Part shown: in pieces, positions 1 to 64,000 of the stretch
Position numbering within the stretch: position 1 is the first letter of the stretch
Layout: each line of letters begins with the position of its first letter
Assembly: GCA_008501765.1 (NCBI GenBank)
Contig: QQUE01000008.1
Location: 124,001 to 188,000, forward strand
Length of the DNA: 64,000 bases
Reading direction: 5' to 3'
Origin: Calditrichota bacterium
GTDB lineage: Bacteria; Zhuqueibacterota; Zhuqueibacteria; Zhuqueibacterales; Geothermadaptataceae
Position numbers and translations under genes: made by a program
The notes under the pieces: model-generated
What the model was told of the DNA's origin: nothing
What the model saw: only the letters and a program-made list of their open reading frames with translations
The model's database searches: none

Positions 1-36
1 ACCCGGTTGGATGATTTGTTTGATAAATTGTTTTAA
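1..36 (+). CDS. possible C-terminal tail of an upstream gene (partial)
   Basis: The first 36 bases read in frame 1 as eleven residues (TRLDDLFDKLF) followed by TAA. This amphipathic end is plausible as a protein C-terminus. There is too little sequence to name the gene, and chance open reading cannot be excluded. Confidence 0.3.
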   Translation, partial: TRLDDLFDKLF

Positions 37-77
37 AATAATACTAGCACGAAATTATTTCTTAAGGAACCACATTT

Positions 78-1220
78 TTGCTTTCGCAATTTAAATTTGA
101 ACTTAAAAATATAGATAAATCTTCCAAAGCCCGGCGTGGACTAATCACAACGGCGCACGGCACAATCCAGACGCCGGTTTTTATGCCTGTGGGTACACAG
201 GGTTCGGTAAAATCGCTAAGCCCAAACGAGCTGGTTGATACTGGCAGTCAGATAATTTTAGGCAATACCTATCACCTGTATTTGCGGCCGGGAACAGAAC
301 TTTTGCGGCAAGCAGGCGGGTTGCATAAGTTCGCAAATTGGCAAAAACCGATGCTCACTGACAGCGGTGGCTATCAGGTTTTCAGTCTTTCTGGTTTACG
401 AAAAATCCACGATGACGGCGTGCGTTTTCAGTCCCACATCGACGGCAGTTACCATGATTTTACGCCGGAAAATGTCATGGAAATGCAGCGGCTCATCGGT
501 GCTGATATCATCATGGCTTTTGATGAATGTCCGCCGCACGACGCTGATGAAAACTATGTGGCGCAATCCAATGATACCACCGTGAAATGGGCGCAGCGTT
601 GTAAAAAAGCATGGCAAGAAAATCCGCCTGAATATGGCTACGATCAAGCCTTGTTTGGCATCGTACAAGGTGGCACATTTGAGGGTTTACGCCGCCAAAG
701 TGCACAGCAATTGGTTGAACTGGATCTGCCGGGCTATTCCATCGGCGGTCTTTCGGTGGGCGAACCTGCTCCAGCGATGTACGCGATGACTGAAGTTGCC
801 ACCGAAATTCTACCCAAAGACAAACCGCGCTATCTGATGGGGGTTGGCAAACCGGAAAATCTGGTTGAAGCCGTAAATCTGGGGGTGGATATGTTTGATT
901 GTGTGATGCCGACACGAAACGGGCGCAAAGGACAGGCATTTGTCTGGCAGGGCACCTTAAATTTGAAAAATGCCAAATTCACAGATGACTTCACGCCGAT
1001 CGATGAACAATGCCGTTGTTATGCCTGTAAAAATTTTAGCCGGGCTTACATGCGGCATCTTTTGCGAGCAAATGAACTCTTTGTGATGCGCCTGATTAGT
1101 CTGCACAACTTGCAGTTTTATCACGATTTAATGGCAGCCATGCGTGAAGCTATCGAAAAGAACGAATTTTCACAATGGCGAAAGAGTTTTTATGGGAATA
1201 GGTGGAAAGTTAAAAGTTGA
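78..1220 (+). CDS. tgt: queuine tRNA-ribosyltransferase (tRNA-guanine transglycosylase)
   Basis: Exchanges guanine-34 in GUN-anticodon tRNAs for the preQ1 base, in queuosine synthesis. The 380-residue length is normal for bacterial Tgt. The general acid/base Asp95 lies in LTDSGGYQVFSL, and nucleophile Asp274 in DMFDCVMPTRNGR. The zinc ligands are Cys312, Cys314, Cys317 (CRCYAC) and His343. The start is TTG, preceded at 8 nt by AAGGAA (64-70); no ATG lies nearby in frame. The gene is separated from yajC by a terminator-like hairpin, so it is probably not cotranscribed with the yajC-def-fmt group. Confidence 0.97.
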   Translation: MLSQFKFELKNIDKSSKARRGLITTAHGTIQTPVFMPVGTQGSVKSLSPNELVDTGSQIILGNTYHLYLRPGTELLRQAGGLHKFANWQKPMLTDSGGYQVFSLSGLRKIHDDGVRFQSHIDGSYHDFTPENVMEMQRLIGADIIMAFDECPPHDADENYVAQSNDTTVKWAQRCKKAWQENPPEYGYDQALFGIVQGGTFEGLRRQSAQQLVELDLPGYSIGGLSVGEPAPAMYAMTEVATEILPKDKPRYLMGVGKPENLVEAVNLGVDMFDCVMPTRNGRKGQAFVWQGTLNLKNAKFTDDFTPIDEQCRCYACKNFSRAYMRHLLRANELFVMRLISLHNLQFYHDLMAAMREAIEKNEFSQWRKSFYGNRWKVKS

Positions 1221-1297
1221 AGATTGAAGGCCAACAGCCAACAGTTAACAGCTAAAAATTCAAGGTTGAGTCCACGATAGCAGCTTGTTAAGCAGTG

Positions 1298-1339
1298 AAG
1301 TTTGAGGTTTTTACTTTAAACCTTTAACTTCTTTTTTTT
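1298..1339 (+). terminator. probable intrinsic terminator after tgt
   Basis: An AT-rich hairpin has arms at 1298-1310 and 1318-1330 (11 Watson-Crick pairs, one G-T pair, one mismatch) and a 7-nt loop. It is followed at once by C and a run of eight T (1331-1339). The stem is weak in GC, but position and T-run fit termination of tgt. Confidence 0.6.
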
Positions 1340-1357
1340 AAAATTTATTTGTAAATT

Positions 1358-1381
1358 AACTGGTCTGATTATAGACCAATT
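1358..1381. repeat. inverted repeat upstream of yajC
   Basis: Two 9-nt arms (1358-1366 and 1373-1381) with core TGGTCT/AGACCA are separated by 6 nt, about 35 bases before the yajC start. There is no T-run, so it is not a terminator. Its place in the yajC promoter region makes an operator or 5' leader hairpin possible. This is inference only. Confidence 0.4.
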
Positions 1382-1416
1382 TCGTAGTTATTTAGTTATA
1401 TAAAATGGAGTAAATT

Positions 1417-1728
1417 GTGGAATTTGTCAGTAATTTTTTGTTTATGGGAACCCAAGCCGGGCAAGGTGGAAATACAATTGGCACATTTTTACCGATCGTG
1501 TTGATTTTTGGTGTGATGTATTTTTTTATGATTCGCCCGCAGATGAAAAAGCAGAAGGACCATCAAAATATGTTATCCAGCCTTGAAAAAGGCGATAAAA
1601 TTGTCACTTCCGGTGGAATTTTTGGTAAAATTGTCGGTGTTAAAGACAATGCCTTTACCGTTGAAATCGGGAAAGACAACAAGATTGATATATTAAAAAC
1701 AGCCGTGACACAAAAGTTGGAGAAGTAA
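1417..1728 (+). CDS. yajC: preprotein translocase subunit YajC
   Basis: Small inner-membrane partner of the SecDF complex that assists Sec-dependent export. The 103 residues fit the family. One transmembrane helix at about residues 22-43 ends in FMIRPQMKKQ, the family signature, followed by the cytoplasmic segment LEKGDKIVTSGGIFGKI. The GTG start has GGAG at 6 nt. The stop codon abuts the ATG of def (TAAATG), so the two are translationally coupled. secD and secF, frequent yajC neighbours elsewhere, are not here. Confidence 0.95.
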   Translation: MEFVSNFLFMGTQAGQGGNTIGTFLPIVLIFGVMYFFMIRPQMKKQKDHQNMLSSLEKGDKIVTSGGIFGKIVGVKDNAFTVEIGKDNKIDILKTAVTQKLEK

Positions 1729-2277
1729 ATGGCTCTTTTGCCAATCCGTAAATATGGCGACCCTGTTTTACGTGCGAAAGCAAAACCTGTGGAAGTGTTT
1801 GACGAAACGCTTGCGATTTTAGCTGAAGATATGATTGAAACCATGCGAGCTGCGGAAGGAATCGGCCTGGCGGCACCGCAAGTGGGAAAATCGATCTGCC
1901 TGATCGTTGTGGAAACCGGGCTCATCGAAGAGGGAGAAGATCCGTCTATTTTTGTGAATCCCGTGATTCTCGATCGTTATGGCGAAAAAATCTGCATGGA
2001 AGAGGGCTGCCTGAGCGTACCTGGAATAACCGAAGAAGTGACACGGGAGGAAAGCATAAAACTTCGTTATCAGGATTTATCGGGACAGGCTTTTGAAGGA
2101 GACTGCCATGGCACTTTGGCTCGGGTAATTATGCACGAAGTTGACCACTTGTTGGGCAACTTTTTCACCGATTACCTGGGATCGATGAAATTGCGTATGC
2201 TATCAAAAAAATTGGGTGCGTTGCAATTTGAAGCACAAAAAGATTTGATTGAATTTCGCAAAATGGGAGTCGCCTAA
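1729..2277 (+). CDS. def: peptide deformylase
   Basis: Removes the formyl group from N-terminal formyl-methionine of nascent proteins, using a bound metal ion. All three motifs are present: GIGLAAPQVG (44-53), EGCLS (92-96, metal ligand Cys94) and HEVDH (136-140, ligands His136 and His140, catalytic Glu137). The length of 182 is slightly above the E. coli enzyme. It abuts yajC upstream and fmt downstream with TAAATG junctions. The def-fmt pair encodes the enzymes that remove and add the same formyl group. Confidence 0.97.
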   Translation: MALLPIRKYGDPVLRAKAKPVEVFDETLAILAEDMIETMRAAEGIGLAAPQVGKSICLIVVETGLIEEGEDPSIFVNPVILDRYGEKICMEEGCLSVPGITEEVTREESIKLRYQDLSGQAFEGDCHGTLARVIMHEVDHLLGNFFTDYLGSMKLRMLSKKLGALQFEAQKDLIEFRKMGVA

Positions 2278-3216
2278 ATGGCGCGTATCGTTTTTATGGG
2301 GACGCCGGATTTTGCCGTGAGCAGCGCACAGGCGTTATTGGATGCTGGCAATGAAATTGTTGCTGTCGTCACAGTGCCCGACAAACAAGCCGGGCGCGGG
2401 CGAAAAATTCATGAATCTGCTGTAAAAATTTGGGCAAAGAACCAAAACATACCCATTTTTCAACCGCATGATTTAAAAGATGAGCAATTTTGTGCTGACC
2501 TCAAATCTTTTGAAGCGGACATTTTTGTCGTCGTTGCATTCCGGATTTTACCGCGCCAGATTTTTACTATTCCCCCCAAAGGAACAATCAATTTACATGG
2601 CTCACTTCTGCCGGCTTACCGGGGAGCGGCACCGATTAACTGGGCGATTATCAACGGGGAAACCGAGACCGGCGTCACCACGTTTTTAATCGATGGAAAA
2701 GTTGATACCGGGGAAACCCTGCTGAAAGAGAGCGTTACCATCGCCGATGACGAGACATTTGGTGAGCTTTACAACCGCTTAAAAACGATTGGAGCCGATT
2801 TATTAACCCGGACTGTCGCGAAATGGTTGAGCGGCGAGATTCAATCCTTTCGCCAAACAGGGGAGGCAACGAAAGCGCCTAAAATCACACCACAAGTTTG
2901 TGAAATTGAATGGTTTAAAAGTGCGGAAAATATCCGAAATCTGGTGCGAGGACTGGCTCCGGTACCGACAGCATTTACATTTTACAATAAAAAACGGCTG
3001 AAAATTTTTAGCTGTGAAGCCATTGCCATTCGTTCTGAGCACCCTCCCGGCGTTGTTGTTGAAGCAAATAAGAAAACTGGCATGCTTACAGTAGCCACCG
3101 GGGTGGGACTCCTTAAATTGAATGAAATTCAACTTGAGGGAAAAAAACGCATGTCCGTTGATGTCTTTTTGCAGGGTTTTCAAATCAAAGCAGGGGACAG
3201 GTTTGGCCTCGGATAA
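2278..3216 (+). CDS. fmt: methionyl-tRNA formyltransferase
   Basis: Formylates initiator Met-tRNA with 10-formyltetrahydrofolate. The catalytic triad is visible: Asn105 and His107 in INLHGSLLPAYRG, and Asp143 in IDGKVDTG. A C-terminal OB-like tRNA-binding domain covers about residues 205-312. The length (312) is normal. The ATG directly follows the def stop, and the 3' end overlaps the proposed TTG start of rsmB by 14 nt. Confidence 0.97.
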   Translation: MARIVFMGTPDFAVSSAQALLDAGNEIVAVVTVPDKQAGRGRKIHESAVKIWAKNQNIPIFQPHDLKDEQFCADLKSFEADIFVVVAFRILPRQIFTIPPKGTINLHGSLLPAYRGAAPINWAIINGETETGVTTFLIDGKVDTGETLLKESVTIADDETFGELYNRLKTIGADLLTRTVAKWLSGEIQSFRQTGEATKAPKITPQVCEIEWFKSAENIRNLVRGLAPVPTAFTFYNKKRLKIFSCEAIAIRSEHPPGVVVEANKKTGMLTVATGVGLLKLNEIQLEGKKRMSVDVFLQGFQIKAGDRFGLG

Positions 3217-4519
3217 AAAAAAGAGTGCCCGATTATTGGCTGTTGAACTCCTGGCAGCAAACGACGATGAGGGGACGTATATTAATCATTTGATAGAAAA
3301 ATCCTGGGCCTATAAGGAACTTTCAAATATTGACCGCGCTTTATGTCTCGAAATAATATACGGGGTATTGCGCAACAAACGGCATCTTGATACAATCGTT
3401 AAAAAATACGTTAAACGAGGCTATGACGCGTTTCCAAGTGAGCTGAAAAATATACTTCGTTCGGCCATTTACCAGCTTGCTTTTTTAGAAAAAATTCCAG
3501 ATTATGCCGTGCTTTCTGAAGCGGTTGACATCGCCAAAAAGCTGGTTTCTTTGCGCTACGCCAGCCTTGTCAACGGCGTTTTGCGAAACTACCAACGCAA
3601 TCCATATTCATTGGCAAAACCGGTATCGGGAAACATCAACAAATTGGCTGAATATTACAGCCATCCAGATTGGCTGGTTAAACGATTTGCCAAACAATTT
3701 GGTAAAGATGAAATCGAGGCTTTTTTAGCGGCAAACAATCAACCGCAACCTGTTTATTTCCTTCAGTTGAAGCCAATAAAAAGTCAAAAGAGTTTGCGTG
3801 ATTTTTTGCGGCCTGTTCCCGGTTTTTCAACCTATTTCAAATTGCAATCGCATGTTGGAATAACGCACATTCCCGGTTGGAAAGAAGGTGTCTTTTGCGT
3901 ACAGGATCCGGGTTCAGGCATGGCTGTAAATTTATTGGCGCCGCAGGTTGGCGAAAAAATCATCGATTTATGTGCCGCACCCGGTGGTAAAACTATGGCA
4001 ATCTCGGCGCTGGTTGGAAAAACCGGCCGTGTAATCGCTGTGGAATCTGTGCAAAAACGCGCCCAGCGACTCCGTGAAAATACCAGCAGCCCGGGATTCG
4101 AAAATGTTGAAATTGTGATTGAAGATGCAAGAAAGGTACAGCTAAAAGATGCAGACGCCGTACTTATCGACGCCCCCTGCAGTGGGCTTGGTGTGCTCGC
4201 GCGGCGTGCTGATTTACGCTGGCAGAGAACTCCTTATGATTTTATAGCACTGGTTAAATTGCAGCAGGAAATTATTTCCAAAGCAGTCACAATGATTAAA
4301 CCCGGCGGGCGCATTGTTTACTCCACCTGCACTCTCGACAAAGCAGAAAATGAGGAAATAGCAGCCTATTTTTTAAAAAAATTTCCAGATTTTGAAGTCG
4401 AACAGGCTGATAAATTTATCGAAAAAGAGTATGTCACAGAATCCGGTTTTGTGCGAACCTGGCCATTCAAACACGGAATTGACGGTAGCTTTTCAGTGCG
4501 GCTAACAAGAAAAAAATAA
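3203..4519 (+). CDS. rsmB: 16S rRNA (cytosine-967-C5)-methyltransferase RsmB
   Basis: SAM-dependent m5C methyltransferase of 16S rRNA. A NusB-like RNA-binding domain (about residues 8-130) is followed by the Rossmann domain with CAAPGGK (257-263), DAPCSGLG (Cys326) and STCTL (catalytic Cys376). The frame is open back to 3122, but TTG at 3203 is chosen: it has an AGGGG ribosome site at 6 nt, gives the usual length (438 residues), and overlaps fmt by only 14 nt. ATG 3161 is the alternative and would overlap fmt by 56 nt. Confidence 0.93.
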   Translation: MASDKKKSARLLAVELLAANDDEGTYINHLIEKSWAYKELSNIDRALCLEIIYGVLRNKRHLDTIVKKYVKRGYDAFPSELKNILRSAIYQLAFLEKIPDYAVLSEAVDIAKKLVSLRYASLVNGVLRNYQRNPYSLAKPVSGNINKLAEYYSHPDWLVKRFAKQFGKDEIEAFLAANNQPQPVYFLQLKPIKSQKSLRDFLRPVPGFSTYFKLQSHVGITHIPGWKEGVFCVQDPGSGMAVNLLAPQVGEKIIDLCAAPGGKTMAISALVGKTGRVIAVESVQKRAQRLRENTSSPGFENVEIVIEDARKVQLKDADAVLIDAPCSGLGVLARRADLRWQRTPYDFIALVKLQQEIISKAVTMIKPGGRIVYSTCTLDKAENEEIAAYFLKKFPDFEVEQADKFIEKEYVTESGFVRTWPFKHGIDGSFSVRLTRKK

Positions 4520-4620
4520 TGATTCGCCATTTATAAAAAGGCGCAGAATCAGCTGCAACCGAAAAGGCGAACACCTGGTTTAATAATGAACAACAATCAC
4601 TACAATCAATGGAATTCGAA

Positions 4621-5376
4621 ATGAGTTATTTAGGTGAAAAAATAAAAGCATTGTGGTATTTAAAGTTTATCCGAATTTCTGTGTATTTAATTTTCGCCAT
4701 GCTTGCCATCGGCGTGGTGATGGATTTGATCATTATGCCAATTTACACAAAACATGGTGAGACACTGCCTCTGCCAGACATCACCCGTGTTCGCTACGAA
4801 GATGCAAAATTAACTCTGCGCGCAGACGGATTTAATATCGTCAAAGCCGAAGAACGGTACGACTCGCGATTCCCCATGGGCTATGTTATCAAGCAAGTGC
4901 CAGCCCCGGGAACACTCGTTAAATCCGGGCGGCGGGTTAGTGTCATTCTCAGCAAGGGCGAAAGAAGATTTGAAATGCCTAAAATAGTTGGGGCTTCGGA
5001 TCGAGATAGCAAGCTTCTTCTTTCAAAGTTTGGTTTGCGAACCGGCAAAAAAGCATACGAATATTCCAGTTATTATCCAAAAGGCGTAGTAACGCACCAA
5101 TCGATAACTCCCGGGGTAGAAGTTCCGATGAACACGTTCATCGATTTGACCATCAGCCTTGGATCAATCCCAAGCGTTTTTCTTGTGCCCTCGGTCGAGG
5201 GCCGCACGTTGGACGACGCCCGCGACATAATTAAACAGGCAGGTCTGCAAATCGGCTCAATTCGCTATCAGCCGATGAACGCGCTCTTACCGGAAACGGT
5301 GATCAAACAATCATTGCAAAACGGGACGGAAGTGCCGAAGGACACACGAATAAATCTCGTTGTTTCAAGTCTCTGA
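4621..5376 (+). CDS. membrane-anchored protein with three PASTA domains
   Basis: One transmembrane helix (about 17-40) follows a short basic cytoplasmic tail. Three PASTA repeats then face the periplasm: about 48-113, 117-181 and 187-251, each ending in the typical VPxxTxINLxVS-like strand. PASTA domains bind peptidoglycan or muropeptides and are usual in Ser/Thr kinases and class B PBPs. Here no kinase or transpeptidase domain is attached. ATG 4621 has GGAA at 6 nt; an in-frame ATG at 4609 has no ribosome site. It follows rsmB by 101 nt. The role is unknown; a cell-wall sensor or scaffold is inference. Confidence 0.88.
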   Translation: MSYLGEKIKALWYLKFIRISVYLIFAMLAIGVVMDLIIMPIYTKHGETLPLPDITRVRYEDAKLTLRADGFNIVKAEERYDSRFPMGYVIKQVPAPGTLVKSGRRVSVILSKGERRFEMPKIVGASDRDSKLLLSKFGLRTGKKAYEYSSYYPKGVVTHQSITPGVEVPMNTFIDLTISLGSIPSVFLVPSVEGRTLDDARDIIKQAGLQIGSIRYQPMNALLPETVIKQSLQNGTEVPKDTRINLVVSSL

Positions 5377-5418
5377 ATACCGATGGGAAACTGACTGAAA
5401 TCAGGCAGGCTTTAGTGC

Positions 5419-5447
5419 TTGACAACAGGGCAATTAATCTTTATATT
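5419..5447 (+). promoter_or_regulatory. candidate sigma-70 promoter
   Basis: TTGACA (5419-5424) and TATATT (5442-5447) are separated by exactly 17 nt. The -35 is perfect and the -10 matches at five of six positions. It lies 57 nt before the unknown gene at 5504 and may drive that gene and the xerC-birA-coaX series. Confidence 0.6.
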
Positions 5448-5503
5448 TCACATTCAAAAATAGCAGCTATCCGGTTTTTAATATATTTATTTCGAGGGCA
5501 TCG

Positions 5504-5977
5504 ATGAAGTTTACAAAGGCAGACATTGAAAATATCGCAGAAGCGCTGAATGCGACTTACAAAGATATGGGCAATAATTTTCGTCTGACTATTGAAGGCG
5601 AAGAAAAAGGCCGCCGCATCAGCCTTGAAATATACCCTGATAGTAAAATAGGAAAAAGTCAAGGCAGTCTGCTCATCGTTTATACGCCGAGCGCCTTCCT
5701 GCAACTGCAATTTTGTACGGGTTATGTTATCAGTAAAATGCTTGGTGAAGTCACATTTGTTGCGCAACACAAAGGCCGGATAAGTGGCCTTATTGTTGAA
5801 GCCGGCGCCGGCTGCTCGCTCTATTCAAATGTTGATGAATCCGTTCTCTCCGGTGATTTTACCCGCCTCGGACCGGAAGTAATGATGTCCAGCATTGCAC
5901 TTTCCCTCTCGGAACATTTGCTAAGCGAAGGCGAAGAACGCCTGGATGCGGATGCACTTACCGAGGGAGATGATTAA
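5504..5977 (+). CDS. conserved-looking protein of unknown function (157 aa)
   Basis: I do not recognise a family. The protein is soluble, mixed alpha/beta, with no signal peptide or membrane segment. A KFTKADIENIAEALN helix begins it, and an acidic tail (SEGEERLDADALTEGDD) ends it. The middle has alternating hydrophobic strands (SLLIVYTPSAFLQLQF, GRISGLIVEAGAGCSLY). The ATG has GAGGG at 6 nt and the gene sits 57 nt behind a good sigma-70-like promoter. It ends 21 nt before xerC. Ribosome site, promoter and clean spacing support a real gene. Confidence 0.8.
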   Translation: MKFTKADIENIAEALNATYKDMGNNFRLTIEGEEKGRRISLEIYPDSKIGKSQGSLLIVYTPSAFLQLQFCTGYVISKMLGEVTFVAQHKGRISGLIVEAGAGCSLYSNVDESVLSGDFTRLGPEVMMSSIALSLSEHLLSEGEERLDADALTEGDD

Positions 5978-5998
5978 CCAGCCTGATTAAATAATTCT

Positions 5999-6931
5999 AT
6001 GGATGTCCCGCAATCGCAGAATTTTCTTTCCGAGCTCATTTCCGAGTTTCTCTCCTTCCTCGCGGCTGAAAGAAATTTAGCCGAAAATACGATTTTAGCT
6101 TACGGCCGCGACCTCGCGCATTATCAAACATGGCTGAGCGGAAACGACATCGACGCCCTAAAAAAAATCCAACCAAAATACATTCGCCAATTTTTGGCAG
6201 CCTTGGAAAAACTTGAACTCACAGAGGCCAGCATCGCCCGAAAATGTACAGCAATCCGCATGTTTCATCGCTATTTATTTGCGGAAAATTACTGTGCTAC
6301 CGATCCCGCCGATTTGATTGCATACAAACGCAAAAAAAGTACATTGCCCGACGTCCTCGAAATTCATGAAATTGAGGCCATTTTCAGTTGTGTTGAAACA
6401 GATTCGCCGCTGGGTTTACGGGATATGGCGTTGCTTGAATTTCTTTACGGCACCGGTTGCAGAATTTCAGAAGCGCTCGATTTTGTGCGTGGTGATTATT
6501 ATGAAAGCGAGAGTTTTGTGCAGCTCACTGGCAAGGGGCGCAAAACGCGGCTTGTGCCTGTCGGAGAAGTCGCCGAGCAGGCAATGCAAAACTATTTGGG
6601 ATTTGGCCGGCCGGTTTTAGCTAATCCATTTCTTTCGCAGGATATATTTTTTCTCAACAACCGCGGTAAGAAATTATCCCGCATGGGTGCATGGAAAATA
6701 ATTCGCAAATATCTTGATGCAGCAAAGATAGAGAAACATGCTTCCCCCCACACTTTTCGGCATTCTTTTGCGACGCACCTGCTTGAAGGTGGGGCCGATT
6801 TGCGTGCCGTACAGGAAATGCTCGGGCATGCAAGTATTTCGACAACGCAGCTTTACACCCATATTGACCGCAGCTATTTGCACACGGTTATCCGAGATTT
6901 TCATCCATTGGAACAGCAGAAAAATATATGA
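5999..6931 (+). CDS. xerC: tyrosine recombinase XerC/XerD
   Basis: Site-specific recombinase that resolves chromosome dimers at dif. An N-terminal SAM-like core-binding domain (about 8-95) is followed by the catalytic domain with the full set of residues: Arg155 (GTGCRISEAL), Lys179 (LTGKGRKTR), His251 and Arg254 (HTFRHSFATHLL), His277 (LGHASI) and nucleophile Tyr286. The length of 310 is standard. XerC and XerD cannot be told apart without comparison, so the symbol is provisional. The start lacks a clear ribosome site. The stop overlaps birA by 4 nt. Confidence 0.92.
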   Translation: MDVPQSQNFLSELISEFLSFLAAERNLAENTILAYGRDLAHYQTWLSGNDIDALKKIQPKYIRQFLAALEKLELTEASIARKCTAIRMFHRYLFAENYCATDPADLIAYKRKKSTLPDVLEIHEIEAIFSCVETDSPLGLRDMALLEFLYGTGCRISEALDFVRGDYYESESFVQLTGKGRKTRLVPVGEVAEQAMQNYLGFGRPVLANPFLSQDIFFLNNRGKKLSRMGAWKIIRKYLDAAKIEKHASPHTFRHSFATHLLEGGADLRAVQEMLGHASISTTQLYTHIDRSYLHTVIRDFHPLEQQKNI

Positions 6932-7764
6932 ACAAAGCCAATGAAAACCATCACGTGTCACTACCAGCTTTTGATGCACAGGCTATTTCTGATGCGATAA
7001 CAAATTTGGCCTTTTTCAACGAATGTCATGTGTTTATGTCGGTGGGATCAACCAATGATACGCTCAAAAGAATGGCTGCCAGCGGCGCACCCAATGGCAC
7101 GGTGCTCATTGCAGATTCCCAGACAAAAGGCCGGGGGCGATTCGGCCGCCAGTGGGTATCACCGCCGGGAAAAGGGCTCTGGTTCTCCATACTCATAAAA
7201 CCTGGTGAAATCTCGACCAATCGTTGGCATCTTTTACCAATGGTTTTGGGCGAAATCATCGTATTAAATCTCAACAAATTAACGCCGGTGCAATTTCATG
7301 TAAAATGGCCGAATGATATTTTGTTCAACAAACAAAAAGTCTGTGGTATCCTGTGTGAATCGGTCTCCTCGCGCCACGCATTTGACTATATTGTTGCCGG
7401 TATTGGCATCAATGTAAACAATAACCGTCCGGAATTTCCCCCGGCATTGCAAGGTACGGCTACCTCGGTAAAATTGGCCATCGGGCATGAAATGCAGCGA
7501 ACAGATTTGTTGTTGGATTTAATGCGAGATATCGGTGAAAAACTACACCAAATTTTTGTAAATCAACAGGTTTTATCCGTGAATTACTGGCGTGACCACT
7601 GTCTTGATTTTAATAAAAATGTACAAATTCGTGCTGGAAAAAAAATACACACTGGCAAATTTATTGATATCAGCGATGACGGAGGACTTGTGTTGGAAAC
7701 TGAGAATCAGCAAAGAATGATTATTCCCTATGGCGAGGCAACGTTAATGAAGGAGAAAAGATGA
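6928..7764 (+). CDS. birA: biotin--[acetyl-CoA-carboxylase] ligase, monofunctional
   Basis: Attaches biotin to the biotin carboxyl carrier domain of carboxylases via biotinyl-AMP. Motifs: STND (41-44), GRGRFGRQW (68-76, adenylate-binding loop), KWPND (126-130) and CGILCE (139-144), then the C-terminal SH3-like domain. The N-terminus has no winged-helix DNA-binding domain, so this is the enzyme-only form and not a biotin-operon repressor. The ATG overlaps the xerC stop, and its own end overlaps coaX by 4 nt. Confidence 0.95.
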   Translation: MNKANENHHVSLPAFDAQAISDAITNLAFFNECHVFMSVGSTNDTLKRMAASGAPNGTVLIADSQTKGRGRFGRQWVSPPGKGLWFSILIKPGEISTNRWHLLPMVLGEIIVLNLNKLTPVQFHVKWPNDILFNKQKVCGILCESVSSRHAFDYIVAGIGINVNNNRPEFPPALQGTATSVKLAIGHEMQRTDLLLDLMRDIGEKLHQIFVNQQVLSVNYWRDHCLDFNKNVQIRAGKKIHTGKFIDISDDGGLVLETENQQRMIIPYGEATLMKEKR

Positions 7765-8525
7765 TACTTGTTATCGATGTGGGCAATACAAATATAACGC
7801 TGGGATTGTTTAAAGACGGAGAACTTACCCAAAGTTGGCGGCTCTCAAGCAGGGTTGCCCGCACCGAAGATGAAATCTGGGTTTTTATGAATATGCTTGT
7901 GCGTGGCGCCCATATTGAATTGGGCGATGTTGTTGGAATTGCTTTGGGTTCAGTCGTTCCCAGCGTGACGACTTCATTGCTGCGATTGATAAACAAGCAC
8001 TTAAAGGCACGGCTTGTTGAAGTGAGCTCGGATTTGAACTTGGGAATCACAATCAAGAATGTTGATCCACACACCGTTGGCGCCGATAGAATCTGCAATG
8101 CGGTAGCTGGGTTCGACAGGTATGGTGGCCCTTTGGCAATTGTGGATTTTGGCACTGCAACAACTTTTGATATTATCTCCAAAAAAGGGGAGTATTTAGG
8201 CGGCATAATCGCCCCGGGGCTGGAAAGTACTGCTTTAAGTTTACACCATCTCGCAGCAAAATTACCCATGGTTGATCTCAAATTTCCCGACGGCGTAATT
8301 GGCCGTTCAACAGAAAAAAGCATGCAATCCGGTCTGATGTACGGCGGTGCAGATATGGTTGAAGGCCTGCTGCGGCGTCTGCGCAAAGAAATGGGTAAAA
8401 AGATGCGGGTCATTGCGACAGGCGGTTTGGCGCCGGCATTGTTGCCGGAATTGCCCTCAGTTGAACAGATTGAACCCACCCTGACGCTCGTAGGACTTTA
8501 TAAAATTTTCCAAAAAAATCAGTAA
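7761..8525 (+). CDS. coaX: type III pantothenate kinase
   Basis: First step of coenzyme A synthesis: phosphorylation of pantothenate. It belongs to the ASKHA fold family. Signatures are DVGNTN (6-11, phosphate loop), GADR (107-110, pantothenate binding) and DFGTATT (129-135). The length of 254 is typical. It overlaps birA (ATGA); the birA-coaX pair is common in bacteria. No terminator is evident in the following 120 nt. Confidence 0.97.
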   Translation: MILVIDVGNTNITLGLFKDGELTQSWRLSSRVARTEDEIWVFMNMLVRGAHIELGDVVGIALGSVVPSVTTSLLRLINKHLKARLVEVSSDLNLGITIKNVDPHTVGADRICNAVAGFDRYGGPLAIVDFGTATTFDIISKKGEYLGGIIAPGLESTALSLHHLAAKLPMVDLKFPDGVIGRSTEKSMQSGLMYGGADMVEGLLRRLRKEMGKKMRVIATGGLAPALLPELPSVEQIEPTLTLVGLYKIFQKNQ

Positions 8526-8648
8526 TCTGGGATTGACAGCGAATACGAACAACAGATTTACTGCCGGGTAAAATCAGATTGCCTCAAATTTGATTTGTTG
8601 CTGAAATTTTCATTCGATGAATCTACATTTTGTGTCATCCCGTGCTGC

Positions 8649-8915
8649 TCAGATAAGGTAAAAGAAGATAATCACAGCGGTTGCTCCCAAAACGGCGGTC
8701 ACCCAATACCAGGTAGTGCATATTTTTGAATCCTTGTAGCGCCCTAAAAGAGTCTCGAAAGTCAGCGCGATGAAAGGGGGCAGGGCTATAATGAGGTTGT
8801 GCATCGGCTCTGCCAGCAGGCGCTTGGAAACAAACGCTAATGCGATTATACTTATGCCCGTGGCCAGGGCAATCTGGATATGTGGGGATCTGAAGAATTC
8901 TCTTAGTTTCGACAA
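8649..8915 (-). CDS. small three-helix membrane protein, unknown function
   Basis: The only well-supported minus-strand gene. The 88 residues hold three hydrophobic segments, at about 13-33, 38-56 and 68-88, the last ending at the C-terminus, with a short basic N-terminus. The TTG start has AGGTGG on the minus strand 8 nt upstream, a good ribosome site, which is why I accept it. No family is recognised. It runs convergent to coaX and is divergent from the flagellar block. Confidence 0.7.
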   Translation of the reverse strand: MSKLREFFRSPHIQIALATGISIIALAFVSKRLLAEPMHNLIIALPPFIALTFETLLGRYKDSKICTTWYWVTAVLGATAVIIFFYLI

Positions 8916-8949
8916 TTAATTTACCACCTAAATCTTTTGTTGTTGGCAA

Positions 8950-9126
8950 TAAACAACGTGAGTTCGATATAAGCTGTAATATTCTTTACCAAGCATAATT
9001 AAAATAGAGCGAAGGCGTCTCGCCGAGCGTTTCGTGCGTTATCCTCGGCGGGACGCCTTCGGACTATATCCTATAATTAATTCGTTTTGTCCCAATTCTT
9101 CTTATATCGAACTCGTGTTAAACAAC
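8950..9126. mobile_element. MITE-like inverted-repeat element with flanking direct repeats
   Basis: An 8-bp direct repeat (TAAACAAC, 8950-8957 and 9119-9126) flanks an element of about 160 bp. Just inside it are 14-bp perfect terminal inverted repeats (GAGTTCGATATAAG at 8960-8973, complement at 9101-9114). In the centre is a hairpin of two 18-nt arms (9010-9027 and 9044-9061, 17 of 18 paired). There is no coding capacity. The structure fits a non-autonomous transposable element with a target-site duplication. The parent family is not recognised. Confidence 0.65.
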
Positions 9127-9530
9127 ATGTTCTGGCAAACCCCATCCGGGAATGCAAAGACTACATTTTAACTCCAGAACTTGATTTTTAGTCTAATAAA
9201 AATAATATTGTACTCCAAGATAAAACTGCACAAAATTGCCAAAAAATTTGGAATTGCATTATGTTTTTCAGCTGCTGCGGTTTTTCTTGTTTTGCAGCAC
9301 AATAACCCTGGAATGCCCGTTTATCGTGCAGATTGACCGCTTTTTTCCCAGTTTCGTAAAAATTAGTCCTATTATTTTCCAATGATTCATCAGGTCTTCC
9401 ATCTGGCTTCGGGTGAACTTCTCCGGCTTGCGAAGTATTCTTAAAATACAGTCCCATGGCATCGTTGTTGCGAACTGGGCAGCGTTACAAAACCGCAAAT
9501 ACCTGCTTATTTAAATTAGATTGTTGGCTG
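9127..9530. other. non-coding stretch without recognised content
   Basis: About 400 bases between the MITE-like element and the small gene at 9531. Minus-strand open frames (9188-9457, 9268-9498) overlap each other, lack convincing ribosome sites and match nothing I recognise. The stretch may hold decayed sequence or the promoter of the downstream group; no clear promoter was seen. Confidence 0.4.
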
Positions 9531-9782
9531 ATGACAGATAAATTTATCGACTTAAAAGATATTTCCTCTTCCGGTGGGATGAAAATTAGTCATGCTGCAC
9601 CCGGTTCGGTGATAAAAAATGATGCAATAAAAGATGGTGGCGGCACGCGTAAGATTATCCATCATGCTGCTCGAGCCTCCGTCAAACCAATCATCGAAAA
9701 TGAAATCGTCATTGGTGTTTCATTCAAATGCGCCTGTGGTGAAACGACCAAAGTTTATTTCCAGTACGATCAAACCCCCTAA
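9531..9782 (+). CDS. small protein with CxC motif, unknown function (83 aa)
   Basis: Reads MTDKFIDLKDISSSGGMKIS and ends in VSFKCACGETTKVYFQYD. A CxC pair near the C-terminus lies in a beta-hairpin-like stretch. A long helix-poor middle has HAA and GGG elements. The frame is open back to 9456, but ATG 9531 gives a protein-like N-terminus; no good ribosome site is visible. It ends 17 nt before the kinase gene and is probably cotranscribed with it. No family is recognised. A redox or metal role for the cysteines is only a possibility. Confidence 0.55.
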   Translation: MTDKFIDLKDISSSGGMKISHAAPGSVIKNDAIKDGGGTRKIIHHAARASVKPIIENEIVIGVSFKCACGETTKVYFQYDQTP

Positions 9783-9799
9783 TCCTTGTGGAAAGCACT

Positions 9800-11035
9800 A
9801 TGGAAAAAACTAAAATTAACAGGGTTGAAGAGCTTTCCGAACTCACGAACGCGATTGATGTGTTCACCACTACAACGCGCCGGCTTGAACAAGCGTATTC
9901 GGAGTTGCAGGAAAAAGTTGGGTACTTAAATTCCGAACTTGATCTTAAAAATCAGGAATTATCAACTCAGGTTTTTGAGCTTAATTCGTTGCGCCGGCAT
10001 TTCGATAATGTGCTGGAAAGTATGCGCACAGGCATGGTTGCAATCGATTTGGACGGAAATATTACGCTCTTCAATAAGGCTGTTGAGCGCATCACCGGGC
10101 TGAATCGAAAGCTGGCATTGGGACAAAAATATGAAGATATTTTTCCCTATGAAAGCGATGAAAGAAAAGATGCACTGGAAACGCTGCAGAGCGGTTGTGC
10201 TTTTAATGATATCGAAGATTTCGTTTATCAACAGGATAAAACAGAAATTCCAGTCCGCCGGACGACCTCATTAATTATGAATGAGGACGATCACGTTGTC
10301 GGTGCGATGGATTTAATCGATGATATTACCGAGCTTAAAGCATTGCAAAAAGATATTGAGAAAAAGAACACACTGGCGGCACTCGGTGAAATGTCGCGAC
10401 AGGTCGCCCACGAAATTCGCAACCCGCTTGGTGGGATTGCCGGCTTTTCGGCATTGCTGGAGCGTGAGTTCAAGAATGATGATCCGAAGAAAAAATATGT
10501 TCGAAAGATAATTGAGGGAATTGGCGTTCTCGATCAACTTGTCTCCGATTTACTGCTTTATACCCGCCCGTTGACACCGCGGTTTCGTTCGGTGGAAATC
10601 ACGAAAATAACACGCGATTTATTGGCTTTTGCGCGCATTAAATACGATCAGGAAAACAGAATTCATATTCGGCAAAGTTACCCGAAAGAGCTGATAAACG
10701 TAAGATTGGATGCTCAACTTTATCAGGAATTAATTTTACATTTATTCAATAATGCAACCCGGGTTTTACCTTCCGGCGGCGAATTTTATGTTAATATTCG
10801 CACGGATTCTGTGAAAAGAAATGCTGTGCTCGAATTTACTGATAACGGCCCCGGCATCGATCCGGAGGTGAAACAAAAACTGTTTTTACCCTTTTTCAGC
10901 ACCAATGCTCGTGGCATCGGGCTTGGATTGTCCATAGTACAACGCATTGTTGATCTGCATCACGGAAGTATTGTGTTTGATGATTCGGTCCCCAAAGGGA
11001 CGAAAGTAACGATCACTATTCCTTTGAAATCGTAG
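9800..11035 (+). CDS. PAS-containing sensor histidine kinase, FleS/FlrB-like
   Basis: Cytoplasmic kinase with no membrane segment. An N-terminal coiled coil (about 15-65) is followed by a PAS domain (about 66-180), a DHp domain with phospho-acceptor His204 in RQVAHEIRNPLGG, and an HATPase domain with N box (LHLFNNATRV), G1 (DNGPGID) and G2 (GIGLGLSIV). Soluble PAS kinases beside an NtrC-type regulator at flagellar loci act as FleS/FlrB. ATG 9800 has GGAAAG 4 nt upstream; GTG 9788 is the alternative. It precedes its cognate regulator by 11 nt. Confidence 0.93.
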   Translation: MEKTKINRVEELSELTNAIDVFTTTTRRLEQAYSELQEKVGYLNSELDLKNQELSTQVFELNSLRRHFDNVLESMRTGMVAIDLDGNITLFNKAVERITGLNRKLALGQKYEDIFPYESDERKDALETLQSGCAFNDIEDFVYQQDKTEIPVRRTTSLIMNEDDHVVGAMDLIDDITELKALQKDIEKKNTLAALGEMSRQVAHEIRNPLGGIAGFSALLEREFKNDDPKKKYVRKIIEGIGVLDQLVSDLLLYTRPLTPRFRSVEITKITRDLLAFARIKYDQENRIHIRQSYPKELINVRLDAQLYQELILHLFNNATRVLPSGGEFYVNIRTDSVKRNAVLEFTDNGPGIDPEVKQKLFLPFFSTNARGIGLGLSIVQRIVDLHHGSIVFDDSVPKGTKVTITIPLKS

Positions 11036-11046
11036 AGTGTAATTGC

Positions 11047-12438
11047 ATGAGCATATTTGAAGAAAAAAAAGTCCTCGTCGTCGATGACGAACCCCTGATT
11101 AATTCACTTTTGGATGAGGCATTATCCAGATTACATTTCGATGTGACCTTGGCCACCAATGGTCTTCAGGCCATCGAAAACCTGCAGCAGGGTGAATTCG
11201 ATTTAATCATTTCCGATGTGCGCCTTCCTGATCTTAACGGTATGGAAATTCTTAACAAAGCGACGGAAATGGGCAATTCTCCCGGCGTTATAATGATGAC
11301 GGCCTACGCCACGGTAAAAGATGCCGTAAATGCCATTCGCAAGGGCGCTTACGATTATATCACCAAACCATTTGATATCGATGAGCTGGAAATCATTCTC
11401 AACAAATATTTTAAATACCGCCAATTGCAGCGTGAAAACACAATTCTCCGACGGCAATTGGACAAGAAAAACAACGGTTTGGGGGATATTGTCGGCAAGA
11501 GTCCCGCTATGCAAAAAATTTATGACCGCATTCGGCTCGTTGCCCAAACGGACAGCACTGTGCTGATCATGGGTGAAAGTGGAACTGGAAAAGAGCTTGT
11601 CGCCCGTGCCATTCACAATTTAAGCGATAGAGGCAACAACCGGTTTATCGCGCCAAACTGTGCCGCATTGCCCAACGATTTGATGGAGACGGAGCTGTTC
11701 GGCCACGAAAAAGGCGCGTTCACGGGCGCGCTTACACGCAAAGACGGCAAATTTATGCTCGCTGACAAAGGGACTATTTTACTCGACGAAATCTCCGAGA
11801 TGAGTCTGCATTTACAGGCCAAGCTCTTGCGGGTTTTGCAAGAACGGGAAATTGAGCCAATTGGCAGCACCAAAACCATTCCCATCGATGTGCGTGTGCT
11901 CGCCTCGACAAATTGTGATATGCAAAAACTGGTCGATGAAAATAAATTTCGCGATGATTTGTTTTATCGCCTGAATGTTGTGCCGATAACCTTGCCGCCA
12001 TTGCGTGAGCGAAAAGAAGATATCCCGTTGCTACTCGATCATTTTATCGAAGAAAAAGCGACCAGCTTGAAAAGGGAAATTAATTCAGTTTCCCGGGACG
12101 TTTATAAAATTTTTGAAAATTATGATTGGCCTGGAAATATTCGCCAGCTAAGCAATGAAGTGGAAAGGGCCATCGCGATTAATAATAGCAATGAGCTGAC
12201 CAAAGAACATTTCGAGCATTTGCAAACACCGGCGCTGGTTGGTGATGACTATAAAAAGAAAATGGCAGGAATGAGTATCGCTGACATCGAGAAGGACGCA
12301 ATATTTGAGACATTGAACCAATTTAATGGCAACAGATCACAAGCATCGAAATCATTGGGAATAAGTGTGCGGACGCTGCGAAATAAACTCAAAGAGTATC
12401 GCGAGGCAGGCGTTCTGCCAGATGCTATGGAAATTTAA
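11047..12438 (+). CDS. sigma-54-dependent response regulator, FleR/FlrC-like
   Basis: NtrC-family activator. A receiver domain has Asp57 (ISDVRLPDL) and Lys107 (YITKPF). The AAA+ domain has Walker A GESGTGKE (176-183), the sigma-54 contact loop GAFTGA (223-228) and Walker B LLDEIS. The C-terminal Fis-type HTH covers about 415-455 (NRSQASKSLGISVRTLRNKL). It is paired with the kinase just upstream. Three sigma-54 promoters precede the flagellar blocks in this window and are its natural targets. This assignment is inference from context. Confidence 0.94.
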   Translation: MSIFEEKKVLVVDDEPLINSLLDEALSRLHFDVTLATNGLQAIENLQQGEFDLIISDVRLPDLNGMEILNKATEMGNSPGVIMMTAYATVKDAVNAIRKGAYDYITKPFDIDELEIILNKYFKYRQLQRENTILRRQLDKKNNGLGDIVGKSPAMQKIYDRIRLVAQTDSTVLIMGESGTGKELVARAIHNLSDRGNNRFIAPNCAALPNDLMETELFGHEKGAFTGALTRKDGKFMLADKGTILLDEISEMSLHLQAKLLRVLQEREIEPIGSTKTIPIDVRVLASTNCDMQKLVDENKFRDDLFYRLNVVPITLPPLRERKEDIPLLLDHFIEEKATSLKREINSVSRDVYKIFENYDWPGNIRQLSNEVERAIAINNSNELTKEHFEHLQTPALVGDDYKKKMAGMSIADIEKDAIFETLNQFNGNRSQASKSLGISVRTLRNKLKEYREAGVLPDAMEI

Positions 12439-12445
12439 TTTAGAT

Positions 12446-12472
12446 TAAAACTCTCGGTTTAAATGCCGACAC
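12446..12472 (+). promoter_or_regulatory. candidate sigma-28 (FliA) promoter for cheW
   Basis: TAAAACTC (12446-12453), 11 nt, then GCCGACAC (12465-12472). Against the FliA consensus TAAAGTTT-N11-GCCGATAA, the core TAAA is complete, six of eight -10 positions match and the spacing is exact. It lies 48 nt before cheW, right after the fleR-like stop. It would place cheW in the late class. Confidence 0.55.
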
Positions 12473-12519
12473 CATGAGTACATAAGTCGAAAATATACGT
12501 TTATTAAAAGGAAACAAAA

Positions 12520-13011
12520 ATGGCACTGGAAACTGAAGCTACTGAAAATGTCAGTACCCAGACAACCGAAGAAATTCTGCAGTTGGTAAGTTTTAAGCTC
12601 GGGAATGAAGAATTTGGCATCGATATTTTGGCTGTTCAGGAAATTATTCGAATGATAGAAATAACACGCGTGCCGAATTCACCAAATTTTGTTGAAGGCG
12701 TCATCAATCTTCGCGGAAAGGTATTACCAGTCGTTAATCTGCGAAAACGTCTTGGTTTGCCGGTGAAAGAATATGACAAAAGTACCCGTATCGTCGTTGT
12801 TGACCTGGAACGAAAGACGGTTGGTTTTATCGTTGATTCGGTTTCAGAAGTGTTGCGGATTTCTTCCGTCGTCACGGAGCCGCCACCGCAAATGGTCGGC
12901 CGTGTTGATTCAGAATACATAACAGCCGTCGGAAAATTGGAAGACAGGCTGGTTATTCTTCTGGATTTGAATAGAATTCTGACCAATAAAGAAATAGCGG
13001 CATTGAGCTAA
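12520..13011 (+). CDS. cheW: chemotaxis coupling protein CheW
   Basis: Couples chemoreceptors to the CheA kinase. A single CheW domain spans about 22-160: LVSFKLGNEEFGIDILAV, the conserved VEGVINLRGKVLPVVNLR segment, and VGFIVDSVSEVLRI. The length of 163 is normal. The ATG has AAGGAA at about 9 nt. A sigma-28-like promoter precedes it and a strong terminator follows it, so it looks like a monocistronic unit separate from the cheR-cheB group. Confidence 0.96.
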   Translation: MALETEATENVSTQTTEEILQLVSFKLGNEEFGIDILAVQEIIRMIEITRVPNSPNFVEGVINLRGKVLPVVNLRKRLGLPVKEYDKSTRIVVVDLERKTVGFIVDSVSEVLRISSVVTEPPPQMVGRVDSEYITAVGKLEDRLVILLDLNRILTNKEIAALS

Positions 13012-13036
13012 TTTCCCGGTCTTGAGTTGAATTTGC

Positions 13037-13076
13037 AGCACATTTTTAGATTTTCAATCTGAAATGTGCTTTTTTT
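13037..13076 (+). terminator. intrinsic terminator after cheW
   Basis: AGCACATTT (13037-13045) pairs with AAATGTGCT (13062-13070). Inside, AGATT and AATCT form a second short stem around TTC. Seven T follow (13070-13076). This is a classical Rho-independent terminator 25 nt after the cheW stop. Confidence 0.88.
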
Positions 13077-13227
13077 ATTCCCACAATTTTTCCGACTCTC
13101 TGCAGCGCCAGCACCAAAAATCTCTGCCCGGTATCACATCAATCCTGAATAATTTTCCCCAAAAATTTAATCCTGATTTTAATTTTTGTACACGAATTTG
13201 GAATCGCCAAAGTAGTCAATATTGAAT

Positions 13228-13256
13228 TTGTGCTGTATAATTGGTTTTGATATAAT
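13228..13256 (+). promoter_or_regulatory. candidate sigma-70 promoter for the cheR-cheB group
   Basis: TTGTGC (13228-13233), a 17-nt spacer, then TATAAT (13251-13256). The -10 is perfect and the -35 is weak (four of six). It lies in the 314-nt gap between the cheW terminator and the HEAT gene, with about 130 nt of leader. No sigma-54 or sigma-28 element was seen in this gap. Confidence 0.35.
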
Positions 13257-13390
13257 TGAAACAAGCTTTTAATAATTGACTTAAACTATTTTAAATTCTT
13301 TCAAATAGTAAAGGAACAATGGCAAAAAGTCGATGCCTTAGTAGTTAAAATTTATAGCTTTCAATTTTTTGAATACCACGAGGTGCCGCA

Positions 13391-15295
13391 TTGAAAGATT
13401 TAGATAACAGCCGAACAATTGAACTTCTCTCGAGCGCCGACCCCACAGAACGGCGGCTGGCAATTGAATCTGTGGATCCAGCGCAGGTGGAGAACCTGGA
13501 AATATATCTCTCCGCATTACAGGATGACAACAAAGGTGTCCGTGATGCTGCCTCGCAGATATTATCGATGTTACCCACGACCAAAGCTGCTGAAAAACTT
13601 GTTTGTTTGCTGGAAAGTGATTCCATCAGCATCAGGAATTTAGCGAGTGAATTGCTCATTGCTTACGGGGAAATCGCGGTTGAACCGCTTCTATCTGAAT
13701 TGCGTTCTCACGATGGCGATGTGCGAAAATTTGTCGTCGATATTTTGGGCTTGATCCGGGATAATCGTGCCTTCGACGGTCTAGTTCAGGCTCTGGATGA
13801 TGAAGAACCAAATGTTGTAGTATCTGCTGCGGAAGCCCTCGGCAACTTAAAAAACCTCGCTGCCGCCCCCTGCCTGATTGCCCATTTCCACTCGGTGGAG
13901 GGAATGGAATATGTTGTAATTGAAGCGTTGGGAAAGCTGCGGACAAAAGATTCCGTCGATTTTCTCTTAAAAGTTGCTGTTTCTGATGAATTAACCGAAG
14001 CGCAGGTTGCTTTAAATGCACTGCAATTTGTTGATGATGCAGCCATCGCTGATGATCTTTATAAACAATTGCAGTACCTCGATCCAATTTTACGGGATGA
14101 AGCAGTGGCCTCCATTCTCAGCATCCACTTGCAAGCTGAAAACTCCTTTCCTGATTATTTTGATGCAAAACAATATACAGAAGGCATTTGCGAACTACTC
14201 AACCAGAAAGATTTCGCGCAGAAAATACAACTGATTCAAGTGCTTCCGAAACAGTTTGTTGCCGAAAATATCCTGTTTTTTATTGGGTTGAATGGCGAAA
14301 GAGATGAGGAACTCGACTACGTCTTGACGACAAAATTGGCTGAAATGGATAGCGAAATATTATTGCGGGAAGTAAAAGAAAATTTCAAAACAGCGGGTTT
14401 GGATGAAAAACTGAGCTTATCCCTGATTTTAGCACAAAAAGACATGCCGGCAGCCGTTCCTTTTCTTGAGAAATTGATTTCACTCCCACAGCCAGAAGTG
14501 AAAGAAAATATTCTTCAGGTTGTCTCCGCAGTGCCGGATCCTGCTGTTATCCCACTTCTTAAGCAATTGATAGAAGAAGGGGATGAGGCGACGCAGGAAA
14601 GTGCCTATTTTGTTCTGGCGAATTTTAAAGAAAAATCCAATCAGCCTATATTTGAAAAAGGCCTGCAAAGCAATTCGACCACGATTAAAGAGATTTGTGG
14701 TGAAGCTATGTCACAAATTGCCCCTGACCGGCTTTCAGAGATTGTGACGGCAAACCTGGCTTCATCTGAAATTGACGAACTTATTTTTGCTTTGGACATC
14801 GTGTCCCGATTTTCAACTTACGGATCCTTCCAGGTTATCGTCGAACACCTGGATCACGAAGCGGCGCAGGTCAGGCTTGCGGCTGTAAATGCACTGGCAA
14901 ATTTCGAGCATTCGGAAGTTTACGATGCTGTCGAATTTTTACTAACCGATCCGGATACTGATGTCCGGCGGGCCGCGTTTGATGCTCTTTTAAAAATAAA
15001 TCCTGATGAGGCTGAGCGTCCCGCCCGGGCTGCTCTGTCGGATGAAAATTTTTGGCTTCAAATTGCTGGAATTGAATGCGTCACAGAGCACAGACTGTTA
15101 AATTTTAAAAATGAATTGTGTGATCTGCTCGGATCAGAAAACAAAATGGTCCAAATGAAATCTATTGAAGCGCTTTTGGCTCTTTTTGGTGAAAACATTG
15201 AAAAAAGCATAGCTAAAAAGCTAAGTGACCAGGGTGAAGATGGTGTCGCGTTACTAACAACAGCTAAGGAACAACAAGATGCTAATTGGTTCTAG
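13391..15295 (+). CDS. HEAT-repeat protein in chemotaxis operon
   Basis: A 634-residue alpha-solenoid made of about 30-residue helical pairs over nearly its whole length. Examples are AVEPLLSELRSHDGDVRKF, NVVVSAAEALGNLKN and TDVRRAAFDALLKI. There is no signal peptide, membrane segment or enzymatic motif. HEAT solenoids serve as protein-binding scaffolds. The TTG start has GAGGTG at 6 nt. Its 3' end overlaps cheR by 17 nt, so its expression is tied to chemotaxis genes. The function is unknown; a scaffold or adaptor for the chemosensory array is inference. Confidence 0.88.
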   Translation: MKDLDNSRTIELLSSADPTERRLAIESVDPAQVENLEIYLSALQDDNKGVRDAASQILSMLPTTKAAEKLVCLLESDSISIRNLASELLIAYGEIAVEPLLSELRSHDGDVRKFVVDILGLIRDNRAFDGLVQALDDEEPNVVVSAAEALGNLKNLAAAPCLIAHFHSVEGMEYVVIEALGKLRTKDSVDFLLKVAVSDELTEAQVALNALQFVDDAAIADDLYKQLQYLDPILRDEAVASILSIHLQAENSFPDYFDAKQYTEGICELLNQKDFAQKIQLIQVLPKQFVAENILFFIGLNGERDEELDYVLTTKLAEMDSEILLREVKENFKTAGLDEKLSLSLILAQKDMPAAVPFLEKLISLPQPEVKENILQVVSAVPDPAVIPLLKQLIEEGDEATQESAYFVLANFKEKSNQPIFEKGLQSNSTTIKEICGEAMSQIAPDRLSEIVTANLASSEIDELIFALDIVSRFSTYGSFQVIVEHLDHEAAQVRLAAVNALANFEHSEVYDAVEFLLTDPDTDVRRAAFDALLKINPDEAERPARAALSDENFWLQIAGIECVTEHRLLNFKNELCDLLGSENKMVQMKSIEALLALFGENIEKSIAKKLSDQGEDGVALLTTAKEQQDANWF

Positions 15296-16172
15296 GCTTT
15301 CAACGGCAAACCGGACGGCCAGCCTTACAAAAGATATTGTTCCGATGTCGGATCAGGAATTTCCTTTCGTCACAGCATTTATATATGAAACGACCGGGAT
15401 TGAGTTCAAAAACAATAAAAAATATCTTCTTGAAAACCGGCTCACACCGCGTTTGAAGGAGCTGGGATGCAAAACATATAAAGACTACATTCTTTATATA
15501 AAATACGATCAGTCGAAGAAAGAATTCCATAAACTTTCAAGTGCAATAACCATCAATGAGACGAGTTTTTTACGAAATCCGCCGCAATTGGATGCTTTTC
15601 AGAATATCGTGTTGCCAAAAGTTGTGGAATCGGTGAAATCACGGACAATCAACACAATTAAATTCTGGAGCGCTGGCTGCTCCAGCGGGGAAGAACCGTA
15701 TTCATTGGGCATGCTGAGCACTGAGAAATACCCGAACTTTGCGAGTACGAAGCAACTGCAAATCCTGGGAACAGATATTGATGATGATATTATTTCCAAA
15801 GCAAAAGCCGGGCAATATGGGCAACTCACCTTGCGTAATTTAAGCCCTCGCCAGCTGAATGCCTTTTTTAAACGAGTCGGTACAAACTACGAGATCAACC
15901 AGAGTCTTAAATCGATGGTCAAATTTTCCAATCTCAATTTAAACGACTCCTCACGTATGCGATTACTGCGGGATATCGACGTGATTTTTTTTCGCAATGT
16001 AATGATATATTTTGGCGCTGAAGCGCGCAAACGCATCATCGCCAATATGTATGACAGTTTGCGGCCGGGAGGCTATCTGTTCCTTGGACATTCGGAATCG
16101 CTGCATGGAATATCCAAAGCCTTTAAATTAACAAACCTTGGAAAATGTATGGTTTATCATAAAGAAGTATAG
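15279..16172 (+). CDS. cheR: chemotaxis protein methyltransferase CheR
   Basis: Methylates glutamates on chemoreceptors with SAM. An N-terminal helical domain (about 25-95) is followed by TINETSFLRNPPQ (91-103, usual TTNxTxFFR), the SAM loop SAGCSSGEEPYS (131-142) and FFRNVMIYF. ATG 15279 has AAGGA at 8 nt and overlaps the HEAT gene. An internal ATG (15345, MSDQEFPF) would give a shorter, family-like N-terminus but has only a weak ribosome site. No C-terminal receptor pentapeptide-binding extension or TPR is present. Confidence 0.95.
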   Translation: MLIGSRLSTANRTASLTKDIVPMSDQEFPFVTAFIYETTGIEFKNNKKYLLENRLTPRLKELGCKTYKDYILYIKYDQSKKEFHKLSSAITINETSFLRNPPQLDAFQNIVLPKVVESVKSRTINTIKFWSAGCSSGEEPYSLGMLSTEKYPNFASTKQLQILGTDIDDDIISKAKAGQYGQLTLRNLSPRQLNAFFKRVGTNYEINQSLKSMVKFSNLNLNDSSRMRLLRDIDVIFFRNVMIYFGAEARKRIIANMYDSLRPGGYLFLGHSESLHGISKAFKLTNLGKCMVYHKEV

Positions 16173-16194
16173 ACTGAGTGGTTAAGGTGGAATC

Positions 16195-16560
16195 ATGAAA
16201 AAAACTATTTTGATAGCTGATGACTCGGCAACCATTAGAAAACTGGTATCACTTTCCTTAAAAGCGACAGGTAATAATGTAGTCGCTGCATGTGATGGGA
16301 TGGAAGCACTTGAGACATTGCCCTCCCTTGATGTGGATTTAATTATTACTGATTTAAATATGCCGAATATCGATGGTTACGAGCTCATCCGATCTGTACG
16401 GGAAAATGCCGAATATGATAAAGTCCCAATTATCATATTAACGAGTGAGAAAGAGAAAGCGGATATAAATCGGGGAATCGATGCCGGGGCAAGCAGTTAT
16501 TTGATTAAACCCTTCGTCTCAAAAAAACTGCAGTACGAAGTGGCTAAGTATATAGGATGA
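16195..16560 (+). CDS. single-domain response regulator (CheY-like)
   Basis: A stand-alone receiver domain of 121 residues: acidic pair Asp9-Asp10 (IADDS), phospho-acceptor Asp53 (IITDLNMPNIDG), the switch Thr in IILTSEKE, and Lys in YLIKPF. There is no output domain. It is one of two adjacent CheY-type proteins; the next one is closer to classical CheY. This one may act as a phosphate sink or have its own target. AGGTGG precedes the ATG. Confidence 0.92.
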   Translation: MKKTILIADDSATIRKLVSLSLKATGNNVVAACDGMEALETLPSLDVDLIITDLNMPNIDGYELIRSVRENAEYDKVPIIILTSEKEKADINRGIDAGASSYLIKPFVSKKLQYEVAKYIG

Positions 16561-16594
16561 AATAGAAAAGTAAATAGACAGGAGCATTTGATAT

Positions 16595-16966
16595 ATGAGT
16601 CTCAAATTTCTAGCAGTCGATGATTCTCCGACCATGCGTCGAATTGTTGCCAATACACTTAAACGTTTGGGATACGAAGATGTTGTCGAAGCGATAAATG
16701 GTAAGGAAGCCCTTGAAAAATTAGCTACTACAACCGTAGATTTTATAATCACCGACTGGAATATGCCGGAAATGGATGGGCTGGAATTTGTACAAAACAT
16801 TAAAGCCAATGGCGATACCTCAGAAGTGCCAATTCTCATGATTACAACTCGCGGTGTAAAGGATGATATTGTCGATGCGATGAAAGCTGGCGTAAATAGC
16901 TATATTATCAAGCCATTTACACCCCAGGTGCTTAAAGAAAAAATTGATTCGATCCTCAGTGAATAA
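16595..16966 (+). CDS. cheY: chemotaxis response regulator CheY
   Basis: A 123-residue receiver with features typical of motor-binding CheY: VDDSPTMRRIVANTLK, phospho-acceptor Asp54 in ITDWNMPEMDG, Thr in MITTRG, and Lys in YIIKPF. When phosphorylated by CheA it binds FliM/FliN at the motor switch. A FliM with the N-terminal CheY-binding peptide is encoded at 37159. The ATG has AGGAG upstream. It lies directly before the CheZ-like gene. Confidence 0.94.
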   Translation: MSLKFLAVDDSPTMRRIVANTLKRLGYEDVVEAINGKEALEKLATTTVDFIITDWNMPEMDGLEFVQNIKANGDTSEVPILMITTRGVKDDIVDAMKAGVNSYIIKPFTPQVLKEKIDSILSE

Positions 16967-17017
16967 CTTGGGTTTAAATTATTGGAGTTCACCCATTGAG
17001 CCTGTCAGGAGGATTGA

Positions 17018-17872
17018 GTGCGTCAGGTTGATGTAGAAAAAATGTTACACAAAGTTGATGAAGTAAAGGCATTGTTTGAATTTGGTGAGCGCGTAATTCC
17101 ATATTTGGAAGAACTGGTTTTATTTGTTCAGGAAACGGCGCCCATGCTGGAAGAAATGAATACCAGCATTGAAGAAAGTACGCAAAAGATGCCCTTCGCG
17201 GTTGAAAAGCTGGACAGGGTTACTGAAACGACTGAAAGTGTAACCACTAGTATGTTGGACCTGATAGATCAGATATTAACGAATCTTGATCGAATTATGG
17301 ATGACATGACTGATGTTGAAGAGAGTGTAAATCAACGATTGGCACAGGAAAATGGATTGATTCTGAAGTTGGCGCGTACGCTCGATGGTGATGATGAAAC
17401 AAAAGCGGCTGATGTTGAAACAGAATTGAAAAATCTGATCAAAATAGAAACGAAAAAAGCCGTTTTTAATTCATTAAATGAACGTCTGTCGGTAATGCAA
17501 GGCGATGTTTTTGAAATCATGAACGCCCTGCAGATTCAGGATATCACCAGCCAGCAAATAATGAGTGCAAATAGCTTGATTGAAGCAGTACAGGAAAAGT
17601 TGGGACATTTACTGGGTAAATTTTCAGATATGGATATCGAAGAAATCTCCAAAGCCAAAATTCGTGTTTTTGATCCCAATGCAAGTTATGAGGATAAAAC
17701 AGAAGTCCAGGCTGCAGCAGACGAAATTTACGCAGAGCATGCACAAAATACACAAAAAATAACAGTTATTCCTGATCAATCGGCAGAGAAGCCATCCCCC
17801 GAAGATGGGGGCCCCGGAGAGACGGTGGATCAGGAAGAAATAGATAAATTAGTAAAATACATTAAGAGTTAA
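17018..17872 (+). CDS. cheZ: CheZ-like chemotaxis phosphatase
   Basis: A 284-residue, mostly helical coiled-coil protein. The active-site motif of CheZ is recognisable as LQIQDITSQQI (171-181), with Asp175 and Gln179 spaced as Asp143 and Gln147 of the E. coli enzyme. After a low-complexity linker it ends in DQEEIDKLVKYIKS, like the C-terminal CheY-P-binding peptide of CheZ. The N-terminal half (1-150) is longer than in E. coli CheZ. GTG start with CAGGAGG at 5 nt. It lies between cheY and cheA. Sure of the family, less of orthology. Confidence 0.82.
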   Translation: MRQVDVEKMLHKVDEVKALFEFGERVIPYLEELVLFVQETAPMLEEMNTSIEESTQKMPFAVEKLDRVTETTESVTTSMLDLIDQILTNLDRIMDDMTDVEESVNQRLAQENGLILKLARTLDGDDETKAADVETELKNLIKIETKKAVFNSLNERLSVMQGDVFEIMNALQIQDITSQQIMSANSLIEAVQEKLGHLLGKFSDMDIEEISKAKIRVFDPNASYEDKTEVQAAADEIYAEHAQNTQKITVIPDQSAEKPSPEDGGPGETVDQEEIDKLVKYIKS

Positions 17873-17889
17873 GTTGGGAGCTTTTAGGC

Positions 17890-19863
17890 ATGGCCGACGA
17901 TGATCTTGATTTTATGGCTGAAATAATCGCAGAGTTTCTTGTTGAATCAAATGAATTATTGGAAAAACTGGATTCGGATCTCATCGCATTGGAGAAATCT
18001 CCGGATGATTTAGAACTCATAAATGAGATTTTCCGCGCTGCCCATACATTTAAGGGCACCTCTGGTTTCCTTGGTTTTAATAAACTGATGAGTCTCACCC
18101 ACGCCGCCGAAGATATTCTCAATCGAATGCGTAAAGGTAATTTATCGCTGACATCAGAGATTATGGATGCTATTCTCGAAACTGTGGATGTTTTACGTAC
18201 ATTTCTGGATAATATCAGCTCGACAAACCAGGAAGGGGATGTAGAAGTTGATACGCTGATCGCAATTTTGAACAAATTAAACGAAGGTGCCAGTCCGGAA
18301 AAAGAGGATACTGAGGGCGCAACTGTCGAAACCTCCAAAGATACTGCAGAACAGGAAAATGCGCAAATCCCACTCAAAAAAAATGAAGACTCGAATGATA
18401 CGAAAGAGGAGAAATCCACGGTTACGGAAATAGCAACAAATGATAGTCCTGTATCCGCAACAGAACCTGAGAATATAAAAGAGAATGCACATCCCACAGA
18501 CGACAAGAGTCAGTCTACAGCGAAAACATCAACCCAAGCGGAGGGTCCACAAAGTAATGCACCGGTTGGCGCTGCTAAAAACGATGGAAAAGATTCAAAA
18601 ACAGCTCAAACGGTCCGTGTCCCGGTGAGCCGGCTCGATCATCTTATGAATCTTGCAGGTGAATTGGTGTTGGGACGCAATCGTTTAAATCAGGTAAATA
18701 CATTTTTTGAAGCCAGTTTACATTCGTTACAGAGTGAAGAAAGTCGCAGTTCTGATGCTGACTTTTCGGGTGAAACCAAAATCCGGCGCATGTGGGAGCG
18801 CAACGTTGAACTGTTATCGGAAACGAATTCTGCGCTGGCTCTCATAACTTCTGAATTACAGATGGCAATCATGCAGACCCGAATGATGCAAGTCGCTTCG
18901 CTATTTAAAAAAGTGCCGCGACTCGTCCGGACTTTGTCCCGCGAGATGAAAAAAGAAGTCGAATTGATCATAGAGGGGGAGGAGACAGAACTTGATAAAT
19001 CGGTCATCGAAGAAATTGGGGATCCGCTGACACATTTATTGCGCAACTCTTTGGATCATGGTATTGAATCACCGGAAATCCGTAAAAAAGCAGGGAAAAA
19101 TCCTGTTGGTAAAGTGCGATTATTTGCAAAGCAACAAGGGAATCACATCATCATCGGCATTCAGGATGACGGCGCCGGAATTGGTGCAGAAAAAGTGAAA
19201 GCGCGTGCAGTTGAACGCGGCGTTATTACCGAATCTGAGGCTGAACGTATGAACGACCGCGAAGCCTATAATCTTATTTTTCAGCCGGGATTCAGCACCG
19301 CAGAAGTTGTTACCAGTGTTTCAGGCCGCGGTGTTGGAATGGATGTCGTTAAAACAAACGTCAGCCGTCTCAATGGCATGATTGAAGTCGAATCCGAACA
19401 AGGTGTTGGCAGCACATTTATATTGAAGCTGCCATTGACATTAGCGATAATCCAGGGATTGCTGGTAAAAGTTTCCGATGATGTATTTATCATCCCGATA
19501 GTGACGGTTTTGGAAACTGTTCGTGTACAAAAAAACAGTTTTAATACCATTGGCAATCGTCAGGTAATTCGATTACGGGACACAGTTATCCCGGTTGTCA
19601 ATTTGCGGGAATTTTTTGGCGCCAGCGTGGCTGATAATGAACTGCAGGAAAGTTACGTTGTCGTCGTCGGGGTGGCTAATAAACTTGTAGGGCTGGTTGT
19701 TGATAAACTTCTCGGGCAGGAAGAAGTCGTTATCAAATCGTTAGGTGAATTTTTTGAAAACTCTCAGGCAATTGCCGGTGCAACTATTATGGGGGACGGT
19801 CGGGTTCGCCTGATTATCGATATTTCAGAAATTGTCAATATCGAACAGGAACGGGTAGTATGA
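17890..19863 (+). CDS. cheA: chemotaxis histidine kinase CheA
   Basis: Central chemotaxis kinase. The P1 Hpt domain has phosphorylated His52 (AAHTFKGTSGF). A 100-residue acidic, Thr/Glu/Lys-rich linker (about 135-235) stands where P2 is usually found, with no recognisable CheY-docking domain. Then come the P3 dimerisation helices, the P4 ATPase (NSLDHGIE, DDGAGI, GRGVGMDVV) and a CheW-like P5 (about 515-650). It overlaps cheB by ATGA. Length 657. Confidence 0.96.
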   Translation: MADDDLDFMAEIIAEFLVESNELLEKLDSDLIALEKSPDDLELINEIFRAAHTFKGTSGFLGFNKLMSLTHAAEDILNRMRKGNLSLTSEIMDAILETVDVLRTFLDNISSTNQEGDVEVDTLIAILNKLNEGASPEKEDTEGATVETSKDTAEQENAQIPLKKNEDSNDTKEEKSTVTEIATNDSPVSATEPENIKENAHPTDDKSQSTAKTSTQAEGPQSNAPVGAAKNDGKDSKTAQTVRVPVSRLDHLMNLAGELVLGRNRLNQVNTFFEASLHSLQSEESRSSDADFSGETKIRRMWERNVELLSETNSALALITSELQMAIMQTRMMQVASLFKKVPRLVRTLSREMKKEVELIIEGEETELDKSVIEEIGDPLTHLLRNSLDHGIESPEIRKKAGKNPVGKVRLFAKQQGNHIIIGIQDDGAGIGAEKVKARAVERGVITESEAERMNDREAYNLIFQPGFSTAEVVTSVSGRGVGMDVVKTNVSRLNGMIEVESEQGVGSTFILKLPLTLAIIQGLLVKVSDDVFIIPIVTVLETVRVQKNSFNTIGNRQVIRLRDTVIPVVNLREFFGASVADNELQESYVVVVGVANKLVGLVVDKLLGQEEVVIKSLGEFFENSQAIAGATIMGDGRVRLIIDISEIVNIEQERVV

Positions 19864-20975
19864 GCCAGAAAATAAAAGTGCTCGTTGTCGATGATTCTGC
19901 GGTGATGCGACGGGCAATTATTCAAATTTTGGAATCAACCGGACAAATGGAGGTTGTTGGCTACGGACGCTCAGGTAAAGATGCAATCGAAAAAGTGAAA
20001 TCCCTTAAACCTGACATCGTAACCTTGGATATTGAAATGCCGGTGATGGACGGCATTACCGCACTGCGCCACATTATGAAGCATACCCCCGTTCCCGTTG
20101 TCATGGTTTCAAGCTTGACAACCGATGGAACGCAATCTACAATCGAGGCTCTCAACGCTGGTGCGGTGGATTTTATACCTAAAAATTTTGCTGCAATCAT
20201 GCAGCAGGATCATAAATTTATCCAAAATTTTATTGATAAATTACTGTTGTTGGCGAGAAAAAAAATAAAGCCACAATTAACTGATAGAAAAATTGATAAT
20301 CTCACACCGGCATCCGCTCCTGCGAATAATCCTGCAATTTTACCCAAATTCAACAAAAAGATCGACCTCGTGTTAATCGGTGCGAGTACTGGTGGTCCAA
20401 AAATATTGCATCAAATTATTCCGAATATTTCAACTGATTTTAAAACTCCAATAGTTATTGTGCAGCATATGCCGCCTTACTTCACCAAATCGCTTGCGGA
20501 CAGGTTAAACCTGATTTGTCATCTGCCTGTAAAAGAAGCAGAAGACGGTGATTTACTTGAACAAGCGACTATTTATATCGCCCAGGGTGGTCAACAAATG
20601 CTGTTGGAATCCCGTAGAAACCGCACTTTTTTTCATATTACAGATGCCGGAAGTGAAATAATTTTCAAACCGAGTATCGACCTGACAGCCCGCTCGATTG
20701 CCAATAATTTCCAGGGGAACGTGCTGGCTATCATGTTAACTGGCATGGGGAAAGACGGTTTGCATGGATTTATGCAGTTAAAAAATAAGAATGCACATAT
20801 CATCGCACAATCCATGGAAACTGCGATTATAAACGGCATGCCAAAAGCCGTTGCTGATGCTGGCATTGCCGATGAAATTTTGCACACCGATCAAATTACC
20901 GCACGGCTTTCGGAACTCTGTACGATGAGCGCGGCTGCCCGGTTGGGCCGTCCGTTAAAAATTACGCACAGTTAG
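19860..20975 (+). CDS. cheB: chemotaxis methylesterase/deamidase CheB
   Basis: Removes methyl groups from receptors. The receiver domain has Asp57 (TLDIEMPVMDG). After a linker comes the esterase domain with catalytic triad Ser176 (GASTGGP), His203 (VQHMP) and Asp299 (GMGKDG). The 371 residues are normal. It starts inside the cheA stop codon, and a 301-nt gap with the flgB sigma-54 promoter follows. cheD and cheC are absent. Confidence 0.96.
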   Translation: MSQKIKVLVVDDSAVMRRAIIQILESTGQMEVVGYGRSGKDAIEKVKSLKPDIVTLDIEMPVMDGITALRHIMKHTPVPVVMVSSLTTDGTQSTIEALNAGAVDFIPKNFAAIMQQDHKFIQNFIDKLLLLARKKIKPQLTDRKIDNLTPASAPANNPAILPKFNKKIDLVLIGASTGGPKILHQIIPNISTDFKTPIVIVQHMPPYFTKSLADRLNLICHLPVKEAEDGDLLEQATIYIAQGGQQMLLESRRNRTFFHITDAGSEIIFKPSIDLTARSIANNFQGNVLAIMLTGMGKDGLHGFMQLKNKNAHIIAQSMETAIINGMPKAVADAGIADEILHTDQITARLSELCTMSAAARLGRPLKITHS

Positions 20976-21228
20976 CTACTATTGTCAGGCAAGAAAATCC
21001 ACACAGCGGAAATAATTTCCCGTTTTCAACTTCAAAACAACACCCCTCAATTTTACCTGCCACTGATTTCCCAGGGTATTTTATCAAATTAAATGAAATT
21101 TATAACAGAAAAGTAGTGACATAACTGTTTGGTTTTATTGCTCTGATTTCGTCTCTGTTTTGCTACTGTAAAATATGCTTACGCTATTGTTATTAGATAC
21201 TTTATGCGATATGGATTAGCCGGGTGAC

Positions 21229-21244
21229 TGGCATAACGATTGCA
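21229..21244 (+). promoter_or_regulatory. sigma-54 promoter upstream of flgB
   Basis: TGGCATAACGATTGCA: GG at 21230-21231 and GC at 21242-21243 with exactly 10 nt between, matching TGGCAC-N5-TTGCA at nearly every position. It lies 33 nt before the flgB start, so transcription would begin near 21255. It likely drives the long flgB-to-fliK operon under the FleR/FlrC-like activator. Confidence 0.85.
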
Positions 21245-21276
21245 TTTAGCGCATTGCCTGAAAAGAGGAGAAACAG

Positions 21277-21693
21277 ATGTTGTTAAAAGCCATATTTGAT
21301 CATACAAAAATTCCCCTGCTCAATAAATCGCTGAAGGCTTCGGCTGTGCGCCAACGTGTGCGGGCGAATAATATCGCCAACGCCAACACCAAAGGATACC
21401 AGCGACTTGAGGTTCGATTTGAGGAAGATTTACGCAAGGCTTTGGGAAAGCGGAATGTTGTTGGTTCCCAAACCCACGCCCGGCACATTCCGGTGGGAAG
21501 CCGGCGGATTGTTGACCTGGAACCGGAAGTTTTCACACCGGATGACCCTTCGGATCCGAGTGGCGTTAATAATGTTGATATTGAACACGAAATGGCAGAA
21601 TTGGCAAAAAACCAGCTTATTTACACAGCCGCAGCCAAGTTTGCTGCGAGGAATTTTCAGAAAATAAAATCAGCTATTAAAGGACGATCGTAA
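21277..21693 (+). CDS. flgB: flagellar basal-body rod protein FlgB
   Basis: Proximal rod subunit exported by the flagellar type III system. The N-terminal rod motif is RANNIANANTKGYQRLEV, and the C-terminal helix contains NNVDIEHEMAELAKNQLIYTAA. The length of 138 is normal. GAGGAG lies 6 nt before the ATG. First gene after the sigma-54 promoter; flgC follows after 19 nt. Confidence 0.96.
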   Translation: MLLKAIFDHTKIPLLNKSLKASAVRQRVRANNIANANTKGYQRLEVRFEEDLRKALGKRNVVGSQTHARHIPVGSRRIVDLEPEVFTPDDPSDPSGVNNVDIEHEMAELAKNQLIYTAAAKFAARNFQKIKSAIKGRS

Positions 21694-21712
21694 TATAATT
21701 TGAGGTAAAAAG

Positions 21713-22213
21713 ATGTCTTCTATCGGAATAATGTCATCGATTGATGTCAGCGCTACCGGCCTCTCCACGATGCGGCGAAAGATGAATACCATTGCCAGTA
21801 ATATCGCCAATGTTGAGACGACAAAAACGGAGGAAGGCGGCCCCTATAAACGGCGGGAATATAATTTTATCGAAGGGAAAGAATTTCCCGGTTCCACTTT
21901 TTACTCAAAAAATACTTTTGGGCGCTTATTGACGACAAACCAAAGGCATATGCAGGAACAATTTGAACGGCTGCCTGCGGATCGGGATTTAGTCCGTGGT
22001 GTTGAAGGTGAATTGGTAATTTCGGATGATGAGCCAATGCGCGTGTTCGACCCCGGCCACCCGGATGCAGACGAAAGCGGTTATGTGCTGATGCCCAACA
22101 TTAATGTCGTTGAAGAAATGGTCGATCTGATTGTCGCTTCCCGTGCTTACGAAGCGAACCTGACAGTTGTTAATGCAGAAAAAAAGATGGTGAAGGACGC
22201 ACTTGAAATTTAG
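21713..22213 (+). CDS. flgC: flagellar basal-body rod protein FlgC
   Basis: Rod subunit. The N-terminal motif is ASNIANVETTKTEEGGPYKR, and the C-terminal helix VVEEMVDLIVASRAYEANL is typical of axial proteins. At 166 residues it is slightly longer than the E. coli protein (134). TGAGG precedes the ATG. It sits in the flgB-flgC-orf-fliE-fliF order. Confidence 0.96.
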   Translation: MSSIGIMSSIDVSATGLSTMRRKMNTIASNIANVETTKTEEGGPYKRREYNFIEGKEFPGSTFYSKNTFGRLLTTNQRHMQEQFERLPADRDLVRGVEGELVISDDEPMRVFDPGHPDADESGYVLMPNINVVEEMVDLIVASRAYEANLTVVNAEKKMVKDALEI

Positions 22214-22228
22214 CATGGATAACACACA

Positions 22229-22567
22229 ATGAAAATTAATTCCAAAACTCCGTCATTAGCGAACGATTTTCCGCGAACACGCCCGATTAGCAAACCACGG
22301 CCTGAGGAAACGGTTCAAATACCCGGCACAAAAAAAGATCAGGCTTCTGTGCAGGGTCTTGTTCGCAGCAACAAATCAGAGAGCTTAAATAATTTTCGCA
22401 TGGTTTTTTCAGATACTGCGCTCGCTTCATCGCTATCCGGTGAAGAGAAAAAATTTATCAATGCGGTTTTTCAGGGTGAAGAGAACCTTTCCAGTGATGG
22501 TTACACGCGGAGCTCAAAAAACACTGAGAAGCCACAACTGGGACGAAATATTGATGTTAAAGCTTGA
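22229..22567 (+). CDS. small unknown protein between flgC and fliE (112 aa)
   Basis: Not recognised. A basic, Pro-rich, disordered N-terminal half (to about 50) is followed by a predicted helix (SLSGEEKKFINAVFQ, about 69-83) and a short C-terminal LGRNIDVKA. There is no signal peptide or membrane helix. Spacing of 15 nt after flgC and 36 nt before fliE places it inside the rod/MS-ring operon. An anti-sigma factor or export chaperone is possible, but FlgM motifs are not visible. Confidence 0.75.
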   Translation: MKINSKTPSLANDFPRTRPISKPRPEETVQIPGTKKDQASVQGLVRSNKSESLNNFRMVFSDTALASSLSGEEKKFINAVFQGEENLSSDGYTRSSKNTEKPQLGRNIDVKA

Positions 22568-22603
22568 GCACAGGCAGATATTTATTTTGGAGATGGTGTC
22601 AGG

Positions 22604-22909
22604 ATGGATTTAACGAAAATTTCGGGCTTGCAGCCAACCGCGCTTGATCCGACAAAAACACAAAACAAGGAGCAAAGAAAATCAACTGCTCCCGATTTTA
22701 TGGATACGATGAAATCGTTTCTCAATGAAACCAATGAACTGCACATGAAAGCTGCGGATCAGGTTGAATCGCTTGTTAGTGGAGAAACGACGGATGTGCA
22801 CGATGTGATGATCGCCATGGAAAAAGCCAGTGTCAGCTTTGAAATGGTGATGGAAATCAGAAATCGCATGCTCGAAGCATATCAGGAAATAATGCGGACA
22901 CAAGTATAA
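22604..22909 (+). CDS. fliE: flagellar hook-basal body protein FliE
   Basis: Joins the MS ring to the rod. Typical FliE sequence: FMDTMKSFLNETNELHMKA, then the C-terminal signature TDVHDVMIAMEKASVSFEM and VRNKMLEAYQEIMRTQV-like helix. The length of 101 is normal. A GGAG lies 11 nt before the ATG. It precedes fliF by 67 nt, the usual order. Confidence 0.95.
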   Translation: MDLTKISGLQPTALDPTKTQNKEQRKSTAPDFMDTMKSFLNETNELHMKAADQVESLVSGETTDVHDVMIAMEKASVSFEMVMEIRNRMLEAYQEIMRTQV

Positions 22910-22976
22910 CTTTTTTTTAGTAAAACATGACTCGGTATAATCCGGAACCGGAACTGGTATATTTAATGGAAACGCA

Positions 22977-24527
22977 ATGGATCAATTTATACAACTGCTG
23001 AATCAATACTGGGAAAAAGTTAAGCTGAACTGGGATCGACTGAAAGTTTGGCAAAAAATAGCCTTCTCCTCAATACTCGCAATCATATTTGCCATTACAA
23101 TTTCTATATTTTCAATCCTGCCGTCGGAAGATGAATTCGCTGTACTTTTCGGTGATTTGGCCCCGGAAGATGCATCCACCATTCTGACAAACCTCAAAGA
23201 TGAAAATATCAAATACATACTTGAAAATGATGGCCGAACTATCCTCATTCGAAAAAACCTGATTTTTGAGAAACGCCTGTCACTTGCCGCCGAAGGACTT
23301 CCCCAGTCAGGTGCGGTTGGGTATGAAATATTTGATAAAAACAATATTGGCCTCACAGACTTCGTTCAGCAATTAAATTTCAAACGGGCTCTCGAAGGCG
23401 AACTCTCGCGGACGATTCAGAGCATAAACAGAGTAAAATTTGTTCGTGTGCACATCATGGTCCCAAAACCGTCTCTTTTTATCGAAGATGACAAACCAAC
23501 AACGGCCTCGGTGATGCTGCATCTTGATAATAGACAAAAACTGGGACAAAGCCAGGTCGACGGAATTGCCAATTTGGTGGCATCCAGTGTTGAAGGCCTC
23601 GAAACTGAGAAAGTGACTATCGTTGATTCGCATGGCAATGTTTTAACTAAAAATCAGGAACACAACAGTCTTATCGAATTGACATCCTCTCAATTAGACT
23701 TGCAAATGAAGGTGGAGAAATATCTCGAAGGCAAGCTCGGATCCTTGCTTTTGGGCGTTGTCGGACAGGATAATTACATCGTTCGCGTCTCCACCAAACT
23801 CAATTTTGACCAAATTGAGAGAACAAGCGAGTCCTATGATCCGGAAAGCGCCACGATTCGAAGTCAGGAAAGCAACACAGAAGGGGCGACAGATCCAAAC
23901 GCCACGCAGCCTCAATCGGATGATACAATTACAAATTATGAAATCAGCAAAAGCGTCGAGCGCATGATTGGCGGCATTGGCAGTATTGACCGTTTGTCGG
24001 TTGCGGTGATGGTGAACGGCACGCATGGGGTTCCCGCGGGTTCTCCCGCAGGGACAGCCCCACAACAAATCCCGCGTACGGATGAAGAAATCCAAAAAGT
24101 GACCAGTCTCGTACAAAATGCGGTTGGATTTGACGCCGGAAGAGGCGACCAGGTTCAGGTGACAAACGTATTTTTCGATACCTCCGAGTTTGATAAAACG
24201 CAGCAAATTATTCATGACGTCGAGCAGATGGAGCTGTATAAAACAATTGGGAAATATGTGAGCCTTGCTGTTGCAGCGGTCATTTTGATTAACCTGCTGC
24301 GTGGAATTTTTGAATCGATGCAGCCGAAAATTGAGATTGAGGAAGAGGAAGAGGAACTTGATTTTGAAGACCTTGAGATGCCGATGGAAACACAGGTAAA
24401 ACTACACAAGCGTAAAATAATCAATGAAATAGCGAATGATAAACCAAAAGAAGTTTCCAAATTGATACGAACCTGGTTATTCGAACTTGAAAAAACGGAG
24501 CCTGATAATTGGAGTACGAAAAACTAA
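22977..24527 (+). CDS. fliF: flagellar MS-ring protein FliF
   Basis: Inner-membrane ring and housing of the export gate. The first transmembrane helix is at about 26-46, the second at about 420-440. Between them are the periplasmic ring-building motifs (LPQSGAVGYEIFDK, RALEGELSRTIQSI). The acidic C-terminal tail (about 445-516) contains a stretch of Glu residues and the FliG-binding end. Length 516. Its 3' end overlaps fliG by 19 nt. Confidence 0.96.
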   Translation: MDQFIQLLNQYWEKVKLNWDRLKVWQKIAFSSILAIIFAITISIFSILPSEDEFAVLFGDLAPEDASTILTNLKDENIKYILENDGRTILIRKNLIFEKRLSLAAEGLPQSGAVGYEIFDKNNIGLTDFVQQLNFKRALEGELSRTIQSINRVKFVRVHIMVPKPSLFIEDDKPTTASVMLHLDNRQKLGQSQVDGIANLVASSVEGLETEKVTIVDSHGNVLTKNQEHNSLIELTSSQLDLQMKVEKYLEGKLGSLLLGVVGQDNYIVRVSTKLNFDQIERTSESYDPESATIRSQESNTEGATDPNATQPQSDDTITNYEISKSVERMIGGIGSIDRLSVAVMVNGTHGVPAGSPAGTAPQQIPRTDEEIQKVTSLVQNAVGFDAGRGDQVQVTNVFFDTSEFDKTQQIIHDVEQMELYKTIGKYVSLAVAAVILINLLRGIFESMQPKIEIEEEEEELDFEDLEMPMETQVKLHKRKIINEIANDKPKEVSKLIRTWLFELEKTEPDNWSTKN

Positions 24528-25525
24528 CCGGGACGCAAAAATCAGCAATTCTGATGGTTTCTCTCGGTGTGGATACAGCTTCGGTTTTATTTAAAAATAT
24601 GCCTGAAAAAGAAATGGAACAGGTTGCCATGTCCATCGCCAGTTTGGATGAAGTTCCTTCCGAACTCATGGACCGGGTCGTCGATGAGTTTTTTCAGATG
24701 ATTAAAGCACAGGAATTCATCACTCAGGGTGGTGTTGATTACGCATCCAGGCTTTTGGAAGAGGCGATCGGCTCAAACAAAGCCAATGAAATTATTCGGC
24801 GAATGGAGGCGGTGCAAAGTGAGGCAGCTCGTGGTTTTAGTTTGCTCAAACGAGCGGATATTCAGCAAGTTCAAAACTTGATTGCAAATGAGCATCCACA
24901 AACCATATCACTGGTCCTGGCACACTTGGAACCAAAACAGGCGACGGCCGTGCTCGCCGGATTGCCTGTCGAATTGCAAAGTGACGTGATTTATCGGCTG
25001 GCAAATATGGAAAAAATATCGTCAGACCTGCTCGATGATGTTGAAAATATTATCAAAGTGCAAATTGAATCTGTATACACCCGTGAATTGAACGAAGTTG
25101 GCGGCACGAAATCGGTAGCCGAGATATTGAACCTGTCAGGTAAGATTACTGAGAAACAAATCATCGAACATATCCAGGAATTAAATGCCGATCTGGCACA
25201 AGAAATTCGTGGGCTGATGTTTACATTTGAAGATATCCAAAAAATTGACGACCGAGGCATTCAGCGCTTGCTCAAAGAAGTGGATACGAAAGTTCTCACT
25301 ATTGCTTTGAAGGGGAGCTCTGAACTCATTCAGGAAAAAATTCTTGGCAATATGTCAACTCGCGCCGGAGAAATGGTTAAAGAGGAAATGGAATTTCTCG
25401 GACCGCTGCGAGTGAAAGAGGTCGATGATAGCCAGAGGCAAATTGTTGAAGTCATCCGCAACCTCGAAGAAGAAGGTGAAATTGTCATAGTCGGTGGAGA
25501 CGGTGGTGATGAATTTATCGTTTGA
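24509..25525 (+). CDS. fliG: flagellar motor switch protein FliG
   Basis: Rotor protein that contacts MotA and the MS ring. It has N, middle and C domains: the middle signature EHPQTISLVLAHL, and the charged torque helix region GIQRLLKEVDTKVLTIALKG. The C-terminal EEMEFLGPLRVKEVD is typical. Length 338. TTG start with GGAG at 8 nt, inside the end of fliF. It overlaps fliH. Confidence 0.96.
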   Translation: MEYEKLTGTQKSAILMVSLGVDTASVLFKNMPEKEMEQVAMSIASLDEVPSELMDRVVDEFFQMIKAQEFITQGGVDYASRLLEEAIGSNKANEIIRRMEAVQSEAARGFSLLKRADIQQVQNLIANEHPQTISLVLAHLEPKQATAVLAGLPVELQSDVIYRLANMEKISSDLLDDVENIIKVQIESVYTRELNEVGGTKSVAEILNLSGKITEKQIIEHIQELNADLAQEIRGLMFTFEDIQKIDDRGIQRLLKEVDTKVLTIALKGSSELIQEKILGNMSTRAGEMVKEEMEFLGPLRVKEVDDSQRQIVEVIRNLEEEGEIVIVGGDGGDEFIV

Positions 25526-26159
25526 TGTACCTTATCCAGTTATGAAAATTGGTGAAGATCCCTTTGAAACGGTTCTTCCTGTTCAGCGAATTGATCGGGA
25601 TGATGTTTTACCTCAGCCTGAACTTCAGGAGAATGAGCCCGTTTTTGCGAATTTGGATCAGGAGCAGCCCAATGAACCGGATGAAGAGATTGATTTCGAT
25701 GGCCAGATACAACAAAAAGCACAGGAACTGTTGGCGGATACACTGGCTGCACCGATGCAAGCTTTGCAAAATGTATTGAATTCTATGCAAGAAAAGTCTG
25801 AAAATGATATGATCGAATTGCAGTATGCCGCCATCAAATTGGCGCATGCAATTGCGAAAAAAATAGTTTACAAAACGATAGAAGAATCTTCCGATGTCAT
25901 TCTGAACCAGGTGCAGGATGTGCTGAAACACTGCAAAGATCATCAGGCGTCCACCCTGATTTTGAATCCGGAAGACCATGATTTTATTCAGGAAAATACC
26001 GAGTTCCTCTTAAAGATGCAGGAATCTGCACCCGGACTGCGAATCGCTTCGGACGAACATATACAACGCGGCGGCTGCAAGTTGGAAAGTGAATTCAGCA
26101 TCATGGACGCAACCATCGAATCGCAGTTGGCACGCATAGAAAAAGAACTTCTTTTGTAA
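25509..26159 (+). CDS. fliH: flagellar export ATPase regulator FliH
   Basis: Peripheral stalk-like partner of FliI. The N-terminal 60 residues are Pro/Glu-rich. A coiled middle (IQQKAQELLADTLAAP) and a C-terminal V-ATPase-E-like domain follow, ending IASDEHIQRGGCKLESEFSIMD-like, with the conserved GGC and D-A-T-I-E-S-Q elements. ATG 25509 has GGAG at 9 nt; GTG 25494 is an alternative. It overlaps fliG by 17 nt and precedes fliI by 13 nt. Confidence 0.92.
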   Translation: MNLSFDVPYPVMKIGEDPFETVLPVQRIDRDDVLPQPELQENEPVFANLDQEQPNEPDEEIDFDGQIQQKAQELLADTLAAPMQALQNVLNSMQEKSENDMIELQYAAIKLAHAIAKKIVYKTIEESSDVILNQVQDVLKHCKDHQASTLILNPEDHDFIQENTEFLLKMQESAPGLRIASDEHIQRGGCKLESEFSIMDATIESQLARIEKELLL

Positions 26160-26172
26160 TAATTGAGCTATC

Positions 26173-27510
26173 ATGAAATTTATTGAACAAGCCGTAGACA
26201 AACTTTCGAATTTCGATCCCATCATTAGCCAGGGGCGCGTCGTTCGCGTTGCCGGTGGAATTATCGAAGTGGCAGGCGCTTTCATGAAAATAGGGGAGGT
26301 TTGTGCGATTCGGGATTCTCACGGTGAAGAGCAGGGATTTGCTGAAGTAATTGGATTTAATAACGGGATAGCGATATTGATGGCGCTGAAAGAAATTGCC
26401 GGAATTGGACCGGGCTCTGTTGTTGAGCCTCGTTTTAATATCACGGCGGCCCCGGTTGGTGAGCAGTTTATTGGACGGGTCATCAACGCACTTGGCGAGC
26501 CATTGGATGGAAAAGGCCCGATTTTTAGTTCTGAACTGCGCGATTTAAAAGGGGAGCCACCGGCTGCTTTGAGCAGAAATCCTATTCGCACGGCTTTGCA
26601 AACCGGCATCAGAGCCATCGATGCATTTTTAACAATCGGACGTGGGCAGCGAATCGGAATAATGGCCGGTAGCGGTGTTGGAAAAAGTGTGCTTTTGGGC
26701 ATGATGGCGCGCCATGCTTCAGCCGAAGTGAACGTAATTGCACTTGTCGGTGAGCGTGGCCGGGAAGTCTCGGAATTTATTGAGCGCGATCTCGGACCGG
26801 ATGGCCTTGCAAAAAGTGTAGTGGTGGTGGTCACTTCCGATGAAATGCCACTCTTGCGCGTAAAAGGCGCTCTGCTGGCAACGACTTTGGCTGAATTTTT
26901 CCGCGACCAAAATAAAGATGTTCTGTTGATGATGGACTCGCTCACCCGGGTATCGATGGCTCAGCGTGAAATTGGCCTGTCTGTCGGTGAACCGCCAACC
27001 ACGCGTGGCTACACGCCTTCGACATTTTCGATGATGCCGAAATTGCTGGAACGCGCGGGAAACAGTGGAACGGGTTCAATTACGGGGATTTACACCGTGC
27101 TTGTTGAAGGGGATGATTTCAACGAACCCGTGAGCGACACGGCCCGCAGTATTCTTGACGGGCACATTGTTCTCTCCCGCAAACTTGCCGCGAGAGCCCA
27201 TTACCCGGCCATCGACATACTCGACAGTGCCAGCCGGGTGATGCCGTTTGTCATAAGTGAGGCGCACCTGACTGCATCGCAAATCCTGCGCGAGACAATG
27301 GCGATCTACTTCGAGTCGGAGGATTTAATAAATATTGGCGCCTATAATGCTGGCAGCAATGCTAAAATCGATTTTGCGATAAATCGAATTGATGCAATCA
27401 ATACCTTCCTCCGGCAACGATTTGATGAATACACGGATTTTGATGAAATGCAGCAGGTTTTACAAATGCTGGCTGCGGTTTCAAACGAACAAAAACAGGT
27501 GAAAAAATGA
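26173..27510 (+). CDS. fliI: flagellum-specific ATPase FliI
   Basis: Hexameric ATPase of the flagellar export apparatus, related to F1-beta. Walker A GSGVGKS (166-172), GERGREVSEF (194-203), Walker B LLMMDSLTR (Asp255) and the PSTFSMMPKLLERAG region are all intact. Length 445. It ends in an ATGA overlap with fliJ. Confidence 0.97.
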   Translation: MKFIEQAVDKLSNFDPIISQGRVVRVAGGIIEVAGAFMKIGEVCAIRDSHGEEQGFAEVIGFNNGIAILMALKEIAGIGPGSVVEPRFNITAAPVGEQFIGRVINALGEPLDGKGPIFSSELRDLKGEPPAALSRNPIRTALQTGIRAIDAFLTIGRGQRIGIMAGSGVGKSVLLGMMARHASAEVNVIALVGERGREVSEFIERDLGPDGLAKSVVVVVTSDEMPLLRVKGALLATTLAEFFRDQNKDVLLMMDSLTRVSMAQREIGLSVGEPPTTRGYTPSTFSMMPKLLERAGNSGTGSITGIYTVLVEGDDFNEPVSDTARSILDGHIVLSRKLAARAHYPAIDILDSASRVMPFVISEAHLTASQILRETMAIYFESEDLINIGAYNAGSNAKIDFAINRIDAINTFLRQRFDEYTDFDEMQQVLQMLAAVSNEQKQVKK

Positions 27511-27980
27511 AACGATTTCGATTTTCTCTGCAACAGGTTCTCAATTTGAAGGCGAGCCAAAAGTTTCAAATTGAGAACGAACTGGCTTCCTTGCATCGTC
27601 AGAAAAATCAAATCGAAGAAAGTCTGAGTGAGTTAACAAAACAGTGGCAGGCTGAGAATGATGCACTCTCTCTAAATAAAAGAAAGTCTTTGGATAGCGA
27701 TTACCGTATTCGTGTGGCATATCTGGAATTTCTCGACCAACAATTTGAGGTTGAAAACAAGACCTTGCTCAATGTGATGAAACAAATATCCACAACACAG
27801 GAAAAATTGGCGACCATTATCCAGGAAGAAAAAGTAATCAAAAAATTGCGTGATAAGAGATTTGATGAGTTTGTATCTGCAACAAAAAAGGAAGAACAGG
27901 CAATTAACGACGATCTGGTCAACCAAAAGGTGATCCAGCAGATTTTGAATTTAACCCGCTTAACAGAACACAATGAATAA
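27507..27980 (+). CDS. fliJ: flagellar export protein FliJ
   Basis: Coiled-coil central stalk of the export ATPase. 157 residues, almost all predicted helix. The start KRFRFSLQQVLNLKASQKFQIE is the family signature. It overlaps fliI by 4 nt, and its stop abuts the next ATG (TAAATG). Divergent but well supported by position and N-terminus. Confidence 0.92.
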   Translation: MKRFRFSLQQVLNLKASQKFQIENELASLHRQKNQIEESLSELTKQWQAENDALSLNKRKSLDSDYRIRVAYLEFLDQQFEVENKTLLNVMKQISTTQEKLATIIQEEKVIKKLRDKRFDEFVSATKKEEQAINDDLVNQKVIQQILNLTRLTEHNE

Positions 27981-28565
27981 ATGATAAAACAAGAATTAAA
28001 ATTAAATGAGGCAGGAAAGCTTCAAGTTATTTTGGGCGTCCTCATTTTCTCGTTCATCTCATTCATCGTCACATTCGGGACGATGTGGCTGGCTTTAATC
28101 GGCCCGACAAATCCTTTTATAGATAAAGGAGCTGAGTTGACAAAAGCAGAACTGGCACGGGTTGATTCATTGCGAGTTGTGGAGCAGGCAATTTTACAAC
28201 AAATCGAATCGCTGGAGAATCATAAATCCAAGCTGAATAAATCAGCAGACAGCCTGATTACCGAAATAAACTCGCATGCAAAATCAATAACCGGTTTAAA
28301 GGACGAGCTGACACGGCTCGGCTCTCAGGTTGGGGAAGAAAAAAAAGAACGGATGAAGAAGCTGTCCGGAATCGTTTCCGGATTGTCAGATGTAAATCTA
28401 AAAAGAATAACCGAAGACCTGGAAGTGCCGGTGCTGGTGTCCCTGGTTATGAATTCGTCGGGAAAAAGAGCAAAGACAATTATGAATGCGATGAACCCGA
28501 AAAGAGCTGCGCTGGTTGCGCGGGAAATGTCACGAGTCAAAGGATTGAAGACGAATGGAGGCTAA
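27981..28565 (+). CDS. MotE-like flagellar membrane protein
   Basis: One transmembrane helix (about 17-41) after a short cytoplasmic tail, a coiled coil (about 55-125), and a C-terminal MgtE-N-like helical domain ending VMNAMNPKRAALVAREMSRV-like. This architecture, between fliJ and fliK, is that of MotE family proteins, periplasmic chaperones or stabilisers of motor components such as MotC. No motC is in the window, so the partner is unknown. The ATG directly follows the fliJ stop. Confidence 0.78.
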   Translation: MIKQELKLNEAGKLQVILGVLIFSFISFIVTFGTMWLALIGPTNPFIDKGAELTKAELARVDSLRVVEQAILQQIESLENHKSKLNKSADSLITEINSHAKSITGLKDELTRLGSQVGEEKKERMKKLSGIVSGLSDVNLKRITEDLEVPVLVSLVMNSSGKRAKTIMNAMNPKRAALVAREMSRVKGLKTNGG

Positions 28566-28571
28566 ACTATA

Positions 28572-30989
28572 ATGGATTTTTCCGGATTATTATTTGGTGC
28601 CGGTGCGAATATGCCTGAAAATGAACAGAACGCCATGGGTAATCGGCTTGGGCAGATTTCGCCGGATGCCTTAATCGATAATAAAGTGGGATTCTGGCAA
28701 TACCTGCAGCACTTTCTTAAAAAGGGCACAGCAGAAAATAATGATGCGAGTCTCAATATCGCAAATATTGGCTTCGCGAAAATTGATATAAATCCTTCAG
28801 CCGGTGTGGTTGAGGACTCGACGATTTGGCAGCACAATTTTTTTGATGACCAATCCACTGAGCCAACTCTGGGAAATAATGGGATTGAAAATACAGTCCA
28901 TTTCCGGGAAGCCTTTGCGAAAATTGGTGAAAAACAATTGCTTTCCTACCGGGAACTTGCTGATTTGGTTAGCCTGGCGAAAAATAGCAACGCCGGCGAT
29001 CCTTTTGCTAAGCCTGTTTTACAGGAATTAGCAGAGCACTTGCTTTCCATTTTGGAAGCTGAAGCATCCGGGAATAATACCGGGCAAATTCAGCCTGCCA
29101 ATGAAGATCAAACAGGCGAGCAACCAAATGTAAAATTGAGCACAGATTTGCAAAAACAGGCTGGACAAATTGGCGCGCAGCCGCTGCCCACAAGTGAAAG
29201 GATGGAGGTGCAGGAAGAACTCGACAGCCCCGATTTGAATCCTGCAAAAACAGCACCGGTGGCCGGGAAGGGACAGGAACTTCCTTTTATCAATGATCCT
29301 GCGCCGACACCCAGAGATAGTGCCCAATCGATTTCTGATGATTCTGAGCTCGATTCGGAAGTTCGAGTTGCCACAGAAAAATTAGTGGACGCAAGTGAAA
29401 AAACCCAGGATGTGGTAGTGCAACTAAAAAGCAGTTCGGTGGAAAATGTGGTGACAGAAAATGCTCCACAGGATAGTGAAAAAATTCAGGTACGGCCAGT
29501 GGTATTAGCGAGCAAAACCACTGGAAATAGTGATTTATTGCCGAAAATTAATCCTGCTTTTCACATTAAAACTAAGGATAGCGATTTCATTGTATCCGTG
29601 GCAATGCCAGAAGATGAACTGAATTTTAAACTCGAAGGAATGCCACTCAATTCCGGGCAGGCACAAAATGTGATCCAGGTTGTTGTACCTGAAACAAGTC
29701 ATCCAATCGAAATACCGGTACAATTAACCGATGAGCCACATTTGCCGGGCGAAAGCGAACAAGAAATATCGCCAAATCACCGGCCGGCAAATCAAATTCC
29801 CAACAACAGCGATGTTGTTCTCACACAATCGATGGATAATATCGAAACAAGCAAGGTCGACACAAATTCAGGCTCGGAGAATTCCGTAATAAAAATCTCG
29901 CCTGAGCCGGCTGAATTGGCAAAATCATCAACAGTGTCGCTGGAAAAAGAGGTGCACCGACCATCGCCGAACGGGCAAAAAACAGCAATGGAATTTGCCA
30001 AATCAAGCCCTGTTTCTGCTGAAAATTCAAAACCGGTTATTAACCTGAATTATAATGAAGATGCCGGCGATGAAACAAAAAAATCTCCACAAACTGTGGT
30101 AAATTTGGAAAAACAGTTACCACAAAAATTAAATATTCAAATATTGAAAATTGATTATCAACAATCCGAGAACATGGACAAGCACACATTTTATAAAGCT
30201 GAAACTGTCACACTTTCGGAAAAAAATCAGGCAGAACTTGTCGCTTCGGGAAAAAGTTTTCCGAAAACAATTGTTAACTGGCACGAGTCTGTTGCAGCCA
30301 CGCTGCAAAAGCAAAATGCAGCACATGACTCCGTTCAGAACGAATCGAAGGACTCTCAAAACAGCGTACAAAATGCTGTCAAAATGTATGCTGAATCCGA
30401 GTCATCGAATACTCAAACTGGGCAGGAAAAAGACAATGCCGGCACATTCTCGGAATTTGCCGAAAAGTCAAGTCCGGAAAAAAATTCAGTAGTCAAGGAT
30501 GGGGTGAATTTCCCGTCTGATCAGGTATCGAAGCTGAAATCAGGGAAATCAAGGGTGATGCAACAAGTGGATCGGGTAAAAAGTTTTGAGAATATTCGCA
30601 GCCAGATTGCAACTCATATTCGAAAAGGACAGTCGGAGATTCAAATTCAGCTGAAACCGGAGAGCCTTGGCAGCATGCGCTTGCTGATGTCGCTGAAAAA
30701 TGGATTGTTGAACGTCAATTTCATGGTTGAATCTATGGAAGTCAAATCGATGCTGGAAAAAAACATCGATTCGTTGCGAGAGACCCTGGCTGATCGAGGA
30801 ATAAAGGCCGAACATGTTGAAGTGCAGGCGCAACAGCAGGTTGTTCATTCAAATCGCTCTGAATACCAGGAGCAACGTTACACCCGTGATAACACGGAAG
30901 AACAACGGGAAAAACAGGCCGGTCAGCAGAAAAAACATCGAAATAATCGGGATGGTGAGCAAAAGAAACATTTTGATCAGTATTTGTAG
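28572..30989 (+). CDS. fliK: flagellar hook-length control protein FliK
   Basis: Molecular ruler exported during hook assembly. 805 residues, about twice the Salmonella length. A long, Gln/Ser/Glu-rich, disordered region (1-660) precedes the conserved C-terminal Flg_hook domain (about 670-760), with IQIQLKPESLGSMRLLM and LRETLADRGIKAEHVEV. A charged, basic tail follows. GGAGG lies 10 nt before the ATG. Low-complexity expansion is normal for this protein. Last gene before a 284-nt gap. Confidence 0.94.
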   Translation: MDFSGLLFGAGANMPENEQNAMGNRLGQISPDALIDNKVGFWQYLQHFLKKGTAENNDASLNIANIGFAKIDINPSAGVVEDSTIWQHNFFDDQSTEPTLGNNGIENTVHFREAFAKIGEKQLLSYRELADLVSLAKNSNAGDPFAKPVLQELAEHLLSILEAEASGNNTGQIQPANEDQTGEQPNVKLSTDLQKQAGQIGAQPLPTSERMEVQEELDSPDLNPAKTAPVAGKGQELPFINDPAPTPRDSAQSISDDSELDSEVRVATEKLVDASEKTQDVVVQLKSSSVENVVTENAPQDSEKIQVRPVVLASKTTGNSDLLPKINPAFHIKTKDSDFIVSVAMPEDELNFKLEGMPLNSGQAQNVIQVVVPETSHPIEIPVQLTDEPHLPGESEQEISPNHRPANQIPNNSDVVLTQSMDNIETSKVDTNSGSENSVIKISPEPAELAKSSTVSLEKEVHRPSPNGQKTAMEFAKSSPVSAENSKPVINLNYNEDAGDETKKSPQTVVNLEKQLPQKLNIQILKIDYQQSENMDKHTFYKAETVTLSEKNQAELVASGKSFPKTIVNWHESVAATLQKQNAAHDSVQNESKDSQNSVQNAVKMYAESESSNTQTGQEKDNAGTFSEFAEKSSPEKNSVVKDGVNFPSDQVSKLKSGKSRVMQQVDRVKSFENIRSQIATHIRKGQSEIQIQLKPESLGSMRLLMSLKNGLLNVNFMVESMEVKSMLEKNIDSLRETLADRGIKAEHVEVQAQQQVVHSNRSEYQEQRYTRDNTEEQREKQAGQQKKHRNNRDGEQKKHFDQYL

Positions 30990-31060
30990 TGGAACTGCAA
31001 GCAAAGTTTTGTGAGTTGCGCTTGGTAATGCATTCACTTTTTAATTGAGTGAAAACGTTG

Positions 31061-31118
31061 GTAGTTCAGAGCATGCTCTGTCCGCAAAGATGTGTTTTCA
31101 GAGCAAGCTCTGAACTAC
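31061..31118. repeat. long inverted repeat, REP/MITE-like
   Basis: Two 20-nt arms (31061-31080 and 31099-31118) pair at 19 of 20 positions around an 18-nt loop. Each arm is itself nearly palindromic around AGAGCATGCTCT. No T-run follows, so it is not a typical terminator. It lies in the fliK-flgD gap. It looks like a dispersed intergenic repeat. Confidence 0.65.
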
Positions 31119-31165
31119 GAGCTTTTGCTTTATTTCTTAAAAGTGAACCATCGGCATTTTTAAAA

Positions 31166-31194
31166 TTGAAAGACAAGTCGAGTGCTAATGTATT
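31166..31194 (+). promoter_or_regulatory. weak candidate sigma-70 promoter for flgD
   Basis: TTGAAA (31166-31171), 17 nt, then TGTATT (31189-31194), 80 nt before flgD. Each box matches at four or five of six positions. No sigma-54 or sigma-28 element is visible in this gap. The evidence is weak. Confidence 0.25.
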
Positions 31195-31273
31195 TTTCAC
31201 AAATTAAGTCAGATATTTTATCAGACCCAAAAATAATGGATCAAATTTATTTAATTAACGCAAAGGAGATACT

Positions 31274-31951
31274 ATGAGTATTAACGCAACCAGTGGTGTC
31301 ACACCGACGGTGCAAAGCGATGCGAGTCTTTATGAAAACCCAAATGATATGGGTAAAGACACTTTTTTAAAATTGCTTGTCGCACAGCTCAATTATCAGG
31401 ACCCGCTGGAACCTATGGAGAACGAGCAATTTGTGGCGCAACTGGCCGAATTCAGCTCGCTTGAGCAAATGCAGAATATGAATGACAGTCTGCAGCAATC
31501 CATCGAATCGGACTTTTTGCTCAATCAGTCATTGAATAACTCGATAGTCACCACTTTAATTGGCAAAGATGTGGTCGCATATGCCAACCAATTTACGGCA
31601 AACGGCGAAGACTCCGTCGAGCTGGCATTTGAATCTGGTGAATCATTGCAGGACGTCAAAATAACAATTTACGATGCCAATGGCGAAGTTGCCCGGGTTA
31701 TCCGTGAGGAGAATGTTGAAGCCGGTTACAATGCCATCGATTTTGAGGTGTCGGAATTGCCTGCCGGTTCTTACACATTTCATATCGAAGGAACCGGGAT
31801 GAGCAGTGGCGCGCTGGTCACGCCAAATTCATATATCAAAGGCATGATTACCGGCGTCAGTTATGAAGCAGGTGAAGCACGATTAGTCCTCGATTCAACA
31901 ACACTCAGCCTCGGCGATGTCGCTCGAATTGTGAGCCGGGAAGCTGGTTAG
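31274..31951 (+). CDS. flgD: flagellar hook cap protein FlgD
   Basis: Scaffold that caps the growing hook. The N-terminal signature MGKDTFLKLLVAQLNYQDP and QFVAQLAEFSSLEQMQNMN is intact; the C-terminal part holds the FlgD Ig-like and tudor-like segments (about 85-215). Length 225. GGAG lies 5-8 nt before the ATG. It starts a short run, flgD-orf-flgE, after an intergenic repeat. Confidence 0.96.
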   Translation: MSINATSGVTPTVQSDASLYENPNDMGKDTFLKLLVAQLNYQDPLEPMENEQFVAQLAEFSSLEQMQNMNDSLQQSIESDFLLNQSLNNSIVTTLIGKDVVAYANQFTANGEDSVELAFESGESLQDVKITIYDANGEVARVIREENVEAGYNAIDFEVSELPAGSYTFHIEGTGMSSGALVTPNSYIKGMITGVSYEAGEARLVLDSTTLSLGDVARIVSREAG

Positions 31952-31955
31952 AAAA

Positions 31956-32354
31956 ATGAGTACGAACCCAATTAATCACATAAAGACCCCGGGAATTCAG
32001 CCGCAAACTGATCAGCATGTTCAGAAGGGAAATAACGCCACAAATCTTGGGAATGGTCCTGATTTTCAATCTTTACTCAGGAAAGCCCTCGAAAGCGAGG
32101 CGCCTTTAAAGTTCTCGAAACATGTGCAATCCAGGATTGATCAACGTGGTATTTCTATGGATTCAGTACAAATGGATTCGTTGCAGCAAGCCGTTGGATT
32201 GGCTGCGGAGAAAGGAATCAAGGATTCGCTCGTCGTGGTGCAGGACGCTGCTTTTATAGTCAATGTTCCTTCGAAAACTGTCGTAACTGCTCTGGATCAG
32301 GTTGAAATGAAACAGCGTGTATTTACGAATATCGACGGGGCCGTTTTTTATTAA
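31956..32354 (+). CDS. flagellar operon protein, TIGR02530 family
   Basis: 132 residues with the family core LKFSKHVQSRIDQRGISM and DSLVVVQDAAFIVNVPSKTVVTALD. The family is regularly found between flgD and flgE in Firmicutes and other phyla. It may help hook assembly, but its role is not established. The ATG lies 4 nt after the flgD stop. Confidence 0.9.
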   Translation: MSTNPINHIKTPGIQPQTDQHVQKGNNATNLGNGPDFQSLLRKALESEAPLKFSKHVQSRIDQRGISMDSVQMDSLQQAVGLAAEKGIKDSLVVVQDAAFIVNVPSKTVVTALDQVEMKQRVFTNIDGAVFY

Positions 32355-32472
32355 TTAATAATAATGCTGATGAGCAGGACCTCTTGAGGGATGCTCGGTT
32401 GCTGAACGAATGACGCAGCCCAAAACAGCAGCATTTGAATCAAGTGATTCATCAACTTTGGAGGCAACAACT

Positions 32473-34509
32473 ATGTTAAGATCACTTTTTGCCGGAGTTT
32501 CCGGTTTGCGCAATCACCAATCTCGCATGGATGTGATCGGTAATAATATTGCAAATGTAAATACCGTTGGATTTAAATCGGGCCGGGTAAACTTTAAAGA
32601 AGTGCTGACGCTGACTTTGAGCGGGGCTGCTCGACCAACAGAAACAGCCGGTGGTACAAATCCGCGGCAAATTGGCCTCGGAATGAGTGTTTCCAGTATC
32701 GATACAATATTTTCGCAGGGTAACCTGGAAAGCACCGGAAAAGCCACTGATTTGGCAATTACCGGTGAAGGTTTTTTTATCATGAGAAACAGCAAAGCCA
32801 ATTTTTATACACGTGCCGGGAACTTCGATTTTGATGCCCAGGGACGGCTGGTTGATCCTTCGAATGGCTGGATTGTTCAAGGCCGAATGGCAGACAATCG
32901 AGGTGAAATTCCCAGCAGTTCTGTGGTCGAAGATATCGTTTTGCCATTCGGACAAAAAGTACCCGCCAACGCTACATCTGATATCCACTTTACCGGCAAC
33001 CTGGATTCAAGTTCAGTTCCCATCGGGACAATTCTTGATTCTACCGTACTCCTCGCCATTGAGGAAGCTGGCGATGATTCGACTATGGAGGGACTTTACG
33101 CAAAAGGCCGCGCCAATTCCCGCATCAGCGGGCTGAATAGTGGACAGACAACATTAACCGTCAGTGATGGCACGACATCCGAAGTTTATACCTGGGTTAA
33201 TAACGATACGACTGTTGGAAATTCTCTCTTTAATTCACTGGATGACCTGCTTGCGGAAATGAACAATGATTTTTCAACCTTTTCCGCCTCACTTGATGCG
33301 AATGGAGCTGTCATTTTTACGGACACGACAAATGCCGCGCATACGTTGAATTTCCAAAGCAATAATCCTTCGTTACAAACGGCTTTTTTTAATGCGAATG
33401 GAACGATTGATAACAGCGCATCGACCACGGCCAGCTCGGACGAATTTTCCCACTATGCAACTGATGATGAACCTGTGATAAAATTACGCAATTCCATCGG
33501 CGATTCTTTGAACTTAACAAATGGCGACAGTATTGATATCAGCGCTGATGTCGGTGATTTGCCGACGACCGGGACCCTTGCGGTAACAAACAGTACAACT
33601 TTGGGTGAATTGTCTGAGCAACTGGTTTCCATGTTAGGAATCGAAACATTGCCCGGAGTTGCCATTGATACGGACGGTTCTATTTTGATTGAAGGCGACA
33701 AAGGATTGGATAATGAAATCTCAGCCGTGGTTATCCGTTCGACGGGTAATACCAAATTTAATACGGCTATGAGTTTCGTTCAAACGCAAGAAGCAAAAGA
33801 TGTGACGCACAGTGCGAGCATTACAGTATTCGATGCGCTCGGGGAAGAACACATTGTTTCCCTTGAGTTTAAAAAGACCAGTTTGCGAAATCAATGGGAA
33901 TGGGCAGCCTCAACTGGTGGTGATGAAATTATTTCCAGCGGCAGTACGGGTGTGGTGACATTCAATGCTGATGGCTCGTTAAATACATTTACTTTTGATA
34001 ATGGTTTAAACTCTTTGAATATTGATCCGAATAATGGAGCGAGCATCATCGATGCCGCTTTAGATGTCGGCACGATCAATGCCTTCGATGGTTTGACCCA
34101 GTTTGCCTCCACTTCTTCTGCTGTGGCCTCGTATCAGGATGGCTATGGAAATGGTGATTTGGATGATATTTCCATCGACCGGACAGGCAAGATAACGGGT
34201 ACATTTACCAATGGTGTTACACAGACATTGGCCCGACTCGTCATGGCCTCCTTTAATAATCCTTCCGGACTCCAGCGTGTAGGTGATAATGCTTACCGTA
34301 CAACCGGGAATTCGGGCAATGCCATTATTGGCATGGCGGGCGAGTCAATTCGTTCGGAGATCGTACCGGGAACTTTGGAAATGTCGAACGTCGATTTGGC
34401 GCAGGAATTCACGAATATGATTATTGCCCAGCGTGGTTTTCAGGCCAACAGTCGCGTAATTACCACCAGCGATGAGATGCTCACGGAGCTGGTGAATTTG
34501 AAACGATAA
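32473..34509 (+). CDS. flgE: flagellar hook protein FlgE
   Basis: Hook subunit. N-terminal MLRSLFAGVSGLRNHQSRMD and NNIANVNTVGFKSGRVNF; C-terminal MSNVDLAQEFTNMIIAQRGF and the closing MLTELVNLKR. 678 residues, much longer than E. coli (402), because of a large Asp/Ser/Thr-rich exposed insertion (about 200-480). The frame is open from 32410, but ATG 32473 is chosen: GGAGG stands 8 nt upstream and the family starts with this sequence. Confidence 0.96.
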   Translation: MLRSLFAGVSGLRNHQSRMDVIGNNIANVNTVGFKSGRVNFKEVLTLTLSGAARPTETAGGTNPRQIGLGMSVSSIDTIFSQGNLESTGKATDLAITGEGFFIMRNSKANFYTRAGNFDFDAQGRLVDPSNGWIVQGRMADNRGEIPSSSVVEDIVLPFGQKVPANATSDIHFTGNLDSSSVPIGTILDSTVLLAIEEAGDDSTMEGLYAKGRANSRISGLNSGQTTLTVSDGTTSEVYTWVNNDTTVGNSLFNSLDDLLAEMNNDFSTFSASLDANGAVIFTDTTNAAHTLNFQSNNPSLQTAFFNANGTIDNSASTTASSDEFSHYATDDEPVIKLRNSIGDSLNLTNGDSIDISADVGDLPTTGTLAVTNSTTLGELSEQLVSMLGIETLPGVAIDTDGSILIEGDKGLDNEISAVVIRSTGNTKFNTAMSFVQTQEAKDVTHSASITVFDALGEEHIVSLEFKKTSLRNQWEWAASTGGDEIISSGSTGVVTFNADGSLNTFTFDNGLNSLNIDPNNGASIIDAALDVGTINAFDGLTQFASTSSAVASYQDGYGNGDLDDISIDRTGKITGTFTNGVTQTLARLVMASFNNPSGLQRVGDNAYRTTGNSGNAIIGMAGESIRSEIVPGTLEMSNVDLAQEFTNMIIAQRGFQANSRVITTSDEMLTELVNLKR

Positions 34510-34543
34510 TAATTAAGCATTAGTACTTTAAAAGGTTAGAACC

Positions 34544-34699
34544 AATCCTGACAGGGTTCCAAACCCTGTCGAGGCTGTTGAAAATTCTCTAAATTTGGAC
34601 CCTGAGCTTGTCGAAGGGCCCAAATTTGGGGGTAATGCTGGACGCTTCGACAAGCTCAGCGACCGGTTTACATGCTTTTTCAACAGTCTCATCAGGATT
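34544..34699. repeat. nested inverted-repeat element, MITE-like
   Basis: Outer arms AATCCTGA/TCAGGATT (34544-34551, 34692-34699). Inside are terminal repeats GAGGCTGTTGAAAA (34571-34584) and its near-complement (34677-34690). The centre has two further inverted pairs: 34602-34616 with 34644-34658 (CTGAGCTTGTCGAAG type) and 34591-34598 with 34620-34627. A compact hairpin, GACAGGGTT-CCA-AACCCTGTC (34550-34570), lies at the left edge. There is no coding capacity. The CTTCGACAAGCTCAG core is a widespread intergenic bacterial repeat type. Confidence 0.65.
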
Positions 34700-34733
34700 T
34701 TATTGATTTAAAAAATAAATGTTGAGGTCTATT

Positions 34734-34958
34734 GTGATCGAAGTAACACGATTTAACGGCTCAAATTTCATTCTCAATGCTGAATTAATTGAGACAATCG
34801 AAGCGACACCGGATACGATACTTACCTTAACAACAAAATCAAAATATGTCGTCAAGGAATCCGTGCAGGATGTCGTGCAGAAAATATTTGCATATAAACG
34901 GCGCCTGCATGTGACTAATTTTGGTGAAGATCTGGACGATCTTTCCTTTAAGAACTGA
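34734..34958 (+). CDS. flbD: flagellar protein FlbD
   Basis: A 74-residue protein of the small FlbD family (not the NtrC-type FlbD of Caulobacter). It reads MIEVTRFNGSNFILNAELIE, then TIEATPDTILTLTTKSKYVV and VKESVQDVVQKI, all typical. GTG 34734 has GAGG at 6 nt and gives the family N-terminus; an in-frame ATG at 34719 has none. It directly precedes motA, as in many bacteria. Its role is not established. Confidence 0.93.
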   Translation: MIEVTRFNGSNFILNAELIETIEATPDTILTLTTKSKYVVKESVQDVVQKIFAYKRRLHVTNFGEDLDDLSFKN

Positions 34959-34969
34959 GGTAAGTGGAC

Positions 34970-35740
34970 ATGGATATTGCCACAGTAGTTGGAATTGTAA
35001 TTGGTCTTGCGGCTGTAGTCGGTTCAATAATGGCCGGTGGCCCGCTTTCCTCATTTATCGATGTGGGATCTGTTTTTGTTGTGGTCGGGGGAACGGTTGC
35101 CTCCACATTGGTTAACTTTTCGCTTAATCAGGTTTTGGCAGTCATCGGCGTTGTTAAAAAAACTTTTCTCTATCCGTTAGCGCCTCCGGGAGATACAATC
35201 AAACAACTGGTGCATTTTGCTGATATGGCCCGGCGTGAGGGCATCCTTTTTCTCGAAAAAGAAATGGCGAATGTCAGTGATGAATTTTTAAAACAAGGCC
35301 TGCAACTTTCAATCGATGGCACTGAACCGGATGCGATTCGCAATATTTTAACGACAGAAATTGCTTCTTTAAAAGCACGCCATGATTTAGGCTCCAGCAT
35401 TCTTTTAAGCATGGGAACGATGGCGCCGGCATTCGGAATGATTGGCACACTCATCGGTTTGGTGCTTATGCTTGGCTCCATGGAGGACCCGTCAACGATC
35501 GGGCCATCCATGGCTATTGCTTTATTAACAACATTTTACGGAGCCGTATTGGCCAATGTCTTTTTTAATCCGATGGCCGGAAAATTACAAATGCGTTCCG
35601 GTGAAGAAATTCTTGTTCGCACGTTGATGATGGAGGGAATTTTAGCCATGCAAAGCGGCGATAATCCACGCATTGTTGAGCAAAAACTCATTTCATTTAT
35701 TTCGCCACAACTGCGTGCCAATGTGCGCAGTGAGGAATAA
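34970..35740 (+). CDS. motA: flagellar motor stator protein MotA
   Basis: Proton or sodium channel stator, four transmembrane helices: about 2-20, 30-50, 145-168 and 178-200. The conserved GTLIGLVLMLG and the cytoplasmic loop with charged residues for FliG are present. ATG 34970 has GAGG at 9 nt and gives the usual MDIATVVGIVIG start; GTG 34964 is too close to the ribosome site. Length 256. motB follows after 5 nt. Confidence 0.95.
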   Translation: MDIATVVGIVIGLAAVVGSIMAGGPLSSFIDVGSVFVVVGGTVASTLVNFSLNQVLAVIGVVKKTFLYPLAPPGDTIKQLVHFADMARREGILFLEKEMANVSDEFLKQGLQLSIDGTEPDAIRNILTTEIASLKARHDLGSSILLSMGTMAPAFGMIGTLIGLVLMLGSMEDPSTIGPSMAIALLTTFYGAVLANVFFNPMAGKLQMRSGEEILVRTLMMEGILAMQSGDNPRIVEQKLISFISPQLRANVRSEE

Positions 35741-35745
35741 TTATC

Positions 35746-36519
35746 ATGGATGAAGAACAGAAATGTCCTGAAGGATTACCGGAGTGGCTGGCGACTTTTG
35801 CTGATCTGATGTCCCTGCTTTTATGTTTTTTTGTGCTCATCGTCTCTTTCTCGTCGATGCAGGAAGTCGAGTTCAATAAAGCCATGGGATCCTTGCAGGG
35901 CGCTCTGGGAATTTTATCATCAAAAAGAGCCATTATCCATTTGGATTCGCAAACAACAACGCCGTTGCAGTTTCGGAAATTATCTATTATCTGGGAAAAG
36001 ATGCAGGATTTGAAAGAAGCGATTGACAGCCAGGGATTGGGCGAAGGTGCGAAGATTCAAACGACCGAGAAATCCATCCGGTTTACTTTGCAGGATGATC
36101 TGTTATTCCAGTCTGGAAAAAGCAATGTGAAAGCCGAGATATTACCACTTCTGCGGAAAATCGCTGAAATGAACATCGCAGCAAACGGCGTTTTGCGAAT
36201 CGAAGGCCATACGGACAATGTTCCTATAAATACACGACAGTTTCCCTCCAATTGGGAATTGTCCAGCAGCCGGGCGCTGAACATTTTACACTATTTTGAA
36301 AATCTGGGCATTGAGCGCAGTAAACTGGCCTGCAGTGGTTTTGCCGATACACGGCCGTTGGAGCCCAACGATACGGCAATAAACCGGGCAAAAAATCGCC
36401 GGGTGGAGATATTTCTCGAGCTTATCGATATGAATGCAATCGCGGCGCATTCAAACCCAAATTCAGGTGAGTCCGGTCCAAATCCTGAATTTATGACACC
36501 GGCAAAAAATATTCAATAA
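35746..36519 (+). CDS. motB: flagellar motor stator protein MotB
   Basis: Stator partner that anchors MotA to peptidoglycan. One transmembrane helix (about 18-38) has the ion-binding Asp in LATFADLMSLLLCFFVL. The OmpA-like domain (about 120-235) has IEGHTDNVPI and NRAKNRRVEIFL. Length 257. It follows motA by 5 nt. Confidence 0.96.
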   Translation: MDEEQKCPEGLPEWLATFADLMSLLLCFFVLIVSFSSMQEVEFNKAMGSLQGALGILSSKRAIIHLDSQTTTPLQFRKLSIIWEKMQDLKEAIDSQGLGEGAKIQTTEKSIRFTLQDDLLFQSGKSNVKAEILPLLRKIAEMNIAANGVLRIEGHTDNVPINTRQFPSNWELSSSRALNILHYFENLGIERSKLACSGFADTRPLEPNDTAINRAKNRRVEIFLELIDMNAIAAHSNPNSGESGPNPEFMTPAKNIQ

Positions 36520-36540
36520 TGCCATAAACTGGAGTCTGAA

Positions 36541-37059
36541 ATGGCAAAGAAGAAAAAAGAAGAAGAAACAGCCCCGGAAGAGGCAAATGATAAGAATAAA
36601 TCTGGCGGCGGTACGATGAAAATGATTTTGATGATCGGCGTGCCCCTGATGTTGGTTCAGGCAGTAATTGCCTGGTTTCTTATCTCGAGTTTTGCTCAGC
36701 CAACCAAAGCCGTATCTGCTGTCGAAGAAGAAACTGTGCAGGAGGATTCAACCGAACCGGGTATTCTTTTTGAGTTTGCAGATGTGATTGTTAATCCAGC
36801 CGGTACGGCAGGATCGAGGTTCCTCAATGCAACCGTTGTTCTGGAATTTACAAACTCAAAACTTGAATCAGAAATCAATGAAAAAAATGTGCAGCTCCGT
36901 GATGCGTTGGTCAATGTGCTGATTAGCAAAACCATCTTTGAATTGGATGGGGCCCAGGCACGAGCGAACATTAAAGAAGAAATTAAGGAAACCTGCAACA
37001 GCATTTTGAAAGTCGGCAAAATCAGAATGGTATATTTGCCAAGTTTTATTTTTCAGTAA
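36541..37059 (+). CDS. fliL: flagellar basal-body-associated protein FliL
   Basis: Stator-associated single-pass membrane protein. A Lys/Glu-rich cytoplasmic tail, transmembrane helix at about 28-50, and a periplasmic stomatin-like domain: FADVIVNPAGTAGSRFLNATVVLEF and an amphipathic helix ending in VYLPSFIFQ. Length 172. GGAG lies 6 nt before the ATG. It sits between motB and fliM. Confidence 0.93.
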   Translation: MAKKKKEEETAPEEANDKNKSGGGTMKMILMIGVPLMLVQAVIAWFLISSFAQPTKAVSAVEEETVQEDSTEPGILFEFADVIVNPAGTAGSRFLNATVVLEFTNSKLESEINEKNVQLRDALVNVLISKTIFELDGAQARANIKEEIKETCNSILKVGKIRMVYLPSFIFQ

Positions 37060-37158
37060 TTCAAATTTAAAAACGCGGCGAGCGATTTCGTCGTGCTCCA
37101 TTTAATCAGAGTGCAGGTTCTGTTTTCAAAATGGGAATAAAAGAAGAAAGGATTTCCA

Positions 37159-38145
37159 TTGGCTGAAATTCTCAATCAAAATGAGATAGATGCGTTACTT
37201 TCCGAGATAGATTCCGGGGATGCCGTAGAAGCGAAATCCCCGGAGAAGAAGAAACGCCAGATAAGTATTTACGATTTTCGTCATCCCAATTTGATTTCCA
37301 AAGATCATTTGCGGATGCTGCAAATGGTACACGAGCGATTTTGTCAGCTGCTGGAAAATTATCTCACTTCAAAATTACGCACACTGGTCAACGTCAAACT
37401 CATCGCTGTTGACCAGGTTACTTATTCTGAGTTCAGCCTTTCGATGTCTGACCCAAGTTGTATTTATATTTTGCGCGTCGAAGAATTGCAGGGGGATGCG
37501 ATAATGGAACTGACGCTGCCTTTCGTATTTTATGGAATCGATAGATTGCTCGGTGGGGAGGGCAAGGGCATTGATGTAAATCGGGAATTAACCCTTATTG
37601 AACAACGGGTTGTCGGTGCAATTGCAGCAGAAATGGTGCATGAAATGAACAACGCCTGGATTCAGGTGACACAGCTTAATGCCTTTTTATCGAGCTACCA
37701 AAGCCGGCCGAATTTTATCCAGATTGCGCCGATTGAGGAAATCGTTATCTCGGTTTCGATCGAAGTAAAAGCACAGCACACAACCGGCTTTATCAACTTG
37801 TGTTTTCCGATCCAGATTTTTGAAACGATTTTACCACAAATGACAGCCCACCAGATGATCCGTTCCCGTAAAATTGAACGCACAAAAGATGAACAAGCGC
37901 AGCTTTTTAAACAGGTTCATTCCGTACAAATGCCTATTCACGCTGAACTTGGGCGCCGCAGCATAACTTTGAAAGAGTTTGTAGAATTAAATGAAGGTGA
38001 TATTGTCCGCCTGGATACAAGTGTCAGTGGCGATGTTCCGGTGTTCATCAACGGTTCCCCGCGTTACCGGGGTCGGCCGGGATTGATTGACAATCACATC
38101 GCTTTGGAACTCACTGATGAACTCTCAAATGGTACAGAGTCGTGA
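37159..38145 (+). CDS. fliM: flagellar motor switch protein FliM
   Basis: C-ring protein that binds phosphorylated CheY. The N-terminal peptide ILNQNEIDALLSEID is the CheY-P docking site. The middle CheC-like domain and the C-terminal SpoA domain (about 260-320, LGRRSITLKEFVELNEGDIV) follow. Length 328. TTG start with AAAGGA at 7 nt. Confidence 0.96.
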   Translation: MAEILNQNEIDALLSEIDSGDAVEAKSPEKKKRQISIYDFRHPNLISKDHLRMLQMVHERFCQLLENYLTSKLRTLVNVKLIAVDQVTYSEFSLSMSDPSCIYILRVEELQGDAIMELTLPFVFYGIDRLLGGEGKGIDVNRELTLIEQRVVGAIAAEMVHEMNNAWIQVTQLNAFLSSYQSRPNFIQIAPIEEIVISVSIEVKAQHTTGFINLCFPIQIFETILPQMTAHQMIRSRKIERTKDEQAQLFKQVHSVQMPIHAELGRRSITLKEFVELNEGDIVRLDTSVSGDVPVFINGSPRYRGRPGLIDNHIALELTDELSNGTES

Positions 38146-38175
38146 TCAGGGTGAAAATGAAAATGGAGCAGATAA

Positions 38176-39075
38176 ATGACTGATACAGTCGCGAAAGAGC
38201 TGATTTTAAAAGTCGAGTCTGAAATAGCCAACGAATTCTCGACGATGATGGCTAACGACGCCATGATAACAATAACTTTTAATCCGAAATCAGCAGAATG
38301 GCTTGAGGCAGATGACCTCAGTGCTTTGTTTGGCGAAGCGCCGTGCCAGATCATTTCTTCGACGATTACCTGGCAGAAAGAGATGATTCAGAAATTTATA
38401 ATTACAGAAGAGTACGCCACCGCGTTAGTCGCTAAAATTAATGAAATAAACGATGCGGTTGATTCTGTGAATATATTGCTGGAAAACTGGAATCTCGCCG
38501 GTCAAAATAATTTGGGTGCCAACCTGGAATCTGCCCCTGAATTTTCTGAACCTGAACTGGATATTCGGCAGATTACAGCCGCAGATTCGCCGGATGAAGC
38601 CTTGCACATCCAGTATGAAATTGAGATTGATGGCGCGGTTTTTCACATGAGTAAAATTGTCGGCATGGGCTGGCAAACCATACTTGAAGCGGCAAATCTG
38701 GATGTGACAACGGTTGATGATGCCGAAGAATCCCCATCCATTTCTGTCGATGAAGCTGATTTCGGCCAACTCGATAAAAGTGAATCTTCCCGGGAAAGTC
38801 GGGATGAAAGCACTGATATTTCAATGCTTTATGATTTGAAACTGGATGTTGTTGTCGAATTGGGACGAACGCAAAAACCGGTGCAGGATATTTTAGAGCT
38901 CGGCCGTGGCACAATTGTCGAGCTGGATAAACTGGCCGGAGATCCCGTCGAAATTTATGTCAACGGGAAAAGGCTGGCGTTGGGTGAAGTCGTGGTTGTG
39001 GATGACCATTTTGGTGTGCGCATTACGCAACTGGTAAGGCGAAATGAACGCATAAAAAGCCTGGGAGATAGTTAG
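38176..39075 (+). CDS. fliN: flagellar motor switch protein FliN, long form
   Basis: The C-terminal SpoA domain (about 218-295) is clearly FliN: LYDLKLDVVVELGRTQKP, DILELGRGTIVELDKLAGD, EIYVNGKRLALGEVVVV. The preceding 215 residues are unusual. They include a segment rich in Asp/Glu/Ser (about 185-215) and a globular part not obviously matching the CheC phosphatase domain of FliY. GGAG lies 7 nt before the ATG. It forms part of the C ring with FliM and FliG. Confidence 0.92.
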   Translation: MTDTVAKELILKVESEIANEFSTMMANDAMITITFNPKSAEWLEADDLSALFGEAPCQIISSTITWQKEMIQKFIITEEYATALVAKINEINDAVDSVNILLENWNLAGQNNLGANLESAPEFSEPELDIRQITAADSPDEALHIQYEIEIDGAVFHMSKIVGMGWQTILEAANLDVTTVDDAEESPSISVDEADFGQLDKSESSRESRDESTDISMLYDLKLDVVVELGRTQKPVQDILELGRGTIVELDKLAGDPVEIYVNGKRLALGEVVVVDDHFGVRITQLVRRNERIKSLGDS

Positions 39076-39076
39076 C

Positions 39077-39544
39077 ATGGCGACAAAAAAAAATCTAAAA
39101 TTAATTATACCGATTGTCCTGATAACCTTTCTTTTTGGGTTGGGATTTATTCAGCTTCTTCCAAGTGAAACCGCTCAAACCACGGAACAACCCGTTGTAA
39201 TGGATGATTTCGTTGCCATGAAAACAATCGCTGTACTGGCTTTTGTATTTTTGTTGCTCGGTTTGTTCGGCTGGTTGGCCAAAACCTATTTTTCGCCGTT
39301 AAGCGGTTTTAAAAATAATGGCCGTATGTTGAAAATTATAGAAAGTTTACCTGTGTCCCCAAAATCACGGATTGTGCTGGTGGATGTCGCTAACGAAAAA
39401 TTAGTGCTCGGCGTAACCGAACATAATATCACTGTTTTAACCGAAATCGAAGATGTGCAAAAACAGGAGAAATCACTACCGGATGCGCCACCGCAGCACA
39501 GATTTCTGTCGCATATCAAAGCGCTAAGCAAGACATCAAGCTGA
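39077..39544 (+). CDS. fliO: flagellar biosynthetic protein FliO
   Basis: Small chaperone for FliP-ring assembly. Two hydrophobic segments at about 8-26 and 50-70, then the cytoplasmic FliO domain: MLKIIESLPVSPKSRIVLVDV and KLVLGVTEHNITVLTEI. Length 155. It starts right after the fliN stop and precedes fliP by 153 nt. Confidence 0.9.
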   Translation: MATKKNLKLIIPIVLITFLFGLGFIQLLPSETAQTTEQPVVMDDFVAMKTIAVLAFVFLLLGLFGWLAKTYFSPLSGFKNNGRMLKIIESLPVSPKSRIVLVDVANEKLVLGVTEHNITVLTEIEDVQKQEKSLPDAPPQHRFLSHIKALSKTSS

Positions 39545-39697
39545 TGGCTGATCAGAATTATCAGGCCCTAAAAATAGTCACTTCTTACAATTATTCGTCT
39601 TTTGAGCGTATCCGAAAAATTAAATTTTTCGCTGCGACCGGGATTCAACCTCATGCAACTCGAGACTGACACTTAAATTTAAAAGAGGTTGTGCGTT

Positions 39698-40459
39698 ATG
39701 TGCAGGATGCCGAAGCGTACTCTATTCTTTATTCTAATTTTATTTCTGATATTTTTGGCCCTACCCGGCGAATCTTTCGCCCAGACCGTGCCGAAAGTAT
39801 CGATTAATATTGACAATGCGGATAAACCGCGTGATGTGGCGGTGGCGCTGGAAATTCTTTTCCTGTTTACGATTTTAACGCTTGCCCCGTCGTTTATAAT
39901 TATGATGACTTCCTTTACGCGCATCGTCGTGGTGCTTCATTTCGTGCGCCAGGCGATGGGAATTCAACAGATGCCGCCAAATCAGATTCTGCTGGGGTTG
40001 TCACTTTTTCTTACCTTTTTTGTCATGCAGCCTGTTTTTAATGACGTCTATCAAAATGCATTTCAGCCCTACGTGGAAGAGCAGATAAGTTCAAAAGTGG
40101 CGATTGACCGCGGTCTCACGCCCCTGCGTGAATTTATGTTGAGCCAAACGCGGGAGAAAGATTTGGCCCTGTTTGTAAAACTTTCCAAAGCCGAGCGCCC
40201 AAAAAATGCCACTGATATTAGTACGCTGGTTTTGGTGCCGTCGTTCATTATCAGTGAAATGCGCAGGGCCTTCCAAATCGGGTTCCTTCTGTATGTTCCA
40301 TTTTTGATGATCGACATGATCGTTGCCTCAATTCTGATGTCGATGGGAATGATGATGTTGCCGCCGATGATGATATCATTGCCTTTTAAATTACTGCTTT
40401 TTGTGTTGGTTGATGGGTGGTATTTGCTCATCGGCTCGATCGTCGAAGGTTTCGGTTGA
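39698..40459 (+). CDS. fliP: flagellar export gate protein FliP
   Basis: Core of the type III export gate. A signal peptide (about 1-26, ending ESFAQT) is followed by four transmembrane segments, with ILTLAPSFIIMMTSFTRIVVVL and PFMLIDMIVASILMSMGMMML-type signatures. ATG 39698 has GAGG at 9 nt; the frame is open from TTG 39689, but that codon touches the ribosome site. Length 253. Confidence 0.95.
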   Translation: MCRMPKRTLFFILILFLIFLALPGESFAQTVPKVSINIDNADKPRDVAVALEILFLFTILTLAPSFIIMMTSFTRIVVVLHFVRQAMGIQQMPPNQILLGLSLFLTFFVMQPVFNDVYQNAFQPYVEEQISSKVAIDRGLTPLREFMLSQTREKDLALFVKLSKAERPKNATDISTLVLVPSFIISEMRRAFQIGFLLYVPFLMIDMIVASILMSMGMMMLPPMMISLPFKLLLFVLVDGWYLLIGSIVEGFG

Positions 40460-40511
40460 TTGATTTCAACAAATGAACGAATAAAAAATTTATGATTATC
40501 GGAGATTAAAA

Positions 40512-40778
40512 ATGACACAGGAATTTGTTGTATCTATCATGAAAACAGCCCTTTGGACCACCCTGAAAATTTCGGGGCCAATTCTCCTTCTCGGTTTAGC
40601 GGCCGGCCTGACAGTTGGTATCTTTCAGGCAGTGACGCAAATTCACGAGATGACGCTGACCTTTATTCCGAAGATTTTGTTGATCGTCGTTGCCCTCGCC
40701 CTGTTCCTCCCCTGGATGGTAACCTCAATGCTCGACTTCACCACCACCGTGTTTGGGTATATCAAAACGATAAAATAG
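40512..40778 (+). CDS. fliQ: flagellar export gate protein FliQ
   Basis: 88 residues with two transmembrane helices (about 18-42 and 52-75). FliQ signatures: LKISGPILLLGLAAGLTVGIFQAVTQI, and TFIPKILLIVVALALFLPWM. GGAG lies 8 nt before the ATG. It follows fliP by 52 nt. A 293-nt gap with a sigma-54 promoter separates it from fliR. Confidence 0.95.
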   Translation: MTQEFVVSIMKTALWTTLKISGPILLLGLAAGLTVGIFQAVTQIHEMTLTFIPKILLIVVALALFLPWMVTSMLDFTTTVFGYIKTIK

Positions 40779-40834
40779 CCGGCGGCAAAGCCTTGTGGCG
40801 GGCTGTTCCATTCGCAAAATTTTTATCCAAAGAA

Positions 40835-40862
40835 TGTGTGCAAAGTAGGAACTTTGCGCACA
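40835..40862. repeat. hairpin upstream of fliR promoter
   Basis: Arms 40835-40846 and 40851-40862 (TGTGTGCAAAGT against ACTTTGCGCACA) form 11 Watson-Crick pairs plus one G-T pair around AGGA. No T-run follows on the plus strand. It lies 57 nt after fliQ. It could act as an mRNA-end stabiliser or weak terminator for the flgD-fliQ transcript. Confidence 0.5.
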
Positions 40863-41002
40863 TGGTAGGAAAAAGTTGCCGAAAATCATTCCATTAGTTT
40901 TGTTATATAAATTTATCTCTTTTTTATCATATCACCTCTAACTGTTTATAAGATAAAGAGTAAAATCATTACAAAGTTATAAAGGCATGTTTTTATGTTA
41001 AA

Positions 41003-41018
41003 TGGCATGTTGCTTGCG
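41003..41018 (+). promoter_or_regulatory. sigma-54 promoter upstream of fliR
   Basis: TGGCATGTTGCTTGCG: GG at 41004-41005 and GC at 41016-41017 with the required 10-nt interval. It lies 54 nt before the fliR start, in a 293-nt AT-rich gap. It likely drives fliR-flhB-flhA-flhF-flhG and possibly genes beyond. Confidence 0.82.
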
Positions 41019-41071
41019 TAGCAAAAAGCAGGAAAGAGTAGGAGCGAATTGCAGCAAGGGATTGAACAACT

Positions 41072-41842
41072 TTGAACGCTTTGTTACCGGAAATCGAAGT
41101 CTTTTTTCTAGTTTTTGTGCGGATAATCACATTATTCGTCTTAGTACCTGTTTTTAATCACCGTGCCATTCCCATGACTGTTCGAATAGCACTCGCCCTT
41201 GTATTCACAGTTTCATTGATTCCTCAGGTACCAATCATTCAAATAGAAATCTCCACAGCAGCCGGTTACGTATTTTTGATCGGAAAAGAAGTATTAACCG
41301 GCATCATCCTTGGCTTCGCAACCGAATTTATCTTTCACGCTGTTCGTTTTGCCGGCCAAATAATCAGCTTTTTAATGGGATTTTCAATGGTCATCGCTTT
41401 TGATCCGGAAGTAAAACAGCAAATTTCGATCATTTCGAGAATCAAGTCGATCACTGCGATTACCTTGTTTCTCATCATCGATGGGCATTTTCTGCTGCTG
41501 GAAGCGATAAGCCGCTCATTCGAAATTATCCCCTTGGTCGGAATGAAAATGTCCGGCGATGTCGTGCCGTATCTCGTCCGCCTCAGCGCTGATGTTTTTG
41601 TGATCGCACTGCAAATCGCCGGACCGATTTTAGTCATGCTGCTGCTAACAAACGTTGGCCTGGGAATTCTTGCGAGAACCGTCCCACAGATGAATGTTTT
41701 TATCGTCGGTTTCCCGCTAACGATCAGTGTCGGGTTTTTCGCTCTCGTATTTACTTATCCGACATTCAGCCAATATTTTCGTGGCCTGGTTATGACTTTG
41801 CGAACAACGCTCGGCACTCTTTTGCATGCGTTGGCAGGATAA
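41072..41842 (+). CDS. fliR: flagellar export gate protein FliR
   Basis: Export gate membrane protein, six hydrophobic segments over 256 residues. Features: FFLVFVRIITLFVLVPVF, VGKEVLTGIILGF-type core and the LNVFIVGFPLTISVGF-like C-terminal helix (PQMNVFIVGFPLTIS here). The TTG start has AAGGG 11 nt upstream; no better in-frame start is present. flhB follows after 3 nt, the usual order. Confidence 0.94.
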   Translation: MNALLPEIEVFFLVFVRIITLFVLVPVFNHRAIPMTVRIALALVFTVSLIPQVPIIQIEISTAAGYVFLIGKEVLTGIILGFATEFIFHAVRFAGQIISFLMGFSMVIAFDPEVKQQISIISRIKSITAITLFLIIDGHFLLLEAISRSFEIIPLVGMKMSGDVVPYLVRLSADVFVIALQIAGPILVMLLLTNVGLGILARTVPQMNVFIVGFPLTISVGFFALVFTYPTFSQYFRGLVMTLRTTLGTLLHALAG

Positions 41843-41845
41843 GCC

Positions 41846-42931
41846 ATGCCAGAAAATGAAAATGGCCAGGAAAAAACAGAAGACGCGTCCCCGCGACGTC
41901 GAAATCAGGCACGAGAAAAAGGCCAGGTAGCCAAGAGTGTCGAGTTAAACTCGGCAATTATCATCCTTGGTGGCAGCAGTTTTTTATACCTTAGCGGCGG
42001 TAAAATCCTGCAGCGGATGATCGAACTTTTTAAATCATATTTGCTCGGAGCCGCCTCCACCGAAATGTCAAGTGAAGAAATTCGACCTATGTTTATTAAA
42101 ATATCTGCTCAAGTTTTAGAACTGCTCGGACCCTTTTTATTCTTCATTGTCGTTCTCGGACTTTCGGTAAATATATCGCAGGTAGGGCTATTGTGGGCGC
42201 CAAAATCACTGCAGCCAACCTTTGACAAGTTCAATATCATTTCAGGAATAAAACGGCTGGTTGCGGTAAAATCTCTGGTCGAACTGGTAAAAAATATTAT
42301 TCGACTCATAATCATCGGCTCGATTATTTATTCGGTTTTAAGCTCAAAATACGAAACTTTTTTTCTGCTGATGAACGAGACCAGCGGCCATTTGATGGGA
42401 TTTATCGGTGATGTTGCATTCGAAATTCTTTTGAAAGTTGGATTAGCCATGCTGGTATTGGCTTTGGCTGATTATGCATATCAGAAATTCGATTTCGAGA
42501 AAAACTTGAAAATGACCAAGCAGGAAGTAAAAGAAGAAAACAAAATGATGGAAGGCAGCCCGCAAATCAAAGCCAAAATTAGAGAAATCCAGCGTGCGAT
42601 GTCACGCAAACGCATGATGGCCGCTGTTCCGGAAGCGGATGTTGTGATAACAAACCCGATTCACTATGCAGTGGCTTTGAAATACGAACCCGGGAAAAGC
42701 AATGCCCCGATGATTGTCGCGAAAGGCGAACGGAAATTTGCGCTCAAAATCAAAGAAGTGGCCATCGAACACGATGTGCCGATCGTTGAGGATCCTCCTT
42801 TGGCGCGGCTGCTGTTTCATCAGGGCGAATTGAACCGTGAAATTCCAGTTGATGCATTTGAAGCTGTGGCAGAAGTTTTGAGCTACATCTATCAATTACA
42901 AAATAAAAATTTGCAGGATAGGCTGAACTAA
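41846..42931 (+). CDS. flhB: flagellar export switch protein FlhB
   Basis: Membrane protein that switches export from hook to filament substrates. N-terminal signature EKTEDASPRRRNQAREKGQV, four transmembrane helices (about 35-52, 92-112, 150-168, 188-210) and the cytoplasmic FlhBC domain. The self-cleavage motif reads Asn270-Pro-Ile-His273 instead of the usual NPTH. Length 361. It follows fliR by 3 nt and flhA by 1 nt. A second, short FlhBC-like gene lies at 51759. Confidence 0.96.
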   Translation: MPENENGQEKTEDASPRRRNQAREKGQVAKSVELNSAIIILGGSSFLYLSGGKILQRMIELFKSYLLGAASTEMSSEEIRPMFIKISAQVLELLGPFLFFIVVLGLSVNISQVGLLWAPKSLQPTFDKFNIISGIKRLVAVKSLVELVKNIIRLIIIGSIIYSVLSSKYETFFLLMNETSGHLMGFIGDVAFEILLKVGLAMLVLALADYAYQKFDFEKNLKMTKQEVKEENKMMEGSPQIKAKIREIQRAMSRKRMMAAVPEADVVITNPIHYAVALKYEPGKSNAPMIVAKGERKFALKIKEVAIEHDVPIVEDPPLARLLFHQGELNREIPVDAFEAVAEVLSYIYQLQNKNLQDRLN

Positions 42932-42932
42932 A

Positions 42933-45008
42933 ATGGCAGCAATCGCACTGACAATTTCGCAGCAGTTCCGCCGCTACAGCGATATACTTACCGCCATCGC
43001 TGTGCTGGGAATTCTGGCTATAATGATTGTGCCGATGCCGACTTCGCTGTTGGATATTTTGTTGGCACTCAATATTTCTGCGGCTTTGCTGGTGTTGATG
43101 ATCGCGATTTATATGACTGAACCATTGCAATTCAGTGTTTTCCCCGGATTGTTGCTCATTTTAACCCTGTTTCGGCTGTCCCTGAATATCGGTTCGACGC
43201 GGCTTATTCTCGGAGAAGCCTACGCTGGCAATATCATTACGGCATTTGGGAATTTTGTCGTGAAAGGCAATTATGTCGTTGGATTTATTATTTTCTTAAT
43301 TCTTGTAATTATTCAGTTTATCGTAATTACAAAAGGTGCGGGTCGAATTGCTGAAGTAGCAGCCCGTTTTACCCTCGACGCCATGCCGGGAAAACAAATG
43401 GCCATCGATGCCGATTTGAATGCCGGACTAATTGATGATGCACAAGCGCGCCAGCGTCGCGAATCCATTTCCAATGAGGCTGATTTTTATGGCGCTATGG
43501 ATGGGGCCAGTAAATTTGTTCGCGGCGATGCCATTGCCGGCCTGATAATTACTGTGATAAACGTCATCGGTGGATTTATAATCGGCGTTGGCCAACGGGG
43601 CATGGAATTCACCGATGCCGCACAAACGTACTCGTTGCTCTCAATCGGAGACGGCCTGGTTTCACAAATTCCCGCATTAGTTATATCCACAGCTGCCGGT
43701 ATAATCGTTACCCGGGCTGCTTCAGATGCCTCACTCGGCCAGGATTTATTAAAGCAGCTCTTTTTTGAACCGCGTAGTCTGTTTATCGTCGCTGCAACAT
43801 TGGCCGTTTTTGCCACAGCCCCCGGATTGCCTGCACTGCCATTTTTAACATTGAGCGTCCTGTTTTTCATCTCCGGGCGCACAATTTCTTCCGGACGGAA
43901 GAAGGCTGACCAGGCAGAAGCTGTGGATGCCGAAGCAGAGGAAAAAGAAGCGGATGATGATGTTGAACGCTATCTGCACGTCGATGAGCTCGAGCTTGAA
44001 ATTGGCTACGGTGTCATTGCACTTGTCGATTCTGAGCATGGCGGCGATTTGTTGCATCGGATAACAATGATCCGCAAACAGGTAGCACTTGAGCAGGGAA
44101 TCATCGTACCACCGATTCGAATCCGGGATAATATTCAATTGCAGCCGGATGAATATTCGATCAAAATTCGCGGCATTGAGATAGCTCGCGGCGAAGTACG
44201 TTCCGGCTATGTTATGGCGCTTAATCCCGGTGGAATCAAAGAAAAATTGCATGGTATCGACGCGGTTGAACCGGCCTTTGGATTGCCGGCAATCTGGATT
44301 GAAAATTCGCGTCGTGGTGATGCTGAGCGCTTGGGATTCACGGTCGTTGAAGCTGCGGCGGTGCTGGCAACCCATCTGCGGGAATTGCTCAAAGCTTACG
44401 CCCACGAATTGCTCGGCCGCCAGGAAACACAAAAACTGATCGACAATATCAAGCAGGACTATCCGGCGGTCGTCGAAGAATTAATTCCGACCCATTTATC
44501 ACTCGCCAGTGTGCAACGTGTGCTGCAAAACCTCCTTGGTGAACGCGTTTCGATCCGGGATTTGGTGCGAATTCTCGAAACACTCGGGGATCATGTTCAA
44601 TTGACGAAAGATATCGATTTGTTGACGGAATACGTTCGCAATGCACTCGGAGCCTCCCTGCATTTACCCTATGTTGCTGAAGACGGCGCCCTGCATGCCA
44701 TGTCTCTCGATCCGTCAGTTGAACGGCAAATTATCGAATCGGTGCGCAGCAACGAATCATCGATGAAAATTCCAAATTTATCACCGGATATTCTGCAAAA
44801 AATTTACGGAGAAATCAAGAAATTCTCCGACATTTTAATGCAAGATGGATTCCCCGGAGTGCTGGTTGTTTCCCCCAGCGTGCGTCTTTACACCCGGCGA
44901 ATGATCGAAACGGTCTTCCCTGATTTAGCTGTTTTGGCAATCACAGAATTACCTACAACACTTGAAATTAAGCTTGTTGGAGCCATTCGGATAGAAAATG
45001 AAAATTAA
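42933..45008 (+). CDS. flhA: flagellar export gate protein FlhA
   Basis: Main ion-driven export gate. The N-terminal membrane domain (about 20-325) has eight hydrophobic segments and the conserved FRLSLNIGSTRLIL and the FHIPEP-type GRIAEVAARFTLDAMPGKQMAIDADLNAG region. The large cytoplasmic domain (about 350-691) docks substrates. Length 691. It overlaps flhF by 11 nt. Confidence 0.97.
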   Translation: MAAIALTISQQFRRYSDILTAIAVLGILAIMIVPMPTSLLDILLALNISAALLVLMIAIYMTEPLQFSVFPGLLLILTLFRLSLNIGSTRLILGEAYAGNIITAFGNFVVKGNYVVGFIIFLILVIIQFIVITKGAGRIAEVAARFTLDAMPGKQMAIDADLNAGLIDDAQARQRRESISNEADFYGAMDGASKFVRGDAIAGLIITVINVIGGFIIGVGQRGMEFTDAAQTYSLLSIGDGLVSQIPALVISTAAGIIVTRAASDASLGQDLLKQLFFEPRSLFIVAATLAVFATAPGLPALPFLTLSVLFFISGRTISSGRKKADQAEAVDAEAEEKEADDDVERYLHVDELELEIGYGVIALVDSEHGGDLLHRITMIRKQVALEQGIIVPPIRIRDNIQLQPDEYSIKIRGIEIARGEVRSGYVMALNPGGIKEKLHGIDAVEPAFGLPAIWIENSRRGDAERLGFTVVEAAAVLATHLRELLKAYAHELLGRQETQKLIDNIKQDYPAVVEELIPTHLSLASVQRVLQNLLGERVSIRDLVRILETLGDHVQLTKDIDLLTEYVRNALGASLHLPYVAEDGALHAMSLDPSVERQIIESVRSNESSMKIPNLSPDILQKIYGEIKKFSDILMQDGFPGVLVVSPSVRLYTRRMIETVFPDLAVLAITELPTTLEIKLVGAIRIENEN

Positions 45009-46179
45009 AAAGTACCGCGAGAAGAGCATGACCGACGCTCTCAAAAAAGTCAAGCAGGAATTGGGTGAAAATGCCCTGATCTTAAGTTCAAAAAAGCGGC
45101 CCGGAAAAAATGCTGGAATCGAAGTTATTGCAGCCATCGATGGCCAGCCCTTGAAACCGGCCGTTGCTTCGGTGCCGCCGATTCCGGCCTTTGAGGAAAA
45201 AACTCTCGCAACAACGGCAAGCCAGAAAAAGCAAAATTATGCCTCGCGAATTTATGCCGGTACTGAATCCGGTATCATCGAAGAGAAGCGGATTTCTGCA
45301 CCAAATTTTGAAAGAATTACGACGAAGGAAAATGGCGGCCATGTTTCTGAAAACAATCCGGTTCAGACTTCGCTATCTCCATTTCTGGGGCACTTGAGAG
45401 ATACTTTACAAAAAGCGGGCGTGCATGCTGATATTTTGTCATCTTTGCTGCAGGATTTGAGTGACAACGTACCGCAGAAGGAGCTGCGCACACCGGAATC
45501 AACAGCCGATGTTTTGCGTCAAAAATTGAGTTCCTACTTTTATGTTGCACCCCGGAATGAAGTTAAAAAGCAACCGCAAATCATCGCACTCGTCGGCCCA
45601 ACCGGTGTGGGAAAGACCACTTCAATTGCTAAAATTGCAGCGCAATTGACGATTAAGCAACAGGCGCAGGTTGGCTTGATTTCCATCGACACATACCGCA
45701 TCGGCGCCATCGACCAGCTCAAAACTTTTGCTGAAATTGCTGAAATTCCCATGAAAGTGGCATTTTCGCCGCAACAACTGGAGCTCATCCTGCAGTCATT
45801 CGAAGACTATGATTATATTTTCCTCGATACCACTGGCCGCAATCCACGCAACCGGATCTTTTTACGCGAGTTAAAGCTGTTTTTGGAAAACATTGAAATC
45901 GCTGAAGTGCATCTCACATTGAGCGCGACAACGCGTTACGCGGAACTTGAGGATATCGTGCGTTGCTATAAGCAGCTGCCTTTTGACAGAATTCTTTTTA
46001 CCAAAATTGATGAAGTTATGGATCCTGCGGTGATGTTGAACCTGGCTCAGCTCACCGATAAACCAGTTTCCTACGTCTGTAATGGGCAAAATATTCCCGA
46101 TGATTTGATAACCGCAACTGAAGAATCGCTGCCACAAGTGCTCATCGAAGCCTGGGATCTGGATCAATGGATCAGTTGA
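44998..46179 (+). CDS. flhF: flagellar SRP-like GTPase FlhF
   Basis: SRP-type GTPase that sets flagellar number and place. N-terminal B domain (MKIKKYREKSMTDALKKVKQ), a variable linker, N helices (about 125-185) and the G domain with GPTGVGKTT (200-208), DTYRIGAIDQLKTFA and LDTTGRNPRN. Length 393. Its end overlaps flhG by 13 nt. It works with FlhG. Confidence 0.96.
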   Translation: MKIKKYREKSMTDALKKVKQELGENALILSSKKRPGKNAGIEVIAAIDGQPLKPAVASVPPIPAFEEKTLATTASQKKQNYASRIYAGTESGIIEEKRISAPNFERITTKENGGHVSENNPVQTSLSPFLGHLRDTLQKAGVHADILSSLLQDLSDNVPQKELRTPESTADVLRQKLSSYFYVAPRNEVKKQPQIIALVGPTGVGKTTSIAKIAAQLTIKQQAQVGLISIDTYRIGAIDQLKTFAEIAEIPMKVAFSPQQLELILQSFEDYDYIFLDTTGRNPRNRIFLRELKLFLENIEIAEVHLTLSATTRYAELEDIVRCYKQLPFDRILFTKIDEVMDPAVMLNLAQLTDKPVSYVCNGQNIPDDLITATEESLPQVLIEAWDLDQWIS

Positions 46180-47024
46180 AAAAAATGCGGGATTACCGTG
46201 AATCACAACATCAACTCCCGAACCCGAATCGAAATGGAATTGCGGGGCGCCCGGTATTTTGGGGCATTTTTAGCGGCAAAGGCGGCGTTGGTAAATCGAT
46301 TATTTGTGGTTCTTTAGCACTTGAACTCGCCCGTCTGGGATACCGGACACTTTTTGTCGATACTGATTTTTCTTTGCCGAATGCGCAACTGTTATTCGAT
46401 CTGGATGATTTTATCGACCCGGATACATTTTTAAAACAAAATGATGGAAAAACAGGCGTTTTATCTGCGGGAATAAAAAATCTGGATATTTTTACGATGC
46501 AACCGCAAGCGGAACCGGCCAACGCGAAGGTTATCCGTTGCCTCGATTCACTTTTTCAAAATACGGCATCCGAATATGATTTTCTGCTCTTTGATGCTGC
46601 CAATGGTTTCGGTGATGTGCACCGCCGCTTATGCCGGGCCCTGGATTTGATGACGATCACCTCAACTGCCGATCCAGCCTCGATAACAAATGCTTACGCC
46701 TTAATCAAAATGGTAAAAATGCTGCAACCCGGCTTGCCGATGAATGCAGTTATAAACAGGGTCAGTTCACAAGAAAAAGCTGCTGAAGCATTTGGCAAAC
46801 TTAATAAAATTACCGCTCATTTTTTACAATTTGAAGTGCCTTTGCTTTGCTGGTTACGCGAAGACAAACAAGTTGCGGCGCACATACATGAGGGCCTTCA
46901 TCTCGATAAATGGCCACAGAACCTGTCCCTGTTGCACTTGGTGGCCAACGCAGTTGAAAAATTAGCGCCGCAGTTAAAATCCATGGATCCGAAGATTGAA
47001 AACGAACCGGAAGTTTATGCCTGA
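46167..47024 (+). CDS. flhG: flagellar number regulator FlhG (FleN, MinD-like ATPase)
   Basis: MinD/ParA-type ATPase that limits flagellar number. Deviant Walker A SGKGGVGKS (36-44), the switch FVDTDFSLPNAQLL and LLFDAANG. The N-terminal DQLKKMR (2-8) resembles the DQAxxLR helix that stimulates FlhF GTPase in characterised FlhG proteins. Length 285. The ATG overlaps flhF. Confidence 0.95.
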   Translation: MDQLKKMRDYRESQHQLPNPNRNGIAGRPVFWGIFSGKGGVGKSIICGSLALELARLGYRTLFVDTDFSLPNAQLLFDLDDFIDPDTFLKQNDGKTGVLSAGIKNLDIFTMQPQAEPANAKVIRCLDSLFQNTASEYDFLLFDAANGFGDVHRRLCRALDLMTITSTADPASITNAYALIKMVKMLQPGLPMNAVINRVSSQEKAAEAFGKLNKITAHFLQFEVPLLCWLREDKQVAAHIHEGLHLDKWPQNLSLLHLVANAVEKLAPQLKSMDPKIENEPEVYA

Positions 47025-47070
47025 AGCTAAATCTGATATCGATATTGGACTTTTTAGACTGGAGTAGAGA

Positions 47071-47343
47071 ATGGTTCTGAAAGCGTCGCTTTCGTTTTCA
47101 TTGTTCATTTTTATAGTTCAAAATATTGCCGGAGTTCCATACACCGAAACTCTGATGAACAGCATGTTTTACTTTATTCTGGCATTTGTCATTGGCCTGG
47201 TCGCTGATACACTTTACCGTCATATCCGCGTACGGATAAAACTAATTGAAGAGGAAGAACGGCAAAAAAGTGAAGAAGAACAGTCCAAAATGGAGCATGT
47301 TTCACGTGCCAAGGCCCATGCTATGACTAAAATGTTTAGCTGA
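47071..47343 (+). CDS. small membrane protein between flhG and fliA (90 aa)
   Basis: Not recognised. Two hydrophobic segments (about 4-22 and 28-48), then a charged, Glu/Lys-rich helix (about 52-90) facing the cytoplasm. GGAG lies 8 nt before the ATG. It lies 46 nt after flhG and 213 nt before fliA. The context suggests a role in flagellar assembly or FlhFG regulation, which is inference. Confidence 0.75.
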   Translation: MVLKASLSFSLFIFIVQNIAGVPYTETLMNSMFYFILAFVIGLVADTLYRHIRVRIKLIEEEERQKSEEEQSKMEHVSRAKAHAMTKMFS

Positions 47344-47556
47344 AAATATTATGTAGCAGAATAAAAAAAAACAGCGGACAATCAAGAATTGTAATTTTCA
47401 CAAATTGGCTGTGGGAAAGGAGATTGAGTTCAAAATATTATCATTTCTTGTTACAAATTAGCAGCACAGAATTATTGAGTTAATATTTCGCATCGATTTG
47501 TATGAATACTATGGTACAACCGATACTTTTAAAACCCCTTCTTGGAGAATTGCATC

Positions 47557-48321
47557 ATGCCAAATACTGAACAGAAAGTATTGTGGAAAGCTTATCTAGC
47601 GGACGGAGAAGCTGACGTGAGAGAACAGCTCTTATCCAAATATTTGCCTCTCGTAAAGTATGTTGCCGGAAAAATGATGATCAGCCTGCCATCAAGTGTT
47701 GACTATGAAGATTTAGTGAGTTCAGGTGTCATTGGATTGATCGGCGCACTGGATCGCTTTGATCCGACAATGGGAGTCAAATTTGAGACTTTTGTACTAC
47801 CAAGAATTCGGGGTGCAATTCTCGACGAATTGCGCAAACTTGATTGGGCACCACGCTCATTACGGTCAAAAGCACGCAAATTTGACCGGGCGATGAACGA
47901 ATTGGAAAGAGAACTGGGCCGTTCTGTGAACGAAGAAGAAATTATGGAACGCCTCGAAATGCCGGAAAAAGAATTTATCGCATTGATCCGCGATATAAAT
48001 ACAGCTTCACTTGTTTCCCTCGATGGACCGGGCGTGGATGATTCGGAGCAAAGCACCTCAATGTACGATGTGGTGGAAGATCTGAAATCGTCAAATCCGT
48101 ACAGCACAATGGAATCAGACGAGGTGAAAACTTTACTCGTGCGGACGATTGAACGCCTGCCGGAGCAGGAAAAAATTGTCATGGCTCTCTATTATTACGA
48201 AGAATTGACCCTCAGAGAGATCGGGCAAGTTTTGAATATAACTGAATCTCGCGTTAGCCAGGTACACAGTAAAGCTGTCTCAACCTTACGAAATCTTTTA
48301 GCAGAAGAATTAACGGGGTAG
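47557..48321 (+). CDS. fliA: flagellar sigma factor FliA (sigma-28)
   Basis: Directs late flagellar and chemotaxis transcription. Region 2 (LPLVKYVAGKMMISLPSSVDYEDLVSSG), region 3 (RAMNELERELGRSVNEEEI) and region 4 HTH (LTLREIGQVLNITESRVSQVH) are complete. ATG 47557 has GGAG at 9 nt; a TTG at 47542 lies in the same frame but overlaps the ribosome site. Length 254. No flgM is recognised. Sigma-28-like sites lie at 12446 and 63523. Confidence 0.96.
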   Translation: MPNTEQKVLWKAYLADGEADVREQLLSKYLPLVKYVAGKMMISLPSSVDYEDLVSSGVIGLIGALDRFDPTMGVKFETFVLPRIRGAILDELRKLDWAPRSLRSKARKFDRAMNELERELGRSVNEEEIMERLEMPEKEFIALIRDINTASLVSLDGPGVDDSEQSTSMYDVVEDLKSSNPYSTMESDEVKTLLVRTIERLPEQEKIVMALYYYEELTLREIGQVLNITESRVSQVHSKAVSTLRNLLAEELTG

Positions 48322-48355
48322 CCTGGGGCACTACTTCCCGTGAAGGAGGTGCACA

Positions 48356-48661
48356 ATGATTGGACCAGTTGAAATTTCTGATGCCATTGGCAAGACAAGT
48401 GCCGTCGAACGCCTTGCCCAATCGGATAAAATTACTGAAGATGCCAATCAGAAGCAGGCGCATGCTGCAGCAGAACACTTACAGAAAAAGGTGTTGAGCG
48501 AGGCGCCGCCACCCGGAAAAAATGAAAAAGCTGAAAATTCCTTGAGCGATGAGCAAAAGAAAAAGCAAGAGCAGAAAAAACGTGCCAAAAAACAAAAGAA
48601 ACCAGACAAAGATGAAAAAGCGATGACACATCTTGGTTATACAATTGATATCCTGGGCTGA
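48356..48661 (+). CDS. small charged protein after fliA (101 aa)
   Basis: Not recognised. Predicted helical and Lys/Glu/Gln-rich (about 20-90), ending HLGYTIDILG. The ribosome site AAGGAGGTG, 6 nt before the ATG, is among the strongest in the window. There is no membrane segment. It lies 34 nt after fliA and 2 nt before the HDOD gene. The C-terminal LGxxIDx3 resembles the end of the orf at 22229. An anti-sigma role is an unproved option. Confidence 0.78.
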   Translation: MIGPVEISDAIGKTSAVERLAQSDKITEDANQKQAHAAAEHLQKKVLSEAPPPGKNEKAENSLSDEQKKKQEQKKRAKKQKKPDKDEKAMTHLGYTIDILG

Positions 48662-48663
48662 AT

Positions 48664-49584
48664 ATGAATGTTAATGGAAATACCAATTTTTTAGGTGAAG
48701 TTCAGGCGAAGCGCATTGCACAAAACGTCTTGAATTTACCGACGTTGCCAACCGTTGTTGCTAAAATGATGCAGATTATGGATGATTCACGAACGACGGT
48801 TGCCGAGCTCAGCCAGCTCATTTCCAGCGACCAGGTTCTGTCGGCTAAACTTCTGAGATTAGCCAATTCAGCCTACTATGGCATCCCACGAAAAGTGAGC
48901 ACACTGGATTTGGCCATCATCATGCTCGGCTTTGAAAATCTCAAAACATTGGCCCTGGGCCTGAGCGTAATCGATCGCTTTTCCGACAACTGGAACGATG
49001 CTTTTGATTATACCGAGTTTTGGGAGCATGCATTTGGCTGTGCGGTGGCATCCAGCATGGTGGCCCGCGATATCTGCCCGGATAATAAAAGTGAAGCATT
49101 TGTCGCCGGTCTTCTGCACGATGTCGGGAAGTTAATTCTCAGCCAATTTGCAAAACGTCATTTTGCGGCGGTTATAAAAAATGTATCTGCATACGACACT
49201 GATTTTTATTCCGTTGAAAAAGCAATTCTGGGCGTGACACACGCCGATATCGCGGCCTGGTTTGCGGAAAAATGGCAATTCCCGGAGAAATTGATAAGTG
49301 CATTGCAGTACCACCACACGCCGGCGGCTTTGACAAAAGATAACGAATTGGCCGCGTGTGTCCATTTTGGTGATTATCTTGTGCGCCGTGCCGGCGTGGG
49401 ATTTTGTGCCGGTAAAAATATGCCGGAATTTGACAATTCTGTTTTTGCAGACAAACAATTGATGCGTAACGAATTGGGGGAAATAAATTTTCTAATGTAC
49501 GATGAGCAGCTCCACCTTGAATTGGAAGAAGCTGATACTTTTTTAAATATTATTGCAAGGGGTATTAACCATGCAATTGATTAA
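48664..49584 (+). CDS. HDOD domain protein
   Basis: A 306-residue protein made of one HDOD domain (about 20-215) with VVAKMMQIMDDSRTTVAELSQLI, LRLANSAYYGIPRKVSTLDLAIIMLG and LLHDVGKLIL. HDOD is a non-catalytic relative of HD phosphohydrolases used in signalling and motility control. No receiver or EAL domain is attached. It ends in a 14-nt overlap with the next gene. Confidence 0.92.
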   Translation: MNVNGNTNFLGEVQAKRIAQNVLNLPTLPTVVAKMMQIMDDSRTTVAELSQLISSDQVLSAKLLRLANSAYYGIPRKVSTLDLAIIMLGFENLKTLALGLSVIDRFSDNWNDAFDYTEFWEHAFGCAVASSMVARDICPDNKSEAFVAGLLHDVGKLILSQFAKRHFAAVIKNVSAYDTDFYSVEKAILGVTHADIAAWFAEKWQFPEKLISALQYHHTPAALTKDNELAACVHFGDYLVRRAGVGFCAGKNMPEFDNSVFADKQLMRNELGEINFLMYDEQLHLELEEADTFLNIIARGINHAID

Positions 49585-50998
49585 GAAAATACTATTACTC
49601 AGCCTGTTCCTGCAGGCCCCTTTTACGGAAATTGTAGGCCAGCAGGAAGTTCGGGTGACAAAAATCAATTATGAAGAGTTTATCCGGTTTGTTCGATTTG
49701 ATATCTCGGTATCGCAAAAACCGGCAATCACTTTTACAGAGGCCCTCGATCAGGGCACATTGACTATGAATTTAGACGCCCATGTGCCAAAATCACTGGC
49801 TTTGCCGCAGGCAGATCCCGGCTCAATCGCAATACTGCAAAGCGGACAAAAGAGTGTTTTGCAGATTAAATATCCCAGAAAATTCCGCTATGAGTCATTT
49901 TATTATGCACCTAAAAATAAAGTGATTATCGATATTCATCTCGGAGAAAAATTCGTCGCGAAAAATAATCCGGCCCCGATTGTGCCTGTTCAGACGACAA
50001 GTTCATATATGACAGCGTTGACGGCCTTGCAAAATGGTGATACTACCCGGGCAATACAGCATTTTCAAAAAACCATTCAATCGAATCCAAATCACGCACG
50101 CGCACACCTGCAGTTGGGTATCTTGCAAGCATTGCGCGAAGAAAAAGATCAGGCGTTTGTAAGCTTAAAAAAAGCGCAGGAGAATGTTGAGTTTTCGTTT
50201 ATTTCAAATTTATATCTTCAAAAATTAGAAAATACACAGCAAATTTCCACACGCGTTTCTGATGCTCAGCTTCCTGCGCCAATCTCGCAAGATGAAAATC
50301 AAAATACCACCGTGGTTAAAACCAAACCAGGCGCCAGTTCTCAGGCTAACACCGGAAAATCAGGCTTGTTCAAAAGTTTTCTTGATCTGGTGCAGAATCG
50401 GTGGTTGACCCTGTTAGCGATAATCATTATGGCTGCAAGCCTTTATTACGCTTGGCGATACATGACGAAGCCAAAGTCGTCGCTCAAAACTGGCAAAGAC
50501 GACCAGATTCGCCGCATCGTCAATTTAATGGAAAAAAACAATCTGTACCGATCATCCAAATCACCCGGTCAGGTAAGAAATCCTGAAAACCGGGGCAGGT
50601 CGACAATTTCGCCGCCAGATAAAAAGGAAATTATCGACTTAAATGATTCAGCGGAACCCGCGACTCCGCCACCTCGGGAAACAGTAGAAAAAATCCAGCT
50701 TGCGGAAGGTTATCCACCTGCGGAACAACGCATTGAAAGTTCCAGGCTGCGTCAGCTTCAACGGACGATGAATGAAAATAATGTCGTTCCGGAAAGCAGA
50801 AACCGGTTGACGCCTTCGGCCTTAAAAGTGAAATCAGAAGTGCTCGATTATGCACTCGATGGATATTCTGTGCGTGAAATAGCAGAAAAATTGCAGGTTG
50901 GGGTTGGTGAGGTTGAGCTTGTACTCGGTTTGAAAAAAACCTCGCCCGGACATAAAGCGGCGGATGATCCATCACTACGCATCGATTTTTCTTATTGA
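49571..50998 (+). CDS. TPR membrane protein with C-terminal SwrB-like helix-turn-helix
   Basis: Signal peptide (about 1-23), a beta-rich domain (about 25-128), TPR-type repeats (about 145-220), a transmembrane helix (about 278-297), a disordered cytoplasmic stretch, and a final segment (about 420-456) SEVLDYALDGYSVREIAEKL then VGEVELVLGL. That last segment resembles the C-terminal motif of SwrB-type proteins encoded after flagellar sigma factors in Bacillus. ATG 49571 has GGGG at 8 nt. The protein would link periplasmic and cytoplasmic parts; the function is unknown. Confidence 0.78.
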   Translation: MQLIKKILLLSLFLQAPFTEIVGQQEVRVTKINYEEFIRFVRFDISVSQKPAITFTEALDQGTLTMNLDAHVPKSLALPQADPGSIAILQSGQKSVLQIKYPRKFRYESFYYAPKNKVIIDIHLGEKFVAKNNPAPIVPVQTTSSYMTALTALQNGDTTRAIQHFQKTIQSNPNHARAHLQLGILQALREEKDQAFVSLKKAQENVEFSFISNLYLQKLENTQQISTRVSDAQLPAPISQDENQNTTVVKTKPGASSQANTGKSGLFKSFLDLVQNRWLTLLAIIIMAASLYYAWRYMTKPKSSLKTGKDDQIRRIVNLMEKNNLYRSSKSPGQVRNPENRGRSTISPPDKKEIIDLNDSAEPATPPPRETVEKIQLAEGYPPAEQRIESSRLRQLQRTMNENNVVPESRNRLTPSALKVKSEVLDYALDGYSVREIAEKLQVGVGEVELVLGLKKTSPGHKAADDPSLRIDFSY

Positions 50999-51010
50999 TA
51001 ACGACGCCCT

Positions 51011-51697
51011 ATGAATATTCCTCAATCCAGCGATTTTTTATCATCTCCTGTCGCTGTGAAATATATTTCAAAAAAAGTGCTGGAAACACTTTTTCGCCCC
51101 GGCAGAAATTTGCGAGGGATTGTCACACGGGATTTGGGAGAGGGCAAGTTTGTATTTCGTGTTGCTAAATATAATTTGGTGGCAACATCCGTAAAATCTA
51201 TGGTTGTTGGTCAGCAAGTGAAGGTGATTGTTAAACAAAACAAGCCAAAACTTCATCTGCAAATTACACCGGAAACTTTGGAGAAAACAAGCGATGCTCC
51301 GATTCAGGAAAGAGTCTCAAAAGAGGAGACAACTGAACTGCCCCATCTGTATTTAAAAGGCTCGGAGGCGGAAATAATTGAAGAATTGCAAATTCAAGAC
51401 ACTGAACAAACTGAACAGCAGGAAAAAAATGGTGGCGTTGCTTTCATCCTGAGCATGATTTCGGAGCAGGCCGGACAAAGTAGATACCAGTTTAATCAGA
51501 CACCGGAATCACTGCATCTCGACATTTACACCGACAATTTTGGTTGGTTTCAAACTTTGCGTTCCGGATTAAATGAACTTTACCATATTCTGCAGACAAA
51601 TAATGAAAAACAGGTTTTTATAAATATCAGAATGGAAGCAGCGCAGAAATGCCCAGCACCTGCAACAAAATCCAATAATATCAACTTGAAAATATAG
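51011..51697 (+). CDS. FliK-like / YlqG-like protein
   Basis: 228 residues. An N-terminal strand-rich block (about 35-90): RGIVTRDLGEGKFVFRVAKYN, VGQQVKVIVKQNKPKLHLQI, like the OB-like N-terminal segments of FliK-related proteins. The C-terminal part (about 170-210) resembles the Flg_hook domain weakly: SLHLDIYTDNFGWFQTLRSG. Followed by the FlhB-C-like gene, a pairing known as ylqG-ylqH in Bacillus. Weak ribosome site. Family assignment is moderate. Confidence 0.7.
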   Translation: MNIPQSSDFLSSPVAVKYISKKVLETLFRPGRNLRGIVTRDLGEGKFVFRVAKYNLVATSVKSMVVGQQVKVIVKQNKPKLHLQITPETLEKTSDAPIQERVSKEETTELPHLYLKGSEAEIIEELQIQDTEQTEQQEKNGGVAFILSMISEQAGQSRYQFNQTPESLHLDIYTDNFGWFQTLRSGLNELYHILQTNNEKQVFINIRMEAAQKCPAPATKSNNINLKI

Positions 51698-51758
51698 TTC
51701 GAGTTAATAATCGGATAAGTATTGCCGAAAATAAACAGAAAGACCGGGAGACTGTGCA

Positions 51759-52031
51759 ATTACGAAAAAACAGAAAACCGCAGTAGCGCTATCCTACAAA
51801 CCCGGAAATAGTACAGCACCGAAGCTCGTTGCCAAAGGAAAAGGCGTTTTCGCAGACAAAATTTTAGAAATCGCCAGGGAATATAACATTGAGATTTGTG
51901 AAGAAAAGAAACTGGTTGAAGATTTGTTTCACCTTGATATCGAGCGTGAAATTCCAATTGAGCTTTATGACGCTGTAGCGGCTGTTCTGGCCTTTGTTTA
52001 TAATAAACAAACCGCGATGAAAATCAAATAA
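51759..52031 (+). CDS. FlhB C-terminal-domain paralogue (FlhX/YlqH-like), apparent ATT start
   Basis: A 90-residue protein aligned over its whole length with FlhB residues 274-355: TAVALSYKPGNSTAPKLVAKG against YAVALKYEPGKSNAPMIVAKG, and REIPIELYDAVAAVLAFVY against REIPVDAFEAVAEVLSYIY. It lacks membrane helices and the cleaved Asn-Pro. The frame is bounded upstream by TAA (51732-51734) with no ATG, GTG, TTG or CTG before residue 50 or so. ATT at 51759 has GGGAG exactly 8 nt upstream and is the best start. FlhX can replace the FlhB C-domain in Helicobacter. Confidence 0.88.
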   Translation: MTKKQKTAVALSYKPGNSTAPKLVAKGKGVFADKILEIAREYNIEICEEKKLVEDLFHLDIEREIPIELYDAVAAVLAFVYNKQTAMKIK

Positions 52032-52065
52032 TAGTCAATTCTCTCAGACCTACTGGTAAAGCACT

Positions 52066-52512
52066 ATGCGTGAAAAAGACTTAAACGTACGCGTTGTTTC
52101 AAACGATGAAATCCACATGAGTATGCGGGGCCTGCAAGCTCTCATTAAACCCATTCGGGAAAAGTTGGAACATTTTGCGCAGGAGAACGGCTTCGATAAA
52201 CAACAAATATATGAAATTAAATTGGCCGTCAATGAGGCTCTGGCGAATATTATTAAACATGCGTACAAAGGAGATGATGTTGGCGATATTGAAGTTTCAT
52301 TGGAAACAAACGGCCTCGGTGATTTGGAAATAGCCATTCAGGATTTTGCCGAGAAAGTAGATATGGCCCAACTGGTTTCCCGTGATTTGGACAAAGCTGA
52401 GGATCATGGCCTGGGTTTGTATTTGATCAACAGTTTGATGGATGAAGTGGAATACGATCTTTCCCAGGAAAAAGGAACTCGATTAATATTAAAGAAGAAA
52501 TTAAATCAATAA
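52066..52512 (+). CDS. RsbW-like anti-sigma-factor ATPase
   Basis: Stand-alone HATPase domain of 148 residues in the RsbW/SpoIIAB family. N box KLAVNEALANIIKHAY (about 64-80), and G2-type DHGLGLYLINSLMDEV. Such kinases phosphorylate STAS antagonists and bind sigma or other targets; an STAS gene follows after 13 nt. Weak ribosome site. Confidence 0.92.
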   Translation: MREKDLNVRVVSNDEIHMSMRGLQALIKPIREKLEHFAQENGFDKQQIYEIKLAVNEALANIIKHAYKGDDVGDIEVSLETNGLGDLEIAIQDFAEKVDMAQLVSRDLDKAEDHGLGLYLINSLMDEVEYDLSQEKGTRLILKKKLNQ

Positions 52513-52525
52513 GTAGAGGCAGACT

Positions 52526-52858
52526 ATGAGTGAACTTGTTGCAAAAACAGAAGACGCCACGGTAATTACTCTTCAGGGTGAATTGGATGTAAACAACGTG
52601 GATAACCTCAAATCCCTGATCGAATCCGAGCTGCATGAGGGTACGGAAAAAATGCTTGTTGACCTTAAAAATGTATCCTACATGGATAGCGCGGCTCTGG
52701 GTGTGTTGGTCAGCGGTTTGAAAAGAGCCCGCCTGTCCAACGCACAGTTCAAGCTTGCCAACGTGACAGGAAACGTTGAAAACATATTTAAACTCACTCG
52801 ACTCACCAAATTCTTTGATATATATTCGAGTGTAGACGAAGCCATTGACAGTTTCTAA
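52526..52858 (+). CDS. STAS-domain anti-sigma factor antagonist
   Basis: 110-residue STAS domain. The phosphorylatable Ser is Ser54 in YMDSAALGVLVSGLKRAR, the hallmark of RsbV/SpoIIAA. GAGG lies before the ATG. It is the expected substrate of the RsbW-like kinase encoded 13 nt upstream. A PP2C phosphatase to reverse this is not in the window. Confidence 0.94.
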   Translation: MSELVAKTEDATVITLQGELDVNNVDNLKSLIESELHEGTEKMLVDLKNVSYMDSAALGVLVSGLKRARLSNAQFKLANVTGNVENIFKLTRLTKFFDIYSSVDEAIDSF

Positions 52859-52870
52859 ATTGGAGGAATC

Positions 52871-53404
52871 ATGGATATCATTCGTGTGATACGTGAAAAG
52901 TTGGAAGAAAGCAAAACACAATATTCTACCACAGAATACCGTGAGATAGTAAAAATCGAACTCGATAAATGCCTTGGATTGCTTGCCGAGCAAATCGATT
53001 TTGAATCTGCAAGTTTGTACGGGCTTGCGCGCCGCAAAAGAACGTTACAGAAAATGTGTGATTACGGTGACGGCGTCAATTTTATCGATAGTGTTCGTTT
53101 TGAGAACGGCTTTGGCTTGTCTGCCTGGGTTGCCAAGAAGCAAAAGCCCATCTATTTGTCGGATATTCATCGTGGCAGTCGCCATGGACAGGCGCCAATC
53201 CGCTCCTATCTTTCGATGCCTATCGTCGCCGATGAAAATGTAATTGGTGTTTTAAACCTTGCCCACACTGAAGCCAACGCCTTCGAACGCCGTGAAATGT
53301 GTACTATTAAAACCTTCATTGAAAACCTGAAACCTATCCTGGAAATATACCAACGATACAGCTATGGATTTAGAAATATCTCGGAAAGTAATTTTACTCA
53401 TTGA
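52871..53404 (+). CDS. GAF-domain protein
   Basis: 177 residues with a single GAF domain (about 15-160): LGLLAEQIDFESASLYGL, NGFGLSAWVAKKQKPIYLSD, RSYLSMPIVADENVIGVLNLA. There is no output domain. The ligand is unknown. GGAGG precedes the ATG. Its end overlaps the next gene by 41 nt. It probably feeds input into this signalling group. Confidence 0.9.
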   Translation: MDIIRVIREKLEESKTQYSTTEYREIVKIELDKCLGLLAEQIDFESASLYGLARRKRTLQKMCDYGDGVNFIDSVRFENGFGLSAWVAKKQKPIYLSDIHRGSRHGQAPIRSYLSMPIVADENVIGVLNLAHTEANAFERREMCTIKTFIENLKPILEIYQRYSYGFRNISESNFTH

Positions 53405-54443
53405 TGACGACCGCAGCTTGCATCAAATTCAGCATTATGTGCTCACCCAACATGGATTTGAGCTCATTTCTGCGTACTCTGGTGAAGATGGATTAAAATT
53501 AGCCCTGCGTGAAAAACCGGATATCATTTTAATGGACTACATGATGCCCGGTCTTTCGGGTGAAGAAGTGCTGGCGAAGATTAATTCCGAACCACAATAC
53601 CAGTCTTTAAAATCAGTTCCGCTTGTTATGCTCACGGCTGCCAACCACAACGATGCCCACATCAAGGGATTGTTGCGCAAGGGATTGGCGGCTTATTTAT
53701 GCAAGCCATTTGGCAAAAACGAACTCATCAACGTCCTGAAGAATGTTCTCCATAAACAGGAGGAAGCGCTTGAGGAAAAACAATTGATGGACCAACTTCT
53801 GCAATCCCGGGACTTCTTTTATAATATTCTGTCGAACTTCCCCGGCCTGCTGTTCACAACCAATGATCTTGGCGAAATTACCTATTTTACCAAAGGATCG
53901 AGTACATTTACCTCGTTGAATTACAGTCAGCTTAAGGGGCTTTCTCTTTGGGAGGTATTGAATCTTGACGAGCGGGAAGTAGCTGATTATTTTCATGATA
54001 ACCAGCAGGTAAATTTTTACAAAAAAGAGACGGTATTTCACGACGAAGAGAGGGGGGAGCTTCCAATTGAGTTAACAATTACCCCTTTGAAAAATAATAA
54101 TTCTGAGGTACAGGGCTTGTTATGTATCGCAAATGATTTAATTACACTGCGGAAGCTGGAACTTGAACGAAATGAAAAAGAGAAAATTAAGGGCATCGTT
54201 CAGGCGATGGCGACAGTGAATCATGAGATCAATAATCCGCTGACCCCGATTTTAGGCAATCTGAGTTTGTTAATCTCCGATACGCCGCATCTTTCGGCTG
54301 AAGCTGTTTCGAAATTGGTGAGCATTCAGGAAAGCGCGGAAGCCATCCGGGAAAAAGTTTATAAAATGAGCACAATTTCAAAGCCTATATTTAAACAGTA
54401 CTATAAAGATGAAATGATTATCGATATCGAAAATTCTGAATGA
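53364..54443 (+). CDS. REC-PAS-DHp response regulator without ATPase domain
   Basis: Receiver domain with Asp58 (ILMDYMMPG), PAS (about 150-265), then a DHp helix with His287 (ATVNHEINNPLTP) and a second helix to residue 340. It ends at 359 with no N, G1 or G2 box, so it cannot phosphorylate itself. It may receive phosphate from another kinase or use the HATPase encoded at 52066. Overlaps the GAF gene by 41 nt; no good ribosome site is visible. Last gene before the flgF promoter. Confidence 0.88.
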   Translation: MDLEISRKVILLIDDDRSLHQIQHYVLTQHGFELISAYSGEDGLKLALREKPDIILMDYMMPGLSGEEVLAKINSEPQYQSLKSVPLVMLTAANHNDAHIKGLLRKGLAAYLCKPFGKNELINVLKNVLHKQEEALEEKQLMDQLLQSRDFFYNILSNFPGLLFTTNDLGEITYFTKGSSTFTSLNYSQLKGLSLWEVLNLDEREVADYFHDNQQVNFYKKETVFHDEERGELPIELTITPLKNNNSEVQGLLCIANDLITLRKLELERNEKEKIKGIVQAMATVNHEINNPLTPILGNLSLLISDTPHLSAEAVSKLVSIQESAEAIREKVYKMSTISKPIFKQYYKDEMIIDIENSE

Positions 54444-54628
54444 ATCGCATCAAGTCGTGGTGCATTACCTCTGATGTACCATGAATTGATACCACCCGGC
54501 ATTTCTCTCCCCGCCCTGCAAAAATTTCCCTGCTCAAATCTTTCATTCTCAATGAAAATGGGAAAATCTATTTTTACAAATCCATCGTAAATAATAGGTT
54601 ACGAGCTTTAATTTTCGCTGATTTTCTC

Positions 54629-54644
54629 TGGCATACCCCTTGCA
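54629..54644 (+). promoter_or_regulatory. sigma-54 promoter upstream of flgF
   Basis: TGGCATACCCCTTGCA: GG at 54630-54631 and GC at 54642-54643, 10 nt apart, nearly the full consensus. It lies 43 nt before the flgF start, in a 243-nt gap. It probably drives the flgF-to-csrA operon. Confidence 0.87.
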
Positions 54645-54686
54645 TTAAGGCATTCCAATAAAACAACGAACCGAATTGAGGTAGAA

Positions 54687-55403
54687 ATGATTCGAGGTCT
54701 TTTTACATCGGCGACAAGTATGATGGCACGCGGAAATGTGTTGGATGTTGTAACCAATAATCTTGCCAATGTCGATACAGTCGGCTACAAACGCGATCGC
54801 GTCACTTTTCGCAATGTACTCGACGCGAAAAATATTGTGGAAGACGATCCCGATCAAGAAGGCATCGAAAATATAGAAACAGATTTTACAGCCGGTCAGT
54901 TCAAACTGACGGACAATCCCCTGGATTTCGCCCTGGAAGGCGATGGTTTTTTTGTCATTCAACGCGGTGATGAAAGTTTTTATAGCCGCAATGGCAGTTT
55001 TAAGTTAGGGCAGGAAGGCGAACTTCTCACCTTAAACGGCTACCAGGTGATGGGGGAGGGCGGGCCAATTGTTCTGCAGGAAGGTGAAATCGTTGTCAAC
55101 AAGGATGGCACTATTTTATCCGGTTCAACAATTGCCGGAAAATTTTTAGTTGTTGATTTTGAAAATCCGGATGGATTAATGAAAGCCGGCAACAATCTAT
55201 TTGCCAGGGCAGATGGAATGAGCGAACCGCAACAAATAGAAACTCTGGTAAAACAAGGATCGCTCGAACAATCCAATGTCAATCCGCTGGAAGAAATGGT
55301 AAACTTAATTTTAATTTCACGGGATTATACACAGAATCAAAAATCGATACAGACACAGGACTCGACCCTGCAGAAAGCAGTGAATGATCTGGGACGCATC
55401 TAA
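54687..55403 (+). CDS. flgF: flagellar basal-body rod protein FlgF
   Basis: Proximal rod subunit. N-terminal NLANVDTVGYKRDRVTFRNV and C-terminal QSNVNPLEEMVNLILISRDY are typical of FlgF/FlgG. At 238 residues it is shorter than FlgG next to it. TGAGG lies before the ATG. It is first after the sigma-54 promoter. Confidence 0.93.
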   Translation: MIRGLFTSATSMMARGNVLDVVTNNLANVDTVGYKRDRVTFRNVLDAKNIVEDDPDQEGIENIETDFTAGQFKLTDNPLDFALEGDGFFVIQRGDESFYSRNGSFKLGQEGELLTLNGYQVMGEGGPIVLQEGEIVVNKDGTILSGSTIAGKFLVVDFENPDGLMKAGNNLFARADGMSEPQQIETLVKQGSLEQSNVNPLEEMVNLILISRDYTQNQKSIQTQDSTLQKAVNDLGRI

Positions 55404-55435
55404 TTTCGGAACCGGCGCCAGGAAAGGAACAGAAA

Positions 55436-56224
55436 ATGATTCGAGCATTGCGCACAGCAGCGACGGGCATGATAGCCCAGGAACTGCAAATTGATACGAT
55501 TTCCAATAATTTGGCAAACGTCAACACCACGGGTTATAAAAAAGCAAAAATTGAATTTCAGGATTTGCTTTATCAAAACCGGCGCGCTATCGGCGTAGCC
55601 AATGTTCAAGGCGTGAACACACCCACAGAAATTCAAATTGGGCACGGCACAGCGGCCGTAAGTGTGCAAAAAAGTTTTTCCCAGGGGGATGTAAATATCA
55701 CCGAAAACCCGCTCGACCTTGCAATTGACGGCAACGGTTTTTTTCAAGTCACCCGCAATGACGGCACCATCGGCTACACACGCGATGGCTCCTTCAAACT
55801 CGCCGCTGACGGCCGGATTGTCAATTCGGATGGTCTTGTTTTGGAACCGGAGGCCTCCCTTCCCGCCGATACCCAAAGTGTACGAATTGCAAAAGACGGC
55901 GTTATTTCTGCCTTGACCGCTGGTGAAACAGAAGCAATCGAAATTGGCCGAATTGAGTTGGCACGTTTCATAAATCCGGCTGGCCTGGAAAATGTCGGCG
56001 GCAATCTTTACATCGCAACAGAAGCGACGGGCGAACCAATCGTTGGAAATGCCGGATCTGAAAATTTTGGCACAGTTCAGCAAGGCTTGCTGGAAATGTC
56101 GAACGTTCAGGTCGTGGAAGAAATGATAAACATGATCGTCGCCCAACGTGCCTACGAAATTAATTCTAAAGCTATCCGCACCTCTGAAGAAATGCTGAAT
56201 ATCGCCAGCAATCTAAGACGATAA
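55436..56224 (+). CDS. flgG: flagellar distal rod protein FlgG
   Basis: 262 residues, standard. N-terminal MIRALRTAATGMIAQELQID, SNNLANVNTTGYKKAKIEFQ, and C-terminal EMSNVQVVEEMINMIVAQRAYE, then SEEMLNIASNL. It forms the distal rod through the P and L rings. GGAAAGGA precedes the ATG. flgA follows after 15 nt. Confidence 0.97.
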   Translation: MIRALRTAATGMIAQELQIDTISNNLANVNTTGYKKAKIEFQDLLYQNRRAIGVANVQGVNTPTEIQIGHGTAAVSVQKSFSQGDVNITENPLDLAIDGNGFFQVTRNDGTIGYTRDGSFKLAADGRIVNSDGLVLEPEASLPADTQSVRIAKDGVISALTAGETEAIEIGRIELARFINPAGLENVGGNLYIATEATGEPIVGNAGSENFGTVQQGLLEMSNVQVVEEMINMIVAQRAYEINSKAIRTSEEMLNIASNLRR

Positions 56225-56239
56225 GAGCAGGGTAGCATA

Positions 56240-57235
56240 ATGAAAAACAATCAAAATAATCGCCGCCCTGGCCGTATTTTCTTCTTTTTTGTGCCGTTCC
56301 TTTTTCTATGCGCTGCTGCAAGTTTGGTGGCCGGTGAAAAGATAAATCTAACAATAAAATCAAATGTCATCGTTGTTGGCCCTGAAATAAAACTGACAGA
56401 AGTTTGTGAGTTCACCCCAAAAGACAAAAGCCTTGCCCGCCGGTTGGATAAAATAATTCTTGGGCGTGCGGCCCCACCCGGGGAGTCAAAAGAAGTTTCA
56501 CGCAGCCTCATTAAAATGCACTTGCGGCGAACCGGATTGTATGATCGGCTTGGCGCCATTTCCGGACCGCGTTCCGCCCGGGTCAAAACCGCCCATAAGG
56601 ACATTACCCGGGTAAAAATTGAGGATGCTGTCGCAAGCTATATTTCAAAAGAACTTAAAAACAAAAAGCTGGAATGGCGATTTGAGTTTTTACGAATTGC
56701 GGAAAAAATTGCCGGCCCAGTGAAAGCAGGTGAGCTCAAAGTTCGGTTGCAAAATGCGCGACTGAAAAAAGGACACACCACTTTTGACGTTCGTGTTTTG
56801 AGTAGCGGAAAAACAGTAAACCGCACAAAGGTGACAGGTACGTTGCGCATATTCGAAGATGTCGCCGTAGCAGCAAAATCCTTGAAGCGTGGTGACAAAA
56901 TTGGAGCTGCAGATATGGTCTTGAAACAAATGGAAACGACTTACATCTCCGGCGATCTGATAAACACCATCACAGCAAATACGGCGATGGAATGCCGCGT
57001 TCGTATTCCGGCAGGCAAAGTTTTGACCCGAAAGATGATTGCTGAAACGCCGACGATACGCAAAGGTGAGACTGTTGAGCTTGAAATATTGGCCGGCAAT
57101 GTTTTTTTGCGTACAAATGCGTTGTCGCAACAGAACGGTCGTCTGCATGAAAAAATACGTGTCTGGATGCAGGATACGCGAAAAATATTAAAAGGCGAAG
57201 TTGTTGGAAAAGGGAAAGTCCGGGTCGAATTATGA
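56240..57235 (+). CDS. flgA: flagellar P-ring assembly chaperone FlgA
   Basis: Periplasmic chaperone for FlgI. A signal peptide (about 1-31, hydrophobic FFFFVPFLFLCAAASLVAG) is followed by a variable domain and a C-terminal SAF domain (about 210-331, KSLKRGDKIGAADMVLKQM, RIPAGKVLTRKMI). Length 331, longer than E. coli FlgA (219). It overlaps flgH by ATGA. Confidence 0.93.
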   Translation: MKNNQNNRRPGRIFFFFVPFLFLCAAASLVAGEKINLTIKSNVIVVGPEIKLTEVCEFTPKDKSLARRLDKIILGRAAPPGESKEVSRSLIKMHLRRTGLYDRLGAISGPRSARVKTAHKDITRVKIEDAVASYISKELKNKKLEWRFEFLRIAEKIAGPVKAGELKVRLQNARLKKGHTTFDVRVLSSGKTVNRTKVTGTLRIFEDVAVAAKSLKRGDKIGAADMVLKQMETTYISGDLINTITANTAMECRVRIPAGKVLTRKMIAETPTIRKGETVELEILAGNVFLRTNALSQQNGRLHEKIRVWMQDTRKILKGEVVGKGKVRVEL

Positions 57236-57822
57236 TAAAATCTAAATTCATCCTCCTGTATTTAAATCCCATTTCTCTGATGCTATTTGGCAGCACAAAC
57301 CTGATGGCGCAATCTTTTACTTCAGTCGAGTCATTTTATGCTGATACCAGAGCCCACCGCGTTGGTGATATCATAACAATACATATTATCGAATACTCGC
57401 AGGGAAAAAATGAAGCCAATTCCAGCAATCAAAAAAACAGTCAAATCGGGCTCAATTCCGATGGCTCCGGCAGCTTGGGTTTTTTCCCGATCGGTGGCTT
57501 TGGATTGCAAAACAACGTTGATTTTCAGGGTCAAGGCGAATCGAGCCGAAAAGGCAGTTTAAGTGGTAAAATAACGGCAAAAATTACCGCTGTCGATCCC
57601 AATGGCAATTATGTTATCAAAGGGAACAGGGAAATATTGGTGAACAATGAAAAGCAAATGATGGTTCTGGACGGATCCATTCGTCCGGAAGATATCTCGA
57701 AGCAAAACATAATAATGAGTTATCAAATTGCAGATGCTAAAATTAGTTACAACGGAAGCGGTCCCTCGGAGCGCAGCCAAAAGGCAGGCTGGATTACCCG
57801 GATTTTTAACTGGCTTTTCTAA
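57232..57822 (+). CDS. flgH: flagellar L-ring protein FlgH, without lipobox
   Basis: Outer-membrane ring protein. Family core: HRVGDIITIHIIEYSQGKNEAN, GKITAKITAVDPNGNYVIKG and IRPEDISKQNIIMSYQIADA, ending in the amphipathic WITRIFNWLF. The signal peptide (about 1-26, ending LMAQ) has no cysteine near the cleavage site, whereas FlgH is usually a lipoprotein. Length 196. It overlaps flgI substantially. Confidence 0.94.
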   Translation: MIKSKFILLYLNPISLMLFGSTNLMAQSFTSVESFYADTRAHRVGDIITIHIIEYSQGKNEANSSNQKNSQIGLNSDGSGSLGFFPIGGFGLQNNVDFQGQGESSRKGSLSGKITAKITAVDPNGNYVIKGNREILVNNEKQMMVLDGSIRPEDISKQNIIMSYQIADAKISYNGSGPSERSQKAGWITRIFNWLF

Positions 57823-58912
57823 CCTGTTTTTTATATTTTTAGTTTGTTTTTTTCTATCCTCTTCCTTAAAAGCCGCTGTTCGGGCAAAGGACATCTCTCG
57901 CATCCAAGGATTGCAGACTAAAAAACTCATAGGATATGGCCTGGTCATCGGGCTCGATGGATCGGGCGATACGCGCCGTTCAATGGTTTCGTTGCAAACT
58001 GCTACGAACATGCTGCGTCGTTTTGGTATTAGCCTACCGAAAGAGCCGTTGCAGCTAAAAAATATTGCTGCAGTTATGATAACAGCCAATTTACCTGCGT
58101 TTATGCCGAACGGTAGTGTCATTGATGCCCAAGTTTCATCCATGGGCGATGCCAAAAGCCTGGAAGGCGGAACACTGGTGCTCTCGCCATTGGTTGATAC
58201 AAAAGGCAATCTTTTTGCTCATGCCCAGGGCTCGGTATCCGTCGGTGGTTATAATATTGAAAGTATCGGTGGCGACCGTATTCGTAAAAATTTTACCCTG
58301 GTCGGCCGAATTCCCAATGGGGCTACTCTCGTCCGCGATAGTGAAATCACTTCGCTCCCGGACTCCGTGCTTTTTCTCAACTTGAAATCACCCGATTTTA
58401 CGACGGCAGTTCAACTCGCCACCGCAATAAATACAACTTTAAATAATCAAGTAGCAAACGCCATCAACGCCGTACAAATTCGTGTCAGCATTCCTGGAAA
58501 TTATCGGACTCGCGTAGCCGAGTTTATAAGTTTAATCGAAAATACAGAAGTTGAACCCGATGTGCCCGCTCGCGTTGTGGTCAACGAACGAACCGGAACT
58601 GTTATCGTCGGGGAAAATGTTACGATTACGCCCGTTGCCATCGCTCACGGTAATTTACGCATCGAGGTTAAAAATTTTCCTATCGTCTCGCAGCCGGCGC
58701 CATTTTCGAAAGGCGAGACGACGGTCGTTCCAAATACACAAACGACGGTTACCGATACCTCTGGTAAAATGCTCGCTTTTGATGCATCGGCAAATATAAA
58801 AGATGTGGCCCGTGTGCTCAATGCTTTGGGGGTCACGCCGCGTGATCTGGTTGCCATTTTTCAGGCATTGAAACAAGCCGGCGCCCTGAAAGCTGAACTG
58901 GTGATAATGTGA
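57734..58912 (+). CDS. flgI: flagellar P-ring protein FlgI
   Basis: Periplasmic ring protein. The signal segment (FFIFLVCFFLSSSLKAA) is followed by RAKDISRIQGLQTKKLIGYG, GLVIGLDGSGD, and DVARVLNALGVTPRDLVAIFQALKQAGAL, all typical. The start is uncertain. ATG 57734 and TTG 57728 lie inside flgH and would give a 35-residue positively charged lead before the hydrophobic core. CTG 57824, 2 nt after the flgH stop, would give a more usual signal length but has no ribosome site. Mature protein is certain. Confidence 0.92.
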   Translation: MLKLVTTEAVPRSAAKRQAGLPGFLTGFSNLFFIFLVCFFLSSSLKAAVRAKDISRIQGLQTKKLIGYGLVIGLDGSGDTRRSMVSLQTATNMLRRFGISLPKEPLQLKNIAAVMITANLPAFMPNGSVIDAQVSSMGDAKSLEGGTLVLSPLVDTKGNLFAHAQGSVSVGGYNIESIGGDRIRKNFTLVGRIPNGATLVRDSEITSLPDSVLFLNLKSPDFTTAVQLATAINTTLNNQVANAINAVQIRVSIPGNYRTRVAEFISLIENTEVEPDVPARVVVNERTGTVIVGENVTITPVAIAHGNLRIEVKNFPIVSQPAPFSKGETTVVPNTQTTVTDTSGKMLAFDASANIKDVARVLNALGVTPRDLVAIFQALKQAGALKAELVIM

Positions 58913-58971
58913 TTGCGTACAACATCAGGACGATTAAAACGATTGCTTTTTTATTCATTTGGAAATAGGCT

Positions 58972-59691
58972 ATGGACAATCTTAAAATTGTAAATAATCC
59001 ACTCGCGGAAAAGTTATTAGGTGAAGCCCGTTCGAATGTGCAAAATTCTGATTCGGCGAAAGCTGAAAAGGCAACACGCCAGTTTGAGACCATTTTTGCC
59101 AATATGCTCTTCTCTGCGATGCGCAAAGCCATGGCGCCGGAAGGATTTTACGGTAGTGGGCCACAGGGCGATATTTTTCAGAGTATGATGGAGCAGCGGT
59201 TCGGCGAAATCGTCGCGAAACGCAATCAACTGGGAATTGCGGATTTGCTGAAACAACAGTTGGACGTTTCCTCCGGCAATCCTGAAACCGGCAAAATTTC
59301 GGATAAGCAATTGCAAAAAATCGTTGATGAGGCTGCTGCGCACACAGGCCTGGATCCGGATTTGATCAAGGCTGTTATCACGCAGGAAAGTGGCGGCAAT
59401 CCGCTGGCAATTTCAACAGCCGGTGCTAAGGGAATGATGCAACTGATGGATGAAACTGCGCGTGATCTGCAAGTAGAAAATGTGTTCGATTCTCGCGAAA
59501 ATATTTTTGCCGGCAGCCGATATTTAAAACAGCAGCTTGATGATTTTGGTAGTCTCGAGCTTGCTTTGGCGGCTTATAATGCCGGTCCTTCCGCTGTAAA
59601 AAAATATGGTGGCATTCCACCTTATGAGGAAACCCAGAATTACGTCAAGAGAGTTATGCATATTTTACAAAGAGAAAAGGGCACCGATTGA
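58972..59691 (+). CDS. flgJ: FlgJ-type rod-binding protein fused to lytic transglycosylase
   Basis: N-terminal rod-binding domain (about 30-95, RQFETIFANMLFSAMRKAM). C-terminal SLT-type transglycosylase (about 112-235) with catalytic Glu139 (VITQESGGNP), GAKGMMQLM and AAYNAGP. It digests peptidoglycan to let the rod pass. In E. coli and Salmonella the C-terminal half of FlgJ is a glucosaminidase instead. No signal peptide, as expected for export through the flagellum. Length 239. It overlaps flgN by TTGA. Confidence 0.93.
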   Translation: MDNLKIVNNPLAEKLLGEARSNVQNSDSAKAEKATRQFETIFANMLFSAMRKAMAPEGFYGSGPQGDIFQSMMEQRFGEIVAKRNQLGIADLLKQQLDVSSGNPETGKISDKQLQKIVDEAAAHTGLDPDLIKAVITQESGGNPLAISTAGAKGMMQLMDETARDLQVENVFDSRENIFAGSRYLKQQLDDFGSLELALAAYNAGPSAVKKYGGIPPYEETQNYVKRVMHILQREKGTD

Positions 59692-60185
59692 GTTCGAATA
59701 TGAAGATAATATCAAAAAATTTAAATAAAATCCTGATTGCGATCCACAGCACTTTCACCGAGCTTGTTTTGTGTTTGCAACAGGAACAACATACGCTTAA
59801 AAAGAGAGATAAAGACCTTCTGTTTCAGGTTGTGGGGGAAAAGAAGGAAATTCTGGGAAAAATTAACCGGTTAATAGAAGACCTGAGTGAACAGCACAAT
59901 ATGCTAAATATGCTCAACGGTAAACCTGGCGGCACTTCAATCTCTGATCTCTTTAAAAGCAATGACTTAAATCTGCACATTTTGTGGGAAGAGATTCATA
60001 ATTTGGCTGAATGTGCTCAAAGCCTAAACTATGAAAATGATAATATTGTTCAACTGAATCACTCTTTCTTTGTTGAATATCTGAATAAGCTGAAAGAATT
60101 GCGGATGCAGGCAGTTGGCTACCAAAAATCGAATGCTTCCACTGATAGATTAACGAGCAACATTCTAATAAATCGAATGAGCTGA
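59688..60185 (+). CDS. flgN: FlgN-like flagellar chaperone
   Basis: 165-residue helical protein between flgJ and flgK, fitting FlgN, the chaperone for FlgK and FlgL. The N-terminal half has LLFQVVGEKKEILGKINRLI, resembling the FlgN helices; the rest diverges. TTG start overlaps the flgJ stop (TTGA), with AAAAGGG at 7 nt. Identification rests on helix content and position. Confidence 0.8.
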   Translation: MSSNMKIISKNLNKILIAIHSTFTELVLCLQQEQHTLKKRDKDLLFQVVGEKKEILGKINRLIEDLSEQHNMLNMLNGKPGGTSISDLFKSNDLNLHILWEEIHNLAECAQSLNYENDNIVQLNHSFFVEYLNKLKELRMQAVGYQKSNASTDRLTSNILINRMS

Positions 60186-60202
60186 GGGACGAGGAGGAAT
60201 AT

Positions 60203-61579
60203 ATGCCTGGTGGTTTAATGGGATTATTGCAGTTGGGGAGGCGGTCGCTGCAAGCCCAGCAATATGCGCAAAATATTGTTGGCAACAATATTGCTAATGT
60301 AAATACACCCGGGTATTCCAGACAACGAGTTCGGATGGTACCGGGTCCTACGGTCGATTCACCTCAGGGTAAACTTGGCTCGGGAGTGAATGTTGACGGC
60401 ATCGAACGAATGCGGGATAATTTCACAGACCAGATTTACCGCAATAGTTTAAGTAATCTCAACCGCTGGGAAGCTGCTGATTTAATTTTACAAAGAACAG
60501 ACGCCGCCTTTAGCGAAGAAGATGGGAGCGGAATCGGAGCCATGATCGACCGATTTTTTAATTCATGGTATGATCTTTCCAACGACCCGGAGAGCTCACA
60601 ATCCCGGATTGCCGTGCGTGAAGCAGGCATATCTCTTTCCACGACGATGAACCGCATGGGCAACTTTGTCCACGCTCAGCGAGTTGATGCCAACGCTCAG
60701 GTCGAATCGGTGGCTGGCCAGGTCAATGATTTGTTATCAAAAATTGCCGAATTGAATGGCAAAATTCCCGGCATAAAAGATTTGAGCATCAATCGTTCAA
60801 GTGAACTCATGGACCAGCGGGACAGATTGATTGATGATCTGTCCAAGCTTGTCGATGTTCAAACAACCGACAGCGGTCTGGCGGGAATGAATGTTTATAT
60901 AGGCACGATGAACGTGGTTTCCGGCGGCAATTATGTTGCGATTGAGATAACTAGCTCAGTTATAAACGATGTGCCGATTTCAGAATTGAAATTGATGGGC
61001 AACGTGCCACTTGAAGTGAAAAGTGGCGAATTGGCTTCGTTAATCGAATTACGTGATGAAACTTTGCCGGGATACGCCGCAGAACTGGATACTTTGGCTG
61101 CTGCCATCGTCGAGCAAGTTAATGCCATTCACACCAGTGGCTACACAGCAGATGGCCGTACCGGAATTAATTACTTCGATAATCAATTCATTACGGCGCA
61201 ATCGATGCAACTTTCAAGTGATATATTGAATGATGTCAGCAATCTGGCTCCTTCGGGTGTTGATGCGGCGGGGGATAACAGCCAGGCGTTGCGGATCGCG
61301 GAACTTAAAGATTTACACACAATCGGCAGCAGCAGTATCCGCGATTATTATGGTCAAATTATCAACCAGATTGGTGAAGATGGCTATCTGGCAAATGTCA
61401 ACGTGCAAAATTATGAAATTATTCAGAGCCAGACAGCGCTTCAGCGCGAAGCAATTATGGGTGTTTCACTGGACGAAGAGATGGTTGAAATGATTAAATA
61501 TGAACAAGCCTACAATGCCATTGCACGAGTCATAAGCACAGCTGATTCAATGATTGAAACACTATTGTCTTTAAAATAA
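60203..61579 (+). CDS. flgK: flagellar hook-filament junction protein FlgK
   Basis: HAP1. N-terminal NIVGNNIANVNTPGYSRQRVRM and C-terminal MGVSLDEEMVEMIKYEQAYNA, then STADSMIETLLSL, are diagnostic. Length 458. GAGGAGG lies before the ATG. It is followed after 84 nt by flgL, the usual pair. Confidence 0.97.
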   Translation: MPGGLMGLLQLGRRSLQAQQYAQNIVGNNIANVNTPGYSRQRVRMVPGPTVDSPQGKLGSGVNVDGIERMRDNFTDQIYRNSLSNLNRWEAADLILQRTDAAFSEEDGSGIGAMIDRFFNSWYDLSNDPESSQSRIAVREAGISLSTTMNRMGNFVHAQRVDANAQVESVAGQVNDLLSKIAELNGKIPGIKDLSINRSSELMDQRDRLIDDLSKLVDVQTTDSGLAGMNVYIGTMNVVSGGNYVAIEITSSVINDVPISELKLMGNVPLEVKSGELASLIELRDETLPGYAAELDTLAAAIVEQVNAIHTSGYTADGRTGINYFDNQFITAQSMQLSSDILNDVSNLAPSGVDAAGDNSQALRIAELKDLHTIGSSSIRDYYGQIINQIGEDGYLANVNVQNYEIIQSQTALQREAIMGVSLDEEMVEMIKYEQAYNAIARVISTADSMIETLLSLK

Positions 61580-61663
61580 TATTATAGCTTTTCATTTTTT
61601 CGATTTCGATCCGATGATTAATTTTGAAGGTTGTATAACTTTATAGATTATACGGAGCTAAGT

Positions 61664-62569
61664 ATGCGAGTAACAAATAACCAATACTATATTCAATCGC
61701 TGCGTAATATCACCCGGCCAGCTCAGGATATGCTGGATATTCAAAATCAGCTTTCATCAGGAAAAAGAATAAATTCTTATTCCGATGACCCCGGCGGGGC
61801 GGCTATATTGGAAAAATATAAAAGCACACGCACTGAGACCCACCAGTTCGTCCGAAATATTGAAGATGGCAAAATTTGGATGAATCAAACGGAATCGGCG
61901 CTTGCAAGGCTTGAAGATAATCTAATTCGTGCCAAATCGCTGACGGTGCAAGCGGCAAATTCCTCAAATTCGTCTGCTGAAAGAACAAATATTGGCAACG
62001 AGATTAACCAGATTCTTGAGGACGTGCTTTCTGTTGCCAACACGAATTTTCGTGGCAAATATATTTTTGCCGGACTTTATACGAATACGCGTCCGTATGT
62101 TGAAACAAAGAACGCAGAAGGCAAAATCGAAAGTTTCGGCGCTGCCAATGATTCAAGTGGCAGCATCAGCCGCGCAATTGATGAGGGTATCAATGTACAA
62201 ATTAATGTGCCGGGGCAAAGTGTTTTTAATCTGACTGATGGCCCGTTAGCGACCTTAATGACATTGCGCGATTCTTTATACAACAATGATGTCGATGGAA
62301 TCCAGGAATCTCTCGATTCACTTGACGCGGCGCTGGAATTGTCGCTCACTTCGAGAACGGAGTTGGGTTCAAGAATGCAACGCATGGAAACGACTCAGTT
62401 TTTTCAAGAGTCGATGGAAGTAAACTATACCTCGTTAATATCAGAAATTGAAGATGCGGACTATGCAGAACTTTCAATTCGTTTGGCAACAAGCGAAGCA
62501 GGATACCGTGCAGCGATTGCAACTTCAGCACGAATTGTACAAACAAGCCTGGTAGATTTGTTGACCTAG
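61664..62569 (+). CDS. flgL: flagellar hook-filament junction protein FlgL
   Basis: HAP3, flagellin-like. N-terminal MRVTNNQYYIQSLRNI and LSSGKRINSYSDDPGGAA; C-terminal region ending DADYAELSIRLATSEAGYRAA. Length 301. The frame is open from TTG 61631, but ATG 61664 is chosen since CGGAG stands 8 nt upstream and the family starts with MRV/MRI. fliW follows after 12 nt. Confidence 0.96.
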   Translation: MRVTNNQYYIQSLRNITRPAQDMLDIQNQLSSGKRINSYSDDPGGAAILEKYKSTRTETHQFVRNIEDGKIWMNQTESALARLEDNLIRAKSLTVQAANSSNSSAERTNIGNEINQILEDVLSVANTNFRGKYIFAGLYTNTRPYVETKNAEGKIESFGAANDSSGSISRAIDEGINVQINVPGQSVFNLTDGPLATLMTLRDSLYNNDVDGIQESLDSLDAALELSLTSRTELGSRMQRMETTQFFQESMEVNYTSLISEIEDADYAELSIRLATSEAGYRAAIATSARIVQTSLVDLLT

Positions 62570-62581
62570 GAGAAATAAACT

Positions 62582-63058
62582 ATGGTTCCAAAAGTGAGTG
62601 TTAAGGAAGGCATTGCAGATAATCAAGAACATACACTCGAACATAAGCGACTTGGTGAAATTACATACCGGGATGAAGATATCATAACTTTGCCCCAGGG
62701 ATTGCTTGGCTTTGAGAAAAGGAAGAACTATGTCGTAATTGATCGTGAAGATTATTATCCATTCGTCTGGATGATTAACACAGATGATCCAAATACCAGC
62801 TTTGTCATGGTGAATCCCCTGTTATTTCACCAGGAGTATAATCCCAATGTTACAAAGCGTGATTTGAATGAAATTGAAATTGACAATCCGCAAAGCTTGT
62901 TAATGTATGTTATTATAACGTTGAAACCTGATGCTTCACAATCAACCGCAAATTTGCGCGCTCCAATACTGATTAACATCGCAAAAAAACTTGGTAAACA
63001 GTTAGTATTACTCGATGATCAATACTCTACTAAACACCGGATTCTCAATCCTAAATAA
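62582..63058 (+). CDS. fliW: flagellar assembly factor FliW
   Basis: Binds CsrA and flagellin in a partner switch. Family pattern: YRDEDIITLPQGLLGFEKRKNYVVIDREDYYPFVW (split here as DEDIITLPQGLLGFE and YPFVWMINTDDPNTSFVMV) and NPLLFHQEYNP. Length 158. GGAG precedes the ATG. It directly precedes csrA, as in Bacillus and many others. Confidence 0.95.
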   Translation: MVPKVSVKEGIADNQEHTLEHKRLGEITYRDEDIITLPQGLLGFEKRKNYVVIDREDYYPFVWMINTDDPNTSFVMVNPLLFHQEYNPNVTKRDLNEIEIDNPQSLLMYVIITLKPDASQSTANLRAPILINIAKKLGKQLVLLDDQYSTKHRILNPK

Positions 63059-63082
63059 ACCGTCTTTCCAAAAGGAGTTTGT

Positions 63083-63346
63083 ATGCTAGTCCTGACACGG
63101 AGGTTGGGAGAAACAATTGTCATCGGCGACGATATAACAATCAAAATTGTTGATATACACGGAAAACAAATTCGGATTGGAATCGAGGCTCCAAAAGAAG
63201 TTAGTGTCTACCGTGGTGAAATATATGAACGAATTATGCAAGAAAATAAAGCAGCCGCTGAAGCAGCCAATGTCCAAAATGAAGATGTCACAGATAATAT
63301 GAGAAAACTTCTGCAGCAAAAAACCATTCCTGCAAAAGATGAATGA
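63083..63346 (+). CDS. csrA: carbon storage regulator CsrA
   Basis: RNA-binding repressor of translation. [20 protein letters not shown] is unmistakable, and [13 protein letters not shown] is the conserved RNA-binding segment. Length 87; the C-terminal tail is longer than in E. coli (61), as in Firmicutes and others with FliW. AAAGGAG lies 7 nt before the ATG. A terminator follows. Confidence 0.97.
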
Positions 63347-63351
63347 TCTCC

Positions 63352-63374
63352 GGGAACTTTGAAGTTCCCTTTTC
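63352..63374 (+). terminator. intrinsic terminator after csrA
   Basis: GGGAACTT (63352-63359) pairs with AAGTTCCC (63362-63369) around a 2-nt gap, followed by TTTTC. It lies 5 nt after the csrA stop. It ends the flgF-to-csrA operon. Confidence 0.85.
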
Positions 63375-63522
63375 TCTTCCAGACCGGCCATCCCACAACT
63401 CAATTCTTTTTACTTTCCCTTTTAAAATCCCTTCTTATTTCTTGATTTTTACCTTTTGTTGAGGCTAAACAATGCAAACCCTATCTCTCTGTTTGTTGTG
63501 AGATTAAATCGGATTAACATGC

Positions 63523-63549
63523 TCAAGTTGTCAGTCCGCTCTCCGATAA
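63523..63549 (+). promoter_or_regulatory. candidate sigma-28 (FliA) promoter
   Basis: TCAAGTTG (63523-63530), 11 nt, TCCGATAA (63542-63549). It matches the consensus TAAAGTTT-N11-GCCGATAA at six of eight and seven of eight positions with perfect spacing. It lies 55 nt before the TPR gene. Late flagellar genes would be expected here. Confidence 0.7.
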
Positions 63550-63604
63550 TACTTCAGACATCGATGTATTACATCCCTTAATTTACTCATCCCCGAAGGT
63601 TCAA

Positions 63605-64000
63605 ATGGTTGTAACAAATCTGATTGCTGAAGCAGAAAAATTATTTTTAGATGGTGATGTTGAACGTGCCCGTACTCAGTTTGAAGAAGCACTTGACGAG
63701 TACCCTTTTCATGCGGAAATATTGAATAATCTCGGCGTTATTGCTCATAATTCGGGAGATCCGTATACGGCTGAAGCTTATTTTTTACGAGCCATTGAAA
63801 ATGATGCGGATTCCCCCGACGGTTACCTGAATTTGTTACCTGTTTTGTGTGAGATTGGCAGTGTCACCCGGGCTGTCCTGCTGTCTAATTCGATGCTCGC
63901 TCGGTTCCCCGAATCCGAAGACGTTTTGCAGCAAATCAAAGATGTTGAGAAGTTCATTGTTGAGGATTTTGCGACAAAAATCCCCAATTTGATGGCTACC
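63605..64000 (+). CDS. TPR-repeat protein (partial, runs off the window)
   Basis: The first 132 residues are visible; the gene continues past the window end. It begins MVVTNLIAEAEKLFLDGDVE and has TPR-like helices: ARTQFEEALDEYPFHAEIL, NNLGVIAHNSGDPYTAEAYF. The ATG has GAAGG at 6 nt. The sigma-28-like promoter upstream suggests a late flagellar or motility role. The family is unknown; TPR glycosyltransferases and scaffolds near flagellin genes begin like this. Confidence 0.8.
   Translation, partial: MVVTNLIAEAEKLFLDGDVERARTQFEEALDEYPFHAEILNNLGVIAHNSGDPYTAEAYFLRAIENDADSPDGYLNLLPVLCEIGSVTRAVLLSNSMLARFPESEDVLQQIKDVEKFIVEDFATKIPNLMAT

Follow-up and report, generated by a model that had tools for sequence, protein, structure and literature searches.

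YlqH of Bacillus subtilis is a homologue of the FlhB C-terminus and belongs to the FlhX kind. Proteins of this kind, such as HP1575 of Helicobacter pylori and the flhB_rel family (TIGR00789), comprise the cytoplasmic domain of FlhB alone, do not contain the NPxH motif and are encoded in genomes that also encode a full FlhB. HP1575 is called a 'spare part' for the FlhB-C domain in the title of Wand et al. (2006), as cited in PMC3040844. Other described systems concern the way in which a frame is opened or kept. In E. coli, pcnB is the only gene apart from infC with a known AUU start (PMC9410913). The frame of tssM in Citrobacter rodentium is restored by slippage on a run of 11 A (PMC4256274), and many genomes show selection against slippage from runs of about nine A or T (PMC1088944). 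In E. coli, A_AAA_AAG is far more prone to ribosomal shifting than A_AAA_AAC (PMC5009743).

The window analyzed here is a stretch of 64,000 nt from contig QQUE01000008.1 of a Calditrichota bacterium (GCA_008501765.1). It contains a frame of 90 codons plus a TAA stop (52029-52031), which is separated by an intergenic stretch from the gene located upstream (Table 1). PF01312 (Pfam) matched residues 6-80 of the product, corresponding to profile positions 260-335 of 335 (1.7e-21), and TIGR00789 (NCBIfam) was matched over positions 2-81 of 84 (1.6e-26), with 92.3 bits, which did not reach the curated cut-off of that model (117.35). An unsupervised coding model placed a coding segment at 51756-52014 in the same frame. 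These results bear out the earlier note, in which the frame was taken for an FlhX-like paralogue of FlhB-C. The alignment with the FlhB cytoplasmic domain, which had been described as full-length, held for residues 6-80, but the first ~5 residues (ITKKQ) remained outside because the homology starts just past the NPxH cleavage site of FlhB. Judged from its sequence, the gene is genuine and, as a paralogue of the FlhB cytoplasmic domain, of the ordinary FlhX type.

Table 1. Features of the FlhB-C locus and of FlhB proper (positions are those of the window)
Feature	Position	Strand	Basis or remark
FlhB proper, 361 aa, NPIH at autocleavage position	41846-42931	+	PF01312 8.9e-125 over 8-348
Gene 5' of FlhB-C frame, in FliK-type position of relatives	51011-51697	+	Neighbourhood of homologous loci
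In-frame TAA 5' of FlhB-C frame	51732-51734	+	Read from sequence
GGGAG, Shine-Dalgarno-like; spacing to GTG 3 nt, to ATT 8, to ACG 11	51746-51750	+	Sequence
GTG CAA, equivalent to the Met-Gln start (NTG-CAR) of the family; out of the FlhB-C frame by one base	51754-51759	+	Comparison with orthologue starts
Short frame opened by GTG 51754, MQLRKNRKPQ, stop TAG 51784-51786	51754-51786	+	Sequence
FlhB-C paralogue frame (FlhX / flhB_rel type)	51759-52031	+	PF01312, TIGR00789, coding model
ATT, proposed start codon	51759-51761	+	8 nt past GGGAG; context score 4.69
ACG, possible near-cognate start	51762-51764	+	Context score 3.14; GGAG spacing 11
A6 run, likeliest site of one-base difference; with C 51771 = A_AAA_AAC in GTG frame	51765-51770	+	Sequence, orthologue comparison

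As in FlhX, the FlhB cytoplasmic domain stands alone in this product: the membrane part and the NPxH motif are absent, the translation begins past the NPxH position, and a full FlhB is encoded elsewhere in the genome. In FlhB proper, the autocleavage site reads NPIH, where NPTH is usual. The locus is syntenic with those of relatives. In homologous loci a FliK-type gene adjoins, a Flg_hook (PF02120) gene being located 5' of the FlhB-C homologue in two related loci (L005 and L067). The gene in this position in the window was matched by no Pfam profile, even with the threshold at E = 10, and its same-genus orthologue was 55% identical. By analogy with HP1575, the paralogue probably serves flagellar type III export as a separate partner of, or substitute for, the FlhB-C switch domain.

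In comparison with the orthologue of the same genus (G001), 20, 12 and 51 substitutions were counted at codon positions 1, 2 and 3, respectively, and dN was ~0.22-0.23 against a dS of ~1.7-3.8. By this pattern, the paralogue is apparently under purifying selection. No decay of the frame or relaxed selection was seen on this branch, identities to the outgroups being about equal for this genome and G001. In G002, another genome of this genus (the third, 67% complete), neither the paralogue nor the upstream gene was matched, and the downstream gene was matched at the paralogue level only. In eight genomes from another family of the same order (G007-G014), the FlhB-C query matched neither FlhB nor the paralogue; that family may therefore be without flagella.

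The unusual property of the frame is its start. The codons following the TAA at 51732-51734 are ACA GAA AGA CCG GGA GAC TGT GCA ATT ACG AAA AAA CAG, and no in-frame ATG, GTG or TTG is present between this TAA and the homology. The earlier note had proposed initiation at ATT 51759, and the letters on which it relied (the TAA, the first ten of these codons, the ATT, and GGGAG with a spacer of 8 nt) were all confirmed. The first canonical in-frame start is located 168 nt inside the coding segment, farther than in any other of the 1,408 coding segments scanned (2.0 Mb of the genome); a canonical start was missing by more than 105 nt in just one other segment, that of infC (138 nt). The note was also right that the gene would escape a standard gene caller.

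The starts of homologues point to a different origin of this situation. A total of 35 standalone FlhB-C frames were gathered, including that of the window, and in this assembly the latter differed from all of the others in lacking a canonical in-frame start. The other 34 all had one before the homology core (24 ATG, seven TTG and three GTG), and ATT was the start in none of them; the conserved ATT that had been suggested as a check was thus not observed. The five orthologues of the same family all start with NTG-CAR, encoding Met-Gln: TTG CAA in G001, ATG CAA in G004 and G006, and ATG CAG in G003 and G005. The G001 orthologue (L036) opens with TTG CAA AAA AGG AGG AAA CAA AAG ACC, and its protein starts MQKRRKQKTAVALSY. 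Just after its TTG start, within codons 2-5, the G001 orthologue (L077 / L036) also carries a near-perfect Shine-Dalgarno sequence, AAAAAAGGAGG, which has no in-frame start codon at a proper distance 3' of it.

A counterpart of the family start was found in the window one base out of frame. Positions 51754-51770 read GTG CAA TTA CGA AAA AA and would encode Met-Gln-Leu-Arg-Lys, which is followed by QKTAVALSY, but in the FlhB-C frame. By hand count, the distance from CAA to ACC is 20 nt in the window and 21 nt in G001. Over the opening 12 nt of the G001 start, seven bases agree with the window if a shift by one base is allowed, and five if it is not. The expected chance of an NTG-CAR in nearby out-of-frame positions is 1.2%. 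The out-of-frame MQLRKN scored 15 (BLOSUM62, summed by hand) against MQKRRK, the scripted figure for MQLRKK being 20, and out-of-frame leaders scoring at least 15 were found at only two of the 1,399 gene starts that were scored likewise in this genome (p ~0.001-0.002). The gapless in-frame reading of the leader against the G001 start scored 1; this alignment, chosen by MAFFT, was rejected as less likely because Met-Gln is lost in it. Taken together, the Met-Gln starts of the family, the lengths of 20 and 21 nt, the shifted matches and the peptide score indicate that GTG 51754 would be the inherited start and that one base is missing near the A6 run. Descent through a one-base indel, at or near positions 51765-51770, is accordingly regarded as highly likely. 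This is the frameshift that the earlier note had itself named as refuting an AUU start.

Such a frameshift by one base, with a conserved Met-Gln start in front of it, best explains the missing start of this otherwise ordinary gene. Under this explanation, translation would originally have begun at GTG 51754-CAA; the absence, in or close to the A6 run, of one base that the orthologues have would displace the GTG from the frame, with the result that ATT appears as the first codon. The missing base would be due to an error in the assembly or to a real deletion of recent date, and no dedicated AUU mechanism would be involved. We consider this simple account somewhat more probable than not, and have about the same slight preference for a working start other than AUU. 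The weights given to the readings of the start are our own judgement rather than computed values and concern one genome.

Whether the base is missing from the assembly or from the chromosome was considered by looking for similar cases. No frameshift was detected in 131 kb of coding sequence (175 genes) homologous to genes of two related genomes, in which 366 homopolymer runs of at least six were intact, giving a bound of roughly <2% of genes and <1% of runs. A scan with the coding model found no other frameshift candidate in 1.6 Mb of coding sequence; its sensitivity to simulated deletions was ~14% near starts and 8% elsewhere, so the scan alone is weak evidence and further cases are possible. 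Four candidate junctions were normal gene junctions on reading, and earlier candidate frameshifts vanished when the search was confined to the coding strand. A generally poor assembly is unsupported by either search. The assembly looks clean, which counts against misassembly as the cause of the missing base.

If the deletion is real, the ATT could have been put to use. In this account, a one-base deletion displaced the canonical start of the export-switch paralogue, which would now be translated from AUU behind a good Shine-Dalgarno sequence, conceivably at the low level suggested in the earlier note but still as a functional protein; we regard this as possible though clearly the less probable outcome, and as less likely still without a deletion. 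The context of ATT scored 4.69, which corresponds to the 75th percentile for true ATG starts (median 3.15), compared with 3.14, about the median, for ACG 51762 and 1.17 for GTG 51754. Among 497 genes, a Shine-Dalgarno core was present in 152 (~30%), and GGAG spacers clustered at 5-9 nt. The spacer of 8 nt before ATT is typical and occurred in nine genes, whereas the 3 nt before GTG 51754 occurred in none. Since only ~30% of genes have the core at all, GTG 51754 may still act as a start despite its spacing. The FlhB-C frame is intact and combines an ATT, proper Shine-Dalgarno spacing and the lack of a canonical in-frame start, as AUU genes (infC, pcnB) do.

The infC gene of this genome (L160, contig C14, about 162760-163263, minus strand) offers a useful AUU control. 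It has no ATG, GTG or TTG near its start, where ATT AGC AAG AAA AAA follows CAGGAG. Its family relatives G001, G004 and G006 share the position of this ATT, behind a Shine-Dalgarno-like stretch and within the common sequence ATT AGC AAR ARR. The ribosomes of these organisms therefore very probably use AUU. The FlhB-C start resembles that of infC in that its ATT follows GGAG and precedes a Lys-rich N-terminus, again with no canonical codon nearby. It differs in that its ATT occurs in this genome only and beside an out-of-frame canonical start, and in that the paralogue has no link to the initiation-fidelity feedback. AUU initiation keeps its share of probability because the codon could have taken over after the indel, given the good Shine-Dalgarno geometry and the infC example. 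Against it stand the absence of ATT starts from all homologues, the restriction of known AUU starts in E. coli to infC and pcnB, and the out-of-frame GTG-CAA, which is hard to account for without an indel; moreover, a near-cognate codon close to a G-rich stretch is not improbable by itself. The AUU start put forward in the earlier note is thus sustained in its Shine-Dalgarno geometry and in the presence of an infC ATT in the genome, but not in the comparison with homologues.

Recoding would retain GTG 51754 as the start, and the FlhB-C frame would be reached either by -1 shifting of the ribosome at A_AAA_AAC (51765-51771) or by RNA polymerase slippage on the A6 run. The phase of the heptamer is suitable, since a ribosome moving back one base out of the GTG frame would enter the FlhB-C frame exactly, and there is a resemblance to tssM, in which an A-run also lies just 5' of the frame break and the start and the body are in different frames. 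However, the run has six A instead of 11, below the length at which slippage is selected against, and neither conservation nor a stimulator was found for it. The heptamer is absent from all orthologues, is the less shift-prone form in E. coli, and is not rare in ordinary genes of this genome (78 in 217,223 codons). An RNA stimulator was sought downstream and rejected, folding being no better than that of shuffled sequences (z = +1.0). Of the features of a programmed -1 frameshift, only the in-phase heptamer was therefore present, while the downstream stimulator and the conservation of the site were lacking. Recoding at this start has little support and seems unlikely. Even less probable is a start at ACG 51762 or at another near-cognate codon: the context of ACG equals the median of true starts, but its GGAG spacing of 11 was found in only two genes and no homologue starts in this way.

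If the start is merely frameshifted, as is slightly preferred here, the matter is a small annotation problem, in which a conserved flagellar gene is overlooked or shortened by gene callers. Should AUU in fact be the working start, the paralogue would be a rare case of a chromosomal AUU start beyond infC and pcnB, in a gene for a flagellar export-switch component, and would provide a clean natural example of start relocation, in which a near-cognate codon takes over after an indel.
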